The notes beneath the pieces are model-generated. The model saw only the letters and a program-made list of their open reading frames with translations. It searched no databases and was not told the origin of the DNA. Shown piece after piece: positions 1 through 64,000 of a stretch of DNA of 64,000 bases (its first letter is position 1; each line of letters opens with the position of its first letter). A program made the translations under genes and the position numbers. This DNA comes from Haloprofundus halobius (lineage in GTDB: Archaea; Halobacteriota; Halobacteria; Halobacteriales; Haloferacaceae): contig NZ_CP083666.1 of the NCBI RefSeq assembly GCF_020097835.1, positions 1,860,001 through 1,924,000 of the forward strand, read 5' to 3'.

Positions 1-2
1 CA

Positions 3-1097
3 CTGTCGGAACCGGGCGCGGTCGTCGACCGCAAGCGCTACGGCGAGGTCATCCTCGAAGAGACCGAGCGAACCGGCGCGGAGATTCACTACGACACCGT
101 GGTGCAGGACGTGACGCAGGCCGAGGACGGAACGGTCACCGGCGTCCGCGCCAAGCGAAAGGGCGAGGCTGTCGACTACGAAGCCGAGGTCACCATCGAC
201 GCCGCGGGTGCGCTCTCGCTCCTGCAGGACAAGACCGACTTCTCGGGAACGACGTTCGACACGAACGTCAACTACTCGCAGTTCTGCTCGGCGTACCGCG
301 AGGTCGTCGACATCCCCGACCCCGTCGACTGGGACGACGCCATCGTCTTCAAACCGACCGAGGAACTGGGCTACCTCTGGTACTTCCCGCGCACGGCGAC
401 CGAGATCAACGTCGGCCTCGGCTTCCAGATGAACAAGGAGCCGATGAAACTCGTCGAGACGCTCAAGAAAGACCTCCGCGGCCGCGCAGAGTTCACCGGC
501 GCGACGGTGAAAGACAAACTCGGTGCGGCGCTTCCAACTCGACGACCCTACGACTCGGCGGTCGCGAACGGATTCGTCGCCGTCGGCGACGCCGCGGGCC
601 ACGTCAATCCGACGACCGGCGGCGGCATCCCCGGGGCGGCGAAATCCGCCCACCGCGCGGCCAACCGCGCCATCGCGGCCGTCGGCGACGGCGACGTGAG
701 CGAGGAGGCGCTGTGGATGTACAACCACGACGTGATGACCGATTTCGGCAAACGCTTCGCGGCCATCGACCTCTACAACATCTGGGGCGGCGTCCACGAC
801 GTCGACGAACTCGTCGGTATCGTCACGTCGGTTCCCGGTCAGCAGCTCGCCGACGCTGTCGGCCGCGGCGGCACCGATTCGATGAACCTCGGTCTGAAGC
901 TCCGGACGCTCGTGCAGACGTTCGGCCACTGGGACACGCTGTTCGAGTTGGCTCGCGTCCGCAGCAAAGCGAACGAGTTGAAGGCGCACTACGACCGGTA
1001 TCCGGCGCGTCCGGGTGGGTTCGAGACGTGGCGTGAGGTACGCGACGACATCATGGACGACGTGTACGCCATCACGGGTGCGGACCCGAAGTACTAG
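3..1097 (+). CDS. Geranylgeranyl reductase family flavoprotein (5' end outside window)
   Basis: The frame is open from base 3, so the N-terminal FAD-binding Rossmann motif lies upstream of the window. The visible part carries the C-terminal FAD-contact motif GDAAGHVNPTTGGGIPGA, diagnostic of the geranylgeranyl reductase/digeranylgeranylglycerophospholipid reductase family. These enzymes saturate isoprenoid chains of archaeal membrane lipids or related prenyl compounds, using FAD and a reduced electron donor. The family has several paralogues in haloarchaea with different substrates (lipid, chlorophyll-like or menaquinone side chains), so the exact substrate is not decided here. The following 185 bases are low-complexity, and the next gene is convergent. 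Confidence 0.8.
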   Translation: MSEPGAVVDRKRYGEVILEETERTGAEIHYDTVVQDVTQAEDGTVTGVRAKRKGEAVDYEAEVTIDAAGALSLLQDKTDFSGTTFDTNVNYSQFCSAYREVVDIPDPVDWDDAIVFKPTEELGYLWYFPRTATEINVGLGFQMNKEPMKLVETLKKDLRGRAEFTGATVKDKLGAALPTRRPYDSAVANGFVAVGDAAGHVNPTTGGGIPGAAKSAHRAANRAIAAVGDGDVSEEALWMYNHDVMTDFGKRFAAIDLYNIWGGVHDVDELVGIVTSVPGQQLADAVGRGGTDSMNLGLKLRTLVQTFGHWDTLFELARVRSKANELKAHYDRYPARPGGFETWREVRDDIMDDVYAITGADPKY

Positions 1098-1160
1098 AAC
1101 CGACCTTTTGCTCTGCGGGCCGCGACGCGGCCCTCGGCAAAAGCTCGACCAAAAGCACTC

Positions 1161-1235
1161 CTCGTTCACTTCGTTCGTTTCACTCACTCCGTTCAGTCGT
1201 CGGCCCGCTCGCTCGGCCTTCGGCCTCACTCGCGG
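1161..1235. repeat. Low-complexity intergenic tract with GGCC-TTC-GGCC hairpin
   Basis: Short iterated words such as CGTTCACTTCGTTCG and CACTCACTCCGTTC are followed by a self-complementary GGCC-TTC-GGCC at 1215-1225. The tract lies between two convergent genes. A similar style of sequence recurs at about 8430-8570. No gene is evident. It may act as a transcription end region. Confidence 0.45.
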
Positions 1236-1282
1236 TGCAAAAACGCTCGATTCTTCGCCCGCACTGTACAGGGGTAATCGGT

Positions 1283-1849
1283 TTACTCGCTGTCTTCGGC
1301 CAACCACGCGTACGCCGTGTCGTCGGCGGCGAGTCGCCGCCGAATCGCGTCCGTATCGCCGGGTGTGATTCCGTCGAAGAACTCTCGGTCTTGCTCACGG
1401 AGTCGACGAATCTCTGCCTCCGGAAATCCGTCGTACTTCGGTTCCGGGTCGACGGCGTAGCTGACGTTTATCTCGTAGGCGTCGCCGAAACACTGCTCGA
1501 AGATGTACCCTGCCCGTTCGAGGTGACGCCGCGAACTGACGACGGACACCGTCTCCGCGTCGGGCGCGTGTTTCTCGACCAACAGCCGAGCGAAGTAGCC
1601 GTTCCCGCGGGTGTCGTGGGCGTGGGAGTCGAGCAGCATGCGTTCGGGAGCGACGCCCTTCGATTCGGCGTACTCCGCCATGACCTCACACTCCGCGCGC
1701 GGCACGTCCGGGTTCGTCGCCGCGCCGGTGAAAAGCAGGTACGCGGCGTCTCTCTCCTCGAAGGCGTCGACGGCGGTGTCGACGCGTCGTCGAAGGTGGC
1801 GATGAATCGAGTCCGACCGGAGTCGGTCGCCGAGTGCGACGATTACCAT
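1283..1849 (-). CDS. YdcF-like DUF218 domain protein
   Basis: 188 residues, starting at an ATG. It begins with the hydrophobic strand VIVALGDRL, followed by LLFTGAATNPDVPRAECEVM and a DSHAHDTRGNGYFA segment. This matches the DUF218/YdcF fold, a Rossmann-like domain usually opening with a VxLGxG strand and later SxxTxxN. Bacterial members are linked to envelope or vancomycin-sensitivity phenotypes, and YdcF of E. coli binds S-adenosylmethionine, but no function is established for the archaeal forms. There is no signal peptide or membrane segment, so it is probably cytosolic. It lies 45 bases downstream of the Bat-like regulator on the same strand and may be cotranscribed with it. Confidence 0.65.
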   Translation of the reverse strand: MVIVALGDRLRSDSIHRHLRRRVDTAVDAFEERDAAYLLFTGAATNPDVPRAECEVMAEYAESKGVAPERMLLDSHAHDTRGNGYFARLLVEKHAPDAETVSVVSSRRHLERAGYIFEQCFGDAYEINVSYAVDPEPKYDGFPEAEIRRLREQDREFFDGITPGDTDAIRRRLAADDTAYAWLAEDSE

Positions 1850-1894
1850 ACGTCGGGTCGGGTCGCCGTCACCAAATACTGTCGCGTCCGCGAC

Positions 1895-2578
1895 TCACTC
1901 GAAGTCATCGGCCGACTTCGAGAGCAACACGCTCTGCAAAACCGTCTCGGCAGCACGTCGAACCCGCTCGGAGGCGGCCTGTTGGCTGATTCCGAGTTCG
2001 TCGGCTATCTCCTGCAGCAAAATCCCCCGCGGGACGCCGAAGTAGCCGTGTTCGACCGCGAGCGTCAGCGCATTCCGCTGTTCGGGCGTGAGGCCGAAGT
2101 TGTACTTCGCGTCCTGTTCTTCGTCGAGCGTGTAGATACGTTCGACCCGAAAGGCGATGTCGTGGTCGAGACAGTAGTTGTGAAACTCCCTGAGGCCGCG
2201 GTGGTCGGCGAACCGGAGTCGGAATCGCCAGGGGTCGTCGCCGTACGCTTCGAGAATCGTCGCCTCGCTCCCGACGAGGACCGTCGTGAGGTTCGCCGCA
2301 GCGTCGTCCCAGACGACGTGGTAGAGCACCCGGTCGTCGACCCGGGCGATGGCGGTCAGTTCCTCGACCACGTCGTCGTCGCGGACCGCTCGCTCGAACG
2401 CGTCGAACGTCTCGACTCCCTCGGACGCCGGCGCGCCCGCCCAGAAAAACGGCATCACGCCGTCGCTCCCGGTGGGGACGACGCGCTCCAGTTCGATGTG
2501 AATCCCCTCGGTCGCCTGCGAGAGGCGACCGAGGTCGAACGCGTCCGCGGGTATCTCGAGTTCGGCGATGACGACCAC
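1895..2578 (-). CDS. Bat-type helix-turn-helix regulator (HTH-10 family)
   Basis: A 227-residue DNA-binding regulator of the bacterioopsin-activator family, abundant in haloarchaea. The N-terminal half (VVVIAELEIPADAFDLGR) is the usual ligand/sensor-like domain. The C terminus has LTPEQRNALTLAVEHGYF and LQEIADELGISQQAASERVR, the characteristic HTH-10 block. The start is taken as the GTG at 2578, because family members begin at this point and a TATA-like box lies 23-32 bases upstream. The longer frame starting at 2674 would read through that box. It is divergent from the regulator at 2648 with 69 bases between them. The target genes are unknown; many relatives regulate neighbouring genes. Confidence 0.8.
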   Translation of the reverse strand: MVVIAELEIPADAFDLGRLSQATEGIHIELERVVPTGSDGVMPFFWAGAPASEGVETFDAFERAVRDDDVVEELTAIARVDDRVLYHVVWDDAAANLTTVLVGSEATILEAYGDDPWRFRLRFADHRGLREFHNYCLDHDIAFRVERIYTLDEEQDAKYNFGLTPEQRNALTLAVEHGYFGVPRGILLQEIADELGISQQAASERVRRAAETVLQSVLLSKSADDFE

Positions 2579-2600
2579 ACTTCTTTTAAAGGAGTCGACC

Positions 2601-2610
2601 CCTCTTAAGA
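2601..2610 (-). promoter_or_regulatory. TATA-like box of the Bat-type regulator
   Basis: On the minus strand this reads TCTTAAGAGG, 23-32 bases before the GTG at 2578, the spacing of a leaderless haloarchaeal transcript. A second AT-rich stretch (CTTTTAAA-like, 2583-2590) sits closer to the start. The short divergent region must also hold the promoter of the gene at 2648. Confidence 0.5.
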
Positions 2611-2647
2611 GTCCGTACTGAACAAGCATATCTCCAATCATAACTTG

Positions 2648-3031
2648 GTGAGAATTCCAATCGAGGACGCTCACGTGACGTACGACAACTCGCGGACGAC
2701 CGACCCGATTCGCCCGGCAATCGAGCTAGACGGGGTGTTCGCCACGCTGGCCAGCGCTACGCGCCGGCACGTACTCCTCGGACTTCTCGAGCGCAGTCCG
2801 CGGGAGGAACGAGCGGTGAGCGAGGAACTCGCCGTCGCGTGGGGCGTCGAACGCGCTCACGTCAGAACGCAACTGCGGCACGTTCACCTGCCGAAACTCG
2901 CCGTTTCGGGGCATATCGAGTGGAACGAGGTGACCGGCGAGATCGCCCGCGGTCCGACGTTCGACGACCTCGCGCCGCTGCTTCGACTGCTCGACGACCA
3001 CGCCGTGAAGTTGCCTGGCGTGTGGCCCTGA
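2648..3031 (+). CDS. Small winged-helix-type regulator, haloarchaeal (DUF7344-like)
   Basis: About 127 residues from the GTG at 2648; a TTG at 2645 and GTGs further in are alternatives. It contains LASATRRHVLLGLLE, then RTQLRHVHLPKLAVSGHIEW, the pattern of the haloarchaeal winged-helix family I recall as DUF7344 (R-R-x-hydrophobic-L, then Y/R-x-x-L-x-x-x-H-L-P-x-L). Such proteins are presumed DNA-binding, but their targets are unknown. It has no metal-binding cysteines and no membrane segment. It is divergent from a Bat-type regulator, and the two may share control elements in the 69 bases between them. The exact family name is from memory. Confidence 0.6.
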   Translation: MRIPIEDAHVTYDNSRTTDPIRPAIELDGVFATLASATRRHVLLGLLERSPREERAVSEELAVAWGVERAHVRTQLRHVHLPKLAVSGHIEWNEVTGEIARGPTFDDLAPLLRLLDDHAVKLPGVWP

Positions 3032-3103
3032 CGGCCGCGGGACTGTCGGCAGAACCTACGACGGCCGCAACCGCTTTTGGCGTGAGGGACCTCCTTTCGA
3101 TAC

Positions 3104-3937
3104 ATGTCCCAAGGACAGGAACTCGGCAGCGACGACGTTCCGCGCGCGAACGGGATGCCGATGCTCGGCCTCGGCACGTGGGAGAATACCGACGCCGACG
3201 AGTGCCGAAACGCCGTGCAGACGGCGCTGGAGATGGGTTACCGCCACATCGACACCGCACAAGCGTACGGCAACGAGTCCGAAGTCGGCGAGGGTCTCGC
3301 CGCCGCCGACGTTCCGCGAGAGGATATCTTCCTCGCGACGAAGGTGTGGATCGACAACCTCGCGTACGACGACGTCATCGAGACGGCGAAGGAGAGTCTC
3401 GACGATCTCGGCGTCGACTACGTCGACCTCCTCTACGTCCACTGGCCCGCCCGCGAGTACGACCCCGAGGAGACGTTCGCCGCGTTCGACGACCTCTGCG
3501 ACGAGGGCCTCGTCGAACGCGTCGGCGTGAGCAACTTCCAACCGGAACACGTCGACGAGGCCATCGAACACGCCGACGCCCCCATCTTCGCGAATCAGGT
3601 CGAACTCCACCCGCTGCTCCCGCAGGAGGAGCTCCACGAACACTGCGCCGAGCGCGACGTCGAACTCGTCGCGTACTCGCCGTTGGCCCGCGGCGAAATC
3701 GCGAACGACGATACCATCGCGTCCATCGCCGACAAACACGACGCGAGTCCGTTCCAGGTGAGTCTCGCCTGGATTCGCGAGAAGGGCGTCACCGCCATCC
3801 CGAAGGCGACGAGCGAAGACCACATCCGCGACAACTGGGAGTCGCTGGCCGTCGACCTCGACGACGAGGATATCGCCGAAATCGACGCCATCGACCGAAC
3901 CGACCGCCGCGTCGACCCGAGTTTCGCACCCTGGTGA
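3104..3937 (+). CDS. Aldo/keto reductase
   Basis: 277 residues, the usual length of the AKR superfamily (a TIM barrel using NADPH). Visible motifs are MPMLGLGTWEN at the N terminus, YRHIDTAQAYGNESEVGEGL with the catalytic Asp and Tyr, the Lys in LATKVW, VDLLYVHWP with the catalytic His, VGVSNF and IPKATSEDHIRDN near the NADPH site. It would reduce aldehydes or ketones to alcohols in the cytosol; the physiological substrate cannot be read from sequence. The promoter is probably the CTTTTGG-like stretch about 30 bases upstream. It is followed by a T-rich tract, and it appears monocistronic. Confidence 0.9.
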   Translation: MSQGQELGSDDVPRANGMPMLGLGTWENTDADECRNAVQTALEMGYRHIDTAQAYGNESEVGEGLAAADVPREDIFLATKVWIDNLAYDDVIETAKESLDDLGVDYVDLLYVHWPAREYDPEETFAAFDDLCDEGLVERVGVSNFQPEHVDEAIEHADAPIFANQVELHPLLPQEELHEHCAERDVELVAYSPLARGEIANDDTIASIADKHDASPFQVSLAWIREKGVTAIPKATSEDHIRDNWESLAVDLDDEDIAEIDAIDRTDRRVDPSFAPW

Positions 3938-4006
3938 CGTCCGCAAACGTTCGAGAACACTCGTGTACACCCGCGAACGTCGGCGAAAACGGCATCCGAC
4001 GGCGCG

Positions 4007-4018
4007 ATTTTTCTTTTC
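4007..4018 (+). terminator. T-rich terminator after aldo/keto reductase
   Basis: GATTTTTCTTTTC lies about 70 bases after the stop codon at 3937. Archaeal termination, including FttA-dependent termination, uses U-rich tracts, so this is a plausible 3' end. There is no strong hairpin. Confidence 0.45.
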
Positions 4019-4132
4019 GCTCTCTCCGCCTCGCCAGTAACGTCTCCGGCGCGTCACCCTCAGCGAGACGGTCGAGTCGGCACGGACGCCGACCCACAAA
4101 ATTCACATCAACTGGTACGACACTCTCTTGCG

Positions 4133-4873
4133 ATGGAGACAACCTCGTCGCCGGGGTTGGTCGGCGCGATACGCATCGACCTCGTCCGGTTACACGAAAC
4201 GTGGATGGAACTAGTCTTCCCGCGCCAGTTGAACGTCGGGAACTCGGTCATCGGCAAGTGGAAACCGCAGACGGGTCCGCAGCGGGCGACGTACTCGGCT
4301 TGGAGCGCGCTCGGTGTCCCGCTCGTCGCGGTGGTGTATCCGCTGTTGTTGCTCGGCTTTGCGACGCGCTTTCACGCGAAGCGACTCGACAGCGCCGGGG
4401 CGCGTCTGGGTCTCGTCGGCGTGATTCTCCTCTCGCTCGTCGTCTGGGGGGCGCTGTCGGCGTTCGCCCGGTATCAGTTCTCGACGACCGGCTTTCTCGC
4501 CGTCGCCGCCGCCAGCCTCGTCGCGACGCTGTCGGCGGCGCTCGCCGTCGTCTTCTCGCGCGTCGGCGGACGCGGGACGAGCGTGCTGTTCGCCTACCCG
4601 TCGGCGATGACCGCGCTGTTTCTCCCGCCGGTCGTCGCCGCACTCTACTCGCCGACGCTCTCGGCGGTCATCTTCCCCGGCAGTCAGTCGGTCGCCGTCT
4701 GGATTCTCGACAACGTACTCACCGTCGGCGGCCTCAACCAGGTGCTCCGCGATCAGTTCACTCTCGAAGGGTTCGCGTACGTGTTGATGTGGTTCGGCGT
4801 CGCGGTTCCGCTCGGATGGCTCCTCGGTACCGTCGTCGTCCTCGCAGACATCGTCCGGCCGCGACGAAACTGA
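4133..4873 (+). CDS. Haloarchaeal integral membrane protein, function unknown
   Basis: 246 residues, not recognised as a characterised family. An amphipathic N-terminal stretch (LVRLHETWMELVFPRQLN) is followed by about five hydrophobic segments, around residues 60-77, 90-110, 120-143, 155-180 and 215-240. The chain ends in a short basic tail. No catalytic motif or signal peptide is visible. The stretch GKWKPQTGPQRATYSAWSALG before the first membrane span is distinctive. It is convergent with the DUF373 gene. Confidence 0.7.
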   Translation: METTSSPGLVGAIRIDLVRLHETWMELVFPRQLNVGNSVIGKWKPQTGPQRATYSAWSALGVPLVAVVYPLLLLGFATRFHAKRLDSAGARLGLVGVILLSLVVWGALSAFARYQFSTTGFLAVAAASLVATLSAALAVVFSRVGGRGTSVLFAYPSAMTALFLPPVVAALYSPTLSAVIFPGSQSVAVWILDNVLTVGGLNQVLRDQFTLEGFAYVLMWFGVAVPLGWLLGTVVVLADIVRPRRN

Positions 4874-4948
4874 CGGAGGCTCGCACTCGTCGTCGGCATC
4901 AAACACGGCGAGTACCGCGCGATTCGCTGAACCTCTCGTAGTCTCGCT

Positions 4949-6058
4949 TCACCGCACGTCGAGTGTCTCGTCGGTCACGTTCGACGCCACGGCGACGCCG
5001 ACGATGCTGACGACGAGTCCCGCGACGATGAACGCCGCGAGTCGGTACGTCGGTGGGAGTTCGCCCGTCAGCCCCGGAACGATCGCGTGCGGGAGGATAC
5101 CCTCGCGTTCGAGGTACCAACCGGTGAACCCCCGAACCACGAGGCCGAGTGCAACGACGCCGAAGGGCAGATTCCAGTACGGCGAGCGCACCTCGTCGGT
5201 CTGGATGAGTTCGTCGACGAGACGGCCGGTGCTCGCCGTGAGCGCCGCCAGCGCCAGCCACGGGACGCTGCTGTAGAGGAACTGAATCGCCGGGACGACG
5301 ACGGCGTCGCCCGTCGCCAGCTCCGAGGCCTCCAGCCCGCCGAGGAAGACGCCGACGAGCGTGAGGCCCGCGGCGACGACGTAGGTGACGACCGACACCT
5401 GTCCGGAGTAGAGCGCGTCGCGCGTCCGTTCGGGGACGCTCGCGAGACGTTCGTCGATGGCGAGACCCTTGTACAGCAGCACCGCACCGAGCAGCGACGC
5501 GAGAAACGCCCCCGCCAGCGCCGGGGACTCGAACCGCAGCAGCAGAAGCGGCAGGAGCAGCAGGCCGATACCCATCGGAACGAGCACGGTCTGTCGGAGT
5601 TCCTCGTCGGCGAGAAACTGCTTGAGGAGGTAGTACGTCGACTCGATGTCGCGCGCCTGCCGAACGACGATGCGGTCGACGGCGTCGACGCGGAGACGGC
5701 TCTCGACGACGGGGACCAACCGCTCGTCCTCGGCGCTGTCGACGACGACGACGACGCTTTCGGGGTCGTACGTCTCGACGAGTTCGTCGAGTTGGGCGGC
5801 GACCGACCGGTCGGCCCCGACGAGCGAGTCGCTCTCGCCGGAGACGACGGCGACGACCGCCTCCTCGCGGTCGTCGCGGAGGTCGCGGGCGACGCGGAGC
5901 GCTTCGAGGAGACAGTTCACGCTCGTGTCCTCGGGATCGGCGAGACCGACGTCGACGACGAGCGACTGCACCGCCTCCCACCCGGAGACGGGCGTCCGCA
6001 AGCCGGTCTTGCGTCCGATGTCGTTCGCCCGGTCGACACAGAGGACCAGCGTAGTCAC
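4949..6058 (-). CDS. DUF373 family membrane protein
   Basis: 369 residues. The N-terminal soluble part opens with TTLVLCVDRANDIGRKTG and continues with a Rossmann-like region containing VAVVSGESDS and VVVVDSAEDE. This is the archaeal DUF373 family, probably a nucleotide-binding or hydrolase-like fold of unknown activity. From about residue 170 there are five to six hydrophobic helices anchoring it in the membrane. The family is widespread in archaea but uncharacterised. It follows the SppA-like gene on the same strand after a 66-base gap, so cotranscription is possible. Confidence 0.85.
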   Translation of the reverse strand: MTTLVLCVDRANDIGRKTGLRTPVSGWEAVQSLVVDVGLADPEDTSVNCLLEALRVARDLRDDREEAVVAVVSGESDSLVGADRSVAAQLDELVETYDPESVVVVVDSAEDERLVPVVESRLRVDAVDRIVVRQARDIESTYYLLKQFLADEELRQTVLVPMGIGLLLLPLLLLRFESPALAGAFLASLLGAVLLYKGLAIDERLASVPERTRDALYSGQVSVVTYVVAAGLTLVGVFLGGLEASELATGDAVVVPAIQFLYSSVPWLALAALTASTGRLVDELIQTDEVRSPYWNLPFGVVALGLVVRGFTGWYLEREGILPHAIVPGLTGELPPTYRLAAFIVAGLVVSIVGVAVASNVTDETLDVR

Positions 6059-6124
6059 ACGTCAGCGAAACACCCGGTAGGGTAAAAACCTCCCTGTCGC
6101 CCGAGTTCCGTCGTCCCCGCCGCG

Positions 6125-7117
6125 TCAGAACCGGAACTCGACGCCGTCGGCGTCTAAGTGACTCGATAGCCCCGCTCCGAGCGCGTACGCGACCCGTTCG
6201 GCTCCCCGACGGAGTCGGACGGCGAGTCCCCGCGGCGGCTCGAACTCCTGGACTACCGCGTCGGTGTCGAGCAGTTCCGAGAGTCGGTCCTCCACGTCGT
6301 CGCGAGTGCCGAGTTCGTCGACGAGCCCGAGTCCGTGGGCGTCGGTACCGACGTACACCCGCGCCTCCGTCTCCCGAATCGTCTCGACGTCCATCCCGCG
6401 ACCCTCGGCGACGCGCTCGACGAAATGGTCGTAGAGGCGGTCGACGATGCCCTGCAGGTACGCTCTGTCGTCCTCGGAGAGTTCCTTCAACGCCACGCCC
6501 GCGTCCTTGTACTTCCCCGCCGCGAAACGCTCGTAGGAGACGCCCAACTGCTCGGCGAGTTCGTGGACGTTCACCGACGAGCCGATGACCCCGATGCTGC
6601 CGACGATGCTCGCCTCGCGCGCCCACAGTTCGTCGCAGCCGCTGGCAATCCAGTACCCGCCGCTGGCGCAGGTGTCGGTGGCGTAGGCGACGGTCGGCCC
6701 GTCGAAGTCGATGGCGGCGTTTCGGATGTCGTCGCTCGGGACGACTTCGCCGCCCGGCGTGTTCAACTTGAGCAGAAGCGCCTCCGCGTCTCCGTCGTCG
6801 GCGCGCTCTATCTGGTCGACGATGTCGTCGGCGGGGGTTCCGACGTTTCCGGTCGGGAGCGGGCCGCGGCCGCCGCCTCGCGAAATCGGTCCTTCGACGG
6901 CGACTTCGGCGACGTTGTGCGCCGAGACTCGGGAGGCGGCGACTCTCGACGCAACCCGCACGCCGACGGCGACGGTGACGACCACGAGGACGACGCCGAG
7001 GAGCTCTCCGAGCGAGTCGGGAACGTCGTAGAACAGCCACCAGCCGACGGCCGCCGCGGCGACAGCACCGAGGGCGACGATGAGCAGTCGTTCGACCGTT
7101 GCTTTCCGAGTGTTCAC
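6125..7117 (-). CDS. sppA: SppA-like signal peptide peptidase, family S49
   Basis: 330 residues. Two hydrophobic segments near residues 9-28 and 32-55 anchor it in the membrane. The protease domain shows LLLKLNTPGGEVV, the nucleophile serine in TCASGGYWIASGCDELWA, and IVGSIGVIG, followed by AAGKYKDAGVALKELSEDDR containing the conserved lysine region. This is the short, archaeal/Gram-positive type of SppA with a single Ser-Lys dyad domain. Family members cut remnant signal peptides and other membrane peptides after secretion. The active site faces outward in bacterial homologues. Confidence 0.85.
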   Translation of the reverse strand: MNTRKATVERLLIVALGAVAAAAVGWWLFYDVPDSLGELLGVVLVVVTVAVGVRVASRVAASRVSAHNVAEVAVEGPISRGGGRGPLPTGNVGTPADDIVDQIERADDGDAEALLLKLNTPGGEVVPSDDIRNAAIDFDGPTVAYATDTCASGGYWIASGCDELWAREASIVGSIGVIGSSVNVHELAEQLGVSYERFAAGKYKDAGVALKELSEDDRAYLQGIVDRLYDHFVERVAEGRGMDVETIRETEARVYVGTDAHGLGLVDELGTRDDVEDRLSELLDTDAVVQEFEPPRGLAVRLRRGAERVAYALGAGLSSHLDADGVEFRF

Positions 7118-7185
7118 GGCAGGACACCAGCCATACCCGTAGCTGAGGGGCGTGACGGCTTAAAACTGCAAAGAGAGTGACGCGC

Positions 7186-8094
7186 TTAGAGAAGACCGGC
7201 GCGCTGGAGCTTCATCAGGTCCTCGGTGTCGAGGGTCTCGCCGTCTTGGAACGCCTGGTAGATCTCCTCGGCTTCCTGCTTGGCGGCCTCGCGTTCCTCG
7301 GCGCGGGAGTCCTTGCGCTCGCGCTCTTCCTTCTTGTCGAGTTCGCGCAGGCGCTTCTGGACGCGGACGAAGTCCTCGTGGTGGCGGTCGGCGGCTTCCT
7401 GCGCCTCGACGAACAGCTCGTGCATCTCGTCGGCGCGGTCGCGGATGTCGTCGGCCTCGCGGTAGGCCTCGATCATCTGGTTGTGGTGTTCCTGGGCCTC
7501 GTCGGCGAGCTCGGTCACCTTCTGGTGGTGCTTCGACGCCTCGGAGCGAACCTCCTCGGCCTCCTCGATGAGTTCCTCGAGTTCGCCGCTGTCCTCGACC
7601 TTCTCCTTTCGGTTCTGGTACTCCTCGCGCTTGTTTTCGATTTTCTCGATGAGTTCGCGCTCGTCCTCGGTGGAGAGTACCTCGGTCTGCTGACGGAACT
7701 CGAGCTGTTTGATCTCGTCTTCGAGCTCCTCGAGGTCCTTGCCGTCGTCGAGTTCGAGGTCGCTCTTCATCTCCTCGACCTTGTCGAAGAGCTCGTTGGC
7801 CTCCGCGTTCAGCTCGTTGCGCGACTTCTTGTGCTCCTGCACCTGCTCGTTGAGCGAGTCGCGCTGCTCGCGGTGTTCCTGGGCCTCGTCGACCTTCTCA
7901 CGCGTCTTCGCGTTGAGGTCGTCGCGCTTGGAGGCGCGCTCGGAGGCCATCTGGTTGAGTTCGTTTCGTCGGTCGCGAAGCTGACCTGCGAGTTTGATGA
8001 GTTGGCCTTTCGAGCCACTCTCCAGTTTCTCGTCGGTCAGTTCTACGTTGTTCGATTCGTCCAATGCTTTGATTCCGAATTGTTCCGCTGCCAT
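7186..8094 (-). CDS. Coiled-coil protein (COG1340-like)
   Basis: 302 residues, almost wholly charged and helical. Long runs of heptads rich in E, R, K, L and D extend from about residue 20 to 285, with no enzymatic motif, signal peptide or membrane span. It resembles the archaeal coiled-coil family COG1340, sometimes mis-annotated as a phosphoserine-phosphatase-like protein. A structural or scaffold role is the only reasonable inference. It is preceded by an unusually long gene-free region (8095-8600) and may have a long 5' leader. Confidence 0.7.
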   Translation of the reverse strand: MAAEQFGIKALDESNNVELTDEKLESGSKGQLIKLAGQLRDRRNELNQMASERASKRDDLNAKTREKVDEAQEHREQRDSLNEQVQEHKKSRNELNAEANELFDKVEEMKSDLELDDGKDLEELEDEIKQLEFRQQTEVLSTEDERELIEKIENKREEYQNRKEKVEDSGELEELIEEAEEVRSEASKHHQKVTELADEAQEHHNQMIEAYREADDIRDRADEMHELFVEAQEAADRHHEDFVRVQKRLRELDKKEERERKDSRAEEREAAKQEAEEIYQAFQDGETLDTEDLMKLQRAGLL

Positions 8095-8600
8095 ACTTGA
8101 TCAATCCTCGATACCATCACCGCTCCGGGCGCGTGGCGGTCGCTCTGACGATGTGCGTTCGACCGTGGATAAGAAATTCCTGATCATTCCCCGTGCGATT
8201 CCGCCAGATGCCGGAGGCGTTCTGGTACCCTTACGTACTGGCGTTGTACATATAAATACTTCGGTGATCGAGTGAGTGAAAACAGCTACCATACGTGGTA
8301 CTGTGGCACGATTCCGCACCAAACTGGTCCCTCATTGGTAACGGTTGACGCACTTAAACGACCGAGAATCATTCGGATTGATCACACCGCGAATAAATGT
8401 AGACGAGCGTCCCGAAAGAGTTCTCTCCTGTTCTCACTACGCTTCGCCCAGTAGAGACGGTGAAAGAGCTCCACGCTTCCGTGCGTTGCTCTCACTACGG
8501 TCGAGCGAAACGGCTGGGGAACGTATCACGTTTCCGTGCTTCCGCTCGCTTCGTTCGACGGAAACACCACAGATTTCCGTCGGCGCGTCACTTCTCCGCT
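8095..8600. other. Gene-free region with TATA-like box and low-complexity tract
   Basis: Roughly 500 bases with no convincing gene. A strong AT box, TATAAATA (8251-8258), probably drives the coiled-coil gene on the minus strand, which would imply a leader of about 130 nt. From about 8420 to 8575 the sequence becomes iterated (CTCACTACG, CGCTTCG, TTCCGTGC words), like the tract at 1161-1235. Short open frames across it have no family features. Confidence 0.5.
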
Positions 8601-9029
8601 ATGAGAGAAGAGGTCGTTCACGCACGCGGGCACGAGCACGTCTCCGCCCGCCACGCGAGCACGTTCGAGGTGACGACAGACGACTGGCTCACCCCGGCCG
8701 GAGATTGTATCCTCGCCGTCGAGGCCGACCGGACGCCCGCCGAGTTCGACCCGACGTTCGTCGAAGCGTGTCAGAGCGAGGACGCGCGCATTATCGCGAC
8801 ATTCGAGGTCGACGGCGTCACCGAGCGCGTCGAGGGCCACGGCCACCCGAAACTCACGTTCGAGGGCGACCGGAGCATGGTCGGCCGGACCAGCGACCAC
8901 ACCGACGACCGAACGATCATGCTCGGGGCCGAGTTCGCCGCCGAGGGGTTCGACCGTGACCTCGTCTCGGCGCTCGCCGACGGCGCGGAACTGACGCTGA
9001 CGCTTCGCGTCGACGCCGCCGACGCCTGA
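8601..9029 (+). CDS. DUF371 family protein
   Basis: 142 residues from the ATG at 8601. The open frame extends 47 codons further upstream, but that part translates the low-complexity tract, so it is excluded. The segment VHARGHEHVSARHASTFEVT followed by LTPAGDCILAVEADR, and EGHGHPKLTFEGDRSMVGRTS later, are characteristic of DUF371. DUF371 is an archaeal family of unknown function, with a basic and histidine-containing start that may bind nucleic acid or metal. It is cytosolic. It is followed 52 bases later by the EndoIII-like gene on the same strand. Confidence 0.8.
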   Translation: MREEVVHARGHEHVSARHASTFEVTTDDWLTPAGDCILAVEADRTPAEFDPTFVEACQSEDARIIATFEVDGVTERVEGHGHPKLTFEGDRSMVGRTSDHTDDRTIMLGAEFAAEGFDRDLVSALADGAELTLTLRVDAADA

Positions 9030-9081
9030 GGGCCGACGCGGACGCCATATCCCTTTTGCCGAATCGCTCCCACCGTCCGGT

Positions 9082-9888
9082 ATGAAAGACGAACCTGCGG
9101 AGAACATCAGCGGCGGCCCCGACGGCGGCGGCGTCGAGGCCGAGTTCGACCCCAGCGAGGCCGACACCCGCGCCGAGGCCGTCGTCGACGAACTCGGCGA
9201 ACTGTACTGGCGGAAAGCGTACGGCGGTCAGGACGCCTTCGAGTGTCTCGTCCGGACCATCCTGAGCCAGAACACCAGCGACGTGGCGAGTCAACCGGCG
9301 CACGATAGCCTGATGAACCGATATTCGGGTGGTGATCTCGCGAAGACGCTCGCCGACGCCGAACAGTCGGAACTCGTCGAGACCATCCAGTCGGCGGGGT
9401 TGTACAACCAGAAGTCGGAGATGATGATAGACGCCGCCGCCGAAATCGTCGACGAGTTCGGGGGCGAGGCCGCGTTCGACGCGTACGTCCGCGAGGAGGA
9501 CCCCCAGACCGTGCGAGACCGACTGCTTGAGATTCGCGGCGTCGGCCCGAAGACCGCCGACTGCGTGCTCCTCTTCTCGGGCGGGCGCGGCGGCGTCTTC
9601 CCCGTCGACACGCACGTCCACCGAATCAGTCGGCGAATGGGACTCGCGCCGCCGGACGCCGACCACGAGGAAGTCCGCGAGTATCTCGAACGCGACGTTC
9701 CCGCCGAAAAATGCGGGTTCGGTCACACGGCGATGATTCAGTTCGGCCGCGAGTACTGCAAAGCGCAGAAACCGGCGTGCCTGGACGGTCCTGAGGCGTG
9801 TCCGCTGTACGACTACTGCGAGAGAGTCGGCATCGACGAAATCGAGGAGTCGGTAGTCGACCCGGCGGAGGCTGTCGCCGACGACTGA
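9082..9888 (+). CDS. Endonuclease III-like DNA glycosylase (HhH-GPD) with iron-sulfur motif
   Basis: 268 residues. The HhH-GPD fold is shown by LVRTILSQNTSD, the hairpin LEIRGVGPKTADCVL with the catalytic lysine, and FPVDTHVHRISRRMG with the catalytic aspartate. At the C terminus four cysteines follow C-x6-C-x6-C-x5-C, versus C-x6-C-x2-C-x5-C in classical Nth, suggesting a [4Fe-4S] cluster with altered spacing. It would remove damaged bases and cut abasic sites. A second, classical Nth gene lies at 52603, so this paralogue may have a different lesion range. The CCCTTTTGCC stretch about 27 bases upstream looks like the promoter. Confidence 0.85.
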   Translation: MKDEPAENISGGPDGGGVEAEFDPSEADTRAEAVVDELGELYWRKAYGGQDAFECLVRTILSQNTSDVASQPAHDSLMNRYSGGDLAKTLADAEQSELVETIQSAGLYNQKSEMMIDAAAEIVDEFGGEAAFDAYVREEDPQTVRDRLLEIRGVGPKTADCVLLFSGGRGGVFPVDTHVHRISRRMGLAPPDADHEEVREYLERDVPAEKCGFGHTAMIQFGREYCKAQKPACLDGPEACPLYDYCERVGIDEIEESVVDPAEAVADD

Positions 9889-9896
9889 CTCCCCGC

Positions 9897-10283
9897 CTAC
9901 AGTTCCATATCCTCCCGCTCCCGGACGAGTTCGTCCAGCACGGCGTCGGCGCTGGCGAGGTTCGTCGCCAGCGGCGTCTCGTGCACGTCGCAGATGCGCA
10001 GCAGCGCCGAGATGTCGGGTTCGTGCGGTTGAGCGGTCAGCGGGTCGCGCAGGAAGATGACGCCGTCGCAGCTCTCCTCGGCGATTCGCGCGCCGATCTG
10101 CATGTCGCCGCCGAGCGGTCCCGACTGCATCCGTTCGATATCGAGGTTTGTCTCGTCGATGAGTCGCTGGCCGGTCGTTCCCGTCGCTATCAGGTCGAAC
10201 GCCGCTAAGTCGTCGTGTCGATCCTTCGCGAACTCGATGAGCGCCGGTTTCTTCTCGTCGTGGGCGATGAGCGCGAGACGCAT
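9897..10283 (-). CDS. mgsA: Methylglyoxal synthase
   Basis: 128 residues from the ATG at 10283; the longer frame adds 55 residues that do not belong to the family. It opens with MRLALIAHDEKKPALIEFA and carries TGTTG (phosphate loop), MQSGPLGGDMQIGARIAE with the catalytic Asp, and FLRDPLTAQPHEPDI. It converts dihydroxyacetone phosphate to methylglyoxal plus phosphate, a bypass of lower glycolysis that relieves sugar-phosphate overload. It is cytosolic and normally a homohexamer. It ends 8 bases from the convergent EndoIII-like gene. Haloarchaea are among the few archaea with this gene. Confidence 0.92.
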   Translation of the reverse strand: MRLALIAHDEKKPALIEFAKDRHDDLAAFDLIATGTTGQRLIDETNLDIERMQSGPLGGDMQIGARIAEESCDGVIFLRDPLTAQPHEPDISALLRICDVHETPLATNLASADAVLDELVREREDMEL

Positions 10284-10400
10284 ACTCTCCGTGGCGTGCC
10301 GTATCCAGTTGAATCCACCTGCGTCGGTCCGTTCGATGACATGTGATCTCGATGACAGAGTCCCCGAAACTGAATACCGTCGAGGTGGCACGTTCCGTGT

Positions 10401-10715
10401 ATGTCGATGGAGACCTACACGCTGCGAGTCGAGGAGACCGAAACGCACGACGGCATCTCCGCCGACGTGTACGACGGCGACGAAGTCATCGCGGCGTCGA
10501 CGCGCGTCGCCTACGACGACTACGGCCTCGCGGCGACCGGGGACGACAGGAGTCCGGAGGCGGCGACGGAGACGGTGACCGCCGACGCACTCTCGCTCGA
10601 CGTCCAGATCGAACGAATCGACGGCCGATTCGAGTTCCGACTGCTCGGCGACGGCGAGGAACTGGCGCGCGAGTCGGTGACCGACGAGGAGTGGGAACTC
10701 GAACGCGAGGAGTAG
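10401..10715 (+). CDS. Small acidic haloarchaeal protein, function unknown
   Basis: 104 residues, starting MSMETYTLRVEETETHDGIS. It is rich in Asp and Glu with alternating strand-like segments (ADVYDGDEVIAAS, RFEFRLLGDGEELARES), suggesting a small beta-rich soluble domain. It has no cysteines, membrane span or signal peptide. It sits between methylglyoxal synthase (divergent) and FttA (convergent, stop 43 bases away). I do not recognise a named family. The acidic composition and strong GC3 fit a real gene. Confidence 0.65.
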   Translation: MSMETYTLRVEETETHDGISADVYDGDEVIAASTRVAYDDYGLAATGDDRSPEAATETVTADALSLDVQIERIDGRFEFRLLGDGEELARESVTDEEWELEREE

Positions 10716-10757
10716 GAGCGGGCGCGAGAACAGTCGGCGAAGAGACCCGGTTTCTGC

Positions 10758-12689
10758 TTACTTGAACCGGAACGTTTCGAGGTTTTTCGGCGCGAACGTC
10801 CGCATGTTGAACTCGTGGTACAGCGCCGACGAGAGGTCCTGCACCGAGCGCTCGTCGCCGTGGACGCAGAGCACCTTCTCGGGTCGGGGGTTCATCGTGC
10901 GGACGAAGTTCATCAGGCCGTTGCGGTCGGCGTGGCCGGAGAAGCCGTCGACCGTCTCGACGCCCATCTTCAGCGTGAGCGTGCCCGACCGCCCGGAGTT
11001 GCGGTTGTCGCGGTCGTTGACGGGTATCTCGTCCCAGCCGTTCTGGATGCGGCGGCCGAGCGTTCCCTGCGCCTGGTAGCCGACGAAGACGAGGTTCGAG
11101 TCCGGGTCCGGGCCGAGGTGGCGGAGCCACGACATGATGGGGCCGCCAGTAACCATGCCGGAGGTCGAGAGGATGATACAGGGGCCGTCGTCGGCGACCT
11201 CCTGACGTTCCTCCTCGCCGCCGTCGATATGGTTGAACTGCGGCGCGAGGAACGGGTTCTCGTCCTCGTGGAAGATGCGGTCGCGGAGTTCGTCGCGGAG
11301 ATACTCGGGGTAGGTCGTGTGGATGGCCGTCGCCTCCCAGATCATCCCGTCGAGGTGGACGGGCATCTCCGGAATCTTCCCCGAGCGCATCGCCTGTTCG
11401 AGGACGAGCATGATCTCTTGGGACCGACCGACGGCGAACGCCGGGATGAGCACCTTACCGCCTTCGTCGGCCGTCTCGTTGATGACGTCGACGAGTTTCT
11501 GCTCGGAGTCCTCCTGGTCGGTCTGGTAGTCGTTTCGTCCGCCGTAGGTCGACTCCATTACCAGCGTCTCCACGCGCGGGAAGTCGTTGACCGCGCCGTT
11601 GAACAGGCGGGTGTCCTTGTAGTGGATGTCGCCGGAGAACGCGACGTTGTAGAGGCCGTCGCCGATGTGGAAGTGCGTCACCGCCGAGCCGAGGATGTGG
11701 CCCGCGTTGTGGAAGGTGAGCTTCACGTCGGGGGCGATGTCGGTGACGTCGCCGTATTCGAGCGGGATGCAGTGCTTGATGGCTTCGCGAACCATCTCGG
11801 ACTCGTACGGCGGCGTCCGGCCCTCCTTGACCGCCACGTCGAGGTAGTCGAGCGTCAGCAGTCCCATCAGGTCGCGCGTCGGTTCGGTGCAGTAAATCGG
11901 GCCGTCGTAGCCGTATTTGAACAGGAGGGGAAGCAGCGCCGAGTGGTCGAGGTGGGCGTGCGTGAGCACGACCGCGTCGATGGAGTTCGCGCCCGACCCC
12001 AGCGCCTCGGGGACCTGGAGGTACGGGACCTCGCCCTCGGCACCGGGTTTGTCGCCGCAGTCGATGAGGATGCGCGTGTCGGCCGTCGAGAGGATGAACG
12101 ACGCGCGGCCGACCTCGCGGCAACAGCCGAGCGTCGAGATGCGCACCCACTGTTCGCGGCTGAGCTGCTCGCGGTGTATCTGGCGGCCGACCCGCTCTAA
12201 GATGTCGCGGCGCTCCTCGCGCTCCTGCTTCAGGAAGTTTCGGACGTTGGAGACGGTAGAAGATTCGATGGGGGGCGTTCGGACGACTTCGGGCGTCCAC
12301 CCGACCTGTTGGGTTATCTCGCGCAGCGTCGAGCCGTGACGACCGATGACCATGCCGGGTTTGGCCGCCTCGATGACGACTTCGCCGGTGTCGGCGTGGA
12401 AGTCGAGATCGGTCACGTTCGCCTCGTCGGGAATCACGTCGAGCACCTGCTCGCGTGCCTTCTCCGGGTCGGTGAGGACGTCGGGGTCCGGCCGAACCGT
12501 GATTCGTTTTCGGAGTTTGCTGGCGAGTTTCCGGATGAGGTCGCCGTTCTGCGCGAACTCCTTGGGGTTTCGCGTGTAGACGACGAGTTCCGGTCCCTCG
12601 TACTTCACGTCCGAGACCACGATGTCGCTCGGAAGTTCGCTGTCGATCTCTGCTTTCAGTTCCTCAAGTTGCTTATCTACTGAGCTCAT
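10758..12689 (-). CDS. fttA: Transcription termination/cleavage factor FttA (aCPSF1), KH + metallo-beta-lactamase + beta-CASP ribonuclease
   Basis: 643 residues, normal for the archaeal CPSF73-like enzyme. N-terminal KH-type RNA-binding domains occupy residues 1-145, with GMVIGRHG at 112-119. The metallo-beta-lactamase core carries THAHLDHS (HxHxDH at 244-249), AGHILGSA, and FSGDIHY. The beta-CASP part carries ESTYGG, PAFAVGRSQE, SGMVTGG and FSGHADRNGL. The C-terminal VHGDERSV completes the zinc site. aCPSF1/FttA cleaves nascent RNA at U-rich sites and terminates archaeal transcription; it is the orthologue of eukaryotic CPSF73. It is cytosolic and acts with the Spt4/5-bound polymerase. It is a monocistronic minus-strand gene. 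Confidence 0.95.
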   Translation of the reverse strand: MSSVDKQLEELKAEIDSELPSDIVVSDVKYEGPELVVYTRNPKEFAQNGDLIRKLASKLRKRITVRPDPDVLTDPEKAREQVLDVIPDEANVTDLDFHADTGEVVIEAAKPGMVIGRHGSTLREITQQVGWTPEVVRTPPIESSTVSNVRNFLKQEREERRDILERVGRQIHREQLSREQWVRISTLGCCREVGRASFILSTADTRILIDCGDKPGAEGEVPYLQVPEALGSGANSIDAVVLTHAHLDHSALLPLLFKYGYDGPIYCTEPTRDLMGLLTLDYLDVAVKEGRTPPYESEMVREAIKHCIPLEYGDVTDIAPDVKLTFHNAGHILGSAVTHFHIGDGLYNVAFSGDIHYKDTRLFNGAVNDFPRVETLVMESTYGGRNDYQTDQEDSEQKLVDVINETADEGGKVLIPAFAVGRSQEIMLVLEQAMRSGKIPEMPVHLDGMIWEATAIHTTYPEYLRDELRDRIFHEDENPFLAPQFNHIDGGEEERQEVADDGPCIILSTSGMVTGGPIMSWLRHLGPDPDSNLVFVGYQAQGTLGRRIQNGWDEIPVNDRDNRNSGRSGTLTLKMGVETVDGFSGHADRNGLMNFVRTMNPRPEKVLCVHGDERSVQDLSSALYHEFNMRTFAPKNLETFRFK

Positions 12690-12935
12690 ATGTGTGCTGC
12701 CCGTCGGTCCACTCCGGTCGGGCCTCGTACTGCCGCCTCGGTGCCGCCGGGTCGCCGCGAACGCAGGTAATCGAACGCTCGTCGTGACCGGTGGTCCCGA
12801 GAGACATACTCAACGGAGTAACTCTGTATGCTATGTGCGGGAAGAGGCAGTGAAAACCCGCTTGTCCGGCAGTATTACCTTCGGATTATAAAAGCCTTCG
12901 CAAAAGGAAAGCCGGCGGCGGTTCTCGGAGACGCT

Positions 12936-13418
12936 ATGGAACTCACAGCCGAGTCCGTCGCCGCCGAACGAGAGACGCTGAAATCCCGTGACTCGACCAT
13001 CGTCGCGCTCATCAACGACGTTCGCGACGCACTCGGCGAACTGTTCGACACCGACGTCGCTTCCGTGACCGAGGCCCAGTACCGCGCCGAGGTCGACGCC
13101 GTCTTCGCCGACGGCGACGTGGCGGTCAACGTCGCCGGCTACGTCGGCCTGCTCCGAGAACTGGACGTCGAGGGCGACTATCCCGGCTTCGTCGTCGACG
13201 AGATACTGGGTCGAGAGCTAGCGTCGACCATCGCGGGCGGCCAACCGCACGCGTTGCTCGCGCAGGCGACGTTCCACTTCGCGGATACGATGACCCACAG
13301 CGAGGGCGTCGCCGGCGCTGACGACCTGGATGCGGCGCTGGCGGCGGGGTTTCAGACCCGGTTACCCGGATGGGAGTGGACAGAGGCGGAGAGTCCGTTC
13401 GGGGTCGGCGAACCGTAG
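12936..13418 (+). CDS. Haloarchaeal hypothetical protein
   Basis: 160 residues from the ATG at 12936 (MELTAESVAAERETLKSRD). The open frame upstream is not supported: it runs through the promoter region of FttA. It is mainly helical and acidic, with a hydrophobic middle (VAVNVAGYVGLLRELDV, LASTIAGGQPHALLAQATFHFADTM is the most distinctive region) and no recognised domain, signal or membrane helix. It is followed 95 bases later by proS on the same strand; the CATATCCC box before proS suggests separate transcription. Confidence 0.6.
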   Translation: MELTAESVAAERETLKSRDSTIVALINDVRDALGELFDTDVASVTEAQYRAEVDAVFADGDVAVNVAGYVGLLRELDVEGDYPGFVVDEILGRELASTIAGGQPHALLAQATFHFADTMTHSEGVAGADDLDAALAAGFQTRLPGWEWTEAESPFGVGEP

Positions 13419-13513
13419 CGCGGAACCGCACGCGTCAGTCCCCGAACGCCGTACCGAGAGGGCGTCGCACACTTCCAGAAGTCATATCCCACCGTACTGC
13501 GACCGTTTCGACA

Positions 13514-14989
13514 ATGACCGACAACCAGGACCTCGGTATCACCGAGTCCAAGGAGTACAACACCGGCGACTGGTACGCCGAAGTCGTCCAGAAGGCCGGA
13601 CTGGCCAACTACGGTCCCGAGGGGATGAGCGGCTTCATCGTCACCCGACCTCGTGGATACGCCCTCTGGGAGGCCGTTCAGGGCTATCTGGACGAGAAGT
13701 TCAAAGCGACCGGAGTGCAGAACGCCTACTTCCCGCTTTTCATCCCCGAGAGCTACCTCGAACGCGAGAAAGACATCGTCGAGGGATTCGACCCCGAAGT
13801 CGCGTGGGTCACCCACGGCGGCCACGAGGAACTGGAGGAACGCCTCGCCGTCCGCCCCACGAGCGAGAGCATCATCACTCCCTACATGAGTCAGTGGGTA
13901 CGCAGCCACCGTGACCTCCCGCTACGCGTCAACCAGTGGTGCTCCGTCGTCCGCTGGGAAGCCACGGACACCAAACCGTTCTTCCGCACGAAGGAGTTCC
14001 TCTGGCAGGAGGGCCACACCGCCCACGCCACCGAAGCGGACGCGTGGGAGGAGACGATGCTCCGACTCGACCAGTACGAGTCGGCCTACGAGGAACTCTT
14101 CGCCATCCCCGTGCTCCGCGGGCGGAAACCCGACCACGACAAGTTCCCCGGCGCGGACACGACCACGACCGTCGAGGCGCTGATGCCCGACGGCAAGTCG
14201 GTGCAGGGCGCGACGAGCCACTACCTCGGCACCAGCTTCGCCGAGGCGTTCGATATCACCTACTCCGACGAGGGCGAGGAGGACCGAACGGCTCACACCA
14301 CCTCGTGGGGCTTCTCGTGGCGCTCCATCGGCGCGCTCATCATGACTCACTCCGACGACCAAGGGCTCGTGCTACCCCCCACCGTCGCGCCCACGCAGGT
14401 CGTCGTCGTCCCCATCTGGCAGGAGGAGAACCAGGAAGAAGTGCTCGACTACGCCGGGAGCGTCGCAGACGACCTCGAAGCGGCTGGAATCCGCGTCGAA
14501 CTCGACGACCGCGACGAGCGCAATCCCGGCTTCAAGTTCAACGAACACGAACTCAACGGCGTCCCCGTCCGCCTCGAAATCGGCCCCAACGAGGTCGAAG
14601 ACGAGGAGATCACGGTCGTCCACCGCCCCGACGGCGGGTCGACGGTCGAGACCCGCGAGAACATCGCCGAGACGGTCGAGGACCACTTCGACGAGGTGTA
14701 CGCGAAACTGTACGCCGCCGCCGAGGAGAACGTCGAGGAGAACGTCCGCGACGCGTTCGCCCGCAACGAGATTCTCGGCACCATCGGCCAGCACGGCGGC
14801 TACGTCCGCGCGCCCTGGTGCGGCGAGGAGAGCTGTGAGACCGAGATCAAAGACCAGATTTCGGCCGAAATCGTGATGGTCCCGTTCCCCGACGACGAGG
14901 AGAAGCAGTTGGATCTCGACGACCACGGCGAGTGCGCGGTCTGCGGCGAGTCGTCCGAGGAGACCGCGTACTTCGCGAAGTCGTACTGA
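13514..14989 (+). CDS. proS: Prolyl-tRNA synthetase, archaeal/eukaryotic type
   Basis: 491 residues from the ATG at 13514. Class II aminoacyl-tRNA synthetase motifs are present: motif 1 near MSGFIVTRPRGYALWE, RPTSESIITPYMSQW, motif 2 FFRTKEFLWQEGHTAHAT, and motif 3 GTSWGFSWRSIGAL-like HTTSWGFSWRSIGALIM. An anticodon-binding domain follows (VVVPIWQ). The C-terminal domain has cysteine pairs (CGEESC, CAVCGES) and ends in Tyr, typical of the eukaryotic/archaeal-type enzyme lacking the bacterial editing insertion. It charges tRNA-Pro with proline. The CATATCCC stretch about 30 bases upstream is the likely promoter. Confidence 0.95.
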   Translation: MTDNQDLGITESKEYNTGDWYAEVVQKAGLANYGPEGMSGFIVTRPRGYALWEAVQGYLDEKFKATGVQNAYFPLFIPESYLEREKDIVEGFDPEVAWVTHGGHEELEERLAVRPTSESIITPYMSQWVRSHRDLPLRVNQWCSVVRWEATDTKPFFRTKEFLWQEGHTAHATEADAWEETMLRLDQYESAYEELFAIPVLRGRKPDHDKFPGADTTTTVEALMPDGKSVQGATSHYLGTSFAEAFDITYSDEGEEDRTAHTTSWGFSWRSIGALIMTHSDDQGLVLPPTVAPTQVVVVPIWQEENQEEVLDYAGSVADDLEAAGIRVELDDRDERNPGFKFNEHELNGVPVRLEIGPNEVEDEEITVVHRPDGGSTVETRENIAETVEDHFDEVYAKLYAAAEENVEENVRDAFARNEILGTIGQHGGYVRAPWCGEESCETEIKDQISAEIVMVPFPDDEEKQLDLDDHGECAVCGESSEETAYFAKSY

Positions 14990-15057
14990 GCACCGGCGAC
15001 CTCGTTTTCCGGCAGTCCCACGGTCGACCGCACCGACCGCCTCGCGCTCGTCGACGC

Positions 15058-15255
15058 CTACGGCGAGGAGTAGCTCATCTTCCCCTCCTCCTCACTCATC
15101 CGTATCGAGTAGAGACGACCGTAGGGGAGGTGTAAGTAGCCCCTGTCCGGGAGTTTGACTCGGACGCCCGCGACCTTCCCGGAGTCGGAGATGTTCTCGG
15201 CTGCGACCTCTTCTTCGGTCACCCCGTCGGGCGATTCGTACACGAGAGTTGCCAT
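15058..15255 (-). CDS. Small haloarchaeal protein, function unknown
   Basis: 65 residues from the ATG at 15255 (MATLVYESPDGVTEEEVAAE). It is a compact, acidic, probably beta-rich protein containing VRVKLPDRGYLHLPYGRLYSI. It has no cysteine, signal peptide or membrane span. The start is chosen because a TTTATCC box lies about 25-30 bases upstream on the minus strand; the longer frame to 15390 would cross this box. It is divergent from gltB. I do not recognise a family. Confidence 0.6.
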   Translation of the reverse strand: MATLVYESPDGVTEEEVAAENISDSGKVAGVRVKLPDRGYLHLPYGRLYSIRMSEEEGKMSYSSP

Positions 15256-15378
15256 CGCGGGTAGTGCCGTCTCCACACGGATAAATCGTCGCCGCGAGCG
15301 TCCCGACGGTGACGGCCTCGCCGCAGATACGCCCGAATCCATCACGGTCGTTCGGTCTATACAGTATATCATAACGGC

Positions 15379-15427
15379 CTTATATGCCATAAGAACACCC
15401 TTATTCTTTCAGGAGTACGCTCATAAG
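15379..15427 (+). promoter_or_regulatory. gltB promoter with CTTAT/ATAAG inverted repeats
   Basis: A perfect CTTAT-N5-ATAAG inverted repeat occupies 15379-15393. A second CTTAT (15400-15404) pairs with an ATAAG at 15423-15427, which itself lies 23-27 bases before the gltB ATG, where a TATA box would be. Binding of a nitrogen regulator here could block or guide TBP. The pattern is direct from sequence; regulator identity is unknown. Confidence 0.45.
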
Positions 15428-15449
15428 TGGCTAGCTCCAGGCTCAGTGT

Positions 15450-18400
15450 ATGACCAAGCCACACACAGACACCCGCAGGGTCGGCCTCGCGGACCCGGCC
15501 GACGAACGCTCGAACTGCGGCGTCGGCGCCGTCATGGACCTCGACGGTGGCGCGTCGCACGACGTGCTCTCCGACGGGCTCGAACTACTCGTAAACCTCG
15601 AACACCGCGGCACCACCGGTGCGGAGGAGAACACCGGCGACGGCGCGGGCATCATGATACAACGCCCCGACGCATTCTTCGCCGAGGAACTCGACTGCGA
15701 CCTCCCCGAACTGTGGGCGATCGGCTCCGTCTTCTTCCCACAGGACGACGACGCCCGCGAACGCGTCGTCGGCGTCGTCGAGGACGCGCTCGCCGACCAC
15801 GGACTCGACGCGTTTCACTGGCGCGACGTTCCGACGGACAACACGGACCTCGGCGCGACGGCGCTGGAGTCGGAACCGGACGTCCGGCAGCTGTTCGTCC
15901 AGCCGACCGACGACGCGACGGACGCCGAAGCGTTCGACCGCGCGCTGTACGTCGGCCGTCGTGCCGCCGAGAATGCCGTCGACGACTCCGGCATCGAGGG
16001 GAGCGGGCGCTTCTACGTCTGCTCGCTCTCGCGGAAGACGCTCGTCTACAAAGGTCTCCTGAAGGCCGAGCAGCTGCCGACGTACTACCCGGACCTCAGC
16101 GACGAGCGGATGAAGACGTCGCTGTCGATGGTTCACGCCCGTTTCTCGACGAACACCCTCGGCGCGTGGCATCTCGCGCACCCCTACCGCAACGTCGTCC
16201 ACAACGGCGAGATAAACACCATTCGCGGCAACGTCAACTGGATGCGCGCCCGCGAGACGGAGTTGGAGCACCCCGACTTCGGCACAGACATCGAGACCAT
16301 CAAACCCGTCACACACGCCGACCAGAGCGACACCGCCAGCGTCGACAACGTCGTCGAACTCCTGTTACAAGGTGGCCGCGACCTGCCGCACGTCCTCCGG
16401 ATGCTGATTCCGGAGGCGTACCGCAACGACCACGCGATGGACGAGGGGCGACACGACTGGTACGACTACCACGCGAGCCTCGTCGAACCGTGGGACGGGC
16501 CGGCGCTCGTCGCCGCCACCGACGGCGACAGAATCGCCGCGGTGCTCGACCGCAACGGCCTCCGGCCGTGTCGCTACGACGTGACGACCGATAACCGCCT
16601 CGTGATGGCCAGCGAAGTCGGCGCGCTCGACCACGACCCAAGCGAAATCAAGTCGCGCGGCCGCCTCCAGCCCGGCCAACTGTTCATGGCCGACCCCGAG
16701 GAGGGTCGCGTCATCCCCGACGAGGAAGTGTTCGACTCGCTCGTCGATGCGAAGTACGGCGAGTGGGTCGCCGACGAACAGCGCCACCTCTCGGCGTCCG
16801 CCGACCCCGAGGCGTTCGGTACCCGCGACCCCGTCGAGTCGCTGCGCGCCCAGCAGGCGGCGTTCGGCTACACGCAGGACCAACTGAACCACCTCATCGA
16901 GCCGATGGCCAGACAGGGGAAAGACCCCGTCGGCTCGATGGGCGACGACACGCCGCTGTCGGTGCTCTCGGACTTCAACCGCCCCCTGTTCACGTACTTC
17001 AAACAGCTGTTCGCGCAGGTGTCGAACCCGCCGATCGACTACATCCGCGAGAAGTTGGTGACGAGCCTCGAATCCCGCCTCGGTAACCAGCGGAACATGC
17101 TCGCGGAGTCGCCCGAGCACGCCCGGCAACTCGTGCTCGACTCGCCCGTCGTCACCGACGAGCAGACGGCCGGAATCGAGGACCTCGACGGCAGCGACGG
17201 CCTGCGCAGCGAGACGCTCGACATGACGTACGAGCGCGGCGAGGAGGAACTCGAAGACGCGGTCGAACGCCTTCGCGACGAGGCCCGCGAGGCCATCGAG
17301 GGCGGCGCGGACATCGTCGTCCTCTCGGACCGTGCGGCCGGTCCCGACAGAGTGCCGATTCCGAGTCTCTTGGCGACGGGGGCGGTCCACCACAGCCTCG
17401 TCCGTAACGGGCTGCGCAACCGCGCCGGACTCGTCGTCGAGTCGGGCGACCCCCGCGAGGTCCACCACATTGCGACGCTCGTCGGCTACGGCGCAGGTGC
17501 GGTGAACCCGTACCTCGCCTACCAGACCATCGAGGACATCGTCGCCGGTCCCGACGGGGCGGACCCCGAGGAGGCCATCGCAGCGTACGTGAAGGCGCTC
17601 GAAGACGGCCTGCTGAAGACGATGGCGAAGATGGGTATCTCGACGGTCGAGAGCTACCGTGGTGCCCAGATTTTCGAGGCCGTCGGCCTCTCCTCGGAGT
17701 TCGTCCGCGAGTACTTCGAGGGCACCGAGATTCGCACCGAAGGCATCGGGATGCCCCAGATAGAGGCGGACTTGCTCACGCGCCACACCGTCGCTTACGG
17801 CGAGGACCCGAAGCTCGAAGTCCAGGGCGAGTACGAGAACCGCTCGGCGGGCATCCACCACCAGTGGAACCCGAAGACAGTCGGCGCGCTCCAGCGGGCG
17901 GTCCGCTCCGGCAACTACGAGACGTACCGAGAGTTCGCCGAACTCGTCAACGACCAGAGCGAGGAGCTACAGACGCTCCGCGGCCTGCTCGACTTCGACT
18001 CCGACCGCGATTCGATTCCCATCGAGGACGTCGAACCCGTCGAGGAGATCGTGAAGCGGTTCTCGACGGCGGCGATGAGCCTCGGCTCGCTCTCGCCGGA
18101 AGCCCACGAGAACAACTCCATCGCGATGAACCGCATCGGCGGGAAGTCGAACTCCGGCGAGGGCGGCGAACCGCCAAAGCGCTTCGGCACCGAGAAGGAG
18201 TGCAACGTCAAGCAGGTGGCGTCGGGTCGCTTCGGCGTCACGAGCCACTACCTCTCGTCGGCCGACGAGCTACAGATCAAGATGGCGCAGGGGTCGAAGC
18301 CCGGCGAGGGCGGCCACCTCCCCGGCAAGAAGGTAAACGAGATGATAGCGCACGTCCGCTACTCGACGCCGGGCGTCGGCCTCATCTCACCGCCGCCGCT

Positions 18401-19985
18401 GCACGACATCTACTCCATCGAGGACCTCAAACAGCTCATCCACGACCTCAAAGTCGCCAACGAGGACGCCGACATCAACGTCAAACTCGTCTCGGAGGCG
18501 GGCATCGGCACCATCGCCGCGGGCGTCGCGAAGGCCAACGCGGATGTAGTACACATCTCCGGCGACTCCGGCGGTACGGGCGCGTCGCCGAAGACGAGCA
18601 TCAAGAACGCCGGCCTACCGTGGGAACTCGGCCTCGCGGAGGCGAACCAGATGCTCTGTGCGACGGGCCTGCGCGACCGGATTCGCGTCTCCACCGACGG
18701 CGGGATGAAGACCGGCCGCGACGTGGCTATCGCCGCGCTACTGGGCGCGGAGGAGTACATCTTCGGGACGGCGTCGCTCGTCACCGCCGGCTGCGTGATG
18801 GCGCGGCAGTGCCACGAGAACACCTGTCCGGTCGGCGTCGCGACCCAGAACGAGAACCTTCGGAACCGCTTCCCCGGCGAACCCGACCACGTCATCAACT
18901 ACATGACGTTCATCGCGCAGGAACTGCGCGAGCTCATGGCCGAACTCGGCTTCGAGACGGTCGACGAGATGATCGGCCGTCCCCGCTACCTCCGCCAGCG
19001 CGAGACCGACCACGAGAAGGCCAAACATCTGGACCTCTCGGCGGTACTCGCGGAACCGGCGGGCGAGCAGCGTCGCAAGACGCAGGAACAGTCACACTCG
19101 GACCTCGACGCGCAACTCGACCGCCAACTCATCGAGGACGCGCAACCGGCGCTCGACGACGGTGAACCCGTCCAACTGCGCCACGAGATATCGAACGTCG
19201 ACCGCGCGGTCGGCGCGATGCTCTCGGATCGCATCTCGACGCGGTACGGCGGCGAGGGGCTCTCCGACGACACTATCACCTGCGAGTTCGACGGCGTCGC
19301 CGGCCAGAGCTTCGGGGCGTTCCTCGCCTCGGGCGTGACGATGCGCCTCACCGGCGCGGCCAACGACTACGTCGGTAAGGGGCTCTCCGGCGGCAAAGTC
19401 GTCGTCGAGACGCCCGCGGACGCGAGCTACGAACCCGACGAGAACGTCCTCATCGGCAACGTCGCGTTGTACGGCGCGACGCAGGGCGAACTGTACGTCA
19501 ACGGCGTCGCGGGCGAGCGCTTCGCCGTCCGCAACTCGGGGGTGAAAGCCGTCGTCGAGGGCGTCGGCGACCACGGCTGCGAGTACATGACCGGCGGCGT
19601 CGTGGCCGTGCTCGGCGGGACGGGGCGGAACTTCGCCGCGGGGATGTCCGGCGGCGTCGCCTACGTCTACGACCCCGACGAGGAGTTGGCGGCGAAGGCG
19701 AACACCGAGATGGTGTCGCTCTCGCAGGAACTCGGCGAGAGCGACGAGGCGATGCTGCGCCGCCTCGTGGAGAACCACGCCGACTACGCCGACAGCGAGC
19801 GCGCCGAGGCGCTGCTCGCGGAGTGGCCCAGCGAAGTGAAGAACTTCGCGAAAGTGATGCCGGACGCGTACGCGAAAGTCATCACCGAGGAGGGACGCGC
19901 CGACGTACGCGACGAACTCCCCGCGCCCGCCGGTTCCGTCGAAGACACCCGCATCGACCGCGAAGTCGCCCAGAGCGACGACTGA
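15450..19985 (+). CDS. gltB: Glutamate synthase, large (alpha/ferredoxin-type) subunit
   Basis: 1511 residues, full length. The N-terminal type II glutaminase domain begins after a 22-residue propeptide ending ADERSN, leaving Cys23 (CGVGAV) as the nucleophile. A central domain and the FMN-binding synthase domain follow, with GKSNSGEGGE, PGEGGHLPGKKV and GDSGGTGASPKTSIKNAG. The 3Fe-4S ligands are C-x5-C-x4-C in CVMARQCHENTC. The C-terminal GXGXG beta-helix domain starts around YGGEGL. It converts glutamine plus 2-oxoglutarate to two glutamates, the second half of ammonium assimilation. No gltD small subunit is nearby, so the electron donor may be ferredoxin. It is apparently monocistronic with a short or absent leader. 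Confidence 0.95.
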   Translation: MTKPHTDTRRVGLADPADERSNCGVGAVMDLDGGASHDVLSDGLELLVNLEHRGTTGAEENTGDGAGIMIQRPDAFFAEELDCDLPELWAIGSVFFPQDDDARERVVGVVEDALADHGLDAFHWRDVPTDNTDLGATALESEPDVRQLFVQPTDDATDAEAFDRALYVGRRAAENAVDDSGIEGSGRFYVCSLSRKTLVYKGLLKAEQLPTYYPDLSDERMKTSLSMVHARFSTNTLGAWHLAHPYRNVVHNGEINTIRGNVNWMRARETELEHPDFGTDIETIKPVTHADQSDTASVDNVVELLLQGGRDLPHVLRMLIPEAYRNDHAMDEGRHDWYDYHASLVEPWDGPALVAATDGDRIAAVLDRNGLRPCRYDVTTDNRLVMASEVGALDHDPSEIKSRGRLQPGQLFMADPEEGRVIPDEEVFDSLVDAKYGEWVADEQRHLSASADPEAFGTRDPVESLRAQQAAFGYTQDQLNHLIEPMARQGKDPVGSMGDDTPLSVLSDFNRPLFTYFKQLFAQVSNPPIDYIREKLVTSLESRLGNQRNMLAESPEHARQLVLDSPVVTDEQTAGIEDLDGSDGLRSETLDMTYERGEEELEDAVERLRDEAREAIEGGADIVVLSDRAAGPDRVPIPSLLATGAVHHSLVRNGLRNRAGLVVESGDPREVHHIATLVGYGAGAVNPYLAYQTIEDIVAGPDGADPEEAIAAYVKALEDGLLKTMAKMGISTVESYRGAQIFEAVGLSSEFVREYFEGTEIRTEGIGMPQIEADLLTRHTVAYGEDPKLEVQGEYENRSAGIHHQWNPKTVGALQRAVRSGNYETYREFAELVNDQSEELQTLRGLLDFDSDRDSIPIEDVEPVEEIVKRFSTAAMSLGSLSPEAHENNSIAMNRIGGKSNSGEGGEPPKRFGTEKECNVKQVASGRFGVTSHYLSSADELQIKMAQGSKPGEGGHLPGKKVNEMIAHVRYSTPGVGLISPPPLHDIYSIEDLKQLIHDLKVANEDADINVKLVSEAGIGTIAAGVAKANADVVHISGDSGGTGASPKTSIKNAGLPWELGLAEANQMLCATGLRDRIRVSTDGGMKTGRDVAIAALLGAEEYIFGTASLVTAGCVMARQCHENTCPVGVATQNENLRNRFPGEPDHVINYMTFIAQELRELMAELGFETVDEMIGRPRYLRQRETDHEKAKHLDLSAVLAEPAGEQRRKTQEQSHSDLDAQLDRQLIEDAQPALDDGEPVQLRHEISNVDRAVGAMLSDRISTRYGGEGLSDDTITCEFDGVAGQSFGAFLASGVTMRLTGAANDYVGKGLSGGKVVVETPADASYEPDENVLIGNVALYGATQGELYVNGVAGERFAVRNSGVKAVVEGVGDHGCEYMTGGVVAVLGGTGRNFAAGMSGGVAYVYDPDEELAAKANTEMVSLSQELGESDEAMLRRLVENHADYADSERAEALLAEWPSEVKNFAKVMPDAYAKVITEEGRADVRDELPAPAGSVEDTRIDREVAQSDD

Positions 19986-20022
19986 ACGCGGCGAGCGCGG
20001 CGCTGCGCGTCGTCATCTTCGC

Positions 20023-20052
20023 TCGTCTTCCGTCTTCTGTCTTTTTCTCCCG
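20023..20052 (+). terminator. T-rich terminator after gltB
   Basis: A pyrimidine-rich run (TCGTCTTCCGTCTTCTGTC then TTTTTCTCCC) begins about 40 bases after the gltB stop. U-rich tracts of this kind are the known termination signal in archaea. Confidence 0.5.
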
Positions 20053-20257
20053 TCTCTCGTACCCCCGGAGCGACGCGCGTAGTACTCCGTCTGACGGAGT
20101 CGGGGACGGTTGTTTCAGCTCGTCCGACACGAGATAGTGACGTTCACGCACAATCGGTCGTATATGTTTACATTCGCACACCACCGGTTTCATGAATTGA
20201 CATTAGGGGGATGGAGAGCGAACAAACCACACGAACATCACATTTCTCTGAACTGAA

Positions 20258-20266
20258 TTTATCTTA
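20258..20266 (+). promoter_or_regulatory. TATA-like box of the LamG-like gene
   Basis: TTTATCTTA lies 26-34 bases before the ATG at 20292, consistent with a leaderless transcript. The surrounding 100 bases are distinctly AT-rich compared with neighbouring coding DNA. Confidence 0.5.
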
Positions 20267-20291
20267 TGTCGTACTGTCGAACTCCATGGTC

Positions 20292-21008
20292 ATGGAAAAA
20301 AACGCACGGACCGATTCGACAGCACCCATGGTTGGGCGTCGCAGCGCACTACAAACACTCGGTGCCGCCGCGGGACTCTCAGTCGGGCTCCCACTGGTCG
20401 GAAGTTCCGGTGTCTCCGCCCAGCAAGAGCGCGTGGTAGAAGCGTTCGAGTACGGGGCGCAGCAACTCGGGGACCGCTACCAGTTTTTGGACGGACAGGA
20501 GGGTGTTTCGACGACGCAAAACGTCTCGCAGTCCGGGTCGCGGTCACTCCGGATTACCGGCGTCGACTCCGGTGTGTACACCGCGTCGCTGCCGGACGCA
20601 CCGACGCGAGGCGACACGTTCTCGTACTGGGTTCGCGCGACCGGCGGGGCCGACACGCTCAATTTCGGGTACGCCGTCGAGGACCCGAACAACCAGTACT
20701 ACGTCAAACTGCAGCTTCCCCAGAACAACGTCTTTCTCTACAAGGAGACCAACGGGGCGAAGTCGCTGGTCGGACAGTCGAGCCAGGGATTCGCGCTCGG
20801 CCAGAACAACTGGTACCAGGTACTCGTTCGGTGGCAGGAGTCGGGGAGACACATCGTCGTCGTCGCCGACGCCGACGGAACCCCCGTCACCAGACTCTCG
20901 GGGACTGACTCCCAGTACGACGGTGGCGGCGTCGGCTTCTACGCGTACCTCGCCTCCGGCGGAAGCGGCTTCTACGACTCGCTGGTCAAAACTCCGCAAG
21001 AGGGGTGA
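20292..21008 (+). CDS. Tat-exported protein with LamG-like fold
   Basis: About 238 residues. The N terminus has a twin-arginine motif (GRRSALQTLG), a hydrophobic stretch (AAAGLSVGLPLVGSSG) and a likely cleavage after SVSAQQ-like SGVSAQ, so it is secreted folded via Tat. The mature part reads as a concanavalin/LamG-like beta sandwich: SGSRSLRITG, TFSYWVRATGG, YYVKLQL, WYQVLVRWQESG, GGVGFYAYLASGGSGFYDSLV. Such domains often bind glycans, but no catalytic residue can be assigned. The start at 20292 (or 20286) is chosen because TTTATCTTA lies 26-34 bases upstream of 20292. The frame upstream to 20211 crosses that box. Confidence 0.75.
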   Translation: MEKNARTDSTAPMVGRRSALQTLGAAAGLSVGLPLVGSSGVSAQQERVVEAFEYGAQQLGDRYQFLDGQEGVSTTQNVSQSGSRSLRITGVDSGVYTASLPDAPTRGDTFSYWVRATGGADTLNFGYAVEDPNNQYYVKLQLPQNNVFLYKETNGAKSLVGQSSQGFALGQNNWYQVLVRWQESGRHIVVVADADGTPVTRLSGTDSQYDGGGVGFYAYLASGGSGFYDSLVKTPQEG

Positions 21009-21120
21009 GATGGGTCGAACAGTTCGAACGGGTCGAACGATTCCTCCGCGCGAAGTCGGTAGCGCGCCATCGTTCTCTCGGGTGGGAAACAACTGATACG
21101 ACGCCGAGCGTACGTACCAT

Positions 21121-21546
21121 ATGACATCGCGACCCAACGACGACCTCGCGGACGGCATCGTCTACATCGCACGAACCGCGCTCGGCGACGCGCTTCGCAG
21201 CGTCATCTACTTCACGCCCGACGAGTTCGAGGTGCTGTACCTCCGCTCGGATCTCTACACCGACGACAGGTCGCGCGTCCGCTCGGTGAAGGAGCCGCTC
21301 GTCGAGAACGAGCGCCTCGGCTTCTCCTCGCAGGAGACGTACGGCGACCTGTTCGAGAACCCGGCGACCGAACCGGACGTCGGCGAGTACGAGTACACGA
21401 TTCGCGTCTTCTCGAAGGGCTTTCTCTGTCGCGTGCTCGTCGACGACCACGGCGTCATCATCACCACCGACGAGTTGGACATCACCGAGTTCGAGGCGCA
21501 AGCGGTGAGCCTGCGGTCGTTGCTCACGGTCGGCGACCAGAACTGA
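21121..21546 (+). CDS. Conserved haloarchaeal protein, function unknown
   Basis: 141 residues, starting MTSRPNDDLADGIVYIARTA. It contains RSVIYFTPDEFEVLYLRSDLY and EYTIRVFSKGFLCRVLVDDHGVI within a soluble alpha/beta layout. It has no signal peptide, membrane helix or recognised active site. The pattern (YF-x-x-x-x-F-x-V-x-Y-L-R-x-D) recalls a group of haloarchaeal proteins of unknown function (possibly DUF7522, from memory). It lies alone between an exported protein and the tandem SDR genes. Confidence 0.7.
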   Translation: MTSRPNDDLADGIVYIARTALGDALRSVIYFTPDEFEVLYLRSDLYTDDRSRVRSVKEPLVENERLGFSSQETYGDLFENPATEPDVGEYEYTIRVFSKGFLCRVLVDDHGVIITTDELDITEFEAQAVSLRSLLTVGDQN

Positions 21547-21671
21547 ACGCTGCCGGGCGTGTGTAGCCGACGCACCCGTCCACGACGCGGCCCAATGGGG
21601 GCCACGTCTCTTTTCCGCGCGGTCCGTTCCGCCTGACGTACGCTTTTCGCGCACCCCCGCGAGCAGAGCAT

Positions 21672-22676
21672 ATGAAAACCGCTCTCTGTCTCGGTGGGAC
21701 GCGCTTCATCGGCCGCCACACGGTCGAGGAACTGCTCGCGCACGACTACGACGTGACGACGTTCACCCGCGGCACCCACGACGACCCCTTCGCGGACCGT
21801 GCGGGCGTCTCGCACATCCCCGGCGACCGGACCGACCGCGACGCGCTGGAGTCGGCGTCGGCCGAAGTCGCCCCCGATGTCGTCGTCGACTTCTGTGCGT
21901 ACCATCCCCACGACGTGGAGACGGCGACCGACGTGTTCGCCGACGCCCGCTACGTCTACGTCTCCAGCGGCAGCGCCTACGCTCGACCGGACGTGCCGAT
22001 GCGAGAGGACGAGACACCGATTCACGACTGTACGCCCGGACAAGCCGAGGACGACTCCGCCGAGAGCTACGGTCCGCGGAAGGCCGAAGGGGATAGAGCG
22101 GTCGCCGTCGCCGCCGCAGAGGGTGCCGAGGCGATGGCGGTCCGGCCGATGCTCGTCTACGGGCCGCACGACTACACCGAACGCTTCGCGTACTGGGTCG
22201 GCCGGGTCGCCGAGTACGACCGCGTGCTCGTGCCGGGCGACGGCGGCAGTCTCCTCCACCGGTCGTACGTCGGGGACGTCGCCAGCGCCCTCAGAATCGT
22301 CGCCGAAGAGGGCGACCCGGGCGAGGCGTACAACGTGGCCGACAGGAACGCATTTTCGCTGTCGGAGTCGCTGGAGTTGATCGGAGAGGCGCTCGATACC
22401 GAGGTGGAAGTCGTCGGCGCGAGTGACCGCGAGTTGGCCGAGGCGGACCTCGAACCGACGGATTTCCCGCTGTACACCCCACGGCCGATGCTCGTGTCGA
22501 CGGAGAAATTACACCAGTTGGGCTGGGAGTCGACGCCGAAATCGGAGGCCGTCGCGACGACGGCGACGGCGCATGTCGAAAACGATCGCGACGGGGCGGA
22601 GAACGAGCCTGAGAGGGCAGACGAAGAGCGGGTGTTAGACGCGTTGGATGCCACAGTGGAACCCGACGACGCGTAA
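21672..22676 (+). CDS. NAD-dependent epimerase/dehydratase (extended SDR), copy 1
   Basis: 334 residues. The N-terminal Rossmann motif is LCLGGTRFIGRHTVEELL. The catalytic region is YVYVSSGSAYA, with YGPRK as the YxxxK pair. VRPMLVYGPHDYTERFAYW and PGDGGSLLHRSYVGDVASAL are typical of extended SDR enzymes of the CSP41/epimerase group. It likely acts on a nucleotide sugar or related NAD-dependent substrate; the substrate is unknown. It is closely related to the next gene (same length, same motif order) and precedes it by 62 bases on the same strand. A CTTTTCGCG stretch about 30 bases upstream is the probable promoter. The C-terminal tail is acidic. Confidence 0.85.
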   Translation: MKTALCLGGTRFIGRHTVEELLAHDYDVTTFTRGTHDDPFADRAGVSHIPGDRTDRDALESASAEVAPDVVVDFCAYHPHDVETATDVFADARYVYVSSGSAYARPDVPMREDETPIHDCTPGQAEDDSAESYGPRKAEGDRAVAVAAAEGAEAMAVRPMLVYGPHDYTERFAYWVGRVAEYDRVLVPGDGGSLLHRSYVGDVASALRIVAEEGDPGEAYNVADRNAFSLSESLELIGEALDTEVEVVGASDRELAEADLEPTDFPLYTPRPMLVSTEKLHQLGWESTPKSEAVATTATAHVENDRDGAENEPERADEERVLDALDATVEPDDA

Positions 22677-22738
22677 TCACGGCCAATCGGACCGCCACTC
22701 GTACACTTTTCATCCCGCACCACCGACCGAGAACCGAC

Positions 22739-23740
22739 ATGAGCGACACGAGCGACTCGGCACTCGTCGTCGGCGGGACGCGCTTCATCGGCCGCCACGT
22801 CGTCGACGACCTACTGGAGAACGGCTACGAGGTCACCATCTTCAACCGCGGCAACCACGAGAACCCCTTCGCGGACGACGAGCGCGTCGGCCGCGTCGAA
22901 GGCGACCGAACCAACCGAGACGACCTCGAACGCGCCCGCGACGAGGCGGACCCGAACATCGTCGTCGACTGCGTCGCGTACAAACCCAAGGAAGTAGAAG
23001 AGGCAGTCGACGTGTTCGCCGACGTCGACGGCTACGTCTACATCTCCAGCGGGAGCGCCTACGGCAACGAAGAGATTCCGAAACGCGAGGGCGTCACCGA
23101 ACTCTGCGACTGCACGCCCGAACAGACCGAAGACGACTCGCCCGACAGCTACGGGGCGCGGAAAGCCGAGGGCGACCGCATCGTCTCTGAGGCCGCCGAG
23201 CGAGGCGTCAACGCCACCTCGGTCCGCCCGTGCATCGTCTACGGCCCGCACGACTACACCGAGCGCCTCGATTACTGGTTAGAGCGCGTCGACAACTACG
23301 ACCGCGTCATCGTGCCGGGCGACGGGACGAACATCTGGCACCGCGCGTACGTCGAGGACGTGGCGAGCGCGCTCCGTATCGTCGCCGAGTCGGGCGAACC
23401 CGGCGAGGCGTACAACGTCGGCGACCAGCGACTCGTCACGCTCGAAGAGATGGTCGAGGTCGTCGCCGACGCCGCAGATACCGAGATAGAAGTCGTCCAC
23501 GCGGGCGAACGCGAACTCGCCGCCGCGGAGCTCGAACCGACGGATTTCGTCCTCTACCGACCGTACCCACACGTCCTCGACACGAGCAAACTCGCGTCGC
23601 TGGGCTGGGAGTCGACGCCCGTCGACGAGGCGATGCGCCGCACCGTGGCGGAACATCGCGAGAGCGAACGCGACGGCTCCGAACACGACCCGGGACGCGA
23701 CGCCGAGGAGCGGGTGCTCGGCGTGTTGGACACCATCTAA
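22739..23740 (+). CDS. NAD-dependent epimerase/dehydratase (extended SDR), copy 2
   Basis: 333 residues, a tandem paralogue of the preceding gene. Motifs are VVGGTRFIGRHVVDDLL (cofactor), YVYISSGSAYGN and YGARK (catalytic Ser, Tyr, Lys), VRPCIVYGPHDYTERLDYW, and VPGDGTNIWHRAYVEDVASA. Differences from copy 1 lie mainly in the substrate side (NIWHR versus SLLHR; C versus M before the IVYGP strand), suggesting divergence of substrate rather than simple redundancy. ACTTTTCATCC about 30 bases before the ATG probably gives it its own promoter. It is cytosolic. Confidence 0.85.
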   Translation: MSDTSDSALVVGGTRFIGRHVVDDLLENGYEVTIFNRGNHENPFADDERVGRVEGDRTNRDDLERARDEADPNIVVDCVAYKPKEVEEAVDVFADVDGYVYISSGSAYGNEEIPKREGVTELCDCTPEQTEDDSPDSYGARKAEGDRIVSEAAERGVNATSVRPCIVYGPHDYTERLDYWLERVDNYDRVIVPGDGTNIWHRAYVEDVASALRIVAESGEPGEAYNVGDQRLVTLEEMVEVVADAADTEIEVVHAGERELAAAELEPTDFVLYRPYPHVLDTSKLASLGWESTPVDEAMRRTVAEHRESERDGSEHDPGRDAEERVLGVLDTI

Positions 23741-23767
23741 AAACGAACCGCGTCGTTCTCGTTCGAC

Positions 23768-24457
23768 TCAGAACCCGAACCGTTCGTGGTTCATCTCGGG
23801 GACTTCATCTTCGAGCCACTCGCGGAACCACTTGACTCGCTTCAGACGGCGGTGGGCGATGCTCTCGGCGGTGTCGCTCTCGATGCGACGAGAGGCGTCG
23901 ACGCCGCGCTGGAGGACGCGCTCGACCATCTCGGCGGCGTCCATGTGCGTGCGGGCCTCGTAGCCCATCCGCAGCAGCATGAGCGCCGTCCCGTTCGCGC
24001 CGACCTTGTCGAGGATGTCGGCCTCCATGAGACACTGTGTCTCCAGCGACACGTCCGACAGCGGTCCCTGATAGGAGTGGTCCTCGATGGCCTGGCAGAC
24101 TTCGTCGATGAACGACTGCGGGAACTCGCCGTGCGAGGAGAGGTACTCCCGGGCGACGCGCGCGCCTTCCTCGGCGTGGACGTCCTGGTCGGCGTCGAGT
24201 TTCGCGATGTCGTGAAACAGCGACGCGACGGCGACGACGTCGACATCGGCACTCTCGCGCTCGGCGATGTGAGTCGCGAGGGCGACGACGTTGAGGATGT
24301 GGTTGAACCGGTAGTCGGCGCTGTGCCAGGGGTACCACCGCATCCGGCCGCCGTCGTCCTCGTTCTCCACGCTGGCGGCGAGATAATCGTAGACGAACCG
24401 CTTCATCTCCTCGAACTGTTCCTCGGTGACTTCCGTCTCTTTTATCTCGACCCCCAC
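23768..24457 (-). CDS. HD-domain metal-dependent phosphohydrolase
   Basis: 229 residues from the GTG at 24457, preceded at the ideal 7-base spacing by GGAGGT (24465-24470), one of the few Shine-Dalgarno sequences here. A GTG three codons earlier overlaps that site and is less likely. HD-superfamily ligands are visible: HILNVVALATHIAE, SLFHDIAKLDADQD (the HD doublet), and IEDHSYQG plus EADILDKVGANGTALML. It is predicted to hydrolyse a phosphoester such as a nucleotide, in the cytosol. The substrate is unknown; related haloarchaeal proteins are annotated only as HD-domain proteins. Confidence 0.85.
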   Translation of the reverse strand: MGVEIKETEVTEEQFEEMKRFVYDYLAASVENEDDGGRMRWYPWHSADYRFNHILNVVALATHIAERESADVDVVAVASLFHDIAKLDADQDVHAEEGARVAREYLSSHGEFPQSFIDEVCQAIEDHSYQGPLSDVSLETQCLMEADILDKVGANGTALMLLRMGYEARTHMDAAEMVERVLQRGVDASRRIESDTAESIAHRRLKRVKWFREWLEDEVPEMNHERFGF

Positions 24458-24463
24458 GGAGTC

Positions 24464-24470
24464 CACCTCC
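24464..24470 (-). promoter_or_regulatory. Shine-Dalgarno deciding the HD-protein start
   Basis: Minus-strand GGAGGTG. The GGAGGT core is 7 bases before the GTG at 24457, so this start is favoured over the GTG embedded in the site itself. It is notable because most genes in the window look leaderless. Confidence 0.6.
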
Positions 24471-24667
24471 GATGGGAAGGGCTGTCAGTCATTGTTGCTC
24501 GAAGAGAGGGTCGTTTCGCTCTTAGGCGTTACGACAGGGCCGACGACTCCGAAAATCCGACGCGAGCGACCGACGCCACCGCCGACGCGTCGCCTCCCAC
24601 CCCGCGGCGGGCGTGCGAATCCGCCGCAAAGCGAACCCGTAAGTGAGTTCGACGGGTCTCCACGTCT

Positions 24668-25405
24668 ATGACCGAGTTACTGTACCTCGACGACACCGAC
24701 GCGCGCGAGTTCGAGGCGACAGTCGAACGCGTCCTCGACGACAGAGTCGTCCTCGACCGAACCGCGTTCTACCCGACCGGCGGCGGCCAACCGAACGACA
24801 ACGGGACGCTCCGTCTCGCCGGCGACGGCTCGGACGCAGCGTCCGAGACGTGGACCGTCACCGACGTCTCGAAGAAGGACACGGTGTACCACACGCTCTC
24901 GGAGGAGCCGCCCGAAGCGGGGACGACCGTCACCGGCCGACTCGACTGGGAGCGTCGGTACTCGCACATGAAGTACCACACCGCCCAGCACCTCCTCTCG
25001 GCGCTCTTGCTCTCGGAGTACGACGCCGAGACGACCGGAAACCAGCTGTACGCCGACCGGGCCTACCTCGACTGCGCGTACGGACGCTTCGACGAGGGCG
25101 ACCTCGCCGACATCGAAGCGCGGATGAACGACCTCGTCGCCGACGCGATGCCCGTCCGGTGGTACGTGATGGACCGCGAGGAGGCCGAGGCGACGCTCGA
25201 CCCCGAGCGCACTCGACTCCACCTCCTGCCGGACTCCATCACCGAGATTCGACTCGTCGAAATCGGCCCCGAGGACGACCCGTACGACCGGACCGCCTGC
25301 GCGGGCACGCACGTCGCGAACACCGACGAACTCGGTACCGTCGAAGTCACGGGTCGAGAAACGAAAGGTGGAGAGAAAGAGCGGGTGAAGTTCCGACTGG
25401 TTTAA
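24668..25405 (+). CDS. alaX: Alanyl-tRNA editing protein AlaX
   Basis: 245 residues. This is a free-standing AlaRS editing domain: TAFYPTGGGQPNDNGTL, HTAQH at residues 104-108 (HxxxH) and CAGTH at 211-215 (CxxxH), the four zinc ligands of the editing site. It deacylates mischarged tRNA-Ala (Ser- or Gly-tRNA-Ala) in trans. The presence of the N-terminal glycine-rich strand places it with the AlaX-M-like forms. It overlaps the convergent FkbM gene by 4 bases at TTTAAT, both stops using the shared TAA. Confidence 0.92.
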   Translation: MTELLYLDDTDAREFEATVERVLDDRVVLDRTAFYPTGGGQPNDNGTLRLAGDGSDAASETWTVTDVSKKDTVYHTLSEEPPEAGTTVTGRLDWERRYSHMKYHTAQHLLSALLLSEYDAETTGNQLYADRAYLDCAYGRFDEGDLADIEARMNDLVADAMPVRWYVMDREEAEATLDPERTRLHLLPDSITEIRLVEIGPEDDPYDRTACAGTHVANTDELGTVEVTGRETKGGEKERVKFRLV

Positions 25406-26226
25406 TCGCTCGACCGACCGGGTTCCGTTTTGGGAGTACAGACCCACGCGTCGGGTCGTATCCGGATCCGGTAGCCGAGCGACCGCAGCAACGACGCGAC
25501 GTCAGCGGTCCGGTCCTCGCCGCCTTCGGTGTGCGGTTCGAAGTAGACGGTGGGGCGCGCCGACCGAAGCGTCTCGCGCGCGCCCCGAAGTGCCTCCAAC
25601 CCGTACCCCTCGACGTCGATTTTGATGTGATCCGGTGGGGGAAGTTCACCGTCTTCACCTTCGCCCGTGTTGTCCGCGCCGACTCCGGCGACGACATCGT
25701 CGAGGGCGACGACGTGAACGTCGATTTCGTCGCGGACGCTCGCCTCCCACGCGCCGGCGTTTCTGGCGTCGAACGACCCGAGTTCGTCGTACGTGGAGCG
25801 GTGGAACCGACGGGTTCCGGTCGCCGCGCCGACGCCCTCCTCGCGGACGGTGATTCTATCTCCGAACCCGTTGCGGTCGACGTTCGCCCGGAGTTGTGCG
25901 GCTACGTCCGGGTTCGGTTCGAAGGCGACGATTCGGGTATCTGGTTCGCTGGCGGCGACGGCCAGCGAGTAGACGCCGGTGTTCGCGCCCACGTCGTAGA
26001 CGACGTCACCGGGTTCGCAGGCGTGGAGGAGTCGGTGCAGCAACACGTCGTCGCCGTGTTTGTTGACGAGTTCGTAACTCCGAAAGCTCGCGGACCCGAC
26101 GCGTTTTTTCGGTGCGTACCACTCGTGTCGGTGGTTTCGACGGACGGCCGCGTAGTACGCCGAGAAGACCACGTACCGGAGGCTGTACTGCGCCCGTCGA
26201 ATCGCGCCGTCGATGCGTCCGCTCAT
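25402..26226 (-). CDS. FkbM family SAM-dependent methyltransferase
   Basis: 274 residues from the ATG at 26226 (MSGRIDGAIRRAQYSLRYVV); the longer frame upstream has no family signal and is not used. The SAM motif I is VVYDVGANTGVYSLAVAAS, followed by IVAFEPNPDVAAQLRANV and, later, IKIDVEGYGLEALRGARETL, the FkbM signature. The C terminus has RPTVYFEPH. FkbM-type enzymes O-methylate sugars or polyketide-like molecules; in haloarchaea they often sit near surface glycosylation genes, but none is adjacent here. It has no membrane helix. The 3' end overlaps alaX convergently by 4 bases. Confidence 0.85.
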   Translation of the reverse strand: MSGRIDGAIRRAQYSLRYVVFSAYYAAVRRNHRHEWYAPKKRVGSASFRSYELVNKHGDDVLLHRLLHACEPGDVVYDVGANTGVYSLAVAASEPDTRIVAFEPNPDVAAQLRANVDRNGFGDRITVREEGVGAATGTRRFHRSTYDELGSFDARNAGAWEASVRDEIDVHVVALDDVVAGVGADNTGEGEDGELPPPDHIKIDVEGYGLEALRGARETLRSARPTVYFEPHTEGGEDRTADVASLLRSLGYRIRIRPDAWVCTPKTEPGRSSD

Positions 26227-26274
26227 AGCACGACGTTCGGGTGGCGGCGACAGAAGGGTTCGGGTTCGGCGTGT

Positions 26275-26294
26275 GGACCCACGGGTCCGGACCC
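26275..26294. repeat. Overlapping GGACCC/GGGTCC palindromes
   Basis: GGACCC-AC-GGGTCC (26275-26288) overlaps the perfect palindrome GGGTCCGGACCC (26283-26294). It lies upstream of the FkbM start and about 210 bases before the Tat-protein gene. It could form alternative hairpins or be an operator. Confidence 0.4.
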
Positions 26295-26503
26295 GGCCTC
26301 GACGGGCGCCGTATCGCAGTCGAACCGCTGTCTCGGCGCTGGGACCGAACCCTGGTCGAAGGCTGCTTCCAAAAACAAGGCTAGCGCTTTCGGAACTGCT
26401 CGCCGTCGGTTCGCGTGGGTCGTCCGAACCACTATCGCTACGCGCGCAGTTCGCCGTACCGACGCACGTTCGCTTCGTCGTTCGACGGCCCGTGGTGAAA
26501 TCT

Positions 26504-26971
26504 ATGACCGACGAGAGTGAGAACACGACGGACGAACGCGAATCGACTCGACGAACCGTGCTGAAAACCGGCGCGCTGTCCGCTGGAGGTCTCGCGCTCG
26601 GTCTGTCGGCGACTGGCGGCGCGGCCGCCCAGACCGACGGGAACCAACCCCGGTACAAGGCGCTGTTCCAGTCGAACAACTTCAACCCCGGCGCGAGACT
26701 TCGCATCGTCTCCGGGGTGGTGAACTACACGCCGCAGCAGACCGGATTTACCGCCTGGAGCGACTACAACACGCGGATCGCCACGTACCTCAACACGAAC
26801 GAGCGATTCCTCGTCTACCCCGCCGACGACGCGAACATCCAGCAGGGCCAGGTGTACCGCGTCCGCCCGAACTACTCGTTCCTGCCCGAGGACAACCAGG
26901 GGTTCGTCGACTCGCAACTGATTCCGGTGCAGGGCGACGGTGGCGGCGGCGGAAACGACAGTAATACCTGA
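26504..26971 (+). CDS. Tat-exported small protein, function unknown
   Basis: 155 residues from the ATG at 26504. The N terminus has a twin-arginine signal (STRRTVLKTGALSAGG, then a hydrophobic run ending in GGAAAQ), so export is by Tat. The mature protein of about 110 residues contains YKALFQSNNFNPGARLRIVS, TAWSDYNTRIATYLNTNERF and YRVRPNYSFLPEDNQG, which look beta-rich. A glycine/aspartate tail (GDGGGGGNDSNT) ends it. There are no cysteines or known domain. The frame upstream to 26213 is not used because the signal starts at this ATG. Confidence 0.7.
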   Translation: MTDESENTTDERESTRRTVLKTGALSAGGLALGLSATGGAAAQTDGNQPRYKALFQSNNFNPGARLRIVSGVVNYTPQQTGFTAWSDYNTRIATYLNTNERFLVYPADDANIQQGQVYRVRPNYSFLPEDNQGFVDSQLIPVQGDGGGGGNDSNT

Positions 26972-27044
26972 CTGCCGCTGCGGTCGGAACGCCATTCTTT
27001 CGGAAACCGAAGCGGCCAGCGCGGCGACTCCGTCAAGCCCCGAG

Positions 27045-27061
27045 CGTCCACCTAGTGGACG
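27045..27061. repeat. Perfect CGTCCAC-CTA-GTGGACG inverted repeat
   Basis: Seven-base arms with a 3-base loop in the 289-base gap between the Tat-protein gene (stop 26971) and the binding protein (start 27261). It is either a hairpin in the upstream transcript's 3' region or a regulatory site. The rest of the gap shows no gene. Confidence 0.45.
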
Positions 27062-27260
27062 ACGAGGCGAAGTTCGACTGCCTGCCGTCTCCGTAACTCA
27101 CGGCGGCTCGCTGGCCCGGAGTGGAACGGCCGACGCGGTCCGGACGAAACCTCGCGTTCGGTGGCATGCCATCGCAAGCAGAAACTCCAATCCGGTCATC
27201 GCCCAACCGAAACACGAACTCGTCTCACCTACCGGAGTACCGAGAGCGCATCTGTTACAC

Positions 27261-28838
27261 ATGGAGGGATACGATAGTTCGCTGCGGCGGCGCGAGCTGC
27301 TCGCGGGAATCGGCGCAGGAAGCGTTGTAACGCTGACTGGTTGTGCGGCCGACGCCCGGACGCCGTCGGGACCGAAGCTCCGGCTCGGAACGCTCTATCC
27401 GCCGGTCACTCTCGACCCGATCGAGGCGCAGGACGTGGGGTCGAGACAGGCGATAAACCGGGTTTTCGACGGATTGTACGCGTACGGAGCGGGGACCGAT
27501 ATCGTCCCGCGGATCGCGACCGGCCGGCCGACGGTCTCCAACGGTGGTCGACGGGTCGACGTGACGATCGACGAACGGGCGCGGTTTCAGAACGACAGAC
27601 CGGTCACGGCGGCAGACGTTCGGTACTCGTTCGAGGCGCCAGTCGAGGAGGAGGCGGCGACCGAGTGGATGGTCGACGTGCTGGAGTCGGTCGAGGTCGT
27701 CGACGAGAGGACGGTCAGCTTCCGGCTCCAGGAGCCGTATCCGGCGTTTCCGCACACGCTCACGCGACCGATCGTCCCAAAAGAGGCTCGTGAAGCCGAT
27801 AGGGAGTCGTTCGCGACGGATCCCGTCGGAAGCGGGCCGTTCGAGGTTCGGAAGTTCAGCGAGGAGAAGAAGGCGCAACTCGTGCGCTGGGACGAGTACT
27901 GGGGCGAGCCGAAGCCCGCGATTGCGCAACTCACGTTCGCGTACGTCGAATCGCCGCTCACGCTCATGATGGGGCTTCGGACCGGCCGCAACGACGCGAT
28001 CGAACCGGTCAGTCCGCAGGTGGCCGACGACATCCGCGACGTCACCGGCGCCTCGGTGAAGCGTCGAGCGGGCTACCGGACGTACTACCTCGGCTTCAAC
28101 CTGAATCAGGGTCCGACGACGAAACCGAAGGTTCGAGAGGCGATCAGCCACTGCGTCGACCTGGACGAAGTGGTCCGGGAGTTGGTCGAACCGTCCGGGA
28201 GTCGAGTGTACAGCCCGCTTCCGCGCCGGGTCGCGGAGAACTGGGAGATGCCGATAGAGCAGTGGAGACAGATTCCCGTCCGCAAGAACACAGACCGCGC
28301 GAGACAGCTGTTTCGAGAGGCGGGCGAGACCGGCGGTCAGTTCGAGATTCTGACCTCGAAGGACCCCCTCTGGAAGGAGTTCGGCGAAGCGCTCGCCGGC
28401 GGTCTTCGCAACGCCGGCCACGGCGCGCTCGTCACCTCGAAGCCGTGGAAGCGGTACCTCGAGACGTTCGTCTCGGGCTCCGAGAGCGACTACTCCATCT
28501 TCGTCGGCGGCATCGCCGGAACGCCCGACCCGGACTCGTTTCTGTACCCGACGTTCCACGAAAACATGATCGGACGCACGAACGGGGTGTTCTACACCGA
28601 CGACGAGGTGATGACCCGACTCACCGAGGCGCGGGAGACGACGGACCGTGCGCGACGACGGGGCCTCTACGAGACGGCGATCACGCGACTGCTCACCGAC
28701 CGGGTCTGTCTCCCGCTGTGCTCGTTCGAGAACAGTTTCGCCGTCTCCGACCGGGTCCGCGACTTCAGGGTCCACCCCATCACCGAGGTCAACCCCCAGT
28801 TGACGACCGACGACCGCGTCGTGGGGGTGGACTCGTGA
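27261..28838 (+). CDS. Extracellular solute-binding lipoprotein, family 5 (dipeptide/oligopeptide type)
   Basis: 525 residues from the ATG at 27261. The signal combines twin arginines (LRRRELLAGIGAGS) with a lipobox (LTGC), as in Tat-exported haloarchaeal lipoproteins. The mature protein follows the SBP_bac_5 pattern: LRLGTLYPPVTLDPIEAQDV, INRVFDGLYAY, TAADVRYSFE, TVSFRLQEPYPAFPHTLT, DPVGSGPFEVR, and REAISHCVDLDEVV. It would bind peptides, nickel or similar ligands outside the cell. ABC permease and ATPase genes are absent from the neighbourhood; instead the gene overlaps an APC-type permease by 4 bases (GTGA), implying translational coupling. Confidence 0.9.
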   Translation: MEGYDSSLRRRELLAGIGAGSVVTLTGCAADARTPSGPKLRLGTLYPPVTLDPIEAQDVGSRQAINRVFDGLYAYGAGTDIVPRIATGRPTVSNGGRRVDVTIDERARFQNDRPVTAADVRYSFEAPVEEEAATEWMVDVLESVEVVDERTVSFRLQEPYPAFPHTLTRPIVPKEAREADRESFATDPVGSGPFEVRKFSEEKKAQLVRWDEYWGEPKPAIAQLTFAYVESPLTLMMGLRTGRNDAIEPVSPQVADDIRDVTGASVKRRAGYRTYYLGFNLNQGPTTKPKVREAISHCVDLDEVVRELVEPSGSRVYSPLPRRVAENWEMPIEQWRQIPVRKNTDRARQLFREAGETGGQFEILTSKDPLWKEFGEALAGGLRNAGHGALVTSKPWKRYLETFVSGSESDYSIFVGGIAGTPDPDSFLYPTFHENMIGRTNGVFYTDDEVMTRLTEARETTDRARRRGLYETAITRLLTDRVCLPLCSFENSFAVSDRVRDFRVHPITEVNPQLTTDDRVVGVDS

Positions 28839-30148
28839 GCGACGACGGAGGCTTCGGCGTCGGAACGTCGACCGCACTCGGCGTCGGCGGAATCGTCGGT
28901 GGCGGAATCTACGCGGCGATCGGCATCGTCGTCGCCGCCGCCGGGGTGCTGACGTGGTTCGCCTACGCGCTCGCCACCGTCGTCGTGCTCTGTTGTGCCT
29001 ACTCGTACGTGAAGCTCAACGAACTGACCGAGGAGAGCGGCGGGTCGGTCTCGTTCATCGAGGAGTTGACCGGCCGGACGACGACTGCGGGCGTCGTCGG
29101 GTGGACGCTCGTCGTCGGATACATCGGAACGATGGCGATGTACGCGTACGCGTTCGGTGCGTACGGGCAGATGATGCTCGGCGTGGAGTACGTCTGGGGA
29201 CTCCCGCTTCGACAGTTCCTCTCGATAGGCGTCGTCGCCACGTTCGTCGGACTGAACCTCCTCGGTGCCTCCTCGACGGCCGCCGTGGAGCGGTATCTCG
29301 TGTTCGTGCAGGCGGGCGTCATCGCGGTCTTCGGCTTCGTCGCGCTCTGGTTCGGCTTCTCGAATCAGCTCCTCCAGAGCGGTCTCTCGGAGCTGACGCG
29401 ATCGATTACGAGTCTCGACATCAACCCGTTTCTCGCCGCCTCCGTCGGCTTCGTCTCGTTCGAGGGGTGGCAGTTGCTCTTCTACGACCAGGATCAGTTC
29501 GACGACCCCGACGAGACGCTCGCCAAGGGCGTGTTCCTCTCGATTCCCATCGCGGCGTTCATATACGTCCTCGTGGGGTTCGTCATCACGAGCCTCCTTC
29601 CCGAGGAAGTGGTCGCCGCCCAACCCGAGGCGGCGCTGCTGTACGGAGCCCTCGTCATCTCGAAGTGGCTCGCGCTCGCCGTCGGCATCGCCGGACTCAT
29701 CTCGACGGCGAGCGCCATCAACTCGACGATATTCAGCGAAGCCCTCTTCGCGAAGAACCTGATCTCCGAGGGTATCCTCCCCGACAGAATGGGCGACGCC
29801 GACGAGCAGGCCGCTCCGCCGCGGACCGTCCTCGTCATCGGCTTCTTCACGGCGGCGTTCACGAGTCTCGGCAGTCTCGAAGCCGTCGTCGAGTTCGCGT
29901 CGCTCTCGTTTATCGCGGTCTTCGGCGCGATGAGCGCGCTTACCTTGACGAACCGCGATAGGGGCGACATCAACGTCGTTCCCCCACTAGTCGGCACCGT
30001 CGGGTCGGTCGCCTTCTTCGCCATGCTCACGTGGTATCTCTACGCACAGCTTCCGTCGGTGTTCTGGCTCGTCGTCGGCATCGCGGTCGCGGTCTTCACC
30101 GTCGAGGCGCTGTACTTCGAGCGCGAGTCGCTCGAAGAAGGGATGTAG
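28835..30148 (+). CDS. APC superfamily amino acid/polyamine permease
   Basis: 437 residues from the GTG at 28835, which overlaps the stop of the binding-protein gene. The first membrane helix begins with GVGGIVGGGIYAAIG, the glycine-rich TM1 signature of APC transporters. About twelve helices follow, with SGGSVSFIEELTG between TM2 and TM3. There is a soluble loop LYDQDQFDDPDETLAKG-like (FYDQDQFDDPDETL) and a C-terminal helix pair. It is a secondary (ion- or proton-coupled) transporter of amino acids or amines across the cytoplasmic membrane. Coupling to an extracellular peptide-type binding protein is unusual for this family. Confidence 0.88.
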   Translation: MSDDGGFGVGTSTALGVGGIVGGGIYAAIGIVVAAAGVLTWFAYALATVVVLCCAYSYVKLNELTEESGGSVSFIEELTGRTTTAGVVGWTLVVGYIGTMAMYAYAFGAYGQMMLGVEYVWGLPLRQFLSIGVVATFVGLNLLGASSTAAVERYLVFVQAGVIAVFGFVALWFGFSNQLLQSGLSELTRSITSLDINPFLAASVGFVSFEGWQLLFYDQDQFDDPDETLAKGVFLSIPIAAFIYVLVGFVITSLLPEEVVAAQPEAALLYGALVISKWLALAVGIAGLISTASAINSTIFSEALFAKNLISEGILPDRMGDADEQAAPPRTVLVIGFFTAAFTSLGSLEAVVEFASLSFIAVFGAMSALTLTNRDRGDINVVPPLVGTVGSVAFFAMLTWYLYAQLPSVFWLVVGIAVAVFTVEALYFERESLEEGM

Positions 30149-30323
30149 GGCGTCTACCCGAGACCTCGCCTGATTCGTGTGTCGGTCGTGGTGGGGCGGG
30201 CGCTCGGTCTCTCCCTCCCGTTTCGAGGACCGTGGCCGGTCGCGAAGGTCCAGTCACGGCCGCCGATTGAGGTTCGACTAGCGGTGTCTCGACTCCTGTC
30301 GGTCGGCGACGTTCGCAGAAAGT

Positions 30324-30337
30324 AGTCCCGGACGGAT
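30324..30337 (+). other. Candidate att site: near copy of the tRNA-Gln 3' end
   Basis: AGTCCCGGACGGAT matches 13 of 14 bases of AGTCCCGGGCGGAT, the 3' end of the tRNA-Gln gene as read on the plus strand at 35461-35474. The orientation is the same as at the tRNA, as expected for the displaced fragment left by integration. Everything between the two copies is the arsenic/kinase island. Confidence 0.5.
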
Positions 30338-30410
30338 CTCCATCGAAGTCCCCAGAGAAATGCAGTACACCGATTCGAAGCCCAAAACAGGAGAGTAGAC
30401 TATCGACGGA

Positions 30411-30420
30411 ATGCTTATTT
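30411..30420 (+). promoter_or_regulatory. TATA-like box of arsR
   Basis: ATGCTTATTT lies 25-34 bases before the GTG of arsR. ArsR probably represses its own gene here, but no clear operator palindrome is visible around it. Confidence 0.45.
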
Positions 30421-30444
30421 GAGAGACTGGACAACTATTCGTCA

Positions 30445-30840
30445 GTGCCTGAAACAACGACGGACGAGCGGCTTCGTCGGTATCTGCGGGACGAACTGGG
30501 CGAGTGTCGAAGTGAGGACCTCCAACAACGACTCAGTGAACTCGACGACCTCGAAGCACTGATCGATGAGGAGACGATCTCGAGTGACGTTCGGACGCTA
30601 TCGGCGCTCGGTAACGAGACGCGATATCGACTCGTTCGAATGCTCGTCGAGGCGGACAGCGAGCTCTGTGTCTGCGAAATCACGCCGCTGATGGACGTTA
30701 GCGATAGCGCCGTGAGTCACGCGTTCTCCACGCTAGTAGACGCTGGACTCGTCCGCAAACGAAAGGACGGTCGCTGGCGAAAGTACCGGGCGACGACGAG
30801 AGCGAACGCGCTTCTCGCCGTTCTCGACGGAACACGGTAA
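30445..30840 (+). CDS. arsR: ArsR/SmtB-family arsenic-responsive repressor
   Basis: 131 residues from the GTG at 30445. It contains SALGNETRYRLVRMLVEAD, the metal-binding segment ELCVCEITPLMDVSDSAVSHAFSTL (Cys pair CVC, then the recognition helix), and GLVRKRKDGRWRKYRAT for the wing. This is the ArsR/SmtB winged-helix layout with the alpha3 CxC-type arsenite site. It is expected to repress ars genes and to release DNA on binding As(III). An N-terminal helical extension of about 40 residues rich in Arg, Asp and Leu precedes the domain, longer than typical. It is the first gene of the arsenic island. Confidence 0.9.
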   Translation: MPETTTDERLRRYLRDELGECRSEDLQQRLSELDDLEALIDEETISSDVRTLSALGNETRYRLVRMLVEADSELCVCEITPLMDVSDSAVSHAFSTLVDAGLVRKRKDGRWRKYRATTRANALLAVLDGTR

Positions 30841-31013
30841 TCTACTCTTCGTCTGCGTTACCCGCATTGAATTCACCGACTGCTCAACTACCACGAGTCA
30901 CGGATCGGAACCGTCAGTAACTGGCTAATTCCACCTCCCGATACCTCTGTCGAGGTGATCTTCCAGCCGTCGAGTGAAAGGAGCGTCCTCCCACTAACGG
31001 GTGAACCGAAGAA

Positions 31014-31040
31014 ATTATTTAAACATTTGTTCAACTGTTT
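31014..31040 (+). promoter_or_regulatory. AT-rich promoter/operator-like element upstream of arsD remnant
   Basis: An ATTATTTAA box (31014-31022) overlaps AAACA and TGTTT arms (31021-31025 and 31036-31040), an imperfect 20-base inverted repeat. The 316 bases between arsR and the arsD remnant contain no intact gene; this element is the only structure I see. It may be the original promoter of the arsD operon, controlled by ArsR. Confidence 0.4.
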
Positions 31041-31156
31041 GTCTGTGAGTGTCGAAGCGGATCGGGAAGACAGCGAACGAAGCCGAACAGAGTCGATCTC
31101 CGTTCGCTGCGTTATCGTTGTCTCGAGAACGCTTCAAACGCTCAAAATCATCAACT

Positions 31157-31294
31157 ATGGTCGAGATAACCGTCTTCGAAGACGCGATGTGTTGTTCCAC
31201 CGGCGTCTGCGGACCGGACCCGGACAAAGAACTCGTCGCGTTCACGCACGCAGTCGATAGTCTTATTTTAGTACTTCCTCAAGTATCTGTATGA
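31157..31294 (+). pseudogene. arsD: arsD remnant, arsenite metallochaperone truncated after its cysteine motif
   Basis: The ATG-started frame reads VEITVFEDAMCCSTGVCGPD then ELVAFTHAVD, the hallmark N terminus of ArsD with the vicinal Cys12-Cys13 pair and Cys18 that bind As(III). Normal ArsD has about 100-120 residues. Here the reading stops at 45 residues, and the last eleven (SLILVLPQVSV) are unlike the family. The arsC promoter and start immediately follow, so the C-terminal two thirds are deleted. In complete operons ArsD hands arsenite to the ArsA ATPase, which is also absent. A residual metal-binding peptide is conceivable. Confidence 0.7.
31261..31270 (+). promoter_or_regulatory. TATA-like box of arsC
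   Basis: TCTTATTTTA lies 21-30 bases before the ATG of arsC, inside the diverged end of the arsD remnant. It gives arsC its own, probably leaderless, transcript. Confidence 0.5.
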
Positions 31295-31713
31295 GCGACG
31301 ATGTCGTGACGTTCGGATTCGTTTGTGTCCAGAACGCCGGTCGAAGTCAGATGTCCGCTGCGTTTGCAGAGCGGGAACGGCAACGACGCGGCCTCGAAGA
31401 TCGCGTCGAGATCGTCACGGGTGGCACGATGCCAGCCGACGAGGTTCACCCCGAAGTCGTCGAAGCGATGCGAGAACTGGATATCGACCTGTCGGACCGC
31501 GTACCGCGGGAGGTCAGCGACGAGCAACTCAACGCGTGCGACGTCGTCGCGACGATGGGCTGTTCGACGCTCGAACTCGACGCCAACGTCGAAGTTCGAG
31601 ACTGGGACCTAGACGACCCCCACGGGCAGGATATCGAACGCGTCCGCGAGATTCGCGACGAGATCGAGCGGCGGGTGGTCTCCCTTTTCGACGAACAGTT
31701 CACCGATCAGTAG
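31291..31713 (+). CDS. arsC: Arsenate reductase, low-molecular-weight phosphatase type
   Basis: 140 residues. The phosphatase loop is CVQNAGRSQ (Cys12-x5-Arg18), at the N terminus as in the thioredoxin-linked LMW-PTP family. The distal DDPHGQD supplies the general acid aspartate (Asp-Pro). GGTMPADEVHPEVVEAMRE and VATMGCSTLELD fit the family; the second and third cysteines (around ACDVV and MGCS) could serve in the disulfide cascade. It reduces arsenate to arsenite for export by the adjacent transporter. It converges on the exporter gene with 52 bases between stops. Confidence 0.9.
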   Translation: MSDDVVTFGFVCVQNAGRSQMSAAFAERERQRRGLEDRVEIVTGGTMPADEVHPEVVEAMRELDIDLSDRVPREVSDEQLNACDVVATMGCSTLELDANVEVRDWDLDDPHGQDIERVREIRDEIERRVVSLFDEQFTDQ

Positions 31714-31765
31714 CTGGTGAGTCGCCGCTCTATGCATCCACCGACCGGGTGAAGAGCGCGAACGT

Positions 31766-32755
31766 CTACGACTCGCTGAGAATCGACGTCGACGGACCGT
31801 TCGGAAGGAGCCGGCCGGGAACCACCCTCGTCAGAACGACCATTCCCGTGAGTTCGACCAGCGTCTGGGTCACGACGACTGCCGGTGCGAGCGCGTACCC
31901 CGACGGTAACGCAAGTGCCAGCGGAAGGATGACGAGCGAGTTCCGCGTTACCGACGTGAACACGAGCGCACGACTCTCGCCGATGTCCATCTGGAAGAGA
32001 CCCGCCGCGAGCCGACCGAGCAGTGGCATCACGATCAAGAACGCGACGTACACCGGGACGACAACCGCAATCTGGCCGATCGAGTCCTGCACGCGAGGAA
32101 GCTGAGATGCGATTACCACGAACAGCGTCGCACCCATCATCGGAACCGGTAACCAGCCCATAGCGCCCTCCCAGCGGTCGCCCGTCTCGGAGCGGTCGGC
32201 CCAGAACTCCGTGAGCCACGCGAGCGTCAGCGGAAGCGCGATAATCAGGACGAACGCCTCGATGAACGGTCCCGCCTCGACGAACTCCGCCACTTGCTGA
32301 CCCATGAGCAGCCACAGGTACGCCGGGAGCAACAGCAGTTGGACGAGCATCAGTACCGGCGTCGCGGCGGTGATCTGCTCGGAGTCTCCCCCCGCGAGTT
32401 CCGTGAACGTGATGACGTAGTCGATACAGGGCGTCAGCAGCACCATGAACGCACCCACGAGAATCACCGGATCCTGCGGCAGAAACCGAGTGAGACCGAA
32501 GACGACGACCGGGACGACGAGGAAGTTCATTCCGAGGGCTGCCGCCATGAACCGCCCATTCGTGAACGCGTGGCGGAGCCTGGTGAACGGAATTTCGAGG
32601 AACGTCACGTACAACAGCACCGCCAAGACGGGATTGATGAGCGGTTCGAAAAGCGAGCTCACGCTCGGTTTCCCGAGACCAGCGACGATTGCGAGTGTGA
32701 CCGCGACTCCGTAGACTACGACTTGATTCTGCTGGAGTCGGTCCTTCGTACCCAT
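31766..32755 (-). CDS. acr3: ACR3-type arsenite exporter
   Basis: 329 residues from the ATG at 32755; a TTTATTCTT box 22-30 bases upstream supports this start over the frame reaching 32854. About ten membrane helices of the bile acid/arsenite (BART) superfamily are visible. LVVPVVVFGL, the conserved cysteine region LLTPCIDYVITFTELAGGD, and SVTRNSLVILPLALALP match the ACR3 pattern (family Cys in TM4). It extrudes arsenite from the cytosol using membrane potential. It works with ArsC, which generates arsenite from arsenate. It is transcribed toward arsC rather than in the usual single operon. Confidence 0.85.
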   Translation of the reverse strand: MGTKDRLQQNQVVVYGVAVTLAIVAGLGKPSVSSLFEPLINPVLAVLLYVTFLEIPFTRLRHAFTNGRFMAAALGMNFLVVPVVVFGLTRFLPQDPVILVGAFMVLLTPCIDYVITFTELAGGDSEQITAATPVLMLVQLLLLPAYLWLLMGQQVAEFVEAGPFIEAFVLIIALPLTLAWLTEFWADRSETGDRWEGAMGWLPVPMMGATLFVVIASQLPRVQDSIGQIAVVVPVYVAFLIVMPLLGRLAAGLFQMDIGESRALVFTSVTRNSLVILPLALALPSGYALAPAVVVTQTLVELTGMVVLTRVVPGRLLPNGPSTSILSES

Positions 32756-32776
32756 CTGGACGTTGTTTCGAGAGCG

Positions 32777-32785
32777 AAGAATAAA
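32777..32785 (-). promoter_or_regulatory. TATA-like box of acr3
   Basis: TTTATTCTT on the minus strand, 22-30 bases before the ATG at 32755; leaderless spacing. Confidence 0.5.
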
Positions 32786-32896
32786 CCGCCGTTGCTGTGG
32801 CCCGACGCGATCACCCGGCGTTTGGAACTCCGTCGACAATCTCGAGGTCGACACGCACCCAAATATCGCTACAGACGATAGTGACCTCTCTACCGA

Positions 32897-35230
32897 TCAG
32901 TTCGTTGGTTGTTTCGAAAGCGTAAAGGAGAATGTCGAACCCTCCCCGGGGGTAGAATCGACCCAAATCTTACCAGCGTGATTCTCAACGATCTCCTGAC
33001 ACAGCGAGAGACCGATTCCGGTTCCGGGAGACTCGTCGTCGCGGTGAAGTCGCTTGAAGACCTCGAAAATCCGCTCGGTGCTGTCCGGGTCGATACCAAT
33101 GCCGTTATCGGTGACCGAGAACTGCCAGTGATCGGTCCGTTCTTCGGCGGTGATTTCGACAGACGGGGGATCGGAGTCGTTGTACTTGATGGCGTTCGAG
33201 ATGAGATTGTTGAACAGCTGATCGAGTTGCTTCCTATCCCCCACCACCGTCGGGAGTGAGTGGGTCACGATCTCTGCGCCGCTTTCTTCGATCTGCATCC
33301 GAAGATCGGCCGTGACCCGTTCGATGACCGCGTCTCCCTCGACCGGTTCGAACTCCCCGTCGGCCTGTTCGATCCGCGAAAACGCGAGGAGATCGTCGAC
33401 CATCAACCGCATGCGATCGGCCCCGTCAACCGCGAAGTCGATGTAGTCTTTCGCGTCCTCATCGAGTTCATCTCTGTATCTGTTCTCGAGCAGTTGCAGG
33501 TAGCTGGAGATCATCCGCAACGGTTCCTGAAGATCGTGGGAGGCAGCGTAGGCGAACTGTTGTAGCCGGTTGTTCGACTGTTGAAGCTGGTAGATCGTCC
33601 TCTCGAGTTCCGCTTCACGGGCGACCTGTTCGGTGATATCGCGGGTGAGCGCAACGTGAGCACTCGTACCGTCGGGACGACGAAGCGGTGCTGCGTGCGT
33701 TTCCATGTGGCGACGTGTACCATCCAGCCCGACGATGTCGAACTCCAAGGTCCCGTGTTCACCCCGACAGATCTCCTCGTTGAACTCGCGAAACTTCTCA
33801 CGGTGTTCGGGGGCGATCAGGTTATAGACGCATTCTCCGGTCACGTCCGATTCCGAATCGGCTTCCACCATCTCCAGTCCGGCGGGATTCATCTGGAGAA
33901 GGGTACCGTCGGGAGCGACGGTCTTGATACATTCGGGCGTGGTTTCGACGAGCGCACTCAGATGCTCGGTGCGCTCGTGTAACTCCTGCTCTCGCAGTCG
34001 GCGTTCGAGTTCGTACTTCACCCACTGACCCATCGACTCGATAAACGCGTGTTCGTCGTCCGAGAATCCGTGCTCTCTCGGTTCGGAGGTGACGAAGAAG
34101 AACGTCCGATCGGCATCGCCGGACAGCTCGACGTAGGTCCCCAGATACGCCCGGATACCGAACTCCTGATAGACGGTGATATCGTCGTATCCCTCCCCGT
34201 GAGGGTCCGAGACGCTCCCGGCGGCTTTGATTTCTGTGGCGGCAGTACAGTAGGTCTGCGACAACGGAAGCTCGACGCCGGGCTCGAAGTGTTCGTGCTC
34301 ATCGCTGATCAACTCGACCTCGAACCAGTCGTCCTCCGTATCGACTCGGGCCAGAGCCCCAAGTTCGAGATCGAACCGATCGCAGCCCAACTCGAACAAG
34401 GCCTGGAGTTTCTCCTCGAACGTCTGATCCGAACTGGCGATAACCTCGTTTAGCCTGTTTGCGCGCCGCTGGCGCCCCTCTAGTTCCGCTTTCGCGTCGG
34501 TCTGCTCACGGAGCGTTCCCAACATCCGCTCGACCTCGCGAGCGGGCCGTTCCGGACCGAGGAACTCCGAAGGTGGCGAGTAGTAGGAGTTGTGGCTCAC
34601 CCTGTTGCCGTGAATCAGGTGAGGGTGGGTGTTGATGACGTCGCGGATGACTTCCGGCTGGAACCGGTTTCGGTTGTACTGGCAAAGCGCCATCCCGTTC
34701 ACGTCCCGAAATAGGTAATTGGCTTTACTCTCGCACTTTAAGAGGTCGTCGACGGGGGCGTCATCGTCGAGGATAAACGTCATCTCGCCGGTCACTCGGA
34801 GTGCTTCGTACTCCTCAGCGGCTTCAGTAATGGCGTCGTCAAGGAAGGCGAGTGTATCTTCCGGGTCGAACGATCCGTTTCGAAGATAAGTCTCCTGCTC
34901 GTCGTGAATCGACAACGCTCCTGATTCGAGGGCGTCGTCAACGTCAATACCCCGGGACTGCATCGCCTCTACGACCGTTTCCCGGGAGTTTTCGTTCGTG
35001 ATGTAGACGCATCGCTCGCCTCGTTCGAGGCCCTGACGGATGTAGGGGACGACTGCCGCGAACTGTTCGTCGCGGTTCTCGTAGATGAGAGCAAGATGGT
35101 CGTTAGTATGTTCGTGGTCGCTGGGGGGCTCGACGGGCCCGGTGAACGCTAGGCTTTGACGCAACGCTTTGAGGCCGTGCTGAGCATCCGACACGGTGCG
35201 TTGAGTTCCCTCTTCAACCGACTTATTCAT
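32897..35230 (-). CDS. MEDS-GAF-PAS sensor histidine kinase
   Basis: 777 residues, soluble. Order: MEDS sensory domain about 40-210 (HLALIYENRDEQFAAVVPYI, VTGEMTFIL, CQYNRNRFQPEVI); a linker coiled coil; GAF-like domain about 250-420; PAS domain about 430-545 (LVETTPECIKTVAPDGTLLQ, then ALTRDITEQVAREAEL); HisKA with phosphoacceptor His in FAYAASHDLQEPLRM; HATPase with NLISNAIKYN, VTDNGIGIDP and GTGIGLSLC. It autophosphorylates on His in response to an unknown small-molecule or redox cue. No receiver or output protein is adjacent, as with many orphan haloarchaeal kinases. It lies inside the tRNA-bounded island. Its AT-richer codons differ from the neighbouring core genes. Confidence 0.92.
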   Translation of the reverse strand: MNKSVEEGTQRTVSDAQHGLKALRQSLAFTGPVEPPSDHEHTNDHLALIYENRDEQFAAVVPYIRQGLERGERCVYITNENSRETVVEAMQSRGIDVDDALESGALSIHDEQETYLRNGSFDPEDTLAFLDDAITEAAEEYEALRVTGEMTFILDDDAPVDDLLKCESKANYLFRDVNGMALCQYNRNRFQPEVIRDVINTHPHLIHGNRVSHNSYYSPPSEFLGPERPAREVERMLGTLREQTDAKAELEGRQRRANRLNEVIASSDQTFEEKLQALFELGCDRFDLELGALARVDTEDDWFEVELISDEHEHFEPGVELPLSQTYCTAATEIKAAGSVSDPHGEGYDDITVYQEFGIRAYLGTYVELSGDADRTFFFVTSEPREHGFSDDEHAFIESMGQWVKYELERRLREQELHERTEHLSALVETTPECIKTVAPDGTLLQMNPAGLEMVEADSESDVTGECVYNLIAPEHREKFREFNEEICRGEHGTLEFDIVGLDGTRRHMETHAAPLRRPDGTSAHVALTRDITEQVAREAELERTIYQLQQSNNRLQQFAYAASHDLQEPLRMISSYLQLLENRYRDELDEDAKDYIDFAVDGADRMRLMVDDLLAFSRIEQADGEFEPVEGDAVIERVTADLRMQIEESGAEIVTHSLPTVVGDRKQLDQLFNNLISNAIKYNDSDPPSVEITAEERTDHWQFSVTDNGIGIDPDSTERIFEVFKRLHRDDESPGTGIGLSLCQEIVENHAGKIWVDSTPGEGSTFSFTLSKQPTN

Positions 35231-35460
35231 TGGCCAGGTTATCTGCCCAGTACGGTTAAAAGTAGTGCTACAACGCTACAGGGAGGAGTTACCAGATACT
35301 GCCTCGTTGGTCTGTTCCCACGTGGTGAGGAAGGATGAGACTGTCTCTGAGAATTTCGTTTTAGATGTACCGTTTTAACTGTAGAGGTAGGGCTGTGACG
35401 ATGGCTCGAGGGATGACGCAAGGGTTACCGGTACAGAAGGACTCGCACCGATTTGGAGAT

Positions 35461-35532
35461 AGTCCCGGGCGGATTCGAACCGCCGTCAATGGCTCCAAAG
35501 GCCATTATGATTGGCCACTACACCACGGGACT
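35461..35532 (-). tRNA. tRNA-Gln (anticodon UUG)
   Basis: Minus-strand cloverleaf. Acceptor AGTCCCG pairs with CGGGACT. The anticodon stem ATGGC/GCCAT encloses loop CTTTGGA with anticodon TTG. The T arm is GGCGG-TTCGAAT-CCGCC. CCA is not encoded. It reads CAA (and possibly CAG) codons. Its 3' end faces the arsenic/kinase island and is near-duplicated at 30324, marking it as an integration target. Confidence 0.93.
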
Positions 35533-35614
35533 GGACGGAGTCGGTCGGTTCCAACTGCGTAAAATCGGTCGTCCTCCGGCTATTAGTCGTTTCCGCTCTC
35601 GGTCCGCCGGTCGG

Positions 35615-35779
35615 TCAGTCGCGCTGTCTCTCCACCGCGTAACTGCCACAGTTGGGGCAGACGTGATACTGCACGTCGTACCCTGTTTCGCACGACAAGC
35701 AGACGTACGGAAGGTTCTCCTCCGGAGTGAGCCCCGCCAACCGCTTGAGTCTACTCAGCGTGCTCTCGGCCCCACCCAT
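35615..35779 (-). CDS. Small zinc-ribbon protein
   Basis: 54 residues, starting MGGAESTLSRLKRLAGLTPE. Two CxxC knuckles, CLSC and CPNC, separated by 10 residues, form a zinc ribbon (VCLSCETGYDVQYHVCPNCG). Such short rubredoxin-like or ribbon proteins are numerous in haloarchaea and are thought to bind nucleic acids or proteins. No specific function can be given. It lies beside the tRNA-Gln gene, on the side away from the island, and looks like ordinary core sequence. Confidence 0.75.
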   Translation of the reverse strand: MGGAESTLSRLKRLAGLTPEENLPYVCLSCETGYDVQYHVCPNCGSYAVERQRD

Positions 35780-35841
35780 GACTCGGCCTCTCGCTGAACG
35801 TTCTTAGTTCTATGTTCGTTCACGATGGACGACAGAACAGT

Positions 35842-36276
35842 TCAGTCGGCGAAATTCTCCGGTTCGACTTCGAGATACCGACAGGCGTCGGTCTCGGGGT
35901 CGAAGCAGTCCGGGCACTCCGAGTTCCGGTCGATGATGGTGTCGAGGCGCTCGGCGACGGTGTCGTCGATGACGCTCTCCAGTTCGCGGGCCTCCCCCCG
36001 GAAATCCTCGACTTCGAGGACGTTCGTCAGAAACCGCTCGATGATGCAGTACGTCTGGAGTGCGTCGCGGGCGCGGACGATTCCCTCGTCGGAGAGGCGG
36101 ACGCCCTTGTACTTCTCGTGCTCGGCGAGTCCCCTGTCTTCGAGTTTCCCGATCATCTCGTTGGCGCTGGCGGGGCTCACGTCGAGCATCTTCGCGAGTG
36201 CGCCCGTCGCCGCAGGGCCGTCCTCCATCTCTTGGATGAGGTAGATGGCTTTCAGGTACTGGTCTGCCGTGTTCAT
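35842..36276 (-). CDS. DtxR/MntR-family metal-dependent regulator
   Basis: 144 residues, the short form without the SH3-like third domain. The N-terminal winged helix is MNTADQYLKAIYLIQEM, then DVSPASANEMIGKLEDRGLA. The dimerisation/metal-binding domain has EGIVRARDALQTYCIIERFL and a C-terminal DRNSECPDCFDPETDACRYL with three cysteines. It resembles haloarchaeal SirR/Idr-type regulators that sense Fe(II) or Mn(II) and control iron homeostasis. It lies 13 bases downstream of the ferritin-like gene on the same strand, so the two are probably cotranscribed, an iron-storage/iron-sensing pairing. Confidence 0.85.
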   Translation of the reverse strand: MNTADQYLKAIYLIQEMEDGPAATGALAKMLDVSPASANEMIGKLEDRGLAEHEKYKGVRLSDEGIVRARDALQTYCIIERFLTNVLEVEDFRGEARELESVIDDTVAERLDTIIDRNSECPDCFDPETDACRYLEVEPENFAD

Positions 36277-36289
36277 CGGTAGGCTCCGC

Positions 36290-36787
36290 TCATTCTCGTG
36301 TCTCCATGATTTTGGTCACCTCTTCGACGCCCTCGGCCTCTTCGGCGCGGATGTCGCGGAGGACCGAGAGCAGACGCTCCCGTTCGATAGAGAACGTCGC
36401 GTCGCTCGCCTCGATGCCCTCGATGAGGTCGTCGTAGAACTTGTAGGCGGTCTCCTCGTTGCAGAGTTGGTCGTAGAGGACGCCGTCGAAGTCGTCGGGT
36501 TTCGTCTTCCCGTAGCGCGCTTCGACGAGCGTCTCGATGTCCTCGAACGGGATGCTCTCGGCGTCGAGTTCGTCGATGATCGCTTCCAGTCGCTGGCGGT
36601 GTTCGGCGGACTCGTCGGCGGCGTGTTCCAGTAGCTGCTCTATCTCCGCGTCGAGTTCACGCTCGTCGGCGGACAGGGACTGGTAGTGGTGGTACGCGCG
36701 GGCTTCGACCACCTCTTCCAGCACGATTCCTATCTGGAGCAGGCGTGCGAGTTGGTGGTCCGAGCCCACACGGTGGCCGACGCTCAC
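36290..36787 (-). CDS. Ferritin-like (rubrerythrin-type four-helix) protein
   Basis: 165 residues from a GTG at 36787. Four helices carry repeated Glu/His positions of the ferritin-like fold: ARLLQIGIVLEEVVEARAYH, LLEHAADESAEHRQRLEAII, NEETAYKFYDDLIEGIE, and LRDIRAEEAEGVEEVTKIME. The E-x-x-H and E-x-x-x-H-like patterns suggest a carboxylate-bridged diiron site. It may detoxify peroxide or handle iron in the cytosol. The promoter sits too far upstream for this start, and a 14-codon ATG frame fills the gap, overlapping the GTG. Either the true N terminus is in that frame (frameshift) or it is a leader peptide. Confidence 0.75.
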   Translation of the reverse strand: MSVGHRVGSDHQLARLLQIGIVLEEVVEARAYHHYQSLSADERELDAEIEQLLEHAADESAEHRQRLEAIIDELDAESIPFEDIETLVEARYGKTKPDDFDGVLYDQLCNEETAYKFYDDLIEGIEASDATFSIERERLLSVLRDIRAEEAEGVEEVTKIMETRE

Positions 36788-36828
36788 GGGGTCGACCCTC
36801 CGTTGCTGTTCGATACCCTGTCAGTCAT
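36784..36828 (-). other. Fourteen-codon upstream ORF overlapping the ferritin-like start
   Basis: An ATG at 36828, exactly positioned below a TATA-like box, encodes MTDRVSNSNGGSTP and ends at a TGA that overlaps the GTG of the ferritin-like gene (GTGA). This is the geometry of translational coupling, or the remains of the true N terminus after an indel. Confidence 0.5.
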
Positions 36829-36850
36829 ACCTCTTGGTCTGCGTGTGACG

Positions 36851-36860
36851 AACTTAAACG
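36851..36860 (-). promoter_or_regulatory. TATA-like box of the ferritin-like/DtxR operon
   Basis: On the minus strand CGTTTAAGTT, 23-32 bases before the ATG at 36828 but 64 or more bases before the GTG at 36787. The spacing argues that the transcript begins at or near the mini-ORF. Confidence 0.5.
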
Positions 36861-37006
36861 GTTCCCTCTCGTCGACGCTCGGTTACGACGTTGGCCTCGT
36901 AGCGACGAGGTCAGTGGAGACGACGATCATCGCGACACCGACGGGGGCGGCGGCAGCGTCGACAGTGAGTCGGGCGGGCGGTACCGTCGGTATCGCGGTC
37001 GTCGAT

Positions 37007-37899
37007 TCAGACGAACTCCCCCTCGCTCTCGTACACCGACGGGTCTTCGTTGTACTTCTCGGCGACCGTCGAGAGCGTAGTGAACTCGACGTCGTCGTGA
37101 CTGCCGACGTAGTCGATAAACTCCTCTAGCAGGTGAATCAACTGGGGTCGGCCGTGGACGTCGGGGTGAATCGTGAGCGTGTAGACGCCCGCCCCGCGCC
37201 GGTCGTAGAGGTAGTCGAAGTGTGCCAGATACAACTCCTCGTACACCATCTCCGGACTCGTGTAGCCGTGTTCGGTTGCTTGATGAACATCATCGGCGGT
37301 ACGTCGTCGCGGTACCAACTGATGGGAATCTCGACGACCTCGGTCTCTTCGCCGCGTTCGTACGGTTTCATCCACGTGTCGGCGCTCTCGTCGTAGTCGA
37401 TTCGAGTCCACGTGTCTCCCTTCCGCATCGGCACCGGCTCGAAATCCCGGAGCATGAGGCTGCTGTCGTACAGAAAATCGTGTTTCTCGACGAGTTCGGG
37501 CATGTTCTCGCTGAACTCCCACCACGAGGCCCGGTGGCCAACTGGCTCCGACCCGGTCAGGTCCTCGATGAGGTCCATCGACTTCGTCAGAACCGCCTCC
37601 TCCTGCTCGCGCGATAGGTCGGTGGGGTTCTCGTGACTGTAGCCGTGTGTCCCGATCTCGTGGCCTGCGTCGGCAACGGCGCTGCACTCCTCGGGAAACG
37701 TCTCGATGGTGTGGCCCGGGATGAACCACGTCGTGTCGATTCCCGCGTTCTCGAACACCTGTACCAGCCGCGGGATTCCCTCCTCGCCAGCGAGCAGTCC
37801 TCGCGAGAGATCCGCCGGAGAGTCCGCGCCGCCGTAGGAACCGAGCCACCCTGCCACGCAGTCCGCGTCGACGCCGATTGCGATGTCGATATCACCCAT
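37007..37899 (-). pseudogene. Polysaccharide deacetylase (NodB/CE4-like), frameshifted
   Basis: Two overlapping frames encode one protein of about 297 residues. The first (from the ATG at 37899) holds [19 protein letters not shown], the CE4 aspartates, [11 protein letters not shown] with the zinc-binding HxxxH (His-Gly-Tyr-Ser-His), and [12 protein letters not shown]. It continues to [11 protein letters not shown] at about 37272. There a missing base shifts into a second frame, which continues [20 protein letters not shown] and [12 protein letters not shown], the distal catalytic histidine region, to the stop at 37007. Enzymes of this peptidoglycan-deacetylase/allantoinase-like subgroup remove acyl or formyl groups from carbohydrates or cyclic amides. 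Either a recent mutation or a sequencing error. Confidence 0.85.
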
Positions 37900-38049
37900 G
37901 TTTCGGAGATGCGACACGTGTTGGCATTGCTCTTCGCAGCCGTCGGCTAGACGACCAGTCTCCGTGTGCGACGGTCGCTGTGACCGTCGCCGAGACGGCT
38001 ACTGGGGTCACTCTCGAACTACCGGAAAAATCGAGTTGTCGTCCCCGGC

Positions 38050-39270
38050 TTACTGCAGCCGCTGGACGATGAGGTCGTCGAGATCGTCGCGGAACTCGTC
38101 GACCGCGATCTCTTCGAGCACGGGCACGAAGAAGCCTTCGACGAGCATGTTCCGCGCAGTCTCCGGGTCGATGGAGCGCGAGGTCATGTAGAACAGCTCC
38201 TCCCGGTCCACCTGTCCGACCGTCGCCGAGTGACTGGCTTCGGTGTCGTGGTTGTGGATGATGAGCTTCGGCGAGGCGTCGGCCTCGGACTCGTCGGAGA
38301 GCATGAGCGTGTTCTCGCGCTGGTAGGAGCTCGTGTCCCACGCGTCCTCGCCGACGTCCTGAACGCCCTCGTACACCGAGCGCGCCTCGTCGTCGAGCAC
38401 GCCGCGGGTGACGAGGTCGGCCGTCGTGTGTTCGGCCTCGTGCCAGACGCGGGCGTTCACGTCGAAGTGCTGGTCGTTGTGGCCGAAGAACGCGCCGACG
38501 ATTTTCGTCTCCGAGGAGTCGCCGACGAGGTTCGTCTCCACGTCCGAGCGCGTCAGCCGGGAGCCGAGGTTGCCCTCGATCCAGTTTATCGTCGCGTACG
38601 TGTCGGCGTGGCCGCGCTTCAGCGTGAAGTGGTACGTCTCCTCGTCGAGGTTCTGCAGCGAACCGTACTGGACGTAGCTGTTCTCGCCGGCGGCGACTTC
38701 AACGAGGTTGCTGAAGTAGCGCTCGCCCTCGATTTCGTCGCTTCCGGTGCCCGTCTCCGTTCCTTCCAGAATCGTCGTCGACGCCGACTCCTCGGTGACG
38801 ACGAGCGTCTGGCTGAACAGCGAGCGGGAGTTCATCTTCGCGCGAATCTTCACGTCACCGGCGTCGACGCCCTCGGGGACGTAGACGAACGTGCCGGTGG
38901 TGAACAGCGCCGCGGAGAGCGCCGTGAGGTAGTTGTGCTCGGGGTCGAGCACTGTGCCGAAGTGCTCGCGGACGAGCTCCTCGTGCTCGTCGAGCGCCTC
39001 CGTGAACGAGAGGACGACGGCGTCGCCCTCGGCGACGCGCTCGGTCTCGTCGGACTGGTTCAGCGGGTCGACGAGGGTCTCGAAGTCGAGCGCTTCGAGG
39101 TTCGTCCAGCGGCGGCCGGGCGTCTGGATGACGTCCGGTAGCGGGAGTTCGTCGAGCGCCTCGAACGCGTCGAGGCGTCGCTGGAGCAGCCACTCTGGTT
39201 CGTCTCGCTCCTCGGAGATCTCTCGAATCGTCTCCTCCGAGAGGCTGGATGGGAGTTGTACGCCGCTCAT
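38050..39270 (-). CDS. sufD: SufD-like Fe-S assembly scaffold subunit
   Basis: 406 residues. The family fold of the SufB/SufD beta-helix is shown by LLQRRLDAFEALDELPLPDV near the start, LLQTLVVTEESASTTI-like SQTLVVTEESASTTIL, NTLMLSDESEADASPKL-like region and EASHSATVGQVDREELFYM (with the conserved His), ending RNMLVEGFFVPVLEEI. It partners with SufB and the SufC ATPase to build [Fe-S] clusters. Its ATG immediately follows the SufB stop (TAG-ATG with no gap), so the genes are one operon. SufD here likely lacks catalytic cysteine and acts structurally. Confidence 0.92.
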   Translation of the reverse strand: MSGVQLPSSLSEETIREISEERDEPEWLLQRRLDAFEALDELPLPDVIQTPGRRWTNLEALDFETLVDPLNQSDETERVAEGDAVVLSFTEALDEHEELVREHFGTVLDPEHNYLTALSAALFTTGTFVYVPEGVDAGDVKIRAKMNSRSLFSQTLVVTEESASTTILEGTETGTGSDEIEGERYFSNLVEVAAGENSYVQYGSLQNLDEETYHFTLKRGHADTYATINWIEGNLGSRLTRSDVETNLVGDSSETKIVGAFFGHNDQHFDVNARVWHEAEHTTADLVTRGVLDDEARSVYEGVQDVGEDAWDTSSYQRENTLMLSDESEADASPKLIIHNHDTEASHSATVGQVDREELFYMTSRSIDPETARNMLVEGFFVPVLEEIAVDEFRDDLDDLIVQRLQ

Positions 39271-40701
39271 CTATCCGAGGCTCCCCTCCATTTCGAGTTC
39301 GACGAGGCGGTTGAGTTCGACCGCGTACTCGATGGGCAGTTCTTCCGTGATCGGCTCGATGAACCCGGAGACGATCATCTGCTTGGCGTCGTCGTCGTCG
39401 AGACCGCGCGACTGCAGGTAGAAGATGTCCTCGTCGCCGATCTTGCCGACGGTCGCCTCGTGAGCGACGTCGACGCGCGACTCGTTGATCTCCATGTACG
39501 GCATCGTGTCCGAGGTGGACTCGTTGTCGAACATCAGCGCGTCGCACTCGACGGCCGTCGAGGAGTCGTACGCCCCGTCGGCGATGTGGACGAGACCACG
39601 GTAGTTGGTGCGGCCGCCGTCCTTACTGATACTCTTGGACTCGATGGTCGACTTCGTCTCGGGGGCGTTGTGGTACACCTTCGCGCCGGTGTCGATGTTC
39701 TGGTCGGCACCCGCGAACGCGATGGTGATGTGGTTGTCGGACGCGCCGCGGCCCTTCAGGATGGACGCGGGGTAGAGCATCGTCGCCTTCGAGCCCATGG
39801 AGCCCGAAATCCACTCCATGCGGCCGCCCTTCTCGACGATGGCGCGTTTGGTGTTGAGGTTGTAGGTGTTCTTCGACCAGTTCTGCACCGTCGAGTACTG
39901 GACGTGGGCGTCCTCGCCGACGAACACTTCGACGCCGCCGGAGTGGAGGTTGAACGCCGAGTACTTCGGCGCGCTGCAGCCCTCGATGTAGTGGACTTCC
40001 GAGCCCTCCTCGGCGACGATGAGCGTGTGCTCGAACTGGCCCATCCCCTCGGAGTTCATACGGAAGTACGCCTGCACGGGCATGTCGACGGTCGTGTCCT
40101 CTGGAACGTAGACGAACGACCCGCCGGACCAGATCGCGCCGTGAAGCGCCGCGAACTTGTTGTCGCTCGGGGGGACGCACTTCGTCATGAAGTACTCCTT
40201 GACGAGGTCTTCGTGCTCCTGGACCGCCTGGTCCATGTTCATGAAGACGACGCCTTTCTCCTCCCAGCGCTCCTGCATGTTCTGGTAGACGACCTCGGAC
40301 TCGTACTGCGCGCCGACGCCCGAGAGCGCGTTCTTCTCGGCTTCCGGGATGCCGAGTTTGTCGAAGGTGTCCTTGATCTCGTCTGGAAGGTCCGTCCAGT
40401 CGTCGACGCCGCCGCGCGTCTCGACGTCTGGTCGGATGTACGGGACGATCTTGTCGACGTCGACTTCCGAGAGGTCCGGCTGGCCGGGCCAGTCGGTCGG
40501 CATCGGCATCTTCTGGAACTGCTTCAGCGCGCGGAGACGCCGTTGCAGCATCCACTCTGGTTCGTCTTTGTCTTCGGAGATGACCCGGATGGTCTCCTCC
40601 GTGAGACCCTTGTCTGCTTTGAAGGAGGATTTCTGCTCCTTCTTGAACTCGAAGCGGGCCTCGGTGTCGGTCTCTTTTAGGTGGTCTTGTTCTGAACTCA
40701 T
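39271..40701 (-). CDS. sufB: SufB Fe-S assembly scaffold protein
   Basis: 476 residues, the standard SufB length. It begins with an acidic helix and SEDKDEPEWMLQRRLRALKQ. The body carries SGVGAQYESEVVYQNMQ, GSFVYVPEDTTVDMPVQAYF, VHYIEGCSAPKYSAFNLHSG (with the conserved Cys region), ATMLYPASILKGRGA, and VDVAHEATVGKIGDEDIFYL, ending in LNRLVELEMEGSLG. SufB holds the nascent cluster on the SufBC2D complex, fed by SufS-type desulfurase activity encoded elsewhere. It is the middle gene of sufCBD, starting 34 bases after the sufC stop. Confidence 0.95.
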   Translation of the reverse strand: MSSEQDHLKETDTEARFEFKKEQKSSFKADKGLTEETIRVISEDKDEPEWMLQRRLRALKQFQKMPMPTDWPGQPDLSEVDVDKIVPYIRPDVETRGGVDDWTDLPDEIKDTFDKLGIPEAEKNALSGVGAQYESEVVYQNMQERWEEKGVVFMNMDQAVQEHEDLVKEYFMTKCVPPSDNKFAALHGAIWSGGSFVYVPEDTTVDMPVQAYFRMNSEGMGQFEHTLIVAEEGSEVHYIEGCSAPKYSAFNLHSGGVEVFVGEDAHVQYSTVQNWSKNTYNLNTKRAIVEKGGRMEWISGSMGSKATMLYPASILKGRGASDNHITIAFAGADQNIDTGAKVYHNAPETKSTIESKSISKDGGRTNYRGLVHIADGAYDSSTAVECDALMFDNESTSDTMPYMEINESRVDVAHEATVGKIGDEDIFYLQSRGLDDDDAKQMIVSGFIEPITEELPIEYAVELNRLVELEMEGSLG

Positions 40702-40735
40702 GATTGATTAAGTTGGTGTAGCTGGCGCAGCCTTA

Positions 40736-41650
40736 TCAGGCTGTCTCGTAGGTCTGCTCGCGGACCCAGTCGTACCCCTTGTCCTCGAGTTCGACGGCGA
40801 GTTCCGGGCCGCCCTCCTTGACGACCTGGCCGTCGAGCATGATGTGGACGACGTCGGGTTCGACGTAGTCGAGGATGCGCTGGTAGTGCGTGATCTGCAG
40901 TATGCCCGTCCCCTGCTCGTCGCGGAGCGCGTTGATGCCCTCGGAGACGTCCTGCAGGCGGTCGATGTCGAGACCGGAGTCGATCTCGTCGAGCACCGCG
41001 ATGGACGGTTCGAGAATCGCCGCTTGCAGTACCTCGTTCTGCTTCTTCTCGCCGCCGGAGAAGCCCGCGTTGAGGTAACGCTGGGCGAACTTCTCGTCCA
41101 TGTCGAGCAGCTCCATCTTCTCTTTCAGGAGCTGTTGGAACTCGGCAACACCGACTTCGCCCTCGTCGGCGGGGCCCTCCATCGGGGAGGTGTCGTAGCC
41201 CGACTCCTCGTCCTCCTCGGCGTCGTCGCCCTCGTCCTCCTCGAACAGTTCTTCGCGCTCTTCGAGTTTGGCGTTGAGCGCCTGACGGAGGAAGTTCGTC
41301 ATCGTGACGCCCTCGATTTCGGCGGGGTACTGGAAGCCGAGGAAGATGCCGAGCGCCGCGCGCTCGTTCGGTTCCAGTTCGAGGAGGTTCCACGTCCGCT
41401 TCTCCTCGGGAATCTCGAACTCCTCGCCGAACTCGTTCTCGTCGAGGTGGAGCAGAATCTCTCCGTCCGTGACCTCGTAGGCGGGGTGACCGGCGATGAT
41501 CTTCGCCGTCGTCGACTTCCCCGACCCGTTCGGTCCCATCAGGGCGTGGATCTCGCCCGATTTGACTTCCAAATCGACGCCCCGGAGGATCTTCTCTCCG
41601 TCCTCGACTGCGACCTCCGCGTGGAGGTTCTTGATTTCGAGTGTTGCCAT
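40736..41650 (-). CDS. sufC: SufC ATPase with acidic insertion
   Basis: 304 residues, about 40-50 longer than bacterial SufC. Walker A is GPNGSGKST (residues 39-47), the Q-loop is FLGFQYP, the signature is [13 protein letters not shown], and Walker B is [20 protein letters not shown] carries the switch His. The extra length is an almost purely acidic insert at residues 130-170 ([13 protein letters not shown] and after), in the helical subdomain between Q-loop and signature, which contacts SufB/SufD in other organisms. It energises cluster assembly on SufBD. It is the first gene of the suf operon; two inverted repeats lie upstream. Confidence 0.95.
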
Positions 41651-41691
41651 GTTGTGTTCCTCGTGTTCGACGGTGGGGGCTTGCGCCCATT

Positions 41692-41705
41692 AATGCTTAC
41701 GCATT
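41692..41705. promoter_or_regulatory. Inverted repeat AATGC-TTAC-GCATT upstream of sufC
   Basis: Perfect 5-base arms, 42-55 bases before the sufC ATG. Together with the larger repeat at 41738 it may be an operator responding to Fe-S or iron status. Confidence 0.45.
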
Positions 41706-41737
41706 CACCCCCTCCAGTTTCCGCTGCGAGAAAATTT

Positions 41738-41755
41738 GTTTTCGGTATCGAAAAC
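41738..41755. promoter_or_regulatory. Inverted repeat GTTTTCG-GTAT-CGAAAAC upstream of sufC
   Basis: Perfect 7-base arms, 88-105 bases before the sufC start and 70 bases after the polB stop. It sits in an AT-rich patch. It could be a regulator site for the suf operon or a hairpin at the end of the polB transcript. Confidence 0.45.
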
Positions 41756-41824
41756 GTTCGCTCGGCAGAACCCGCCGACTGCGGGAGTTTGGTCGTCGCT
41801 CGACGGACGAAACGAAACCCGGTC

Positions 41825-44530
41825 TCAGCCGAACTGTCCGAGACCGGTCTGCTGTTGGCCGCTTTTGACCTCGTCCCACGAGAGGCCGAGCGCTTCGATG
41901 ATTCGCGCGATCGGGCCTTCGAGCGTCTTCTCCAGCATCTTGTCCCAGTCGACCTCGAACTCGTCGGGGACCTGGTCGGCGTACTCGAAGCAGATGACGT
42001 CCGGGTTGCGCTTGAACTCGCCGTACAGCGGGTCCGTACGGGCGTCGAAGCCCTTCTCATCTTCCATCCGACGGAAGAACGTCGGGTGGACTTTCTTCAG
42101 ATAGAGACGCTTGGGCTTCGACCCGCGCTGGAAGTTCGTGCCCAGCATGAGGTTCGCGTACTTCGCGCCGCGGACCTGCGCGGTGTCGGTGTCGTAGCTC
42201 TCAAGTCGTTTGCCGATGCCGCTGGGGATTCCGATCTCTTCGAGGTTCGCGTCCTCGTCCTGGAAGTCCCGAATCACGTCGCGGACGTACTCTTTGATGT
42301 CGTCGGTGTCGCTGCCTGTGACGATCATCTCGATGACTTGCTTCTGGACCCGCTTCGTGATGGGCGCGATGTCCGAGCGCTTGTACTCGAAGCCGGTGAT
42401 ATCGATGTCGTCGACGTCCTTGCCTTCTTTCCAGACGATGTGCCCGGCGTAGCGCTTCTTGCGACCCGCTTGGAAGAACCGGCGGTAGAGCTTCTCGAAC
42501 TCGATCTGGAAGCGATGTTCCTCGGCGTCGAGTTCTTCGCGCGCGAAGTCGTCGTAGCGTTCGTTGATGTGCTCCTCTATCTCGAACGACTGCTCGATGG
42601 CCTCCTCCTTCGTCACGTCGGGGCCGAGTTCGAGCATGACGGAGTCGGTGTCGCCGTAGGCGACCTCGTAGTCGATTTCGTTCGCGGCGGTCTGCGTGAA
42701 GTCGATGACCTCCCGACCCGTCGCGGTGATTGCCGCCGCGTTCTCCTTGTCGTAGAGGCGGAAGCGGTCCCAGCCCGACACGCCGTAGAGGGAGTTCATA
42801 ATGACTTTCACCGCCTGCTGTTGGCGGTCGAACAGGCCGTACTCGGGCGATCCGGGCTTGTGCTCGTTTCGGAGCGTTTTCTTCTCCTCTCGCTCCGTCA
42901 GCAGGTCGTCGATCATCTCGCGCATCATCCCGTCGGGTTCGCGGCGGAAGCGCGTCCCGTTGGGCGCGCGGTACGTCTCGCCCTCGTAGTCGGGGCCGAC
43001 CTTCGTCTCCGGCGAGGCGTTGATGGTCACCATACACATCGGGTACAGCGACTTCAGGTCGAGCACGGTGACGTTCTCCCTGACGCCGATGATGGGGTCG
43101 AACACCGCGCCGCCCTCGAACTCCTCGGACTCCTGTTGGCCCTTCGTCGGGAGGACGAACTCGCCGTGGGCTTTGTGGAGCACGTACACGTCGACCGCGT
43201 CGCCCGCCGTGGGGGCGTCTTCGAGCAGACAGCCGACAAACGTCCGCACCTCGTCCCAGAACGGAATGACCTCCTGCTTGCGGTCGATTTCGACGCAGAG
43301 TTCCACGTCGCGGACGTTGTATTCGAGCAGTCGCGTCGCGTCCTGCTCCCAGAGGTCGCCGATGCTGCCCGCGTAGCGCTCTTTACCCACGTCGAGTTCG
43401 AGTTCGCCGACGGCGTCCAAGCGGTAGGACTCCAGTTCCGAGAACTGCGTCTTCTTGTAGGCGTACAGCAGGTCGAAGACGACGCGACCCTTCACGTTCG
43501 GGCCGCCCCAGCCGCTTCGCCAGACTTCGTTCACGCGCGAGAGGCGCTCGATGCGGAGGTCGTAGTCGGTGAACGCATCGAGATTCTCTAACCGGTCGAG
43601 GAAGTACGGCGCGTCGAAGTCCTCGAAGTTCCAGCCCGTGAGGATGTCGGGGTCCGTCTCCTCGACGTAGGAGATGAACGCGTCGAGCATCGCCTCCTCC
43701 TCGTCGAACGTGCGTACGTCGAGGCCGGTGTCCTCACGGTAGGGCGCGTACTCGTCCAACGCACTCGGAATCTCGCCGTCGCCCACCGGCGCTTCGTACA
43801 GCCACGCGACGTACTCGTCGCGGTAGTTGTCGTGGCTCGTCAGACAGATGATGGGCTCCTCGCCGTCTTCGGGGAAGCCGTTTCTGTCGTCGACTTCGAT
43901 GTCGAACGTGTTGACGCGGAGGTCGGCGTCCACGTCGGCGGGAACGACCTCGTCGTGAGTGACCTGGACGACGTTGTCGTCGAGGCGGCGGTCGGGGACG
44001 CGAATCCCACCGTTGATGTCCTTGTCGATGAGGAATCGGTTCGGAAAGAGGATGTCGGCCTCGAAGTGTTCGAACTCGTCGCGCATCTGCCCCACGTCGC
44101 GGGGGGTTCGACCGACGATCTTCGTCAGTTCCTCGCCGCGGATACTCTCGTAGCCGGACTCGGTCCGGAGGATAGTGTCGCGCGCGAGCAGTTCGTCGGT
44201 GAGCGTCTCCGTCGGCGCGTAGAAGTACGGCTCGAAGCCCAGCACGCGGACGTGCATCGGCTCGTTGTCGGGCGTTCGTCCGAACACATGGACGACGGGG
44301 TACTCGTCGCGACCCTGTCCCTCGACGGTGTAGTTCACCTGCGACACCATCAGTTCCAGCGTCCCGTCGGCGTCCGGATATCTGAGTTCGTGTCGGTCGA
44401 CGATCTCGCTTACCCGTTGGCTCACGTCGCCCGCGACGGCGGCCGCTTCGGTCGTCGGCCGGTCGTCGCCGTCGCCGCTCGCGTCGTCGTCACCCCCGGT
44501 CCCGTAGTCGGAGAGCCCAGCCTGAGTCAT
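41825..44530 (-). CDS. polB: Family B DNA polymerase (replicative PolB)
   Basis: 901 residues from the ATG at 44530 (MTQAGLSDYGTGG); the frame further upstream is not used because a TATA-like box lies 21-32 bases before this ATG. The 3'-5' exonuclease has FDIEVD, ILTGWNFEDFDAPYFLDR and YNVRDVELC. Polymerase motif A is LDLKSLYPMCMV, motif B is KVIMNSLYGVSGW and motif C is VAYGDTDSVM. No intein interrupts them, unlike many haloarchaeal polB genes. The acidic N-terminal extension is typical of halophiles. The C-terminal QTGLGQF looks like a PCNA-interacting peptide. It synthesises DNA at the fork, processivity coming from PCNA. Confidence 0.96.
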   Translation of the reverse strand: MTQAGLSDYGTGGDDDASGDGDDRPTTEAAAVAGDVSQRVSEIVDRHELRYPDADGTLELMVSQVNYTVEGQGRDEYPVVHVFGRTPDNEPMHVRVLGFEPYFYAPTETLTDELLARDTILRTESGYESIRGEELTKIVGRTPRDVGQMRDEFEHFEADILFPNRFLIDKDINGGIRVPDRRLDDNVVQVTHDEVVPADVDADLRVNTFDIEVDDRNGFPEDGEEPIICLTSHDNYRDEYVAWLYEAPVGDGEIPSALDEYAPYREDTGLDVRTFDEEEAMLDAFISYVEETDPDILTGWNFEDFDAPYFLDRLENLDAFTDYDLRIERLSRVNEVWRSGWGGPNVKGRVVFDLLYAYKKTQFSELESYRLDAVGELELDVGKERYAGSIGDLWEQDATRLLEYNVRDVELCVEIDRKQEVIPFWDEVRTFVGCLLEDAPTAGDAVDVYVLHKAHGEFVLPTKGQQESEEFEGGAVFDPIIGVRENVTVLDLKSLYPMCMVTINASPETKVGPDYEGETYRAPNGTRFRREPDGMMREMIDDLLTEREEKKTLRNEHKPGSPEYGLFDRQQQAVKVIMNSLYGVSGWDRFRLYDKENAAAITATGREVIDFTQTAANEIDYEVAYGDTDSVMLELGPDVTKEEAIEQSFEIEEHINERYDDFAREELDAEEHRFQIEFEKLYRRFFQAGRKKRYAGHIVWKEGKDVDDIDITGFEYKRSDIAPITKRVQKQVIEMIVTGSDTDDIKEYVRDVIRDFQDEDANLEEIGIPSGIGKRLESYDTDTAQVRGAKYANLMLGTNFQRGSKPKRLYLKKVHPTFFRRMEDEKGFDARTDPLYGEFKRNPDVICFEYADQVPDEFEVDWDKMLEKTLEGPIARIIEALGLSWDEVKSGQQQTGLGQFG

Positions 44531-44550
44531 GGCAGTCGGTTGGTCACACC

Positions 44551-44562
44551 CGGGTAAAAAGC
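44551..44562 (-). promoter_or_regulatory. TATA-like box of polB
   Basis: Minus-strand GCTTTTTACCC lies 21-32 bases before the ATG at 44530, fitting a leaderless transcript. Confidence 0.5.
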
Positions 44563-44673
44563 TCGGCTTTTCGCCCGGTACGCGCGCGTTTCGGGTATCG
44601 ACGGGGCGACAGCTGCAAATCCGGTCGTGACGGAAAGACCTATACCATGTCATATCATACCATGAAATTGGCA

Positions 44674-44862
44674 ATGTCCGACCGGATAGACGACCAGAGG
44701 TGGGACAGCGCAGATACTACACAGCAGTCGCTGGAAGCGCCCGACGGCGTCGAGAACGTCGAGACGTATCGGGTTGACGACGGCGTCGTCTTCTACGATG
44801 CGCAGAACCCCCTCGCGTGGATGCAGACGACGATGACCGTCCGACTGCGAGAGCAGGCGTAG
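44674..44862 (+). CDS. Small conserved haloarchaeal protein (DUF7331-like)
   Basis: 62 residues from the ATG at 44674; ATGs at 44647 and 44662 are alternatives. It reads MSDRIDDQRWDSADTTQQ, then YRVDDGVVFYDAQNPLAWMQ, with a conserved-looking tryptophan-containing end. It is soluble and acidic, without cysteines. From memory the same small gene follows polB in Haloferax (DUF7331). The AT-rich TCATATCATA stretch 15-25 bases upstream would place transcription start almost at the ATG. No function is known. Confidence 0.6.
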   Translation: MSDRIDDQRWDSADTTQQSLEAPDGVENVETYRVDDGVVFYDAQNPLAWMQTTMTVRLREQA

Positions 44863-44911
44863 CGGTCCCCGACACCGAACTCTTATTCTCGCCCCCCGCT
44901 TGGGATTTTTT

Positions 44912-45394
44912 GTGCCCTTCGACGTGTGGCCCGACGAACCGGACGAGTCCGACCCCGAAGACGAGTGGCGACGGTGGGGAAATCCCGAAGAGGAACTCCC
45001 GAACGTCCCCGAAGTCTCCGAGCCGTCGGTCGCCGACAGCGAGGCGGACCCGGAGGTCGCCACGGCGTTCTGGGTGAGCGTCCTGTTCGCCAACGTCGCC
45101 GTCGGTGCCCTCGCGCTCGGGCCGATGCTCATCTACTTTCGCGGCCAGTGGCGCCTCGGCGGCGGCCTCGTCGTCGTTGGCGTTCTCATCGCACTCCGGA
45201 CGTATCAGCGATACCGCCAGTTCCGTGAAAATCGAAACGAAGGTGCCGCGCAGACGGCCTCGGAGAGTGCTAAACCAGAGGAGACAGAGATGGCCGACGA
45301 GAACGACCAGAACCCACGTCGTCGCCGTCCACGAAACGGGCCGAGACGGAGTGATGGTCACGGCGGGTCGACGACGACCGGCCGGAACCGCTAA
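44912..45394 (+). CDS. Haloarchaeal membrane protein, two helices (DUF7322-like)
   Basis: 160 residues from the GTG at 44912, chosen because a CTCTTATTCTC box lies 23-33 bases upstream. It has a very acidic N-terminal region (DVWPDEPDESDPEDEWRRWG), a hydrophobic pair (VATAFWVSVLFANVAVGALA and LGGGLVVVGVLIALRTY) and an Arg/Ser-rich C-terminal tail. It is probably a two-helix membrane protein with charged cytosolic ends. I recall a DUF7322 family at this position in relatives. It ends 25 bases before the next gene on the same strand. Confidence 0.6.
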   Translation: MPFDVWPDEPDESDPEDEWRRWGNPEEELPNVPEVSEPSVADSEADPEVATAFWVSVLFANVAVGALALGPMLIYFRGQWRLGGGLVVVGVLIALRTYQRYRQFRENRNEGAAQTASESAKPEETEMADENDQNPRRRRPRNGPRRSDGHGGSTTTGRNR

Positions 45395-45419
45395 CCGACC
45401 CGGCACTCACCGTCTATCC

Positions 45420-45845
45420 ATGCAGACCGTCCGCGACGACGAAGGACGCCGATATCTGTTGCTGAAGCGGTCGAGCGAATCGAGTCGCGTGCGCGACCCC
45501 GAGACGGGTGAGGAGCGCCACCTCCGGAACGACACTTTCGAGGTCGTCAACGGCGAGTCGCCGCTCGTCGCCGCCGCTTCCGGCATCCCCACGTCGGTCC
45601 GCCGTGTGCTCTCTGCGACCCACGACGACCAGTCACTCGGACTGCTCGTCGAACTCGCCGACCGGGGACCGCTCTCGGTCGTCGAACTGCTGAACACCTA
45701 CGACCTCTGTGAGAGCGACCTTCACGGACTGCTCAGCGAGTTCCGCGCGGCGGGTCTCGTCGCCGAAGCAGAGAGCAACAGCGAACGCGGGTACGACGCC
45801 ACCGAACTCGCCCGCGACGGCGTCGCGCGACTCCGGAACGACTAG
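45420..45845 (+). CDS. Winged-helix-type haloarchaeal protein (DUF7346-like)
   Basis: 141 residues from the ATG at 45420. The N-terminal part reads MQTVRDDEGRRYLLLKRSSE, followed by a region with SPLVAAASGIPTSVRRVLSA. The C-terminal half, LGLLVELADRGPLSVVELLN then SDLHGLLSEFRAAGLVAEAE, has the helix-turn-helix/wing layout of MarR/ArsR-like regulators. It may be a DNA-binding regulator of the nearby repair genes, but this is inference. It converges on rad50, stop to stop 9 bases. The family number is from memory. Confidence 0.6.
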   Translation: MQTVRDDEGRRYLLLKRSSESSRVRDPETGEERHLRNDTFEVVNGESPLVAAASGIPTSVRRVLSATHDDQSLGLLVELADRGPLSVVELLNTYDLCESDLHGLLSEFRAAGLVAEAESNSERGYDATELARDGVARLRND

Positions 45846-45854
45846 TCCGATCGT

Positions 45855-48548
45855 TCAGTCGTCGGCCACCGACTCGACGGCCGCGAGCGCATCGATCTCC
45901 TCGTGACGGACGGTCGAGCGGTTGCTCGTCGGGTCCTTCTCGACGGTCACGAGGTCGTCGGCCGCGCCGACGAGTTCGTCGTCGTGACTCACGATGATTA
46001 TCTGTCGGACGCCGAACCCGCGCATCTCCTCGACCAGATCGACGAGGCGGCCCACGTGCCCGGAGTCGAGGAAGACAGTCGGTTCGTCGAGGATGAGCGG
46101 CGGCGTCGGGGCCGCGCCCTCGATGCCTTCGGCGAGAAGGCGGTAGATGGCACAGCGCAGCGAGAGGTTGAACAGCGCGCGCTCGCCCCCGGATAGCTGC
46201 TCGGGGTCGAGCGCCTGCCCGTCCTTCTGGTAGACGGTGAGTTCGTACTCGCCGTCGAGGCGGATGCGCGCGTAGGCGTCGTTGGCGTAGACGAGGTCGA
46301 ACGTCTCGTTGAGCATCCGTTCGAGCGTCTCGACGTTGCGCCGGCGCAGTTCCGCGCGTAGATCTCCGTACATCGCCTCCAACTCCTCGGTCTCCTCGTG
46401 GAGCGATTCGAGCGCCTCGACGCGTTCGGCGACGTGGTCACGTTTCTCGTGGAGCTCTTCGAGCCGTCGGATATCGGTTTTCGCACCGCCGATGTCGTTG
46501 TCGAGTTTGGTCCGTCTCTCGGCGAGCGACTCCAGTTCGGGTTCGACCTGTTCGAGATACTCCTCGGCGTTCGACTTTTTCTCCTTGGCCTGCCGTATCT
46601 GGGACTCGTCGACGTCCTCGCGGAGTTCGCGGCGGCGACGCTGTTTCTCGCCCAGTCGCTCGCGTCGCTCGTCGTTGAGTTCGCCGAGGTCCGAACGTCG
46701 CTCCGAGATGCGGTCGAGTCTCGCTTCAGTATCTGCGATTTCGTCGCGGAGCGACTGGATGCGTTCGAGACGCTCTTCGTTCGCGTCCACCTGCTCTCGT
46801 TTCGCTTGCAGTTCCGAGATCTCGTCGCGGCTCTCCTCGGCTTTCGACGCGGTCTGTTCGGCGGCGTCGCGGAGTTCTTCGGCCTTCTCCTCGTGTTCGT
46901 CCGCCGCGTCTCGTGCCGCCTCCGCCTGCTCGGCCTTCTCGGCGAGCGTCTCTTCGCGCTGGTCGACGAGACTCGTGATACTGTCGCGTTGCTCCCGCAA
47001 CTGTCCGAGTTCGTTCTCCGCGTCGACGAGGCTCTCGGCGCGTTCGATGTCGTCGCCGAGTGATTCGATTTCCGCTTCGAGTTCCTCGCGTTCGGCGTCG
47101 AGTTCCCGGACGCGGGTGCGGTCCTCGTCGAGGGTGTCGACGTGCGGCGAGTCGTCGACCGACTGCCCGCACTCGGGACATTTCCCCTCGCCGAGCAGTC
47201 GTTCGGCTTCTTCGACGCGCTGGCGGGTCGACCGCAGTTTCGTCCGGACCGTTTCGAGTTCGTCGCGAATCGCCGACTTCCGTTCGCGGAGGTCCGCGAG
47301 GTGTGCTGAAGCGTCGCCTCGGTCGACGGGAACGTCTTCGAACCTCGCTTCAAGTGCTTCGACTCGGTCGTCGAGGTCGCCCAGTTTCTCGCGCTGGTCG
47401 GCGAGTTTCGAGGTGTCGCTCTCGTGTTTTCGCTCCAGTTCGTCGGCGCGCGTCCGTTTCTGCTCGGCGCGCGATTCGAGGTCCGTCGCCTTCTCGGCGA
47501 GGTTCGACGACTGGTTCTCGAACCCCTGGGCGCGTTCGCGCAGTTCCTGTATCGAGTCGGTGAGTTCATCGCGTCGCTCATCGAGCGCTGTCACTCGGGC
47601 GGCGATGGCGTCGTCGGCGGCGGTGTCCAACTCACTCTCGGCGATCGCGTCGGCGACAGTCGACTCCAACTCGTCGGTTCGTTCACGCGCCTCGCGGGCG
47701 TTCTCGCGGAGCGTCTCTCGTTTCTCCTCCGTCTCGGCGATATCGGATTTCAGCGAGTCGATGTCGTCGTCGAGGTCGGCGAGTTCCTCACGCTTCTTCT
47801 CGTAGTCGTCGAGCGTCGAAACCGCGTCGTCTCGGCTCTGTTTCGCTTTCTCACGCTGTGTCTCGTAGCGCTCGATAGCCGCTTTGACCTCCTTCAACTC
47901 GGTCTGCAGCGCGTTCAACCGTTCGTAGGGGTTCGTCTCCTCCTTCTCTTCGACCTGCGCCGCGAGTTCGCGGAGGCCGCCGCGTTTGTCGCTGAGCACG
48001 TCTTCGACGCCGAGGCGTGCGTTCCGCGCCCGTTCGCGGTACTCCTCCAGTTTCCCCAACTGGAGCAGGTCGTCGATCATATCCTGACGCTCGGTGGGCG
48101 TCGCGTTGATGAGTTTGTTCACCTCGCCCTGCCTGACGTACGCGCAGTTGACGAACGCGTCGGCGTCCATCCGCAGCAGGTCGACGACGAACGTCCGAAC
48201 GTCGCGCGCGCCGTCGACGCTACCCTCGGGGACCGTCGACCCTTCGAGTACGCATTTGGCCGTCGTCGCCCGCTCGCCCGAGAGCCGAATCCGCCGTTCG
48301 ACGCGGTACTCCTCGCCCGCGTGGGTGAACCAGAGTTCGATTTCGGACTCTTCCTCACCGTTCGTCACGACGTCTTCGAGCGTGCCGTCGAGCGCTTTCG
48401 CCCCGTAGAGCGCGAAGAAACACGCTTCGAGGAGTGAGGACTTCCCGCTCCCGTTGAGGCCGTGGATGACAGTAACGCCGTCGCCGAGGTCGAGGTCGGT
48501 GTCGGCGTAGGGTTTGAAGTTCTTCAGGCGGATGCGGTCGAATCTCAC
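45855..48548 (-). CDS. rad50: Rad50 DNA repair ATPase
   Basis: 897 residues. The N-terminal ABC half has HGLNGSGKSSLLEACFFALY (Walker A) and the Q-loop region YVRQGEVNKLI. A long antiparallel coiled coil follows, broken in the middle by the zinc hook CPECGQS. The C-terminal half has LSGGERALFNLSLRCAIYRL (signature), LILDEPTVFLD (Walker B/D-loop) and IIIVSHDDELV (switch His). It forms the Mre11-Rad50 complex that tethers and processes DNA double-strand ends. Its ATG overlaps the mre11 stop by 4 bases (ATGA). It is transcribed as the third gene of a three-gene operon. Confidence 0.96.
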   Translation of the reverse strand: MRFDRIRLKNFKPYADTDLDLGDGVTVIHGLNGSGKSSLLEACFFALYGAKALDGTLEDVVTNGEEESEIELWFTHAGEEYRVERRIRLSGERATTAKCVLEGSTVPEGSVDGARDVRTFVVDLLRMDADAFVNCAYVRQGEVNKLINATPTERQDMIDDLLQLGKLEEYRERARNARLGVEDVLSDKRGGLRELAAQVEEKEETNPYERLNALQTELKEVKAAIERYETQREKAKQSRDDAVSTLDDYEKKREELADLDDDIDSLKSDIAETEEKRETLRENAREARERTDELESTVADAIAESELDTAADDAIAARVTALDERRDELTDSIQELRERAQGFENQSSNLAEKATDLESRAEQKRTRADELERKHESDTSKLADQREKLGDLDDRVEALEARFEDVPVDRGDASAHLADLRERKSAIRDELETVRTKLRSTRQRVEEAERLLGEGKCPECGQSVDDSPHVDTLDEDRTRVRELDAEREELEAEIESLGDDIERAESLVDAENELGQLREQRDSITSLVDQREETLAEKAEQAEAARDAADEHEEKAEELRDAAEQTASKAEESRDEISELQAKREQVDANEERLERIQSLRDEIADTEARLDRISERRSDLGELNDERRERLGEKQRRRRELREDVDESQIRQAKEKKSNAEEYLEQVEPELESLAERRTKLDNDIGGAKTDIRRLEELHEKRDHVAERVEALESLHEETEELEAMYGDLRAELRRRNVETLERMLNETFDLVYANDAYARIRLDGEYELTVYQKDGQALDPEQLSGGERALFNLSLRCAIYRLLAEGIEGAAPTPPLILDEPTVFLDSGHVGRLVDLVEEMRGFGVRQIIIVSHDDELVGAADDLVTVEKDPTSNRSTVRHEEIDALAAVESVADD

Positions 48549-49975
48549 GAGTAGTCCTCCATGGAGAGTTGGCCGTCGGTGGCGGCCGATTCCTCGGTGG
48601 CGGTCGTCTCCTCGGGAGCGGTCGTCTCGGTCGACTCCGTTGGCTCCGCCGAGTCAGCGGTCTCGGTCGACTCGCGCGCCTCGCCATCGCCTTCGGCCGC
48701 TTCGCTCGCTTCGGCTGTCCCCGCCGCCTCAGACGCGTCTGCGGTCGCTTCGCCGGTTCCGTGTTCGCCGTTCGTCGCCGCGTTCGACGCCTCGTCGATG
48801 TCGACGACCGCACCGTCGACTTCGCCTTCGCCCCCACCGGTCTCTTCGTCTTCGTGCGCGGAGGCGCGCGAGAAGTTTTCGAGTCCGTCGTCGACGAGCG
48901 TCGAAACGCGTTGTTTCACCTCCTCGCGGACGTTCGAGTCGGCCGTCTTGCTCGCGCGGACCGTCTCGTCGATGTCGATTGCAGCGGCGGAGAGTCCGAG
49001 TTCGGCGATGCGCTCGCGCACCGCGTCGTCGGGGTCGGCGAAGCTGACCGAGAGCTCCGATTCGACTTCGAGCTCGCGACGGTCGGTGACGCGGGCGACG
49101 AGCGCGCCGTGCTCGGCGGCGAACTCCTCGACGCTCGCCGGAGTGACCGGTTCACCGTCGCCGGTCACCTCGACGACGACGACGGCGTCTTCGAGGTCGT
49201 GCTGGCGAACCTGCTCGCGGACGCGCGCCTCGCCTTCGCCCTCGGCGAGCTCGACGGAGACGAAGACGAACGGTCGAGTGTCGAGCGCGCGCTGGCGGAT
49301 GTCAACCGTCCCGTCGGCGAAACTGACGATGTTGTAGCCGCGGCCCTCCTCCTCGCTCGTGCTCGCGCGTTCGGTCGATCCGCAGTACGTGACCGGCGTG
49401 TTGTTCACGTCGGCGGTGCCGGCCTCGTGGTTGTCGCCGAGCAACACCACGTCGAAGTTGACGTTCGACTCCGAGAGCACCGTCTCCGTCTCCCAGTCGG
49501 CGTGGGCGAACGGTGTAAAGAGGCCGTGACTGACGAGCGTCGAGTGGGAGGCGTCGTGCGGTTCGAACCGGTAGTCGAGTTCGTCCCGTCGCGACTTCGG
49601 CACGTGGTCCAATCCGTAGAAGGCCGTGTCGCCGACGACGTACGGTTCCGCGCCGAGGCGCGTCGCGAGGCCGAGTCGCTCGAACAGGTCGAGCCACTGC
49701 CCGCCGCGCGTCGACTCGTGGTTGCCGACGACCGCCAGAAAGGGGATACCGGCGTCGTCGAGCGTCCGGAGCGCCGAGAGCGTCCCGAGGAGGTCCTGGA
49801 GTTCGGGGCGGCGGTCGTGAAAGAGGTCCCCCGCGTGGACGACCGCGTCTACGTCGTCGTCTATCGCATCGGCGAGCACCTGCTCGAACGCCGTCAGGAA
49901 GTCCCGTCGTCGCGCCGGCGAGTGGTACTGCTGATACCCGATGTGGGTGTCGCCGGTATGTATCACCCGAGTCAT
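48545..49975 (-). CDS. mre11: Mre11 DNA double-strand break nuclease
   Basis: 476 residues. Phosphodiesterase motifs are HTGDTHIGYQQYH, VHAGDLFHDR, VVGNHES, LVSHGLF, LLGDNHEAG and VTYCGSTER: the dimanganese site of Mre11. It is a 3'-5' exonuclease and endonuclease working with Rad50. From about residue 395 the protein becomes a low-complexity Glu/Ala/Thr/Ser tail (EASEAAEGDGEARESTETAD and similar), then ends in DGQLSMEDYS, which resembles a PCNA-interacting peptide. It overlaps the preceding small gene (4 bases) and rad50 (4 bases), so all three are translationally coupled. Confidence 0.95.
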   Translation of the reverse strand: MTRVIHTGDTHIGYQQYHSPARRRDFLTAFEQVLADAIDDDVDAVVHAGDLFHDRRPELQDLLGTLSALRTLDDAGIPFLAVVGNHESTRGGQWLDLFERLGLATRLGAEPYVVGDTAFYGLDHVPKSRRDELDYRFEPHDASHSTLVSHGLFTPFAHADWETETVLSESNVNFDVVLLGDNHEAGTADVNNTPVTYCGSTERASTSEEEGRGYNIVSFADGTVDIRQRALDTRPFVFVSVELAEGEGEARVREQVRQHDLEDAVVVVEVTGDGEPVTPASVEEFAAEHGALVARVTDRRELEVESELSVSFADPDDAVRERIAELGLSAAAIDIDETVRASKTADSNVREEVKQRVSTLVDDGLENFSRASAHEDEETGGGEGEVDGAVVDIDEASNAATNGEHGTGEATADASEAAGTAEASEAAEGDGEARESTETADSAEPTESTETTAPEETTATEESAATDGQLSMEDYS

Positions 49976-50433
49976 CTGTCCCCCCGTTGGCCGTCCCCTC
50001 CTAAATGCGTACCGACGCGGGGTCTCTCTGCGCCATCGAGTCGACCAGCGCCAGCGTCGGTCTCTTCGGCCTCAACGTCGCCGTCTTCAACCTCAAGGTC
50101 ACTATCTTCGACCTCAGCGTCACCGTCTTCGACGTCGGCATCGGCCGCCCGCCGGTACCTTTCGACGGCGGAGAGCACCGTCTCCCCGGCGCGGCGGCGC
50201 GTCGGGTCGTCGACACGCGTCGCGACGGCGACGGCTTCCCGAACGCGCTCGAACCCGCCGTCGTCCGCGAACGCCGCCGCTGATTCGACGTCGGCGAGTG
50301 CCTCTCTCGCCCTCTCGACCGTCTCGCGTGTGTCCTCGCTCGCCTCGTCGCCTACGGGCGAGTCGGGGCCGGTGAGTCGGCACTCCGTCGCCAACGCTCG
50401 AAGCGCGCGCCTGACCGCTCTCTCTGATGCCAC
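49972..50433 (-). CDS. Operon partner of mre11/rad50, function unknown
   Basis: 153 residues. The N-terminal half is helical (ERAVRRALRALATECRLTGP, ETVERAREALADVESAAAFA, ETVLSAVERYRRAADADVED) and resembles a small helical-bundle adaptor. The C-terminal part contains four 7-residue acidic repeats, (V/A)E(D/E)(G/S/T)Dx(E/G), at residues 101-128. It overlaps mre11 by 4 bases, so it is made together with the nuclease. I know this gene is present upstream of mre11 in Haloferax but not its function. A regulatory or end-binding role with the Mre11-Rad50 complex is a guess. Confidence 0.7.
   Translation of the reverse strand: MASERAVRRALRALATECRLTGPDSPVGDEASEDTRETVERAREALADVESAAAFADDGGFERVREAVAVATRVDDPTRRRAGETVLSAVERYRRAADADVEDGDAEVEDSDLEVEDGDVEAEETDAGAGRLDGAERPRVGTHLGGDGQRGDR
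50050..50133 (-). repeat. Four 21-base tandem repeats encoding acidic heptads
   Basis: VEDGDAE, VEDSDLE, VEDGDVE and AEETDAG: one in-frame unit repeated with drift. Such tracts change length by slippage and probably form a flexible acidic linker. Confidence 0.7.
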
Positions 50434-50508
50434 GCTGACGGATGGCTGCGCTCTCGGTGATAAACGTTCGCGTGACGTCTGAGAGACGGACGTGGTGAGG
50501 GATGCGCT

Positions 50509-50766
50509 TCAGACCGTGAGCGTGTACAGCCGTTTGCGCGCGTCCGAGAAGGAGAAGCGGGAGTCGACGACGTTCTGTTCTTCGAGTCTCGTCAGCGCGT
50601 ACCGGACCGTTCGAGGCGGCAACAGCGTCTCCTCAGCGAGTTGGCTCTGCGTCATCGTCTCGTTGTAGTCGAGGACTTTCGCGACGAGTTTCGCGCTCGG
50701 GGGGAGGTCACGAACCGATTCCCACCGGTCGGTCGAGTCGGTGGCAGCTACCTCGGTGCAACTCAT
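50509..50766 (-). CDS. Small winged-helix regulator (MarR/TrmB-like)
   Basis: 85 residues. It contains LPPSAKLVAKVLDYNETMTQ, then SQLAEETLLPPRTVRYALTR (helix-turn-helix), LEEQNVVDSRFSF (wing) and a short C-terminal strand. This is the single-domain winged-helix layout frequent in haloarchaea. It is divergent from pan with 128 bases between starts, so it may regulate the nucleotidase gene, its own gene, or both. No ligand or metal site is visible. Confidence 0.8.
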   Translation of the reverse strand: MSCTEVAATDSTDRWESVRDLPPSAKLVAKVLDYNETMTQSQLAEETLLPPRTVRYALTRLEEQNVVDSRFSFSDARKRLYTLTV

Positions 50767-50894
50767 GGATAGCTACTCCTCTGGCATACAGGCAGATAAT
50801 ATTTGCTATGTATGGATATTACTGTCAGAAATTTGCGTCGGCGAGTCGCCCCGCGACCCGAAGCCTCTTATGAACTTATGACCTAATCCGCCCG

Positions 50895-52115
50895 ATGACC
50901 GATACTGTGGACGACGTCGACTTTCCCTACGACGAGGAGGCGGCGTCACAGCAGGAGAAAATCGAGGCGTTGGAAGAACGCCTCGAGGTCCTCGAAGCGC
51001 AAAACGAGGAGATGCGTGACAAACTCCTCGACGCGAACGCCGAGAACAACAAGTACCAGCAGAAGTTGGAGCGACTGACTCACGAGAACAAGAAGCTCAA
51101 GCAGTCGCCGCTGTTCGTCGCCACCGTCCAGGAGATAAACGAGGACGGCGTCGTCATCAAACAGCACGGCAACAACCAAGAGGCCCTCACCGAAGTGACC
51201 GACGAGATGCGGGACGATTTAGAGCCCGACGCCCGCGTCGCCGTCAACAACTCGCTCTCCATCGTCAAGACGCTCGAGAAGGAGACCGACGTGCGAGCGC
51301 GCGTCATGCAGGTCGAACACAGCCCCGACGTCACCTACGAGGACATCGGCGGCCTCGAAGAGCAGATGAACGAGGTGCGCGAGACCGTCGAGATGCCGCT
51401 GGACCGCCCGGAGATGTTCTCCGAGGTCGGCATCGACCCGCCGTCCGGCGTACTGCTGTACGGCCCGCCGGGGACGGGCAAGACGATGCTCGCGAAGGCC
51501 GTCGCCAACCAGACCGACGCGACGTTCATCAAGATGGCCGGCTCCGAACTGGTCCACAAGTTCATCGGCGAGGGCGCGAAACTCGTCCGCGACCTCTTCG
51601 AGGTGGCCCGCGAGAACGAACCAGCGGTGCTGTTCATCGACGAGATCGACGCCATCGCCTCCAAGCGGACGGACTCGAAGACCTCCGGCGACGCCGAGGT
51701 CCAGCGGACGATGATGCAACTGCTCAGCGAGATGGACGGCTTCGCCGACCGCGGCGAAATTCGCATCATCGCGGCGACTAACCGCTTCGACATGCTCGAC
51801 CCCGCCATCCTCCGGCCGGGTCGATTCGACCGCCTCATCGAAGTGCCCAAGCCGAACGACGAGGGGCGCGAACTCATCTTCCAGATTCACACGCGTAGCA
51901 TGAACGTCTCCGACGACGTCGACTTCGGGGAACTCGCCGAACTGGCAGAGGACGCCTCCGGCGCCGACATCAAGGCCGTCTGCACCGAGGCGGGGATGTT
52001 CGCCATCCGCGACGAGCGCACCGAGATATTCATGCAGGACTTCGTCGACGCCTGGGAGAAGATTCAGGCCGAGGCCACCGACGTCGATGCCGACGTTTCG
52101 CGAGCGTTCGCCTAA
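50895..52115 (+). CDS. panA: Proteasome-activating nucleotidase (PAN) AAA ATPase
   Basis: 406 residues. An N-terminal coiled coil (EALEERLEVLEAQNEEMRDK) is followed by an OB domain and the AAA module: GPPGTGKTMLAKAVAN (Walker A), VLFIDEIDAIASKR (Walker B), and ATNRFDMLDPAILRPGRFDR (second region of homology, arginine fingers). Lid residues include ASGADIKAVCTEAGMFAIRD. It forms a hexamer that unfolds substrates into the 20S proteasome, including SAMP-tagged proteins in haloarchaea. The C terminus ends SRAFA, without the classical penultimate Tyr of the HbYX motif. Two promoter-like CTTATGA boxes precede it. Confidence 0.95.
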   Translation: MTDTVDDVDFPYDEEAASQQEKIEALEERLEVLEAQNEEMRDKLLDANAENNKYQQKLERLTHENKKLKQSPLFVATVQEINEDGVVIKQHGNNQEALTEVTDEMRDDLEPDARVAVNNSLSIVKTLEKETDVRARVMQVEHSPDVTYEDIGGLEEQMNEVRETVEMPLDRPEMFSEVGIDPPSGVLLYGPPGTGKTMLAKAVANQTDATFIKMAGSELVHKFIGEGAKLVRDLFEVARENEPAVLFIDEIDAIASKRTDSKTSGDAEVQRTMMQLLSEMDGFADRGEIRIIAATNRFDMLDPAILRPGRFDRLIEVPKPNDEGRELIFQIHTRSMNVSDDVDFGELAELAEDASGADIKAVCTEAGMFAIRDERTEIFMQDFVDAWEKIQAEATDVDADVSRAFA

Positions 52116-52235
52116 AACCGCCGCTCTCTCGGCCGCCGCTCTCTTTTCACGACCGAACCGGAGTGAGTCTCGTCTTCCGGCCGCCCTGTAGTGTCCCTGC
52201 TCGCTTGGACAGCGACACGCGAGGAGCTCGCGACT

Positions 52236-52289
52236 GAGCGTCGGCTCTGCGGCGAGCGTCGTCTCTGCGGCGAGCGTCGTCTCTGCGGC
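52236..52289. repeat. Three 18-base tandem repeats between pan and a small membrane gene
   Basis: GAGCGTCGTCTCTGCGGC three times, the first copy with one substitution. It lies in the 199-base gap after pan, which otherwise shows only a CTCTTTTCAC tract likely to end the pan transcript. Confidence 0.7.
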
Positions 52290-52314
52290 GGGAACCGTCG
52301 GTCAGTTCGGCCTG

Positions 52315-52461
52315 TTACGGCGAGATGAAGATCCCGAACACGGCCAGCGGGACGAGAAACAAGGCGACGAACATCACCAGGAGAATCACACCGTAGCCCG
52401 CACCGACGCCTGCGGCGGTCAGCCAGGCGGGGTGGTCGAACCGGTCGAAATCGAGGCTCAT
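52315..52461 (-). CDS. Small single-span membrane protein
   Basis: 48 residues from the ATG at 52461; the longer frame upstream translates the divergent promoter region. It has a short soluble start (MSLDFDRFDHPAWLTAAGVG), then a hydrophobic segment of about 25 residues (GVILLVMFVALFLVPLAVFG) ending FISP. Very short membrane proteins of this type are common and poorly studied in haloarchaea. It lies between pan and nth. No function is inferred. Confidence 0.6.
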   Translation of the reverse strand: MSLDFDRFDHPAWLTAAGVGAGYGVILLVMFVALFLVPLAVFGIFISP

Positions 52462-52602
52462 ACCTCGACTCGGGGCGGCGACGACATAAACGTGGCCGCT
52501 CGCGGCGGGCGGAGCGAATACAGCCACGTGTGCGCTCTCGTCCATGGCACGCCTTCACCGCCGAACCACAGTACTCAATTCCGCCCGCTCGCAGGGAAGC
52601 GT

Positions 52603-53286
52603 ATGGGAGAGCCACTACCGTCGCGCGAGAGGCAGGCGTTGGAAGTCCTCGACCGCCTCTACGACGAGTATCCCGACACGACGATTTCGCTGAACTTCTC
52701 GAACCGCCTCGAACTGCTCATCGCCGTCATGCTGTCGGCGCAGTGTACCGACGAGCGGGTGAACAAAGTCACGGCCGACCTCTTCGAAACGTACCGGACG
52801 CCCGAGGAGTACGCGAACGCGCCGCAGGAGGAGATGGCCGAAGCGATCTCGTCTATCACCTACTACAACAACAAGGCGACGTACATCCGCTCGGCCACCG
52901 CCGACATCGTCGAGAAACACGGCGGCGAGGTACCCGACACGATGACTGAGCTGACCGACCTCGCGGGCGTCGGCCGGAAGACGGCGAACGTCGTGCTCCA
53001 GCACGGCCACGACGTGGTCGAAGGTATCGTCGTCGACACGCACGTCCAGCGCATCAGTCGCCGCCTCGGACTCACCGAGGAGGAGTCCCCCGAGCGAATC
53101 GAGGAGGACCTGATGCCCGTCGTCCCCGAAGCGGACTGGCAGCAGTACACTCACCTGCTCATCAGCCACGGCCGGGCGACCTGCACCGCGCGCAACCCGG
53201 ACTGCTTGGACTGCGTGCTCGAAGACATCTGCCCCTCCTCGAAACTCGACCACGAGGTCGACCTCGCCAGCGGCGACGCGTGGTGA
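52603..53286 (+). CDS. nth: Endonuclease III (classical Nth)
   Basis: 227 residues from the ATG at 52603; the upstream part of the frame is not Nth-like. It contains VMLSAQCTDERVNKVTADLF, LAGVGRKTANVVLQHG with the catalytic lysine, VVDTHVQRISRRLG with the catalytic aspartate, and the cluster ligands C-x6-C-x2-C-x5-C (CTARNPDCLDCVLEDIC) of a [4Fe-4S] site. It excises oxidised pyrimidines and cuts the abasic site by beta-elimination. It is the conventional copy; the paralogue at 9082 has altered cysteine spacing. Confidence 0.93.
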   Translation: MGEPLPSRERQALEVLDRLYDEYPDTTISLNFSNRLELLIAVMLSAQCTDERVNKVTADLFETYRTPEEYANAPQEEMAEAISSITYYNNKATYIRSATADIVEKHGGEVPDTMTELTDLAGVGRKTANVVLQHGHDVVEGIVVDTHVQRISRRLGLTEEESPERIEEDLMPVVPEADWQQYTHLLISHGRATCTARNPDCLDCVLEDICPSSKLDHEVDLASGDAW

Positions 53287-53373
53287 CCTCGAACTGCTTC
53301 TGACTGTCTCCATGACGTGTCAGAAACCGTGACGGCCAACACCACTATCCGGCTGTCGACCGTACGGGGAGAC

Positions 53374-53613
53374 ATGGCCAAAGACGAACACGGCATCGAC
53401 CTCGAGGAGGACACCGAACTGGACGTTCAGAGCGACGACGCCGACGACAAGGAGCAAGCCGAGGCGGAAGCCGAACAGCGGGAGGCCAAGGAGGCCGCCG
53501 AGGAGGCCGACCGCGAGGAGGACGTCGAACAGAAGTCGACCGACCGCGAGACCGACGCCCAGGAGCAGGAGAACATCGACAACCATCGCGACGAAGAACC
53601 GTACAACAGCTAA
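53374..53613 (+). CDS. Highly charged acidic protein, function unknown
   Basis: 79 residues from the ATG at 53374 (MAKDEHGIDLEEDTELDVQS). The composition is dominated by Glu, Asp, Lys and Ala, with helix-forming EQAEAEAEQREAKEAAEEAD, and no hydrophobic core. It is either a disordered, salt-adapted protein or a coiled-coil fragment. I do not recognise it. The frame could be extended upstream to 53317, but a start after the GGGAGA-rich leader is favoured. Confidence 0.5.
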   Translation: MAKDEHGIDLEEDTELDVQSDDADDKEQAEAEAEQREAKEAAEEADREEDVEQKSTDRETDAQEQENIDNHRDEEPYNS

Positions 53614-53699
53614 TCCGGTCGGTCGGTATCGGGTCGTCAGCGAGTTTTCCGCCGTTTCCCGTCGTTTTCCGTCGGTCAGGTGTCGGTTACAGATACCGG

Positions 53700-54176
53700 T
53701 CACAGATACATCGTCACGTAGCGAATCACGCCGATGACGTACGCTCCGATCCAGAAGAGCACGTAGCCGAGGACGCCGAGTCGAAGTCGCCCGCGCCACG
53801 CGCCCATGTTTTCGTGGAGATCGTTCAGGTCGACCTCCTGGTCGGGGTTGTGATAGAGGTCGGCGTTGCGCTTGGCCTGAAAGATACGGACGATACCCGT
53901 CAGCGCGAAGATGAGCATCGCGTACGCCTGCAACCCGAGGATGGCGTGCAACGCCGACAGTCCGCCGAGTTGTTCGAGCAGGCGTGGACCCATCCAGAGG
54001 ACGACCGGAATCGTGTTCAGCGCGAGGCCGGTGAAGATGAACTTCAGGTGGTAGACGAGCACGTCCCACGTCACCGTCTCGGTGTCGATCATGATCCACG
54101 CGCCGTAGAGATAGAACGGAAAACTGGCGGTCACCATCAGCGCGGCGAGCGTCGCGATGGCGGTCTCGCTTACCAT
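53700..54176 (-). CDS. Membrane protein of the haloarchaeal bc cluster (DUF7321-like)
   Basis: 158 residues from the ATG at 54176; the longer frame to 54359 crosses the divergent promoter. Four hydrophobic segments are visible: IATLAALMVTASFPFYLYGA, VYHLKFIFTGLALNTIPVVL, AILGLQAYAMLIFALTGIV and LGVLGYVLFWIGAYVIGVI. Several His residues lie near membrane ends (YHLKF, ALHAIL, LYHNPDQ), so heme binding is possible but unproven. I recall a DUF7321 gene at this position in Haloferax. It is divergent from the rest of the cytochrome bc-type cluster, with 167 bases between starts. Confidence 0.7.
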   Translation of the reverse strand: MVSETAIATLAALMVTASFPFYLYGAWIMIDTETVTWDVLVYHLKFIFTGLALNTIPVVLWMGPRLLEQLGGLSALHAILGLQAYAMLIFALTGIVRIFQAKRNADLYHNPDQEVDLNDLHENMGAWRGRLRLGVLGYVLFWIGAYVIGVIRYVTMYL

Positions 54177-54343
54177 CGGTTCGGCTAGGAGGGGTGTCGT
54201 CCTAAAGGGCCCGACTTCCGTCGGCGACGGCCGGCGATTCGAGTCGGCGACGACCGACTCACCTCGTCGTAACTGCGAGTCGAGCGAAGCGACGAGACGC
54301 CCGTGTCGGAAAGCGTATACGGTTGTGTCGACTACTGTGAGTG

Positions 54344-55213
54344 ATGTCCGACCCGTCATCAGCGTCGGCCGACGGTCCCGACGACGAGCCGAGCGAACGG
54401 CTGACCGACGACGGGACCGACGCCGACGAGTTGGACGCCCTCCGCCGCGAGGTCGAGTCGAAGTACGACTTCGAGAACTTCGGCCCCAGAGAGATGGCGG
54501 AGATGTCGCTCGAAGAGTGGGAGGTCGCCTTCGACAGCGACTCGTGGATAACCGGCCCGGCGCTACTCGACAGAGTCGAGAAGGAGCTTCGCTCGCGCGT
54601 CGCCAGCCGCGAGGTGTTCGCGGTCGTCGAGCGCGTCCGCGAGGACGGCGAGGAGACGGTGGTCGCGTACTCCGACGAGGGGTTCGCCGTCGTCTACGCC
54701 GACGGGAGCGTCGAGGGCCGCGGCACGGTACTCAGAGACGTGAAACCGACCGTCGCGCTCTGCTCGATGGACGACTACGAGGTCGAAGAGCCGCCGCTGG
54801 ACGCGTCGCTGCCGAGACCCGAGGACGTCCCCGAGGGGACGGGCCAACTCGGCAACAACATGTTGCAGGTCGTCGCCGGCGTCCAGATCATCGCCGCGCT
54901 CGCCCTGCTCGTGCTCTGGTCGCCGTTGACCTCGCTCATCCCGTTCACCTCGGGCGGAAACGTGAACTTCGCGCCCCCTGTCGTCGCGTTCTTCTTCCTG
55001 CTCGTGGGGCTGTTCCTGTTCACCACCGTCGCGAACGCGCGACTCTCCGACCGGTTCCGCGCCGAGGAGTACCGAAATCGGTTGCGAGCGCTCGACCCGG
55101 AAAAGGCCGAGCGACCCGACTTTCTCCCCGGCGGCGACGACTCATCGCAGCCTGACGTCGGCGGCGACGACGGGCGGAGCAAGCGACCCGACAACTCGCC
55201 CGAACGCGGATAG
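54344..55213 (+). CDS. Membrane-anchored protein of the bc cluster (DUF7319-like)
   Basis: 289 residues from the ATG at 54344 (a GTG immediately precedes it). An acidic N-terminal domain has FENFGPREMAEMSLEEWEVA and VVERVREDGEETVVAYSDEG. A double hydrophobic hairpin follows (LQVVAGVQIIAALALLVLWS, then VVAFFFLLVGLFLFTTVANA). The C-terminal tail is charged. It has no cofactor motif. It lies 73 bases before the halocyanin gene. I recall this as a conserved member (DUF7319) of the haloarchaeal cytochrome bc cluster; it may be a small auxiliary subunit or assembly factor. Confidence 0.7.
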   Translation: MSDPSSASADGPDDEPSERLTDDGTDADELDALRREVESKYDFENFGPREMAEMSLEEWEVAFDSDSWITGPALLDRVEKELRSRVASREVFAVVERVREDGEETVVAYSDEGFAVVYADGSVEGRGTVLRDVKPTVALCSMDDYEVEEPPLDASLPRPEDVPEGTGQLGNNMLQVVAGVQIIAALALLVLWSPLTSLIPFTSGGNVNFAPPVVAFFFLLVGLFLFTTVANARLSDRFRAEEYRNRLRALDPEKAERPDFLPGGDDSSQPDVGGDDGRSKRPDNSPERG

Positions 55214-55253
55214 GGAGACCGCCTCGTATCGCGGTACGACGGCCAGTCGGAGG

Positions 55254-55262
55254 CTTTAAGCG
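55254..55262 (+). promoter_or_regulatory. TATA-like box of the halocyanin/cytochrome b operon
   Basis: CTTTAAGCG lies 25-33 bases before the halocyanin ATG at 55287. It would drive the halocyanin to DUF7314 genes, which are spaced 0-24 bases apart or overlap. Confidence 0.5.
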
Positions 55263-55286
55263 CGTCCCTTCCTGACTCAACGTTGT

Positions 55287-55901
55287 ATGAAAAGGCGGGA
55301 CTTTCTGAGAGCGGCCGGTGGCTCGGCTGCCGCCGCAGCCGCCGCATCCGGCACCGCCGCCGCACAGGAAGGCGGGGAGGAGCCCGACTACGGGAGTTGG
55401 CTCTCCGGCGTCGACGGCGGGACCGAGGACATGCGCGGAGAGAGCGAAGTGACCGTCGAAGTCGGCGCAGACGGCAACGGCGGCGCATACGCGTTCGCCC
55501 CGGCCGGCGTCTGGGTCGACTCCGGGACGACCGTGACGTGGGAGTGGACCGGCGAGGGCGGTGGCCACAACGTCTCCGTCCAGGGCGGTCCCGGCGACTA
55601 CACCTCCGAGACGCACTCTTCGTCCGGTGCGACGTTCGAGTACACCTTCGAGGAGAGCGGCATCAGCGAGTACCAGTGTGACCCGCACGCCAGCCTCGGG
55701 ATGAAAGGCGCCGTCGCCGTCGGCGACGACGTTCCGACGGTCTCTGCGGGTGGCGGCGAGAAGGAACTCGAAGAGCTCGGCGTCCCGGTGCAGGCACACT
55801 GGGTCGGGTCGGCGACCATCCTCGGCATCATCGTCACCATCATCTACTCGTTCTACATCCTCAAGTACGGCGAGTCCGCGAACACCGGGAGGGGTCGCTA
55901 G
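55287..55901 (+). CDS. hcp: Membrane-anchored halocyanin (blue copper protein)
   Basis: 204 residues. A Tat signal (KRRDFLRAAGG, then a long alanine run to AAAQEGG) exports the mature protein. The type 1 copper ligands are His94 (GGGHNVSV), and Cys131, His134 and Met139 in YQCDPHASLGMK. At about residues 170-195 a C-terminal membrane helix (HWVGSATILGIIVTIIYSFY) anchors the protein. It carries electrons on the outer face of the membrane. The next gene starts directly after its stop codon and encodes a small membrane protein of the cytochrome b operon, so it is probably the redox partner or subunit of that complex. Likely external orientation with an internal C terminus. Confidence 0.93.
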   Translation: MKRRDFLRAAGGSAAAAAAASGTAAAQEGGEEPDYGSWLSGVDGGTEDMRGESEVTVEVGADGNGGAYAFAPAGVWVDSGTTVTWEWTGEGGGHNVSVQGGPGDYTSETHSSSGATFEYTFEESGISEYQCDPHASLGMKGAVAVGDDVPTVSAGGGEKELEELGVPVQAHWVGSATILGIIVTIIYSFYILKYGESANTGRGR

Positions 55902-56288
55902 ATGTCCTCCTCCGGCAGTACGTACGGTGACATCCACCGGTACGAACCGGCCCGCGAGAGCACCGCCGCGGCCATCGCAATCGTCCTCCTGACGATCATC
56001 GAGGTGCTGTTCGTGTTCCTGTTCACGTACGGGCTGGTCTCCGGATGGGGGCTGACCGACGTGGGGAACATGTTCCTCGGCGGCGTGCTCACCGTGATCT
56101 TCATCGACCTGGCGTTCATCCTCGCACTCTACCGCAAGGAGTTCCTCCCGGACGTGATGATCGTGAAGAAGCGCCGTCGCAAGTGGGAGGACCTCTACGT
56201 CAGAGAGGACCAGGCCGACGGCGAGACCATCGGGACCGACGCGTGGGATACCCTCAAGCGCGCAGTCTACCCCTACTACAAGAGGTAA
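55902..56288 (+). CDS. Small membrane subunit of the bc cluster (DUF7318-like)
   Basis: 128 residues, starting directly after the halocyanin stop. Two membrane helices (AAIAIVLLTIIEVLFVFLFT and MFLGGVLTVIFIDLAFILAL) are followed by a basic stretch KKRRRKWEDLYV, cytosolic by positive-inside rule, and an acidic tail. I recall it as DUF7318. Its place between halocyanin and cytochrome b suggests a structural subunit. No cofactor ligand is apparent. Confidence 0.75.
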   Translation: MSSSGSTYGDIHRYEPARESTAAAIAIVLLTIIEVLFVFLFTYGLVSGWGLTDVGNMFLGGVLTVIFIDLAFILALYRKEFLPDVMIVKKRRRKWEDLYVREDQADGETIGTDAWDTLKRAVYPYYKR

Positions 56289-56291
56289 CGA

Positions 56292-57086
56292 ATGAGCTTA
56301 GAACGAAAAGACGACTACGACCACGACGCGTGGCTGAAGGAGAAGGACCTCTCGCCCGTCGAGACCACGTTCCTCACCGCGCTCATCTGGATGGACAAGC
56401 GACTCCGCATCGTGGACTATCTGGAGATTCTGGAGACGCTCTACTACCGAGTCAACCTCCAGATGCCGAAGAGCCACACCGAACAGTACAACCTCGACAA
56501 CAAGTTCTGGTACTGGTACCCGCTGTACACGCTGGGCTTGTTCTCGACGCTCGCGTACGTCGTCGCCGCGGTGAGCGGAGCCTTACTCGGCTTCTACTAC
56601 TCGCCCGCGACGAGCGGCGACCCGACGACGGCGTACACCCAGATCGAGTTCATCATGACCGAACTCCAGTTCGGGTTCTTCCTCCGTAGCCTCCACCGGT
56701 GGTCCGCGCAGGTGATGGTCGCGGCGGTGTTCCTGCACATGCTGCGGGTGTACTTCACCGGCGCGTACAAGGAACCGCGCGAACTCAACTGGATACTCGG
56801 CATCATCCTCATCAGCCTGACGATGGTGTTCGGGTACACCGGCTACCTGCTCCCGTGGGACCAGCTCGCCTACTGGGCGGGTCAGATCGGCGTCGAGATG
56901 GCGCTCTCCGTGCCGCTGGTCGGCGAGTGGGCCGCCCAACTGCTGTTCGGTGGCTTCACGCTGAGCCAGGCGACGCTGCAGCGCATGTACATCATCCACG
57001 TCTTCCTGCTCCCGTTCGTGGTGACGACGCTCATCGCCATCCACATCGGCATCGTCTGGGTACAGGGCATCGCAGAACCGCACTAA
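56292..57086 (+). CDS. petB: Cytochrome b (N-terminal, b6-type) of a quinol-oxidising complex
   Basis: 264 residues, the four-helix N-terminal half of cytochrome b, as in split b6 proteins. The bis-His heme ligands are His135 and His149 (13 between) and His236 and His251 (14 between); the second spacing is the b6 type. GYTGYLLPWDQLAYWAGQIG and SLHRWSAQVMVAAVF are family signatures. It lacks the cysteine that anchors heme c in plastid b6. It oxidises menaquinol at the positive side and moves electrons to the second quinone site. The C-terminal half is the next gene. Confidence 0.93.
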   Translation: MSLERKDDYDHDAWLKEKDLSPVETTFLTALIWMDKRLRIVDYLEILETLYYRVNLQMPKSHTEQYNLDNKFWYWYPLYTLGLFSTLAYVVAAVSGALLGFYYSPATSGDPTTAYTQIEFIMTELQFGFFLRSLHRWSAQVMVAAVFLHMLRVYFTGAYKEPRELNWILGIILISLTMVFGYTGYLLPWDQLAYWAGQIGVEMALSVPLVGEWAAQLLFGGFTLSQATLQRMYIIHVFLLPFVVTTLIAIHIGIVWVQGIAEPH

Positions 57087-57099
57087 TCGAGCAAGGACA

Positions 57100-57864
57100 A
57101 TGACAGACAACAACGACAACACGACCGCGGAAACCGACGGCGGCACCGGCATCGTCGCCCCCGACGACGAGACGCCGACGTGGAGCGAGCGCAAGGCCCG
57201 CAAAACCGGCCTCTCGCGGCTCACGTACGAGTACTTCGAGCGCTCCCGTCGCGAAGACCAGGACCTCCGGGCCGAGTCCGACTACGTCGAGCGCGACGTG
57301 CTCGGCTTCCCGACCTGGCCCCACGAGACGGTTCGAAACCTCTCTATCGCGAGTTTCTTCGTCGGGATGATCTTCTTCCTCTCGGCGACGATGCCGCCGC
57401 ACATCGGCGCGCCAGCGAACCCGAGTTCCACCCCGGAGATCATCCTGCCCGACTGGTATCTGTACTGGTCGTTCGGGCTGCTAAAACTCAGTCCGCTGAA
57501 CCCCGAACTGTCAATCCTCGGCGGAGAGAAGCTGATGGCCGACCGGACGTACGGGGTGCTGGCGAACGTCGTCGTCGTCGGCTTCATCGCCATCGTCCCG
57601 TTCCTCAACAAGGGGAGCGCCCGACGGCCCGTCGAACAGCCGTTCTGGGCCGCGGTCGGCGTCGGTGGCGTCGTCTTCGCGCTCACTATCAGTATCCTCG
57701 CCGTGCAGAATCTGGTGCCGATGAACATCGACCTGCTGTTCGACTTGACGTTCCTCCTGCCCATCGTCCTGGGTATCGTCACCTACGCGGTGCTCAAGAC
57801 GATGCGCGAGGGGTACATGTACGACCTCAACCGTCGGTACTACCGACTTCGACCGCCGCGGTAG
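57100..57864 (+). CDS. petD: Subunit IV-like C-terminal domain of cytochrome b
   Basis: 254 residues. An acidic N terminus (about 80 residues) precedes three to four membrane helices with ILPDWYLYWSFGLLKL; the Qo-site motif is PDWY at 117-120, in place of PEWY. WPHETVRNLSIASFF and ANVVVVGFIAIVPFLNKGSA match the subunit IV/b C-terminal domain. Together with PetB it forms the quinol-oxidising core. It follows petB by 13 bases. The Asp in the motif is of mechanistic interest, as it would be the proton acceptor from quinol. Confidence 0.92.
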   Translation: MTDNNDNTTAETDGGTGIVAPDDETPTWSERKARKTGLSRLTYEYFERSRREDQDLRAESDYVERDVLGFPTWPHETVRNLSIASFFVGMIFFLSATMPPHIGAPANPSSTPEIILPDWYLYWSFGLLKLSPLNPELSILGGEKLMADRTYGVLANVVVVGFIAIVPFLNKGSARRPVEQPFWAAVGVGGVVFALTISILAVQNLVPMNIDLLFDLTFLLPIVLGIVTYAVLKTMREGYMYDLNRRYYRLRPPR

Positions 57865-57888
57865 CGGACTCCCGCTATACACACTTCT

Positions 57889-58299
57889 ATGAGCACGGAT
57901 TCGTCCAGTGATACGGCCGACGACGGGACGAACTCGGAACCCGCTCGGGAGTCGCGCCGAGAGTCGCCCTCGGGGCGTCGAGACGTCGTCGTCCCGATGC
58001 GGTTGTACAAGACGATAACGGTGTTCTCGACGCTCATCGCCGTCGTCTGCGTCGTGCTCGGGTTCGTCCTGCTCGACGCCGCGACCATCCAGTTCAGCTT
58101 CCTCCGGCAGGGTATCACCGCCGCGCTGACCGCCGTCGGCGTTCCCGTCGACCAGGGAGCCCTCGGTGCCGTACTCGCGCTCGCCGGTATCGCCGTCATC
58201 GGCGTCGGCGCGGGAGTGTACGTTCTCGGGACGCGCTTTCGCGCCCGCGGAATGGGAAACTCTCAAGAGGACTCCGACGAACTCTCGGATAATGGCTGA
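57889..58299 (+). CDS. Small membrane protein of the bc cluster (DUF7315-like)
   Basis: 136 residues. After a polar N terminus (about 45 residues) come two hydrophobic segments: ITVFSTLIAVVCVVLGFVLL and VLALAGIAVIGVGAGVYVLG, with a charged tail. I recall it as DUF7315. It starts 24 bases after the cytochrome b C-terminal gene, and its end overlaps the next gene by 8 bases, so it is part of the operon. No redox motif is present. Confidence 0.7.
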   Translation: MSTDSSSDTADDGTNSEPARESRRESPSGRRDVVVPMRLYKTITVFSTLIAVVCVVLGFVLLDAATIQFSFLRQGITAALTAVGVPVDQGALGAVLALAGIAVIGVGAGVYVLGTRFRARGMGNSQEDSDELSDNG

Positions 58300-58567
58300 C
58301 GAGTTCATCAAAGGGTTGACCATCATGACCGCCGCGGGTCTCGGCTGGATGGTTCTGGCGGGGTGGTACCGCACGAGCAGCTTCGAGAGCGCCGCGCAGT
58401 TGGTCGAACCGGTGTCCATCGAGGCACCGGACCTCCTGAACGGCCTCGCCATCGTCCTGATGGACGTCCTGCTCTGGTTCGCGATTCTCGGCGCGTTCAC
58501 CTTCTGGGTGCTCATCCCGGTGGGCCGCGAACTGCGCACCACGTACAGCGAGCGCCGCTCGCAGTAA
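58292..58567 (+). CDS. Small membrane protein of the bc cluster (DUF7314-like)
   Basis: 91 residues from the ATG at 58292, overlapping the previous gene by 8 bases. It has two hydrophobic segments (IKGLTIMTAAGLGWMVLAGW and VLMDVLLWFAILGAFTFWVL), then RELRTTYSERRSQ. I recall it as DUF7314. The overlap shows it is cotranslated with the preceding gene. Probably a small accessory subunit. Confidence 0.7.
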   Translation: MADEFIKGLTIMTAAGLGWMVLAGWYRTSSFESAAQLVEPVSIEAPDLLNGLAIVLMDVLLWFAILGAFTFWVLIPVGRELRTTYSERRSQ

Positions 58568-59029
58568 CGACGCAAGGAGACTCCCCCTTACCTCGCGCCC
58601 GACGAAACACCGCGACAACACCGACCTCTTTCTCCCACGGAGACTTCTTCCGGAGTCGGCGAGCGACGGCCGCGTGCGACCGGTAGGCTGTGATTCGACG
58701 GCGTCCGACGGCGACACAAAGCAGTATAACGACATCGCGGACGTTCGACGGTACTACCTCCGACGTGTCGTTGGCCGGTTGTGACGATAGCGAGGTGTGA
58801 AACGCTGTGCGTTGTTCGGCGCTCGTCCTCCACGGACGGATATCGATACTCGTCGGCGCGTGCGACCGTATTCGGCGGGTTTCACGGGTGAGCCGAGGTT
58901 CCACGGACAGTCGAAGAACTAGACGCGAACGCGGAATCACACGCGACCTCGGCGTGCGCCCGGATCACGTTCGGCGAGACGTCGACGCGGTGGGGACAAG
59001 CCCATACTGGGGACTGCAGCCGGCCGGGC
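58568..59029. other. Gene-free region after the bc operon
   Basis: About 460 bases without a convincing gene. Open frames on both strands have no family features and shadow one another. It is between two convergent transcription units, the cytochrome b operon and the membrane gene at 59030, and probably holds their termination signals. Confidence 0.55.
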
Positions 59030-59470
59030 TCAGATGATCTGGGTCCAGACGTCGGCGATGAGGAAGAAGAGGCTCTGGAACGCCGCATACAGGAGCACGA
59101 GCACCGACGCCGCGAGACCGCCCTTCGGACGCTCGACGGTCATCTTGTTGCGGGCTTCGACCTGGCGGGCCTCGAACTCGAAGAAGTCGGCGACGAACAT
59201 GCCGAGGACGAGCACCGACATCACCATGCCGCCGTGCGGCGCGACGACGAGGTAGAGCAGCGACGCGACGACGAGCGCGCCGCTCGTCAGCGTGTGCGGC
59301 GTGTATCGAGTGAGTTCCGGGTCGTCGTCGCGGGCTTGGCGGACGTGCGCGCGGTGACCGAGAAAGCGCGTCGCCATGTTCGCCAGCACGAGCACCAGGA
59401 TGACGGCCGGTAGCGCCGGGGCGATAGCCTCGAGCGCGTCGAGGGGTACGATGAACTGCAGCAGTTGCAT
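59030..59470 (-). CDS. Haloarchaeal membrane protein (DUF7313-like)
   Basis: 146 residues. Four hydrophobic segments: VPLDALEAIAPALPAVILVL, LTSGALVVASLLYLVVAPHG, VMSVLVLGMFVADFFEFEAR and LAASVLVLLYAAFQSLFFLI. The loop after the third helix is charged (FEARQVEARNKMTVERPKGG). I recall it as DUF7313 in the same neighbourhood in relatives. It is convergent with the bc operon. No cofactor site is obvious beyond a His in AHVRQAR and another in the APHGG loop. Confidence 0.7.
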   Translation of the reverse strand: MQLLQFIVPLDALEAIAPALPAVILVLVLANMATRFLGHRAHVRQARDDDPELTRYTPHTLTSGALVVASLLYLVVAPHGGMVMSVLVLGMFVADFFEFEARQVEARNKMTVERPKGGLAASVLVLLYAAFQSLFFLIADVWTQII

Positions 59471-59572
59471 ACCCGAACATCGGAAGGAGACTCATTAGAG
59501 TTTTTCCAATCCCGCGCGTCGTCCGGTCGACTCGGAGCGGAGCGTCGCCGCAGCGAGAGACCGGAGTTCTCG

Positions 59573-60286
59573 TCACGCCCGCGGCGGGCGCAGCAGCGTC
59601 ACGCTGGCGTCGCACTCGACAGTCACGGGGGCGTGTGGGCCGACGGCAGTCGTCCGCGCGCCGTCGACGACGAGCGAGACGGGGCCCTCGTCGCGTTCGA
59701 CCGACAGCGAGACCGAGCCGTCGACCACCCACGTGTCCCAGCGCGTCGAGAACGGCGAGACGGGGACGACGGCGACGCCCGCGCCGGGGGTGACGACCGG
59801 TCCGCCCGCCGCTCGCGCGTAGCCAGAACTGCCAAGCGGCGTCGCGACGACGACGCCGTCGGCCCGGAACGCGTCGAGAGGGTCGTCGCCGACGCCGACG
59901 GCGTACTCGGAGATGCGCGCCGGTTCGCTCGTCACCAGCATCGCGTCGAAGACGGCGTCGGCGACGTGGTCTCCGTCGACGTCGACCGAGAGCAGCGGAT
60001 GTTCGACGGTTCGCAGTCGGTCGCTCCCGCGAAGCGCGGCGAACGCAGCGTCGGCACCCGAGGGTGGAACCGCGTGCGGTCCGCCGACGCCGACGGGGAG
60101 AATCGGGCGCCCCGAGCGTCCGCGAACGGCGTCGACGAACGCGCGCTCGCCGACGGCGACGACGAACGCCGCCTCCGCCGCGTCGGCGAGCGAGAAGCCG
60201 TTAGTGTGAAGCGCTCGCTCGACCCGGCCGTCGTCGTCACCGCGGAGCGAAACTGCCGTCGCCGTGTCCTCGCGCGCTTCACTCAT
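59573..60286 (-). CDS. Degenerate NAD kinase-like protein
   Basis: 237 residues. The C-terminal half has DGVVVATPLGSSGYARAAGG, equivalent to the STPTGSTAYSLSAGG-like substrate region of NAD kinase, and VVPVSPFSTRWDTWV and SLSVERDEGPVSLVVDG. The N-terminal diphosphate loop, GGDGT in active NAD kinases, is changed to VAVGERAFV, losing the catalytic aspartate. The protein probably no longer phosphorylates NAD, but it could bind NAD(P) or a related ligand. Haloarchaea have at least one other NAD kinase. It is cytosolic and stands alone. Confidence 0.75.
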   Translation of the reverse strand: MSEAREDTATAVSLRGDDDGRVERALHTNGFSLADAAEAAFVVAVGERAFVDAVRGRSGRPILPVGVGGPHAVPPSGADAAFAALRGSDRLRTVEHPLLSVDVDGDHVADAVFDAMLVTSEPARISEYAVGVGDDPLDAFRADGVVVATPLGSSGYARAAGGPVVTPGAGVAVVPVSPFSTRWDTWVVDGSVSLSVERDEGPVSLVVDGARTTAVGPHAPVTVECDASVTLLRPPRA

Positions 60287-60386
60287 TGTTCGTGTGTTGC
60301 TCGCCAGCGGCTAAAAGTCTGCGCGGTTCGGTAGCGGCGGGCGTTCCGTCCGTCTGCCTCGTCGCCCCCAGTTCGACGCCGACCGC

Positions 60387-61694
60387 TCAGTACGGCCAGT
60401 CGCCGGTTATCTTCATCCCCGGGGCGTGACCCTCGGCTTCGAGTCGGGCGGCGATATCCTCGGGCGATTTGTGCGCGATTTCGGTGTCGGCGTCGGCGAG
60501 GTCAACGACGAGCTCCGCGAGCAACACCGCCTGTTCACGGAACGTCCGCAGTTCGAGTTTGTCGAGCGTGTCGGCGTAGGTGTGGCCCCAACCGCGGCCG
60601 CGGCCTTGCGTCTCGCTACCGACCATGTAGCCGGGGACCCCCCACTGGACGAACGGCCAGTGGTCGGAGTGCGGCAGTTGCTCGGGGACGACACTCACCG
60701 AGTGGCCGAAGCGCTCGCCGACGCCCTCGGCGGCCGCTTCGAGTTCGTCGAAGTCGTGTGTGTAGAAACTGAGCGTCCGCCCGTTGGCGACGCCGTCGAA
60801 GTTCACGATGGCCCGTATCGACTCGAAGTCGGCGCGTTCCGCCTCGTGGGCGGAGCCGACGAGTCCGACTTCCTCCGCACCGAAGGGGACGAACCGGATT
60901 CGCGTATCGAGTTCGTCCTCCCGGCCGGCGAGGATGCGCGCGAGTTCGACCACCATCGCGGTGCCCGTCCCGTTGTCGGCGGCCCCTTCGGCGATATCGT
61001 GGGCGTCAAGGTGGCTGGTGACGAGAACCTCCTCGTCCGTGTCGGGACCGACGACGGCGTGGACGTTGCCGCTCGTCGCCTTCGGTGTTTGGCAGTCGAC
61101 GCTGACCGAGACGGTCTCACCCTCGAACCGGCGGGTGAGGCGCGCGCCGACCTCGGCGCTCACGCCGACGGCAGGAATATCGCCGATTGGCGAGTCGGGC
61201 GTGCCGACGCTGCCGGTCGGGGGGAGACACCCCTCGACGTGGTTCTTGAAGACGAACGCGGCCGCGCCCGCCTCGACGGCGTAGTAGTACTTCTCGCGGC
61301 GGTGGATGAAGCGGTCGTAGTGATCCGGCACCGTCGAGGAGACCATCACGACTTTGTCGTCGAGGTCGGTCTCGAAATCCTCGGGGAGGCCGGAGCCGAG
61401 GTCGACGAGTTCGCCCGTCGCGCCCTCGGATGGACTGCGGGGCAGCGCGATACAGTCCTGCGTGGTGTCGCCCGCCTCGATGGCGCTGTCGCTGCGCACC
61501 CAGCCCTGAATCTCGAACTCGTCGATGCGGGCGTCGCGCGCGCCGATATCGCTCAGCGCGTCGCGAGTGCGTTTCATCGCCTCGCGCTCGCCCGGACTGC
61601 CGGCCATCCGGTTGCCGATGTCGACGAGGGTTTCGAGGTGGTTCCATCCGACGTCGCTCGTGAACGTCTCGCCAATCCAGCGATTGTCTGCCAT
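60387..61694 (-). CDS. M28-family metallopeptidase with PA domain
   Basis: 435 residues from the ATG at 61694. No signal peptide is evident, so it is presumably cytosolic or exported without a classical signal. The middle portion is a PA-like protease-associated domain. The peptidase domain carries TSHLDAHDIAEGAADNGTGT (His and bridging Asp), FGAEEVGLVGS (Glu-Glu), VNFDGVANG (Asp) and WGHTYADTLDK (His): the co-catalytic dizinc site. It cleaves N-terminal residues from peptides (aminopeptidase or carboxypeptidase-like). The upstream frame to 61811 is not supported by any family feature. Confidence 0.9.
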   Translation of the reverse strand: MADNRWIGETFTSDVGWNHLETLVDIGNRMAGSPGEREAMKRTRDALSDIGARDARIDEFEIQGWVRSDSAIEAGDTTQDCIALPRSPSEGATGELVDLGSGLPEDFETDLDDKVVMVSSTVPDHYDRFIHRREKYYYAVEAGAAAFVFKNHVEGCLPPTGSVGTPDSPIGDIPAVGVSAEVGARLTRRFEGETVSVSVDCQTPKATSGNVHAVVGPDTDEEVLVTSHLDAHDIAEGAADNGTGTAMVVELARILAGREDELDTRIRFVPFGAEEVGLVGSAHEAERADFESIRAIVNFDGVANGRTLSFYTHDFDELEAAAEGVGERFGHSVSVVPEQLPHSDHWPFVQWGVPGYMVGSETQGRGRGWGHTYADTLDKLELRTFREQAVLLAELVVDLADADTEIAHKSPEDIAARLEAEGHAPGMKITGDWPY

Positions 61695-61870
61695 GCTCTC
61701 GCGTGGCCCGGTGGTGCGGTAACAGTTGGGGTCCCCGTAGTGGCTCTCCGGTTCGTCGTGTCCGTCGTCTCCGTCGATTTGTCGCTCAACCGGACCTATC
61801 ACGGGGTGCAAAACCGGAAGCAGGCCCGGGATTCGGCAGGTCTTTACCCGAACATCATCTACGTTCGTGT

Positions 61871-63037
61871 ATGACTGCCGTACGAGTCGCCGGAGTCGGA
61901 CTCACGCACTTCGGCCGCCACCCCGACCGAACCGGCCGGGACCTGTTCGCGGAGGCCGCACTCGCCGCGAGAGAGGACTCGGGCGTCCCCCGCGAGGACG
62001 TCGAAGCGCTCCACTACGGGAACTTCATGGGCGCGCTCGCGGAACGCCAGGCTCACCAGGGACCGCTCGTCGCCGAGGCTGCCGGCCTCTCCTGTCCGGC
62101 GACGCGGTACGAGCAGGCGTGTGCCTCCGCGGGCGTCGCCGCACGGCAGGGCCTCAAGAGCATCCGAAACGGCGAGAACGACGTGGTGCTCGTCGGCGGA
62201 ATGGAGCGGATGACGAACCTGGAGACGGCGGGGGTGACGGAGTCGCTCGCCATCGCCGCCGACGAACTGTACGAGGTCCGCGCGGGCATCACCTTCCCCG
62301 GCGCGTACGCGCTGATGGCGCAGGCGTACTTCTCGCAGTACGGCGGCAGTCGCGAGGACCTCGCGCACATCGCCGCCAAGAACCACCACAACGCCGTGAA
62401 CAACGAGTACGCGCAGTACCAACGCGAGGTAACCGTCGAGGACGCGCTCGACAGTCCGCCGGTCGCCGAACCGCTGCACCTGTTCGACGCCTGTCCCATC
62501 ACCGACGGCGCGAGCGCGCTCGTCCTCGTCAGCGAGGAGTACGCCGAGGAACACGACGTCGACGCGCCCGTCGCCATCACCGGCAGCGGACAGGGCGGCG
62601 ACAAGATGGCGCTGCAGGACCGCGCGCACCTCGCGCAGACCCCGGCGGCGACGAAGGCCGCCGACGAGGCGTACGCCGACGCGGGCCGTAGCCCCGAGGA
62701 TATCGAGGTGGCGGAGGTCCACGACTGCTTCACCATCGCCGAGGTGCTCGCGCTCGAATCCGTCGGCTTCTACGAACCCGGAGCGGCCATCGGCGCTGCC
62801 CGTCGCGGCGAGACCACTCGCGACGGCGATCGACCCGTCAACCTCTCGGGTGGATTGAAGGCGAAAGGCCACCCCGTCGGCGCGACGGGCGGCAGCCAAC
62901 TCGTCGAGATGACGCGACTGCTCCGCGGCGACCACCCGAACAGCGACGCCGTCGCCGACGCCGAAATCGGCCTGACGCACAACGCGGGCGGAACCGTCGC
63001 CAGCGCCGTCGTCCACGTGCTGGAGGTGGTGAACTGA
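61871..63037 (+). CDS. Thiolase family acyltransferase (acetyl-CoA C-acetyltransferase, alpha-type)
   Basis: 388 residues. The nucleophile cysteine is in YEQACASAGVAARQG; VHDCFTIAEV, GLKAKGHPVGATGGSQ and THNAGGTVASA are the distal active-site segments. It is a thiolase-like enzyme of the archaeal type that works with a small OB-fold/zinc-ribbon partner. The partner gene overlaps its stop codon by one base. The pair corresponds to the archaeal acetoacetyl-CoA thiolase of the mevalonate or acyl-CoA pathways. The GTCTTTACCC box about 30 bases upstream is the likely promoter; leaderless. Confidence 0.9.
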   Translation: MTAVRVAGVGLTHFGRHPDRTGRDLFAEAALAAREDSGVPREDVEALHYGNFMGALAERQAHQGPLVAEAAGLSCPATRYEQACASAGVAARQGLKSIRNGENDVVLVGGMERMTNLETAGVTESLAIAADELYEVRAGITFPGAYALMAQAYFSQYGGSREDLAHIAAKNHHNAVNNEYAQYQREVTVEDALDSPPVAEPLHLFDACPITDGASALVLVSEEYAEEHDVDAPVAITGSGQGGDKMALQDRAHLAQTPAATKAADEAYADAGRSPEDIEVAEVHDCFTIAEVLALESVGFYEPGAAIGAARRGETTRDGDRPVNLSGGLKAKGHPVGATGGSQLVEMTRLLRGDHPNSDAVADAEIGLTHNAGGTVASAVVHVLEVVN

Positions 63038-63411
63038 TGGCGGACTCCGGCTACGACGAGTGGATCGACGCCATCGACGCGGGCGAGGGCACCTACCTCG
63101 AATGCCCGGAGGGTCACGGCTCGTTGCCGCCGCGGCGCACCTGTCCGCACTGCGGCGCACTGGAGTTGACCGAAAAACCGCTGCCCGAGTCAGGGACGAT
63201 AGAAACGTTCAGCGTCGTCCACGTCGCCTCCCCGTCGTTCGCCGACGACACGCCCTACGCGACGGCCGTCGTCGACTTCGGTCCGGTGCGTCTCACCGGC
63301 GTGGTTCGGGGCGTCGAGTTCGACGACCTCGACGTCGGCACGTCAGTCGGTGTCGGTATCGAGGAGAGCGAGACGACCGGCCAACCAGTCGTCGTCTTCC
63401 GGCCGCGGTAG
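63037..63411 (+). CDS. DUF35 OB-fold protein with zinc ribbon, thiolase partner
   Basis: 124 residues, start overlapping the thiolase stop (TGATG). The N-terminal zinc ribbon has cysteines in ECPEGH and TCPHCG, then the OB-fold with GTIETFSVVHVASPSFADDT, VRLTGVVRGVEFDDLD and GIEESETTGQPVVVF. In archaea this protein joins thiolase and HMG-CoA synthase into a complex that channels acetoacetyl-CoA. It is essential for the stability of that assembly in Methanothermococcus. No HMG-CoA synthase gene is in this window. Confidence 0.88.
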   Translation: MADSGYDEWIDAIDAGEGTYLECPEGHGSLPPRRTCPHCGALELTEKPLPESGTIETFSVVHVASPSFADDTPYATAVVDFGPVRLTGVVRGVEFDDLDVGTSVGVGIEESETTGQPVVVFRPR

Positions 63412-63475
63412 TCGGCAGCGGTCGACCGTTCGAGAGTTTTCGAGGGCTCGGGTTCGACACACGTGTACTCCGACA

Positions 63476-64000
63476 CTACGACACGGCACCGACCGCAGTC
63501 GTGCGTCGCTCGGCCCGTCGACGCCGATACCCCGAGGTGAGCGCGAGCAGGACTGCGCCGAGGCCGACGAGTCCGACCGCGAGATTCACCACCCAGCCGA
63601 GGAACGGAATCTGCACCGCGAGTGCGACGACGACGACGCCGACGAGGAGCGCCGCCCACTCGCCTTCCCTGTCGGTGTAGGCCAGAAGCACGGCACCGAC
63701 GGCGAATCGGCCGTACACCCCGCCGACCCAGACGAGCAGGCCGAACAGCACCGACCCGACGAGCGCCAGCGGGATGCCGACGAGCGTCAGGACGAGCAAC
63801 AGCAGCGCCAGCGGCACGACGACCAGAGAGAGGACGCCCACACCGGCGGACAGACCGGGGTTCCGCGCGGATTCGAGCACCACGCGCTGGGAGAACGAGG
63901 GGAAGACGAAGAGCAGGACGGCACCCAACAGTAGATTCATGAGCAGGCCGTAGACGACCGAGACCCACCCGGGAACGAGCGGTCCGTCGGTCCCCGCTGG
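63476..64000 (-). CDS. Membrane protein with C-terminal helices, 5' end outside window
   Basis: The frame continues past base 64000, so the ATG at 63940 is internal, not the start. The visible 174 residues contain VPGWVSVVYGLLMNLLLGAV, then two long hydrophobic hairpins (VLSLVVVPLALLLLVLTLVG, ALLVGVVVVALAVQIPFLGW) and a basic C-terminal tail (GYRRRRAERR). I recall such C-terminal membrane blocks in haloarchaeal polymer-forming (bactofilin-like) proteins, but the diagnostic N-terminal part is not visible, so this is only a suggestion. Confidence 0.65.
   Translation of the reverse strand, partial: PAGTDGPLVPGWVSVVYGLLMNLLLGAVLLFVFPSFSQRVVLESARNPGLSAGVGVLSLVVVPLALLLLVLTLVGIPLALVGSVLFGLLVWVGGVYGRFAVGAVLLAYTDREGEWAALLVGVVVVALAVQIPFLGWVVNLAVGLVGLGAVLLALTSGYRRRRAERRTTAVGAVS

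Follow-up and report, generated by a model that had tools for sequence, protein, structure and literature searches.

Probable remnant of a tyrosine-integrase element at tRNA-Gln with arsenic and sensor kinase genes between its old ends in Haloprofundus halobius

The window, a 64,000-nucleotide stretch of the Haloprofundus halobius chromosome (G000:C1:1860001-1924000), very probably carries a decayed tyrosine-integrase element at tRNA-Gln(TTG), whose integrase has since been lost and between whose old ends ars and kinase genes are found. The locus displays a paired core, an ancestral flank, an attR arm, a missing integrase and low GC, and its core is present in five integrase-bearing elements. 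Relevant features are listed below; the names attL and attR follow an orientation convention of this analysis.

27060..28838, plus strand: SBP_bac_5 solute-binding protein, accessory, just outside the relic (Pfam 3.4e-62)
28838..30148, plus strand: APC-family amino-acid permease, accessory, just outside the relic (Pfam AA_permease_2 1e-29)
30196..30322, plus strand: putative decayed ancestral tRNA-Gln flank, left of the relic (likeness to G004 attL flank)
30323..30337, plus strand: distal att relic, called attL, the displaced tRNA-Gln 3' end (14/15 identity)
30445..30840, plus strand: arsR-type repressor (Pfam HTH_5 4.6e-11)
31157..31294, plus strand: truncated arsD, family residues 1-36 only (Pfam ArsD 9.7e-13, model 1-36 of 123)
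31291..31713, plus strand: arsC, arsenate reductase of low-MW phosphatase type (Pfam LMWPc 9.1e-29)
31766..32755, minus strand: ACR3-type arsenite efflux permease, SBF/ACR3 (Pfam SBF 2.1e-15)
32897..35230, minus strand: MEDS-PAS-HisKA-HATPase sensor kinase (Pfam MEDS 6.4e-50, HATPase_c 1.4e-30)
35436..35459, plus strand: remnant of the element's attR-side arm, GGACTCGCACCGATTTGGAGA (likeness to other attR arms)
35460-35474: tRNA-side att core, called attR, the tRNA-Gln 3' end, TAGTCCCGGGCGGAT, exact in five integrase-bearing elements at tRNA-Gln
35460..35532, minus strand: tRNA-Gln(TTG), the integration target (ARAGORN)

The two cores, TAGTCCCGGACGGAT at 30323-30337 and TAGTCCCGGGCGGAT at 35460-35474, are identical in 14 of 15 positions. 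Their sole mismatch lies at 30332, where the relic has A for G and is spelled TAGTCCCGG[A]CGGAT. A preliminary description had pointed to 14 bases that match the 3' end of tRNA-Gln in all but one position and are oriented like a displaced tRNA end; both claims hold for 30323-30337, and the repeat proved to be one base longer. The orientation is right since an element entering the tRNA 3' end occupies the low-coordinate side, which leaves the displaced end on the same strand at the far border. With the polymorphic base left free and at most one further mismatch, only these two cores were retrieved from both strands of the 3,947,132-base genome. In dinucleotide shuffles of 26965-35459 (8.5 kb), one of 3000 contained a plus-strand copy that had no more than one mismatch. 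Looser counting is weak alone, as four 14-mers with two mismatches allowed were found in the window against 1.4 expected. The strength of the repeat thus lies in the near-exact match taken together with its position and strand and with comparative evidence. We regard 30323-30337 as a genuine attachment-site relic.

Five integrase-bearing elements of 20-30 kb were detected at tRNA-Gln, one in the congener G004 and four in other genera (G022, G125, G199 and G088). All of them have the exact core TAGTCCCGGGCGGAT, with the integrase located beside its distal copy. The longest repeat common to the five is 15 nt, and the window repeat stops at the same base. In G022 (Ca. Halobonum tyrrellensis G22), the core is situated at C29:84916, a 466-aa integrase starts at 84976 and tRNA-Gln lies at 105288; genes of this element include a primase-helicase-like Prim-Pol/D5_N protein and the type I restriction methylase HsdM. 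Relatives of the G022 integrase were found in G125, G199 and G088, on the correct side and 25-26 kb from tRNA-Gln, when 195 genomes of the order were searched. A home-made profile detected no integrase within 10 kb of tRNA-Gln in the other genera compared, and whole-genome searches placed the integrases 20-30 kb away. Matches of the G022 integrase to integrases of archaeal viruses were in the range of 24-33%, and no viral contig matched the exact core with its 12-nt flank. We also observed an arsC about 140 bp outside the G022 attL (C29 83900-84800, L230), beside an apparent C-terminal end of an ACR3 gene. With this arsC, ars genes occur at tRNA-Gln in three genomes.

Sequences adjoining both window cores resemble those of these elements. 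To the left of the relic, 32 nt are identical with the G004 attL flank in 20 of 32 ungapped positions, and only one of 127,938 window positions is that good. The tRNA-Gln flank of Halogeometricum limi (H. limi) reaches 19/32, a value attained at five window positions. For a longer stretch, 30196-30337, alignment with the G004 intergenic unit scores 54 (shuffled 95th percentile 44, maximum 59), a likeness that is suggestive rather than strong. On the tRNA side, GGACTCGCACCGATTTGGAGA is identical in 15-16 of 24 positions with the sequence at the same place in G002, G004 and G125, and its GGATT motif is also present at attR of G022, G199 and G088. The empty site of G001 has no such arm (6/24). 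An inner attL arm of the AATCC type is missing beside the window relic. No PF00589 match occurs anywhere in the 64-kb window, as the preliminary description had supposed of an integrase. Because none lies inside the interval, the locus is filed as a remnant rather than as an element.

The same locus was compared in five genomes of the genus, G000 and its congeners G001-G004. In G001 the site is empty, with 235 bp between homologues of window positions 26964 and 35458, followed by tRNA-Gln. In G003 (H. marisrubri SB9), 1.9 kb of other genes occupy the corresponding place. G004 harbours a 30.2-kb element, whose core is found at C1:547551 just past the conserved left neighbour, with the integrase adjoining and tRNA-Gln at 577790. 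Its cargo includes a P-type ATPase and a glycosyl hydrolase of family 15, among others. The G004 tyrosine integrase (C1:547607-549117, L223) is split into a 374-aa frame with the catalytic part and a 141-aa frame with the N-terminal part, so this element may also be trapped. From these occupied and empty sites it follows that the variable block of the window spans 26.97-35.46 kb and is larger than first stated.

The enlarged block includes an SBP_bac_5 gene and an APC permease gene, which had been taken for core, an impression that the pair's core-like GC explains. In none of the four congeners is the SBP_bac_5 gene present at this locus, and none has a close relative of the permease. In G086, a member of another family (L225), a permease of 87% identity stands beside the same SBP. 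A core flank is thereby ruled out, and the genes bordering the repeat on the left are accessory: the pair is another insertion, outside the relic. The predicted empty site, with the APC permease followed directly by tRNA-Gln, was not seen in the four congeners, nor was an ancestral SBP-APC-tRNA arrangement. Since the pair is missing in G001 too, there is no empty relative for exactly 30323-35460. In H. limi, tRNA-Gln directly adjoins an APC permease gene of 43% identity, and no SBP accompanies it. As for the pairing itself, a dipeptide-type SBP_bac_5 protein is here combined with an APC permease, not with an ABC transporter, and the combination is kept in the distant family of G086.

Between the ends, the trio of an ars operon, that is repressor, reductase and efflux pump, is present and intact by Pfam (HTH_5, LMWPc, SBF). 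No arsA reading frame lies between arsD and arsC, and an intact arsD-arsA pair is lacking; the ArsD match in G003 is longer than that of the window (model 1-108). The window arsC is 91% identical in G002 and has 84% DNA identity to a sequence on G004 contig C2. Two more ACR3 genes, of 76-79% DNA identity, are located elsewhere in the same genome. Beside its MEDS kinase, G002 has RR-HK-RR genes that are missing in the window. Since G002 keeps these response-regulator and kinase genes, the window kinase has probably become an orphan through loss of its neighbours. GC of the 5.1-kb interval is 58.2% against 64.5% for the window and below every other 5137-bp window tested (mean 64.3%), which bears out the earlier remark that the interval is AT-richer.

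In G002, an arsC-ACR3-kinase block 91% identical to that of the window is situated at the same tRNA. It lies to the left of the G002 relic, TAGTTCCAGGCGGAT (L112:12986), and of an ancestral-type flank; the window block lies to the right of its relic. Separately, a TnpB (IS605 OrfB) gene was noted between the att relic and tRNA-Gln in G002 (L112:14045-15346). Third-position identity between G000 and G002 is 0.81-0.85 in the block and 0.72-0.84 in core genes. As the values are alike, the block is old in both species, and a recent strain-specific gain is unsupported.

The history that we propose begins with a tyrosine-integrase element, the 15-bp attP core of which would have recombined with the 3' end of tRNA-Gln(TTG). 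The tRNA would have received a new 3' end from the element, and the old end would have been displaced to the opposite border of the element, at present 30323-30337. Deletion would then have removed the integrase and the inner attL arm, and the displaced core would have gained one mutation; with these changes, the att ends are probably dead. The tRNA-Gln site is a hotspot where several insertions have occurred. The relic could be older than the element of the present attR arm, since many relatives have several tandem copies of the tRNA end. We infer from the sequence the order of these events, the loss of mobility and an arrival of the ars genes either with the element or by recombination into its remains. 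In the original interpretation, the integration at tRNA-Gln, the displaced end and the lost integrase are upheld by the five elements and the G004 attL flank; its assumption that everything outside the repeat is core is not, SBP and APC being accessory.

Could the 15-mer at 30323 be accidental and the island have formed otherwise? In its favour, 14-mers with up to two mismatches are not scarce in the window. Nevertheless, the relic is the sole copy of its quality in the genome, shuffling hardly ever reproduces it, the flank outside it matches G004 attL independently, and the length of the match is exactly the core of the five elements. A chance match, already called unlikely, is therefore rejected as a most improbable explanation. 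Another possibility is local duplication rather than integration, the relic being one of the tandem tRNA-Gln 3'-end units of about 100 bp that are found in many Haloferacaceae. About 15 examined tRNA-Gln loci have two or three such copies 70-110 bp apart (among them L034, L009, L033, L042, L044, L053 and L086, and also G190 and G169), each with a hairpin (GCGGATTCGA...TCGAATCCGC) and a stretch like 'gctcacttcgttcgcagaa' behind it. In the window, however, 5.1 kb separates the two copies, their likeness ends precisely where the 15-nt integrase core ends, and the tRNA is joined by the attR arm of integrase elements; we consider local duplication improbable. The tandem units may be scars that repeated insertions have left.

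How the ars genes came is a different matter. The relic may be genuine and the ars-kinase block may have come separately, through homologous or illegitimate recombination within a locus where tRNA-end repeats abound, a reading to which we give an even chance and which is compatible with integration at the tRNA, differing from it only in the origin of these genes. It would account for the G002 block, which is located outside the att-bounded interval, across the relic and the ancestral-type flank, and has diverged like core genes; for the resemblance of the window arsR-arsC to a module on G004 contig C2 (84-85%); and for arsD being cut at residue 36 right before arsC, as a recombination or deletion joint. 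The common tandem units at the locus point the same way. On the contrary, the window block sits between two old ends, GC falls at the relic, and the P-type ATPase of G004 indicates that metal-transport cargo is possible at this site. Since the G002 block is outside its relic, a role as cargo of this particular integration is disfavoured, and the likelihood that the ars genes arrived with the element whose ends bound them is about evenly balanced. The opposite positions in G000 and G002 would come either from a single arrival with later rearrangement of the locus or from two separate settlements of the block. It is a rather doubtful extension that tRNA-Gln is a long-lived recombination site, where insertions leave units of about 100 bp made of tRNA end and hairpin, and blocks such as arsC-ACR3-kinase shift between the intervals. 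If true, shifting of cargo between array intervals would explain why the block lies to the left of the relic in one species and to the right of it in the other.

The integration reading agrees with what is known of archaeal elements. The haloarchaeal SNJ2 att core is short (13-14 bp), archaeal att cores range down to 8-14 bp, integrase loss after integration is documented, and mutation of att sites is believed to lock elements in place (PMC8371274). Like the SNJ2-like and XerC-like integrase elements of haloarchaea (PMC8371274), which include known cases of integrase loss, the window element would have targeted a tRNA 3' end, restored an uninterrupted tRNA and used a very short core (15 bp against 13-14 bp in SNJ2). 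It differs by its tRNA-Gln target, lost integrase and arsenic genes, and the related integrases are candidate members of the SNJ2 family. The 20.4-kb G022 element shares with it tRNA-Gln, the 15-nt core and a similar tRNA-side arm, but has a one-frame integrase, a primase-helicase-like gene and a type I restriction methylase, and no ars genes inside. The G004 element shares the tRNA, core, left flank and conserved neighbour genes, but is larger, carries other cargo and has its integrase present, though split. Compared with haloarchaeal ars clusters (arsR, arsC, ACR3, arsD/arsA), the window has arsR, arsC and ACR3 intact by Pfam, but its arsD is cut to the first 36 residues, arsA is lacking and a sensor kinase is attached. 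Literature searches found no paper naming tRNA-Gln integration in haloarchaea and none combining Halobonum tyrrellensis with an integrase. Against this published background, the locus adds a further, well supported example of a known phenomenon, the decayed tRNA-integrated element.

Taken across several haloarchaeal families, tRNA-Gln is a recurrent landing site with a precisely bounded 15-nt core, and a single near-perfect 15-mer is enough to identify its scar once the integrase is lost. Since G002 has its block beyond the relic and outside the att-bounded interval, the ars block need not have come on the element that bounds it. The locus is thus a concrete case in which genes between two att ends need not be the element's own cargo.
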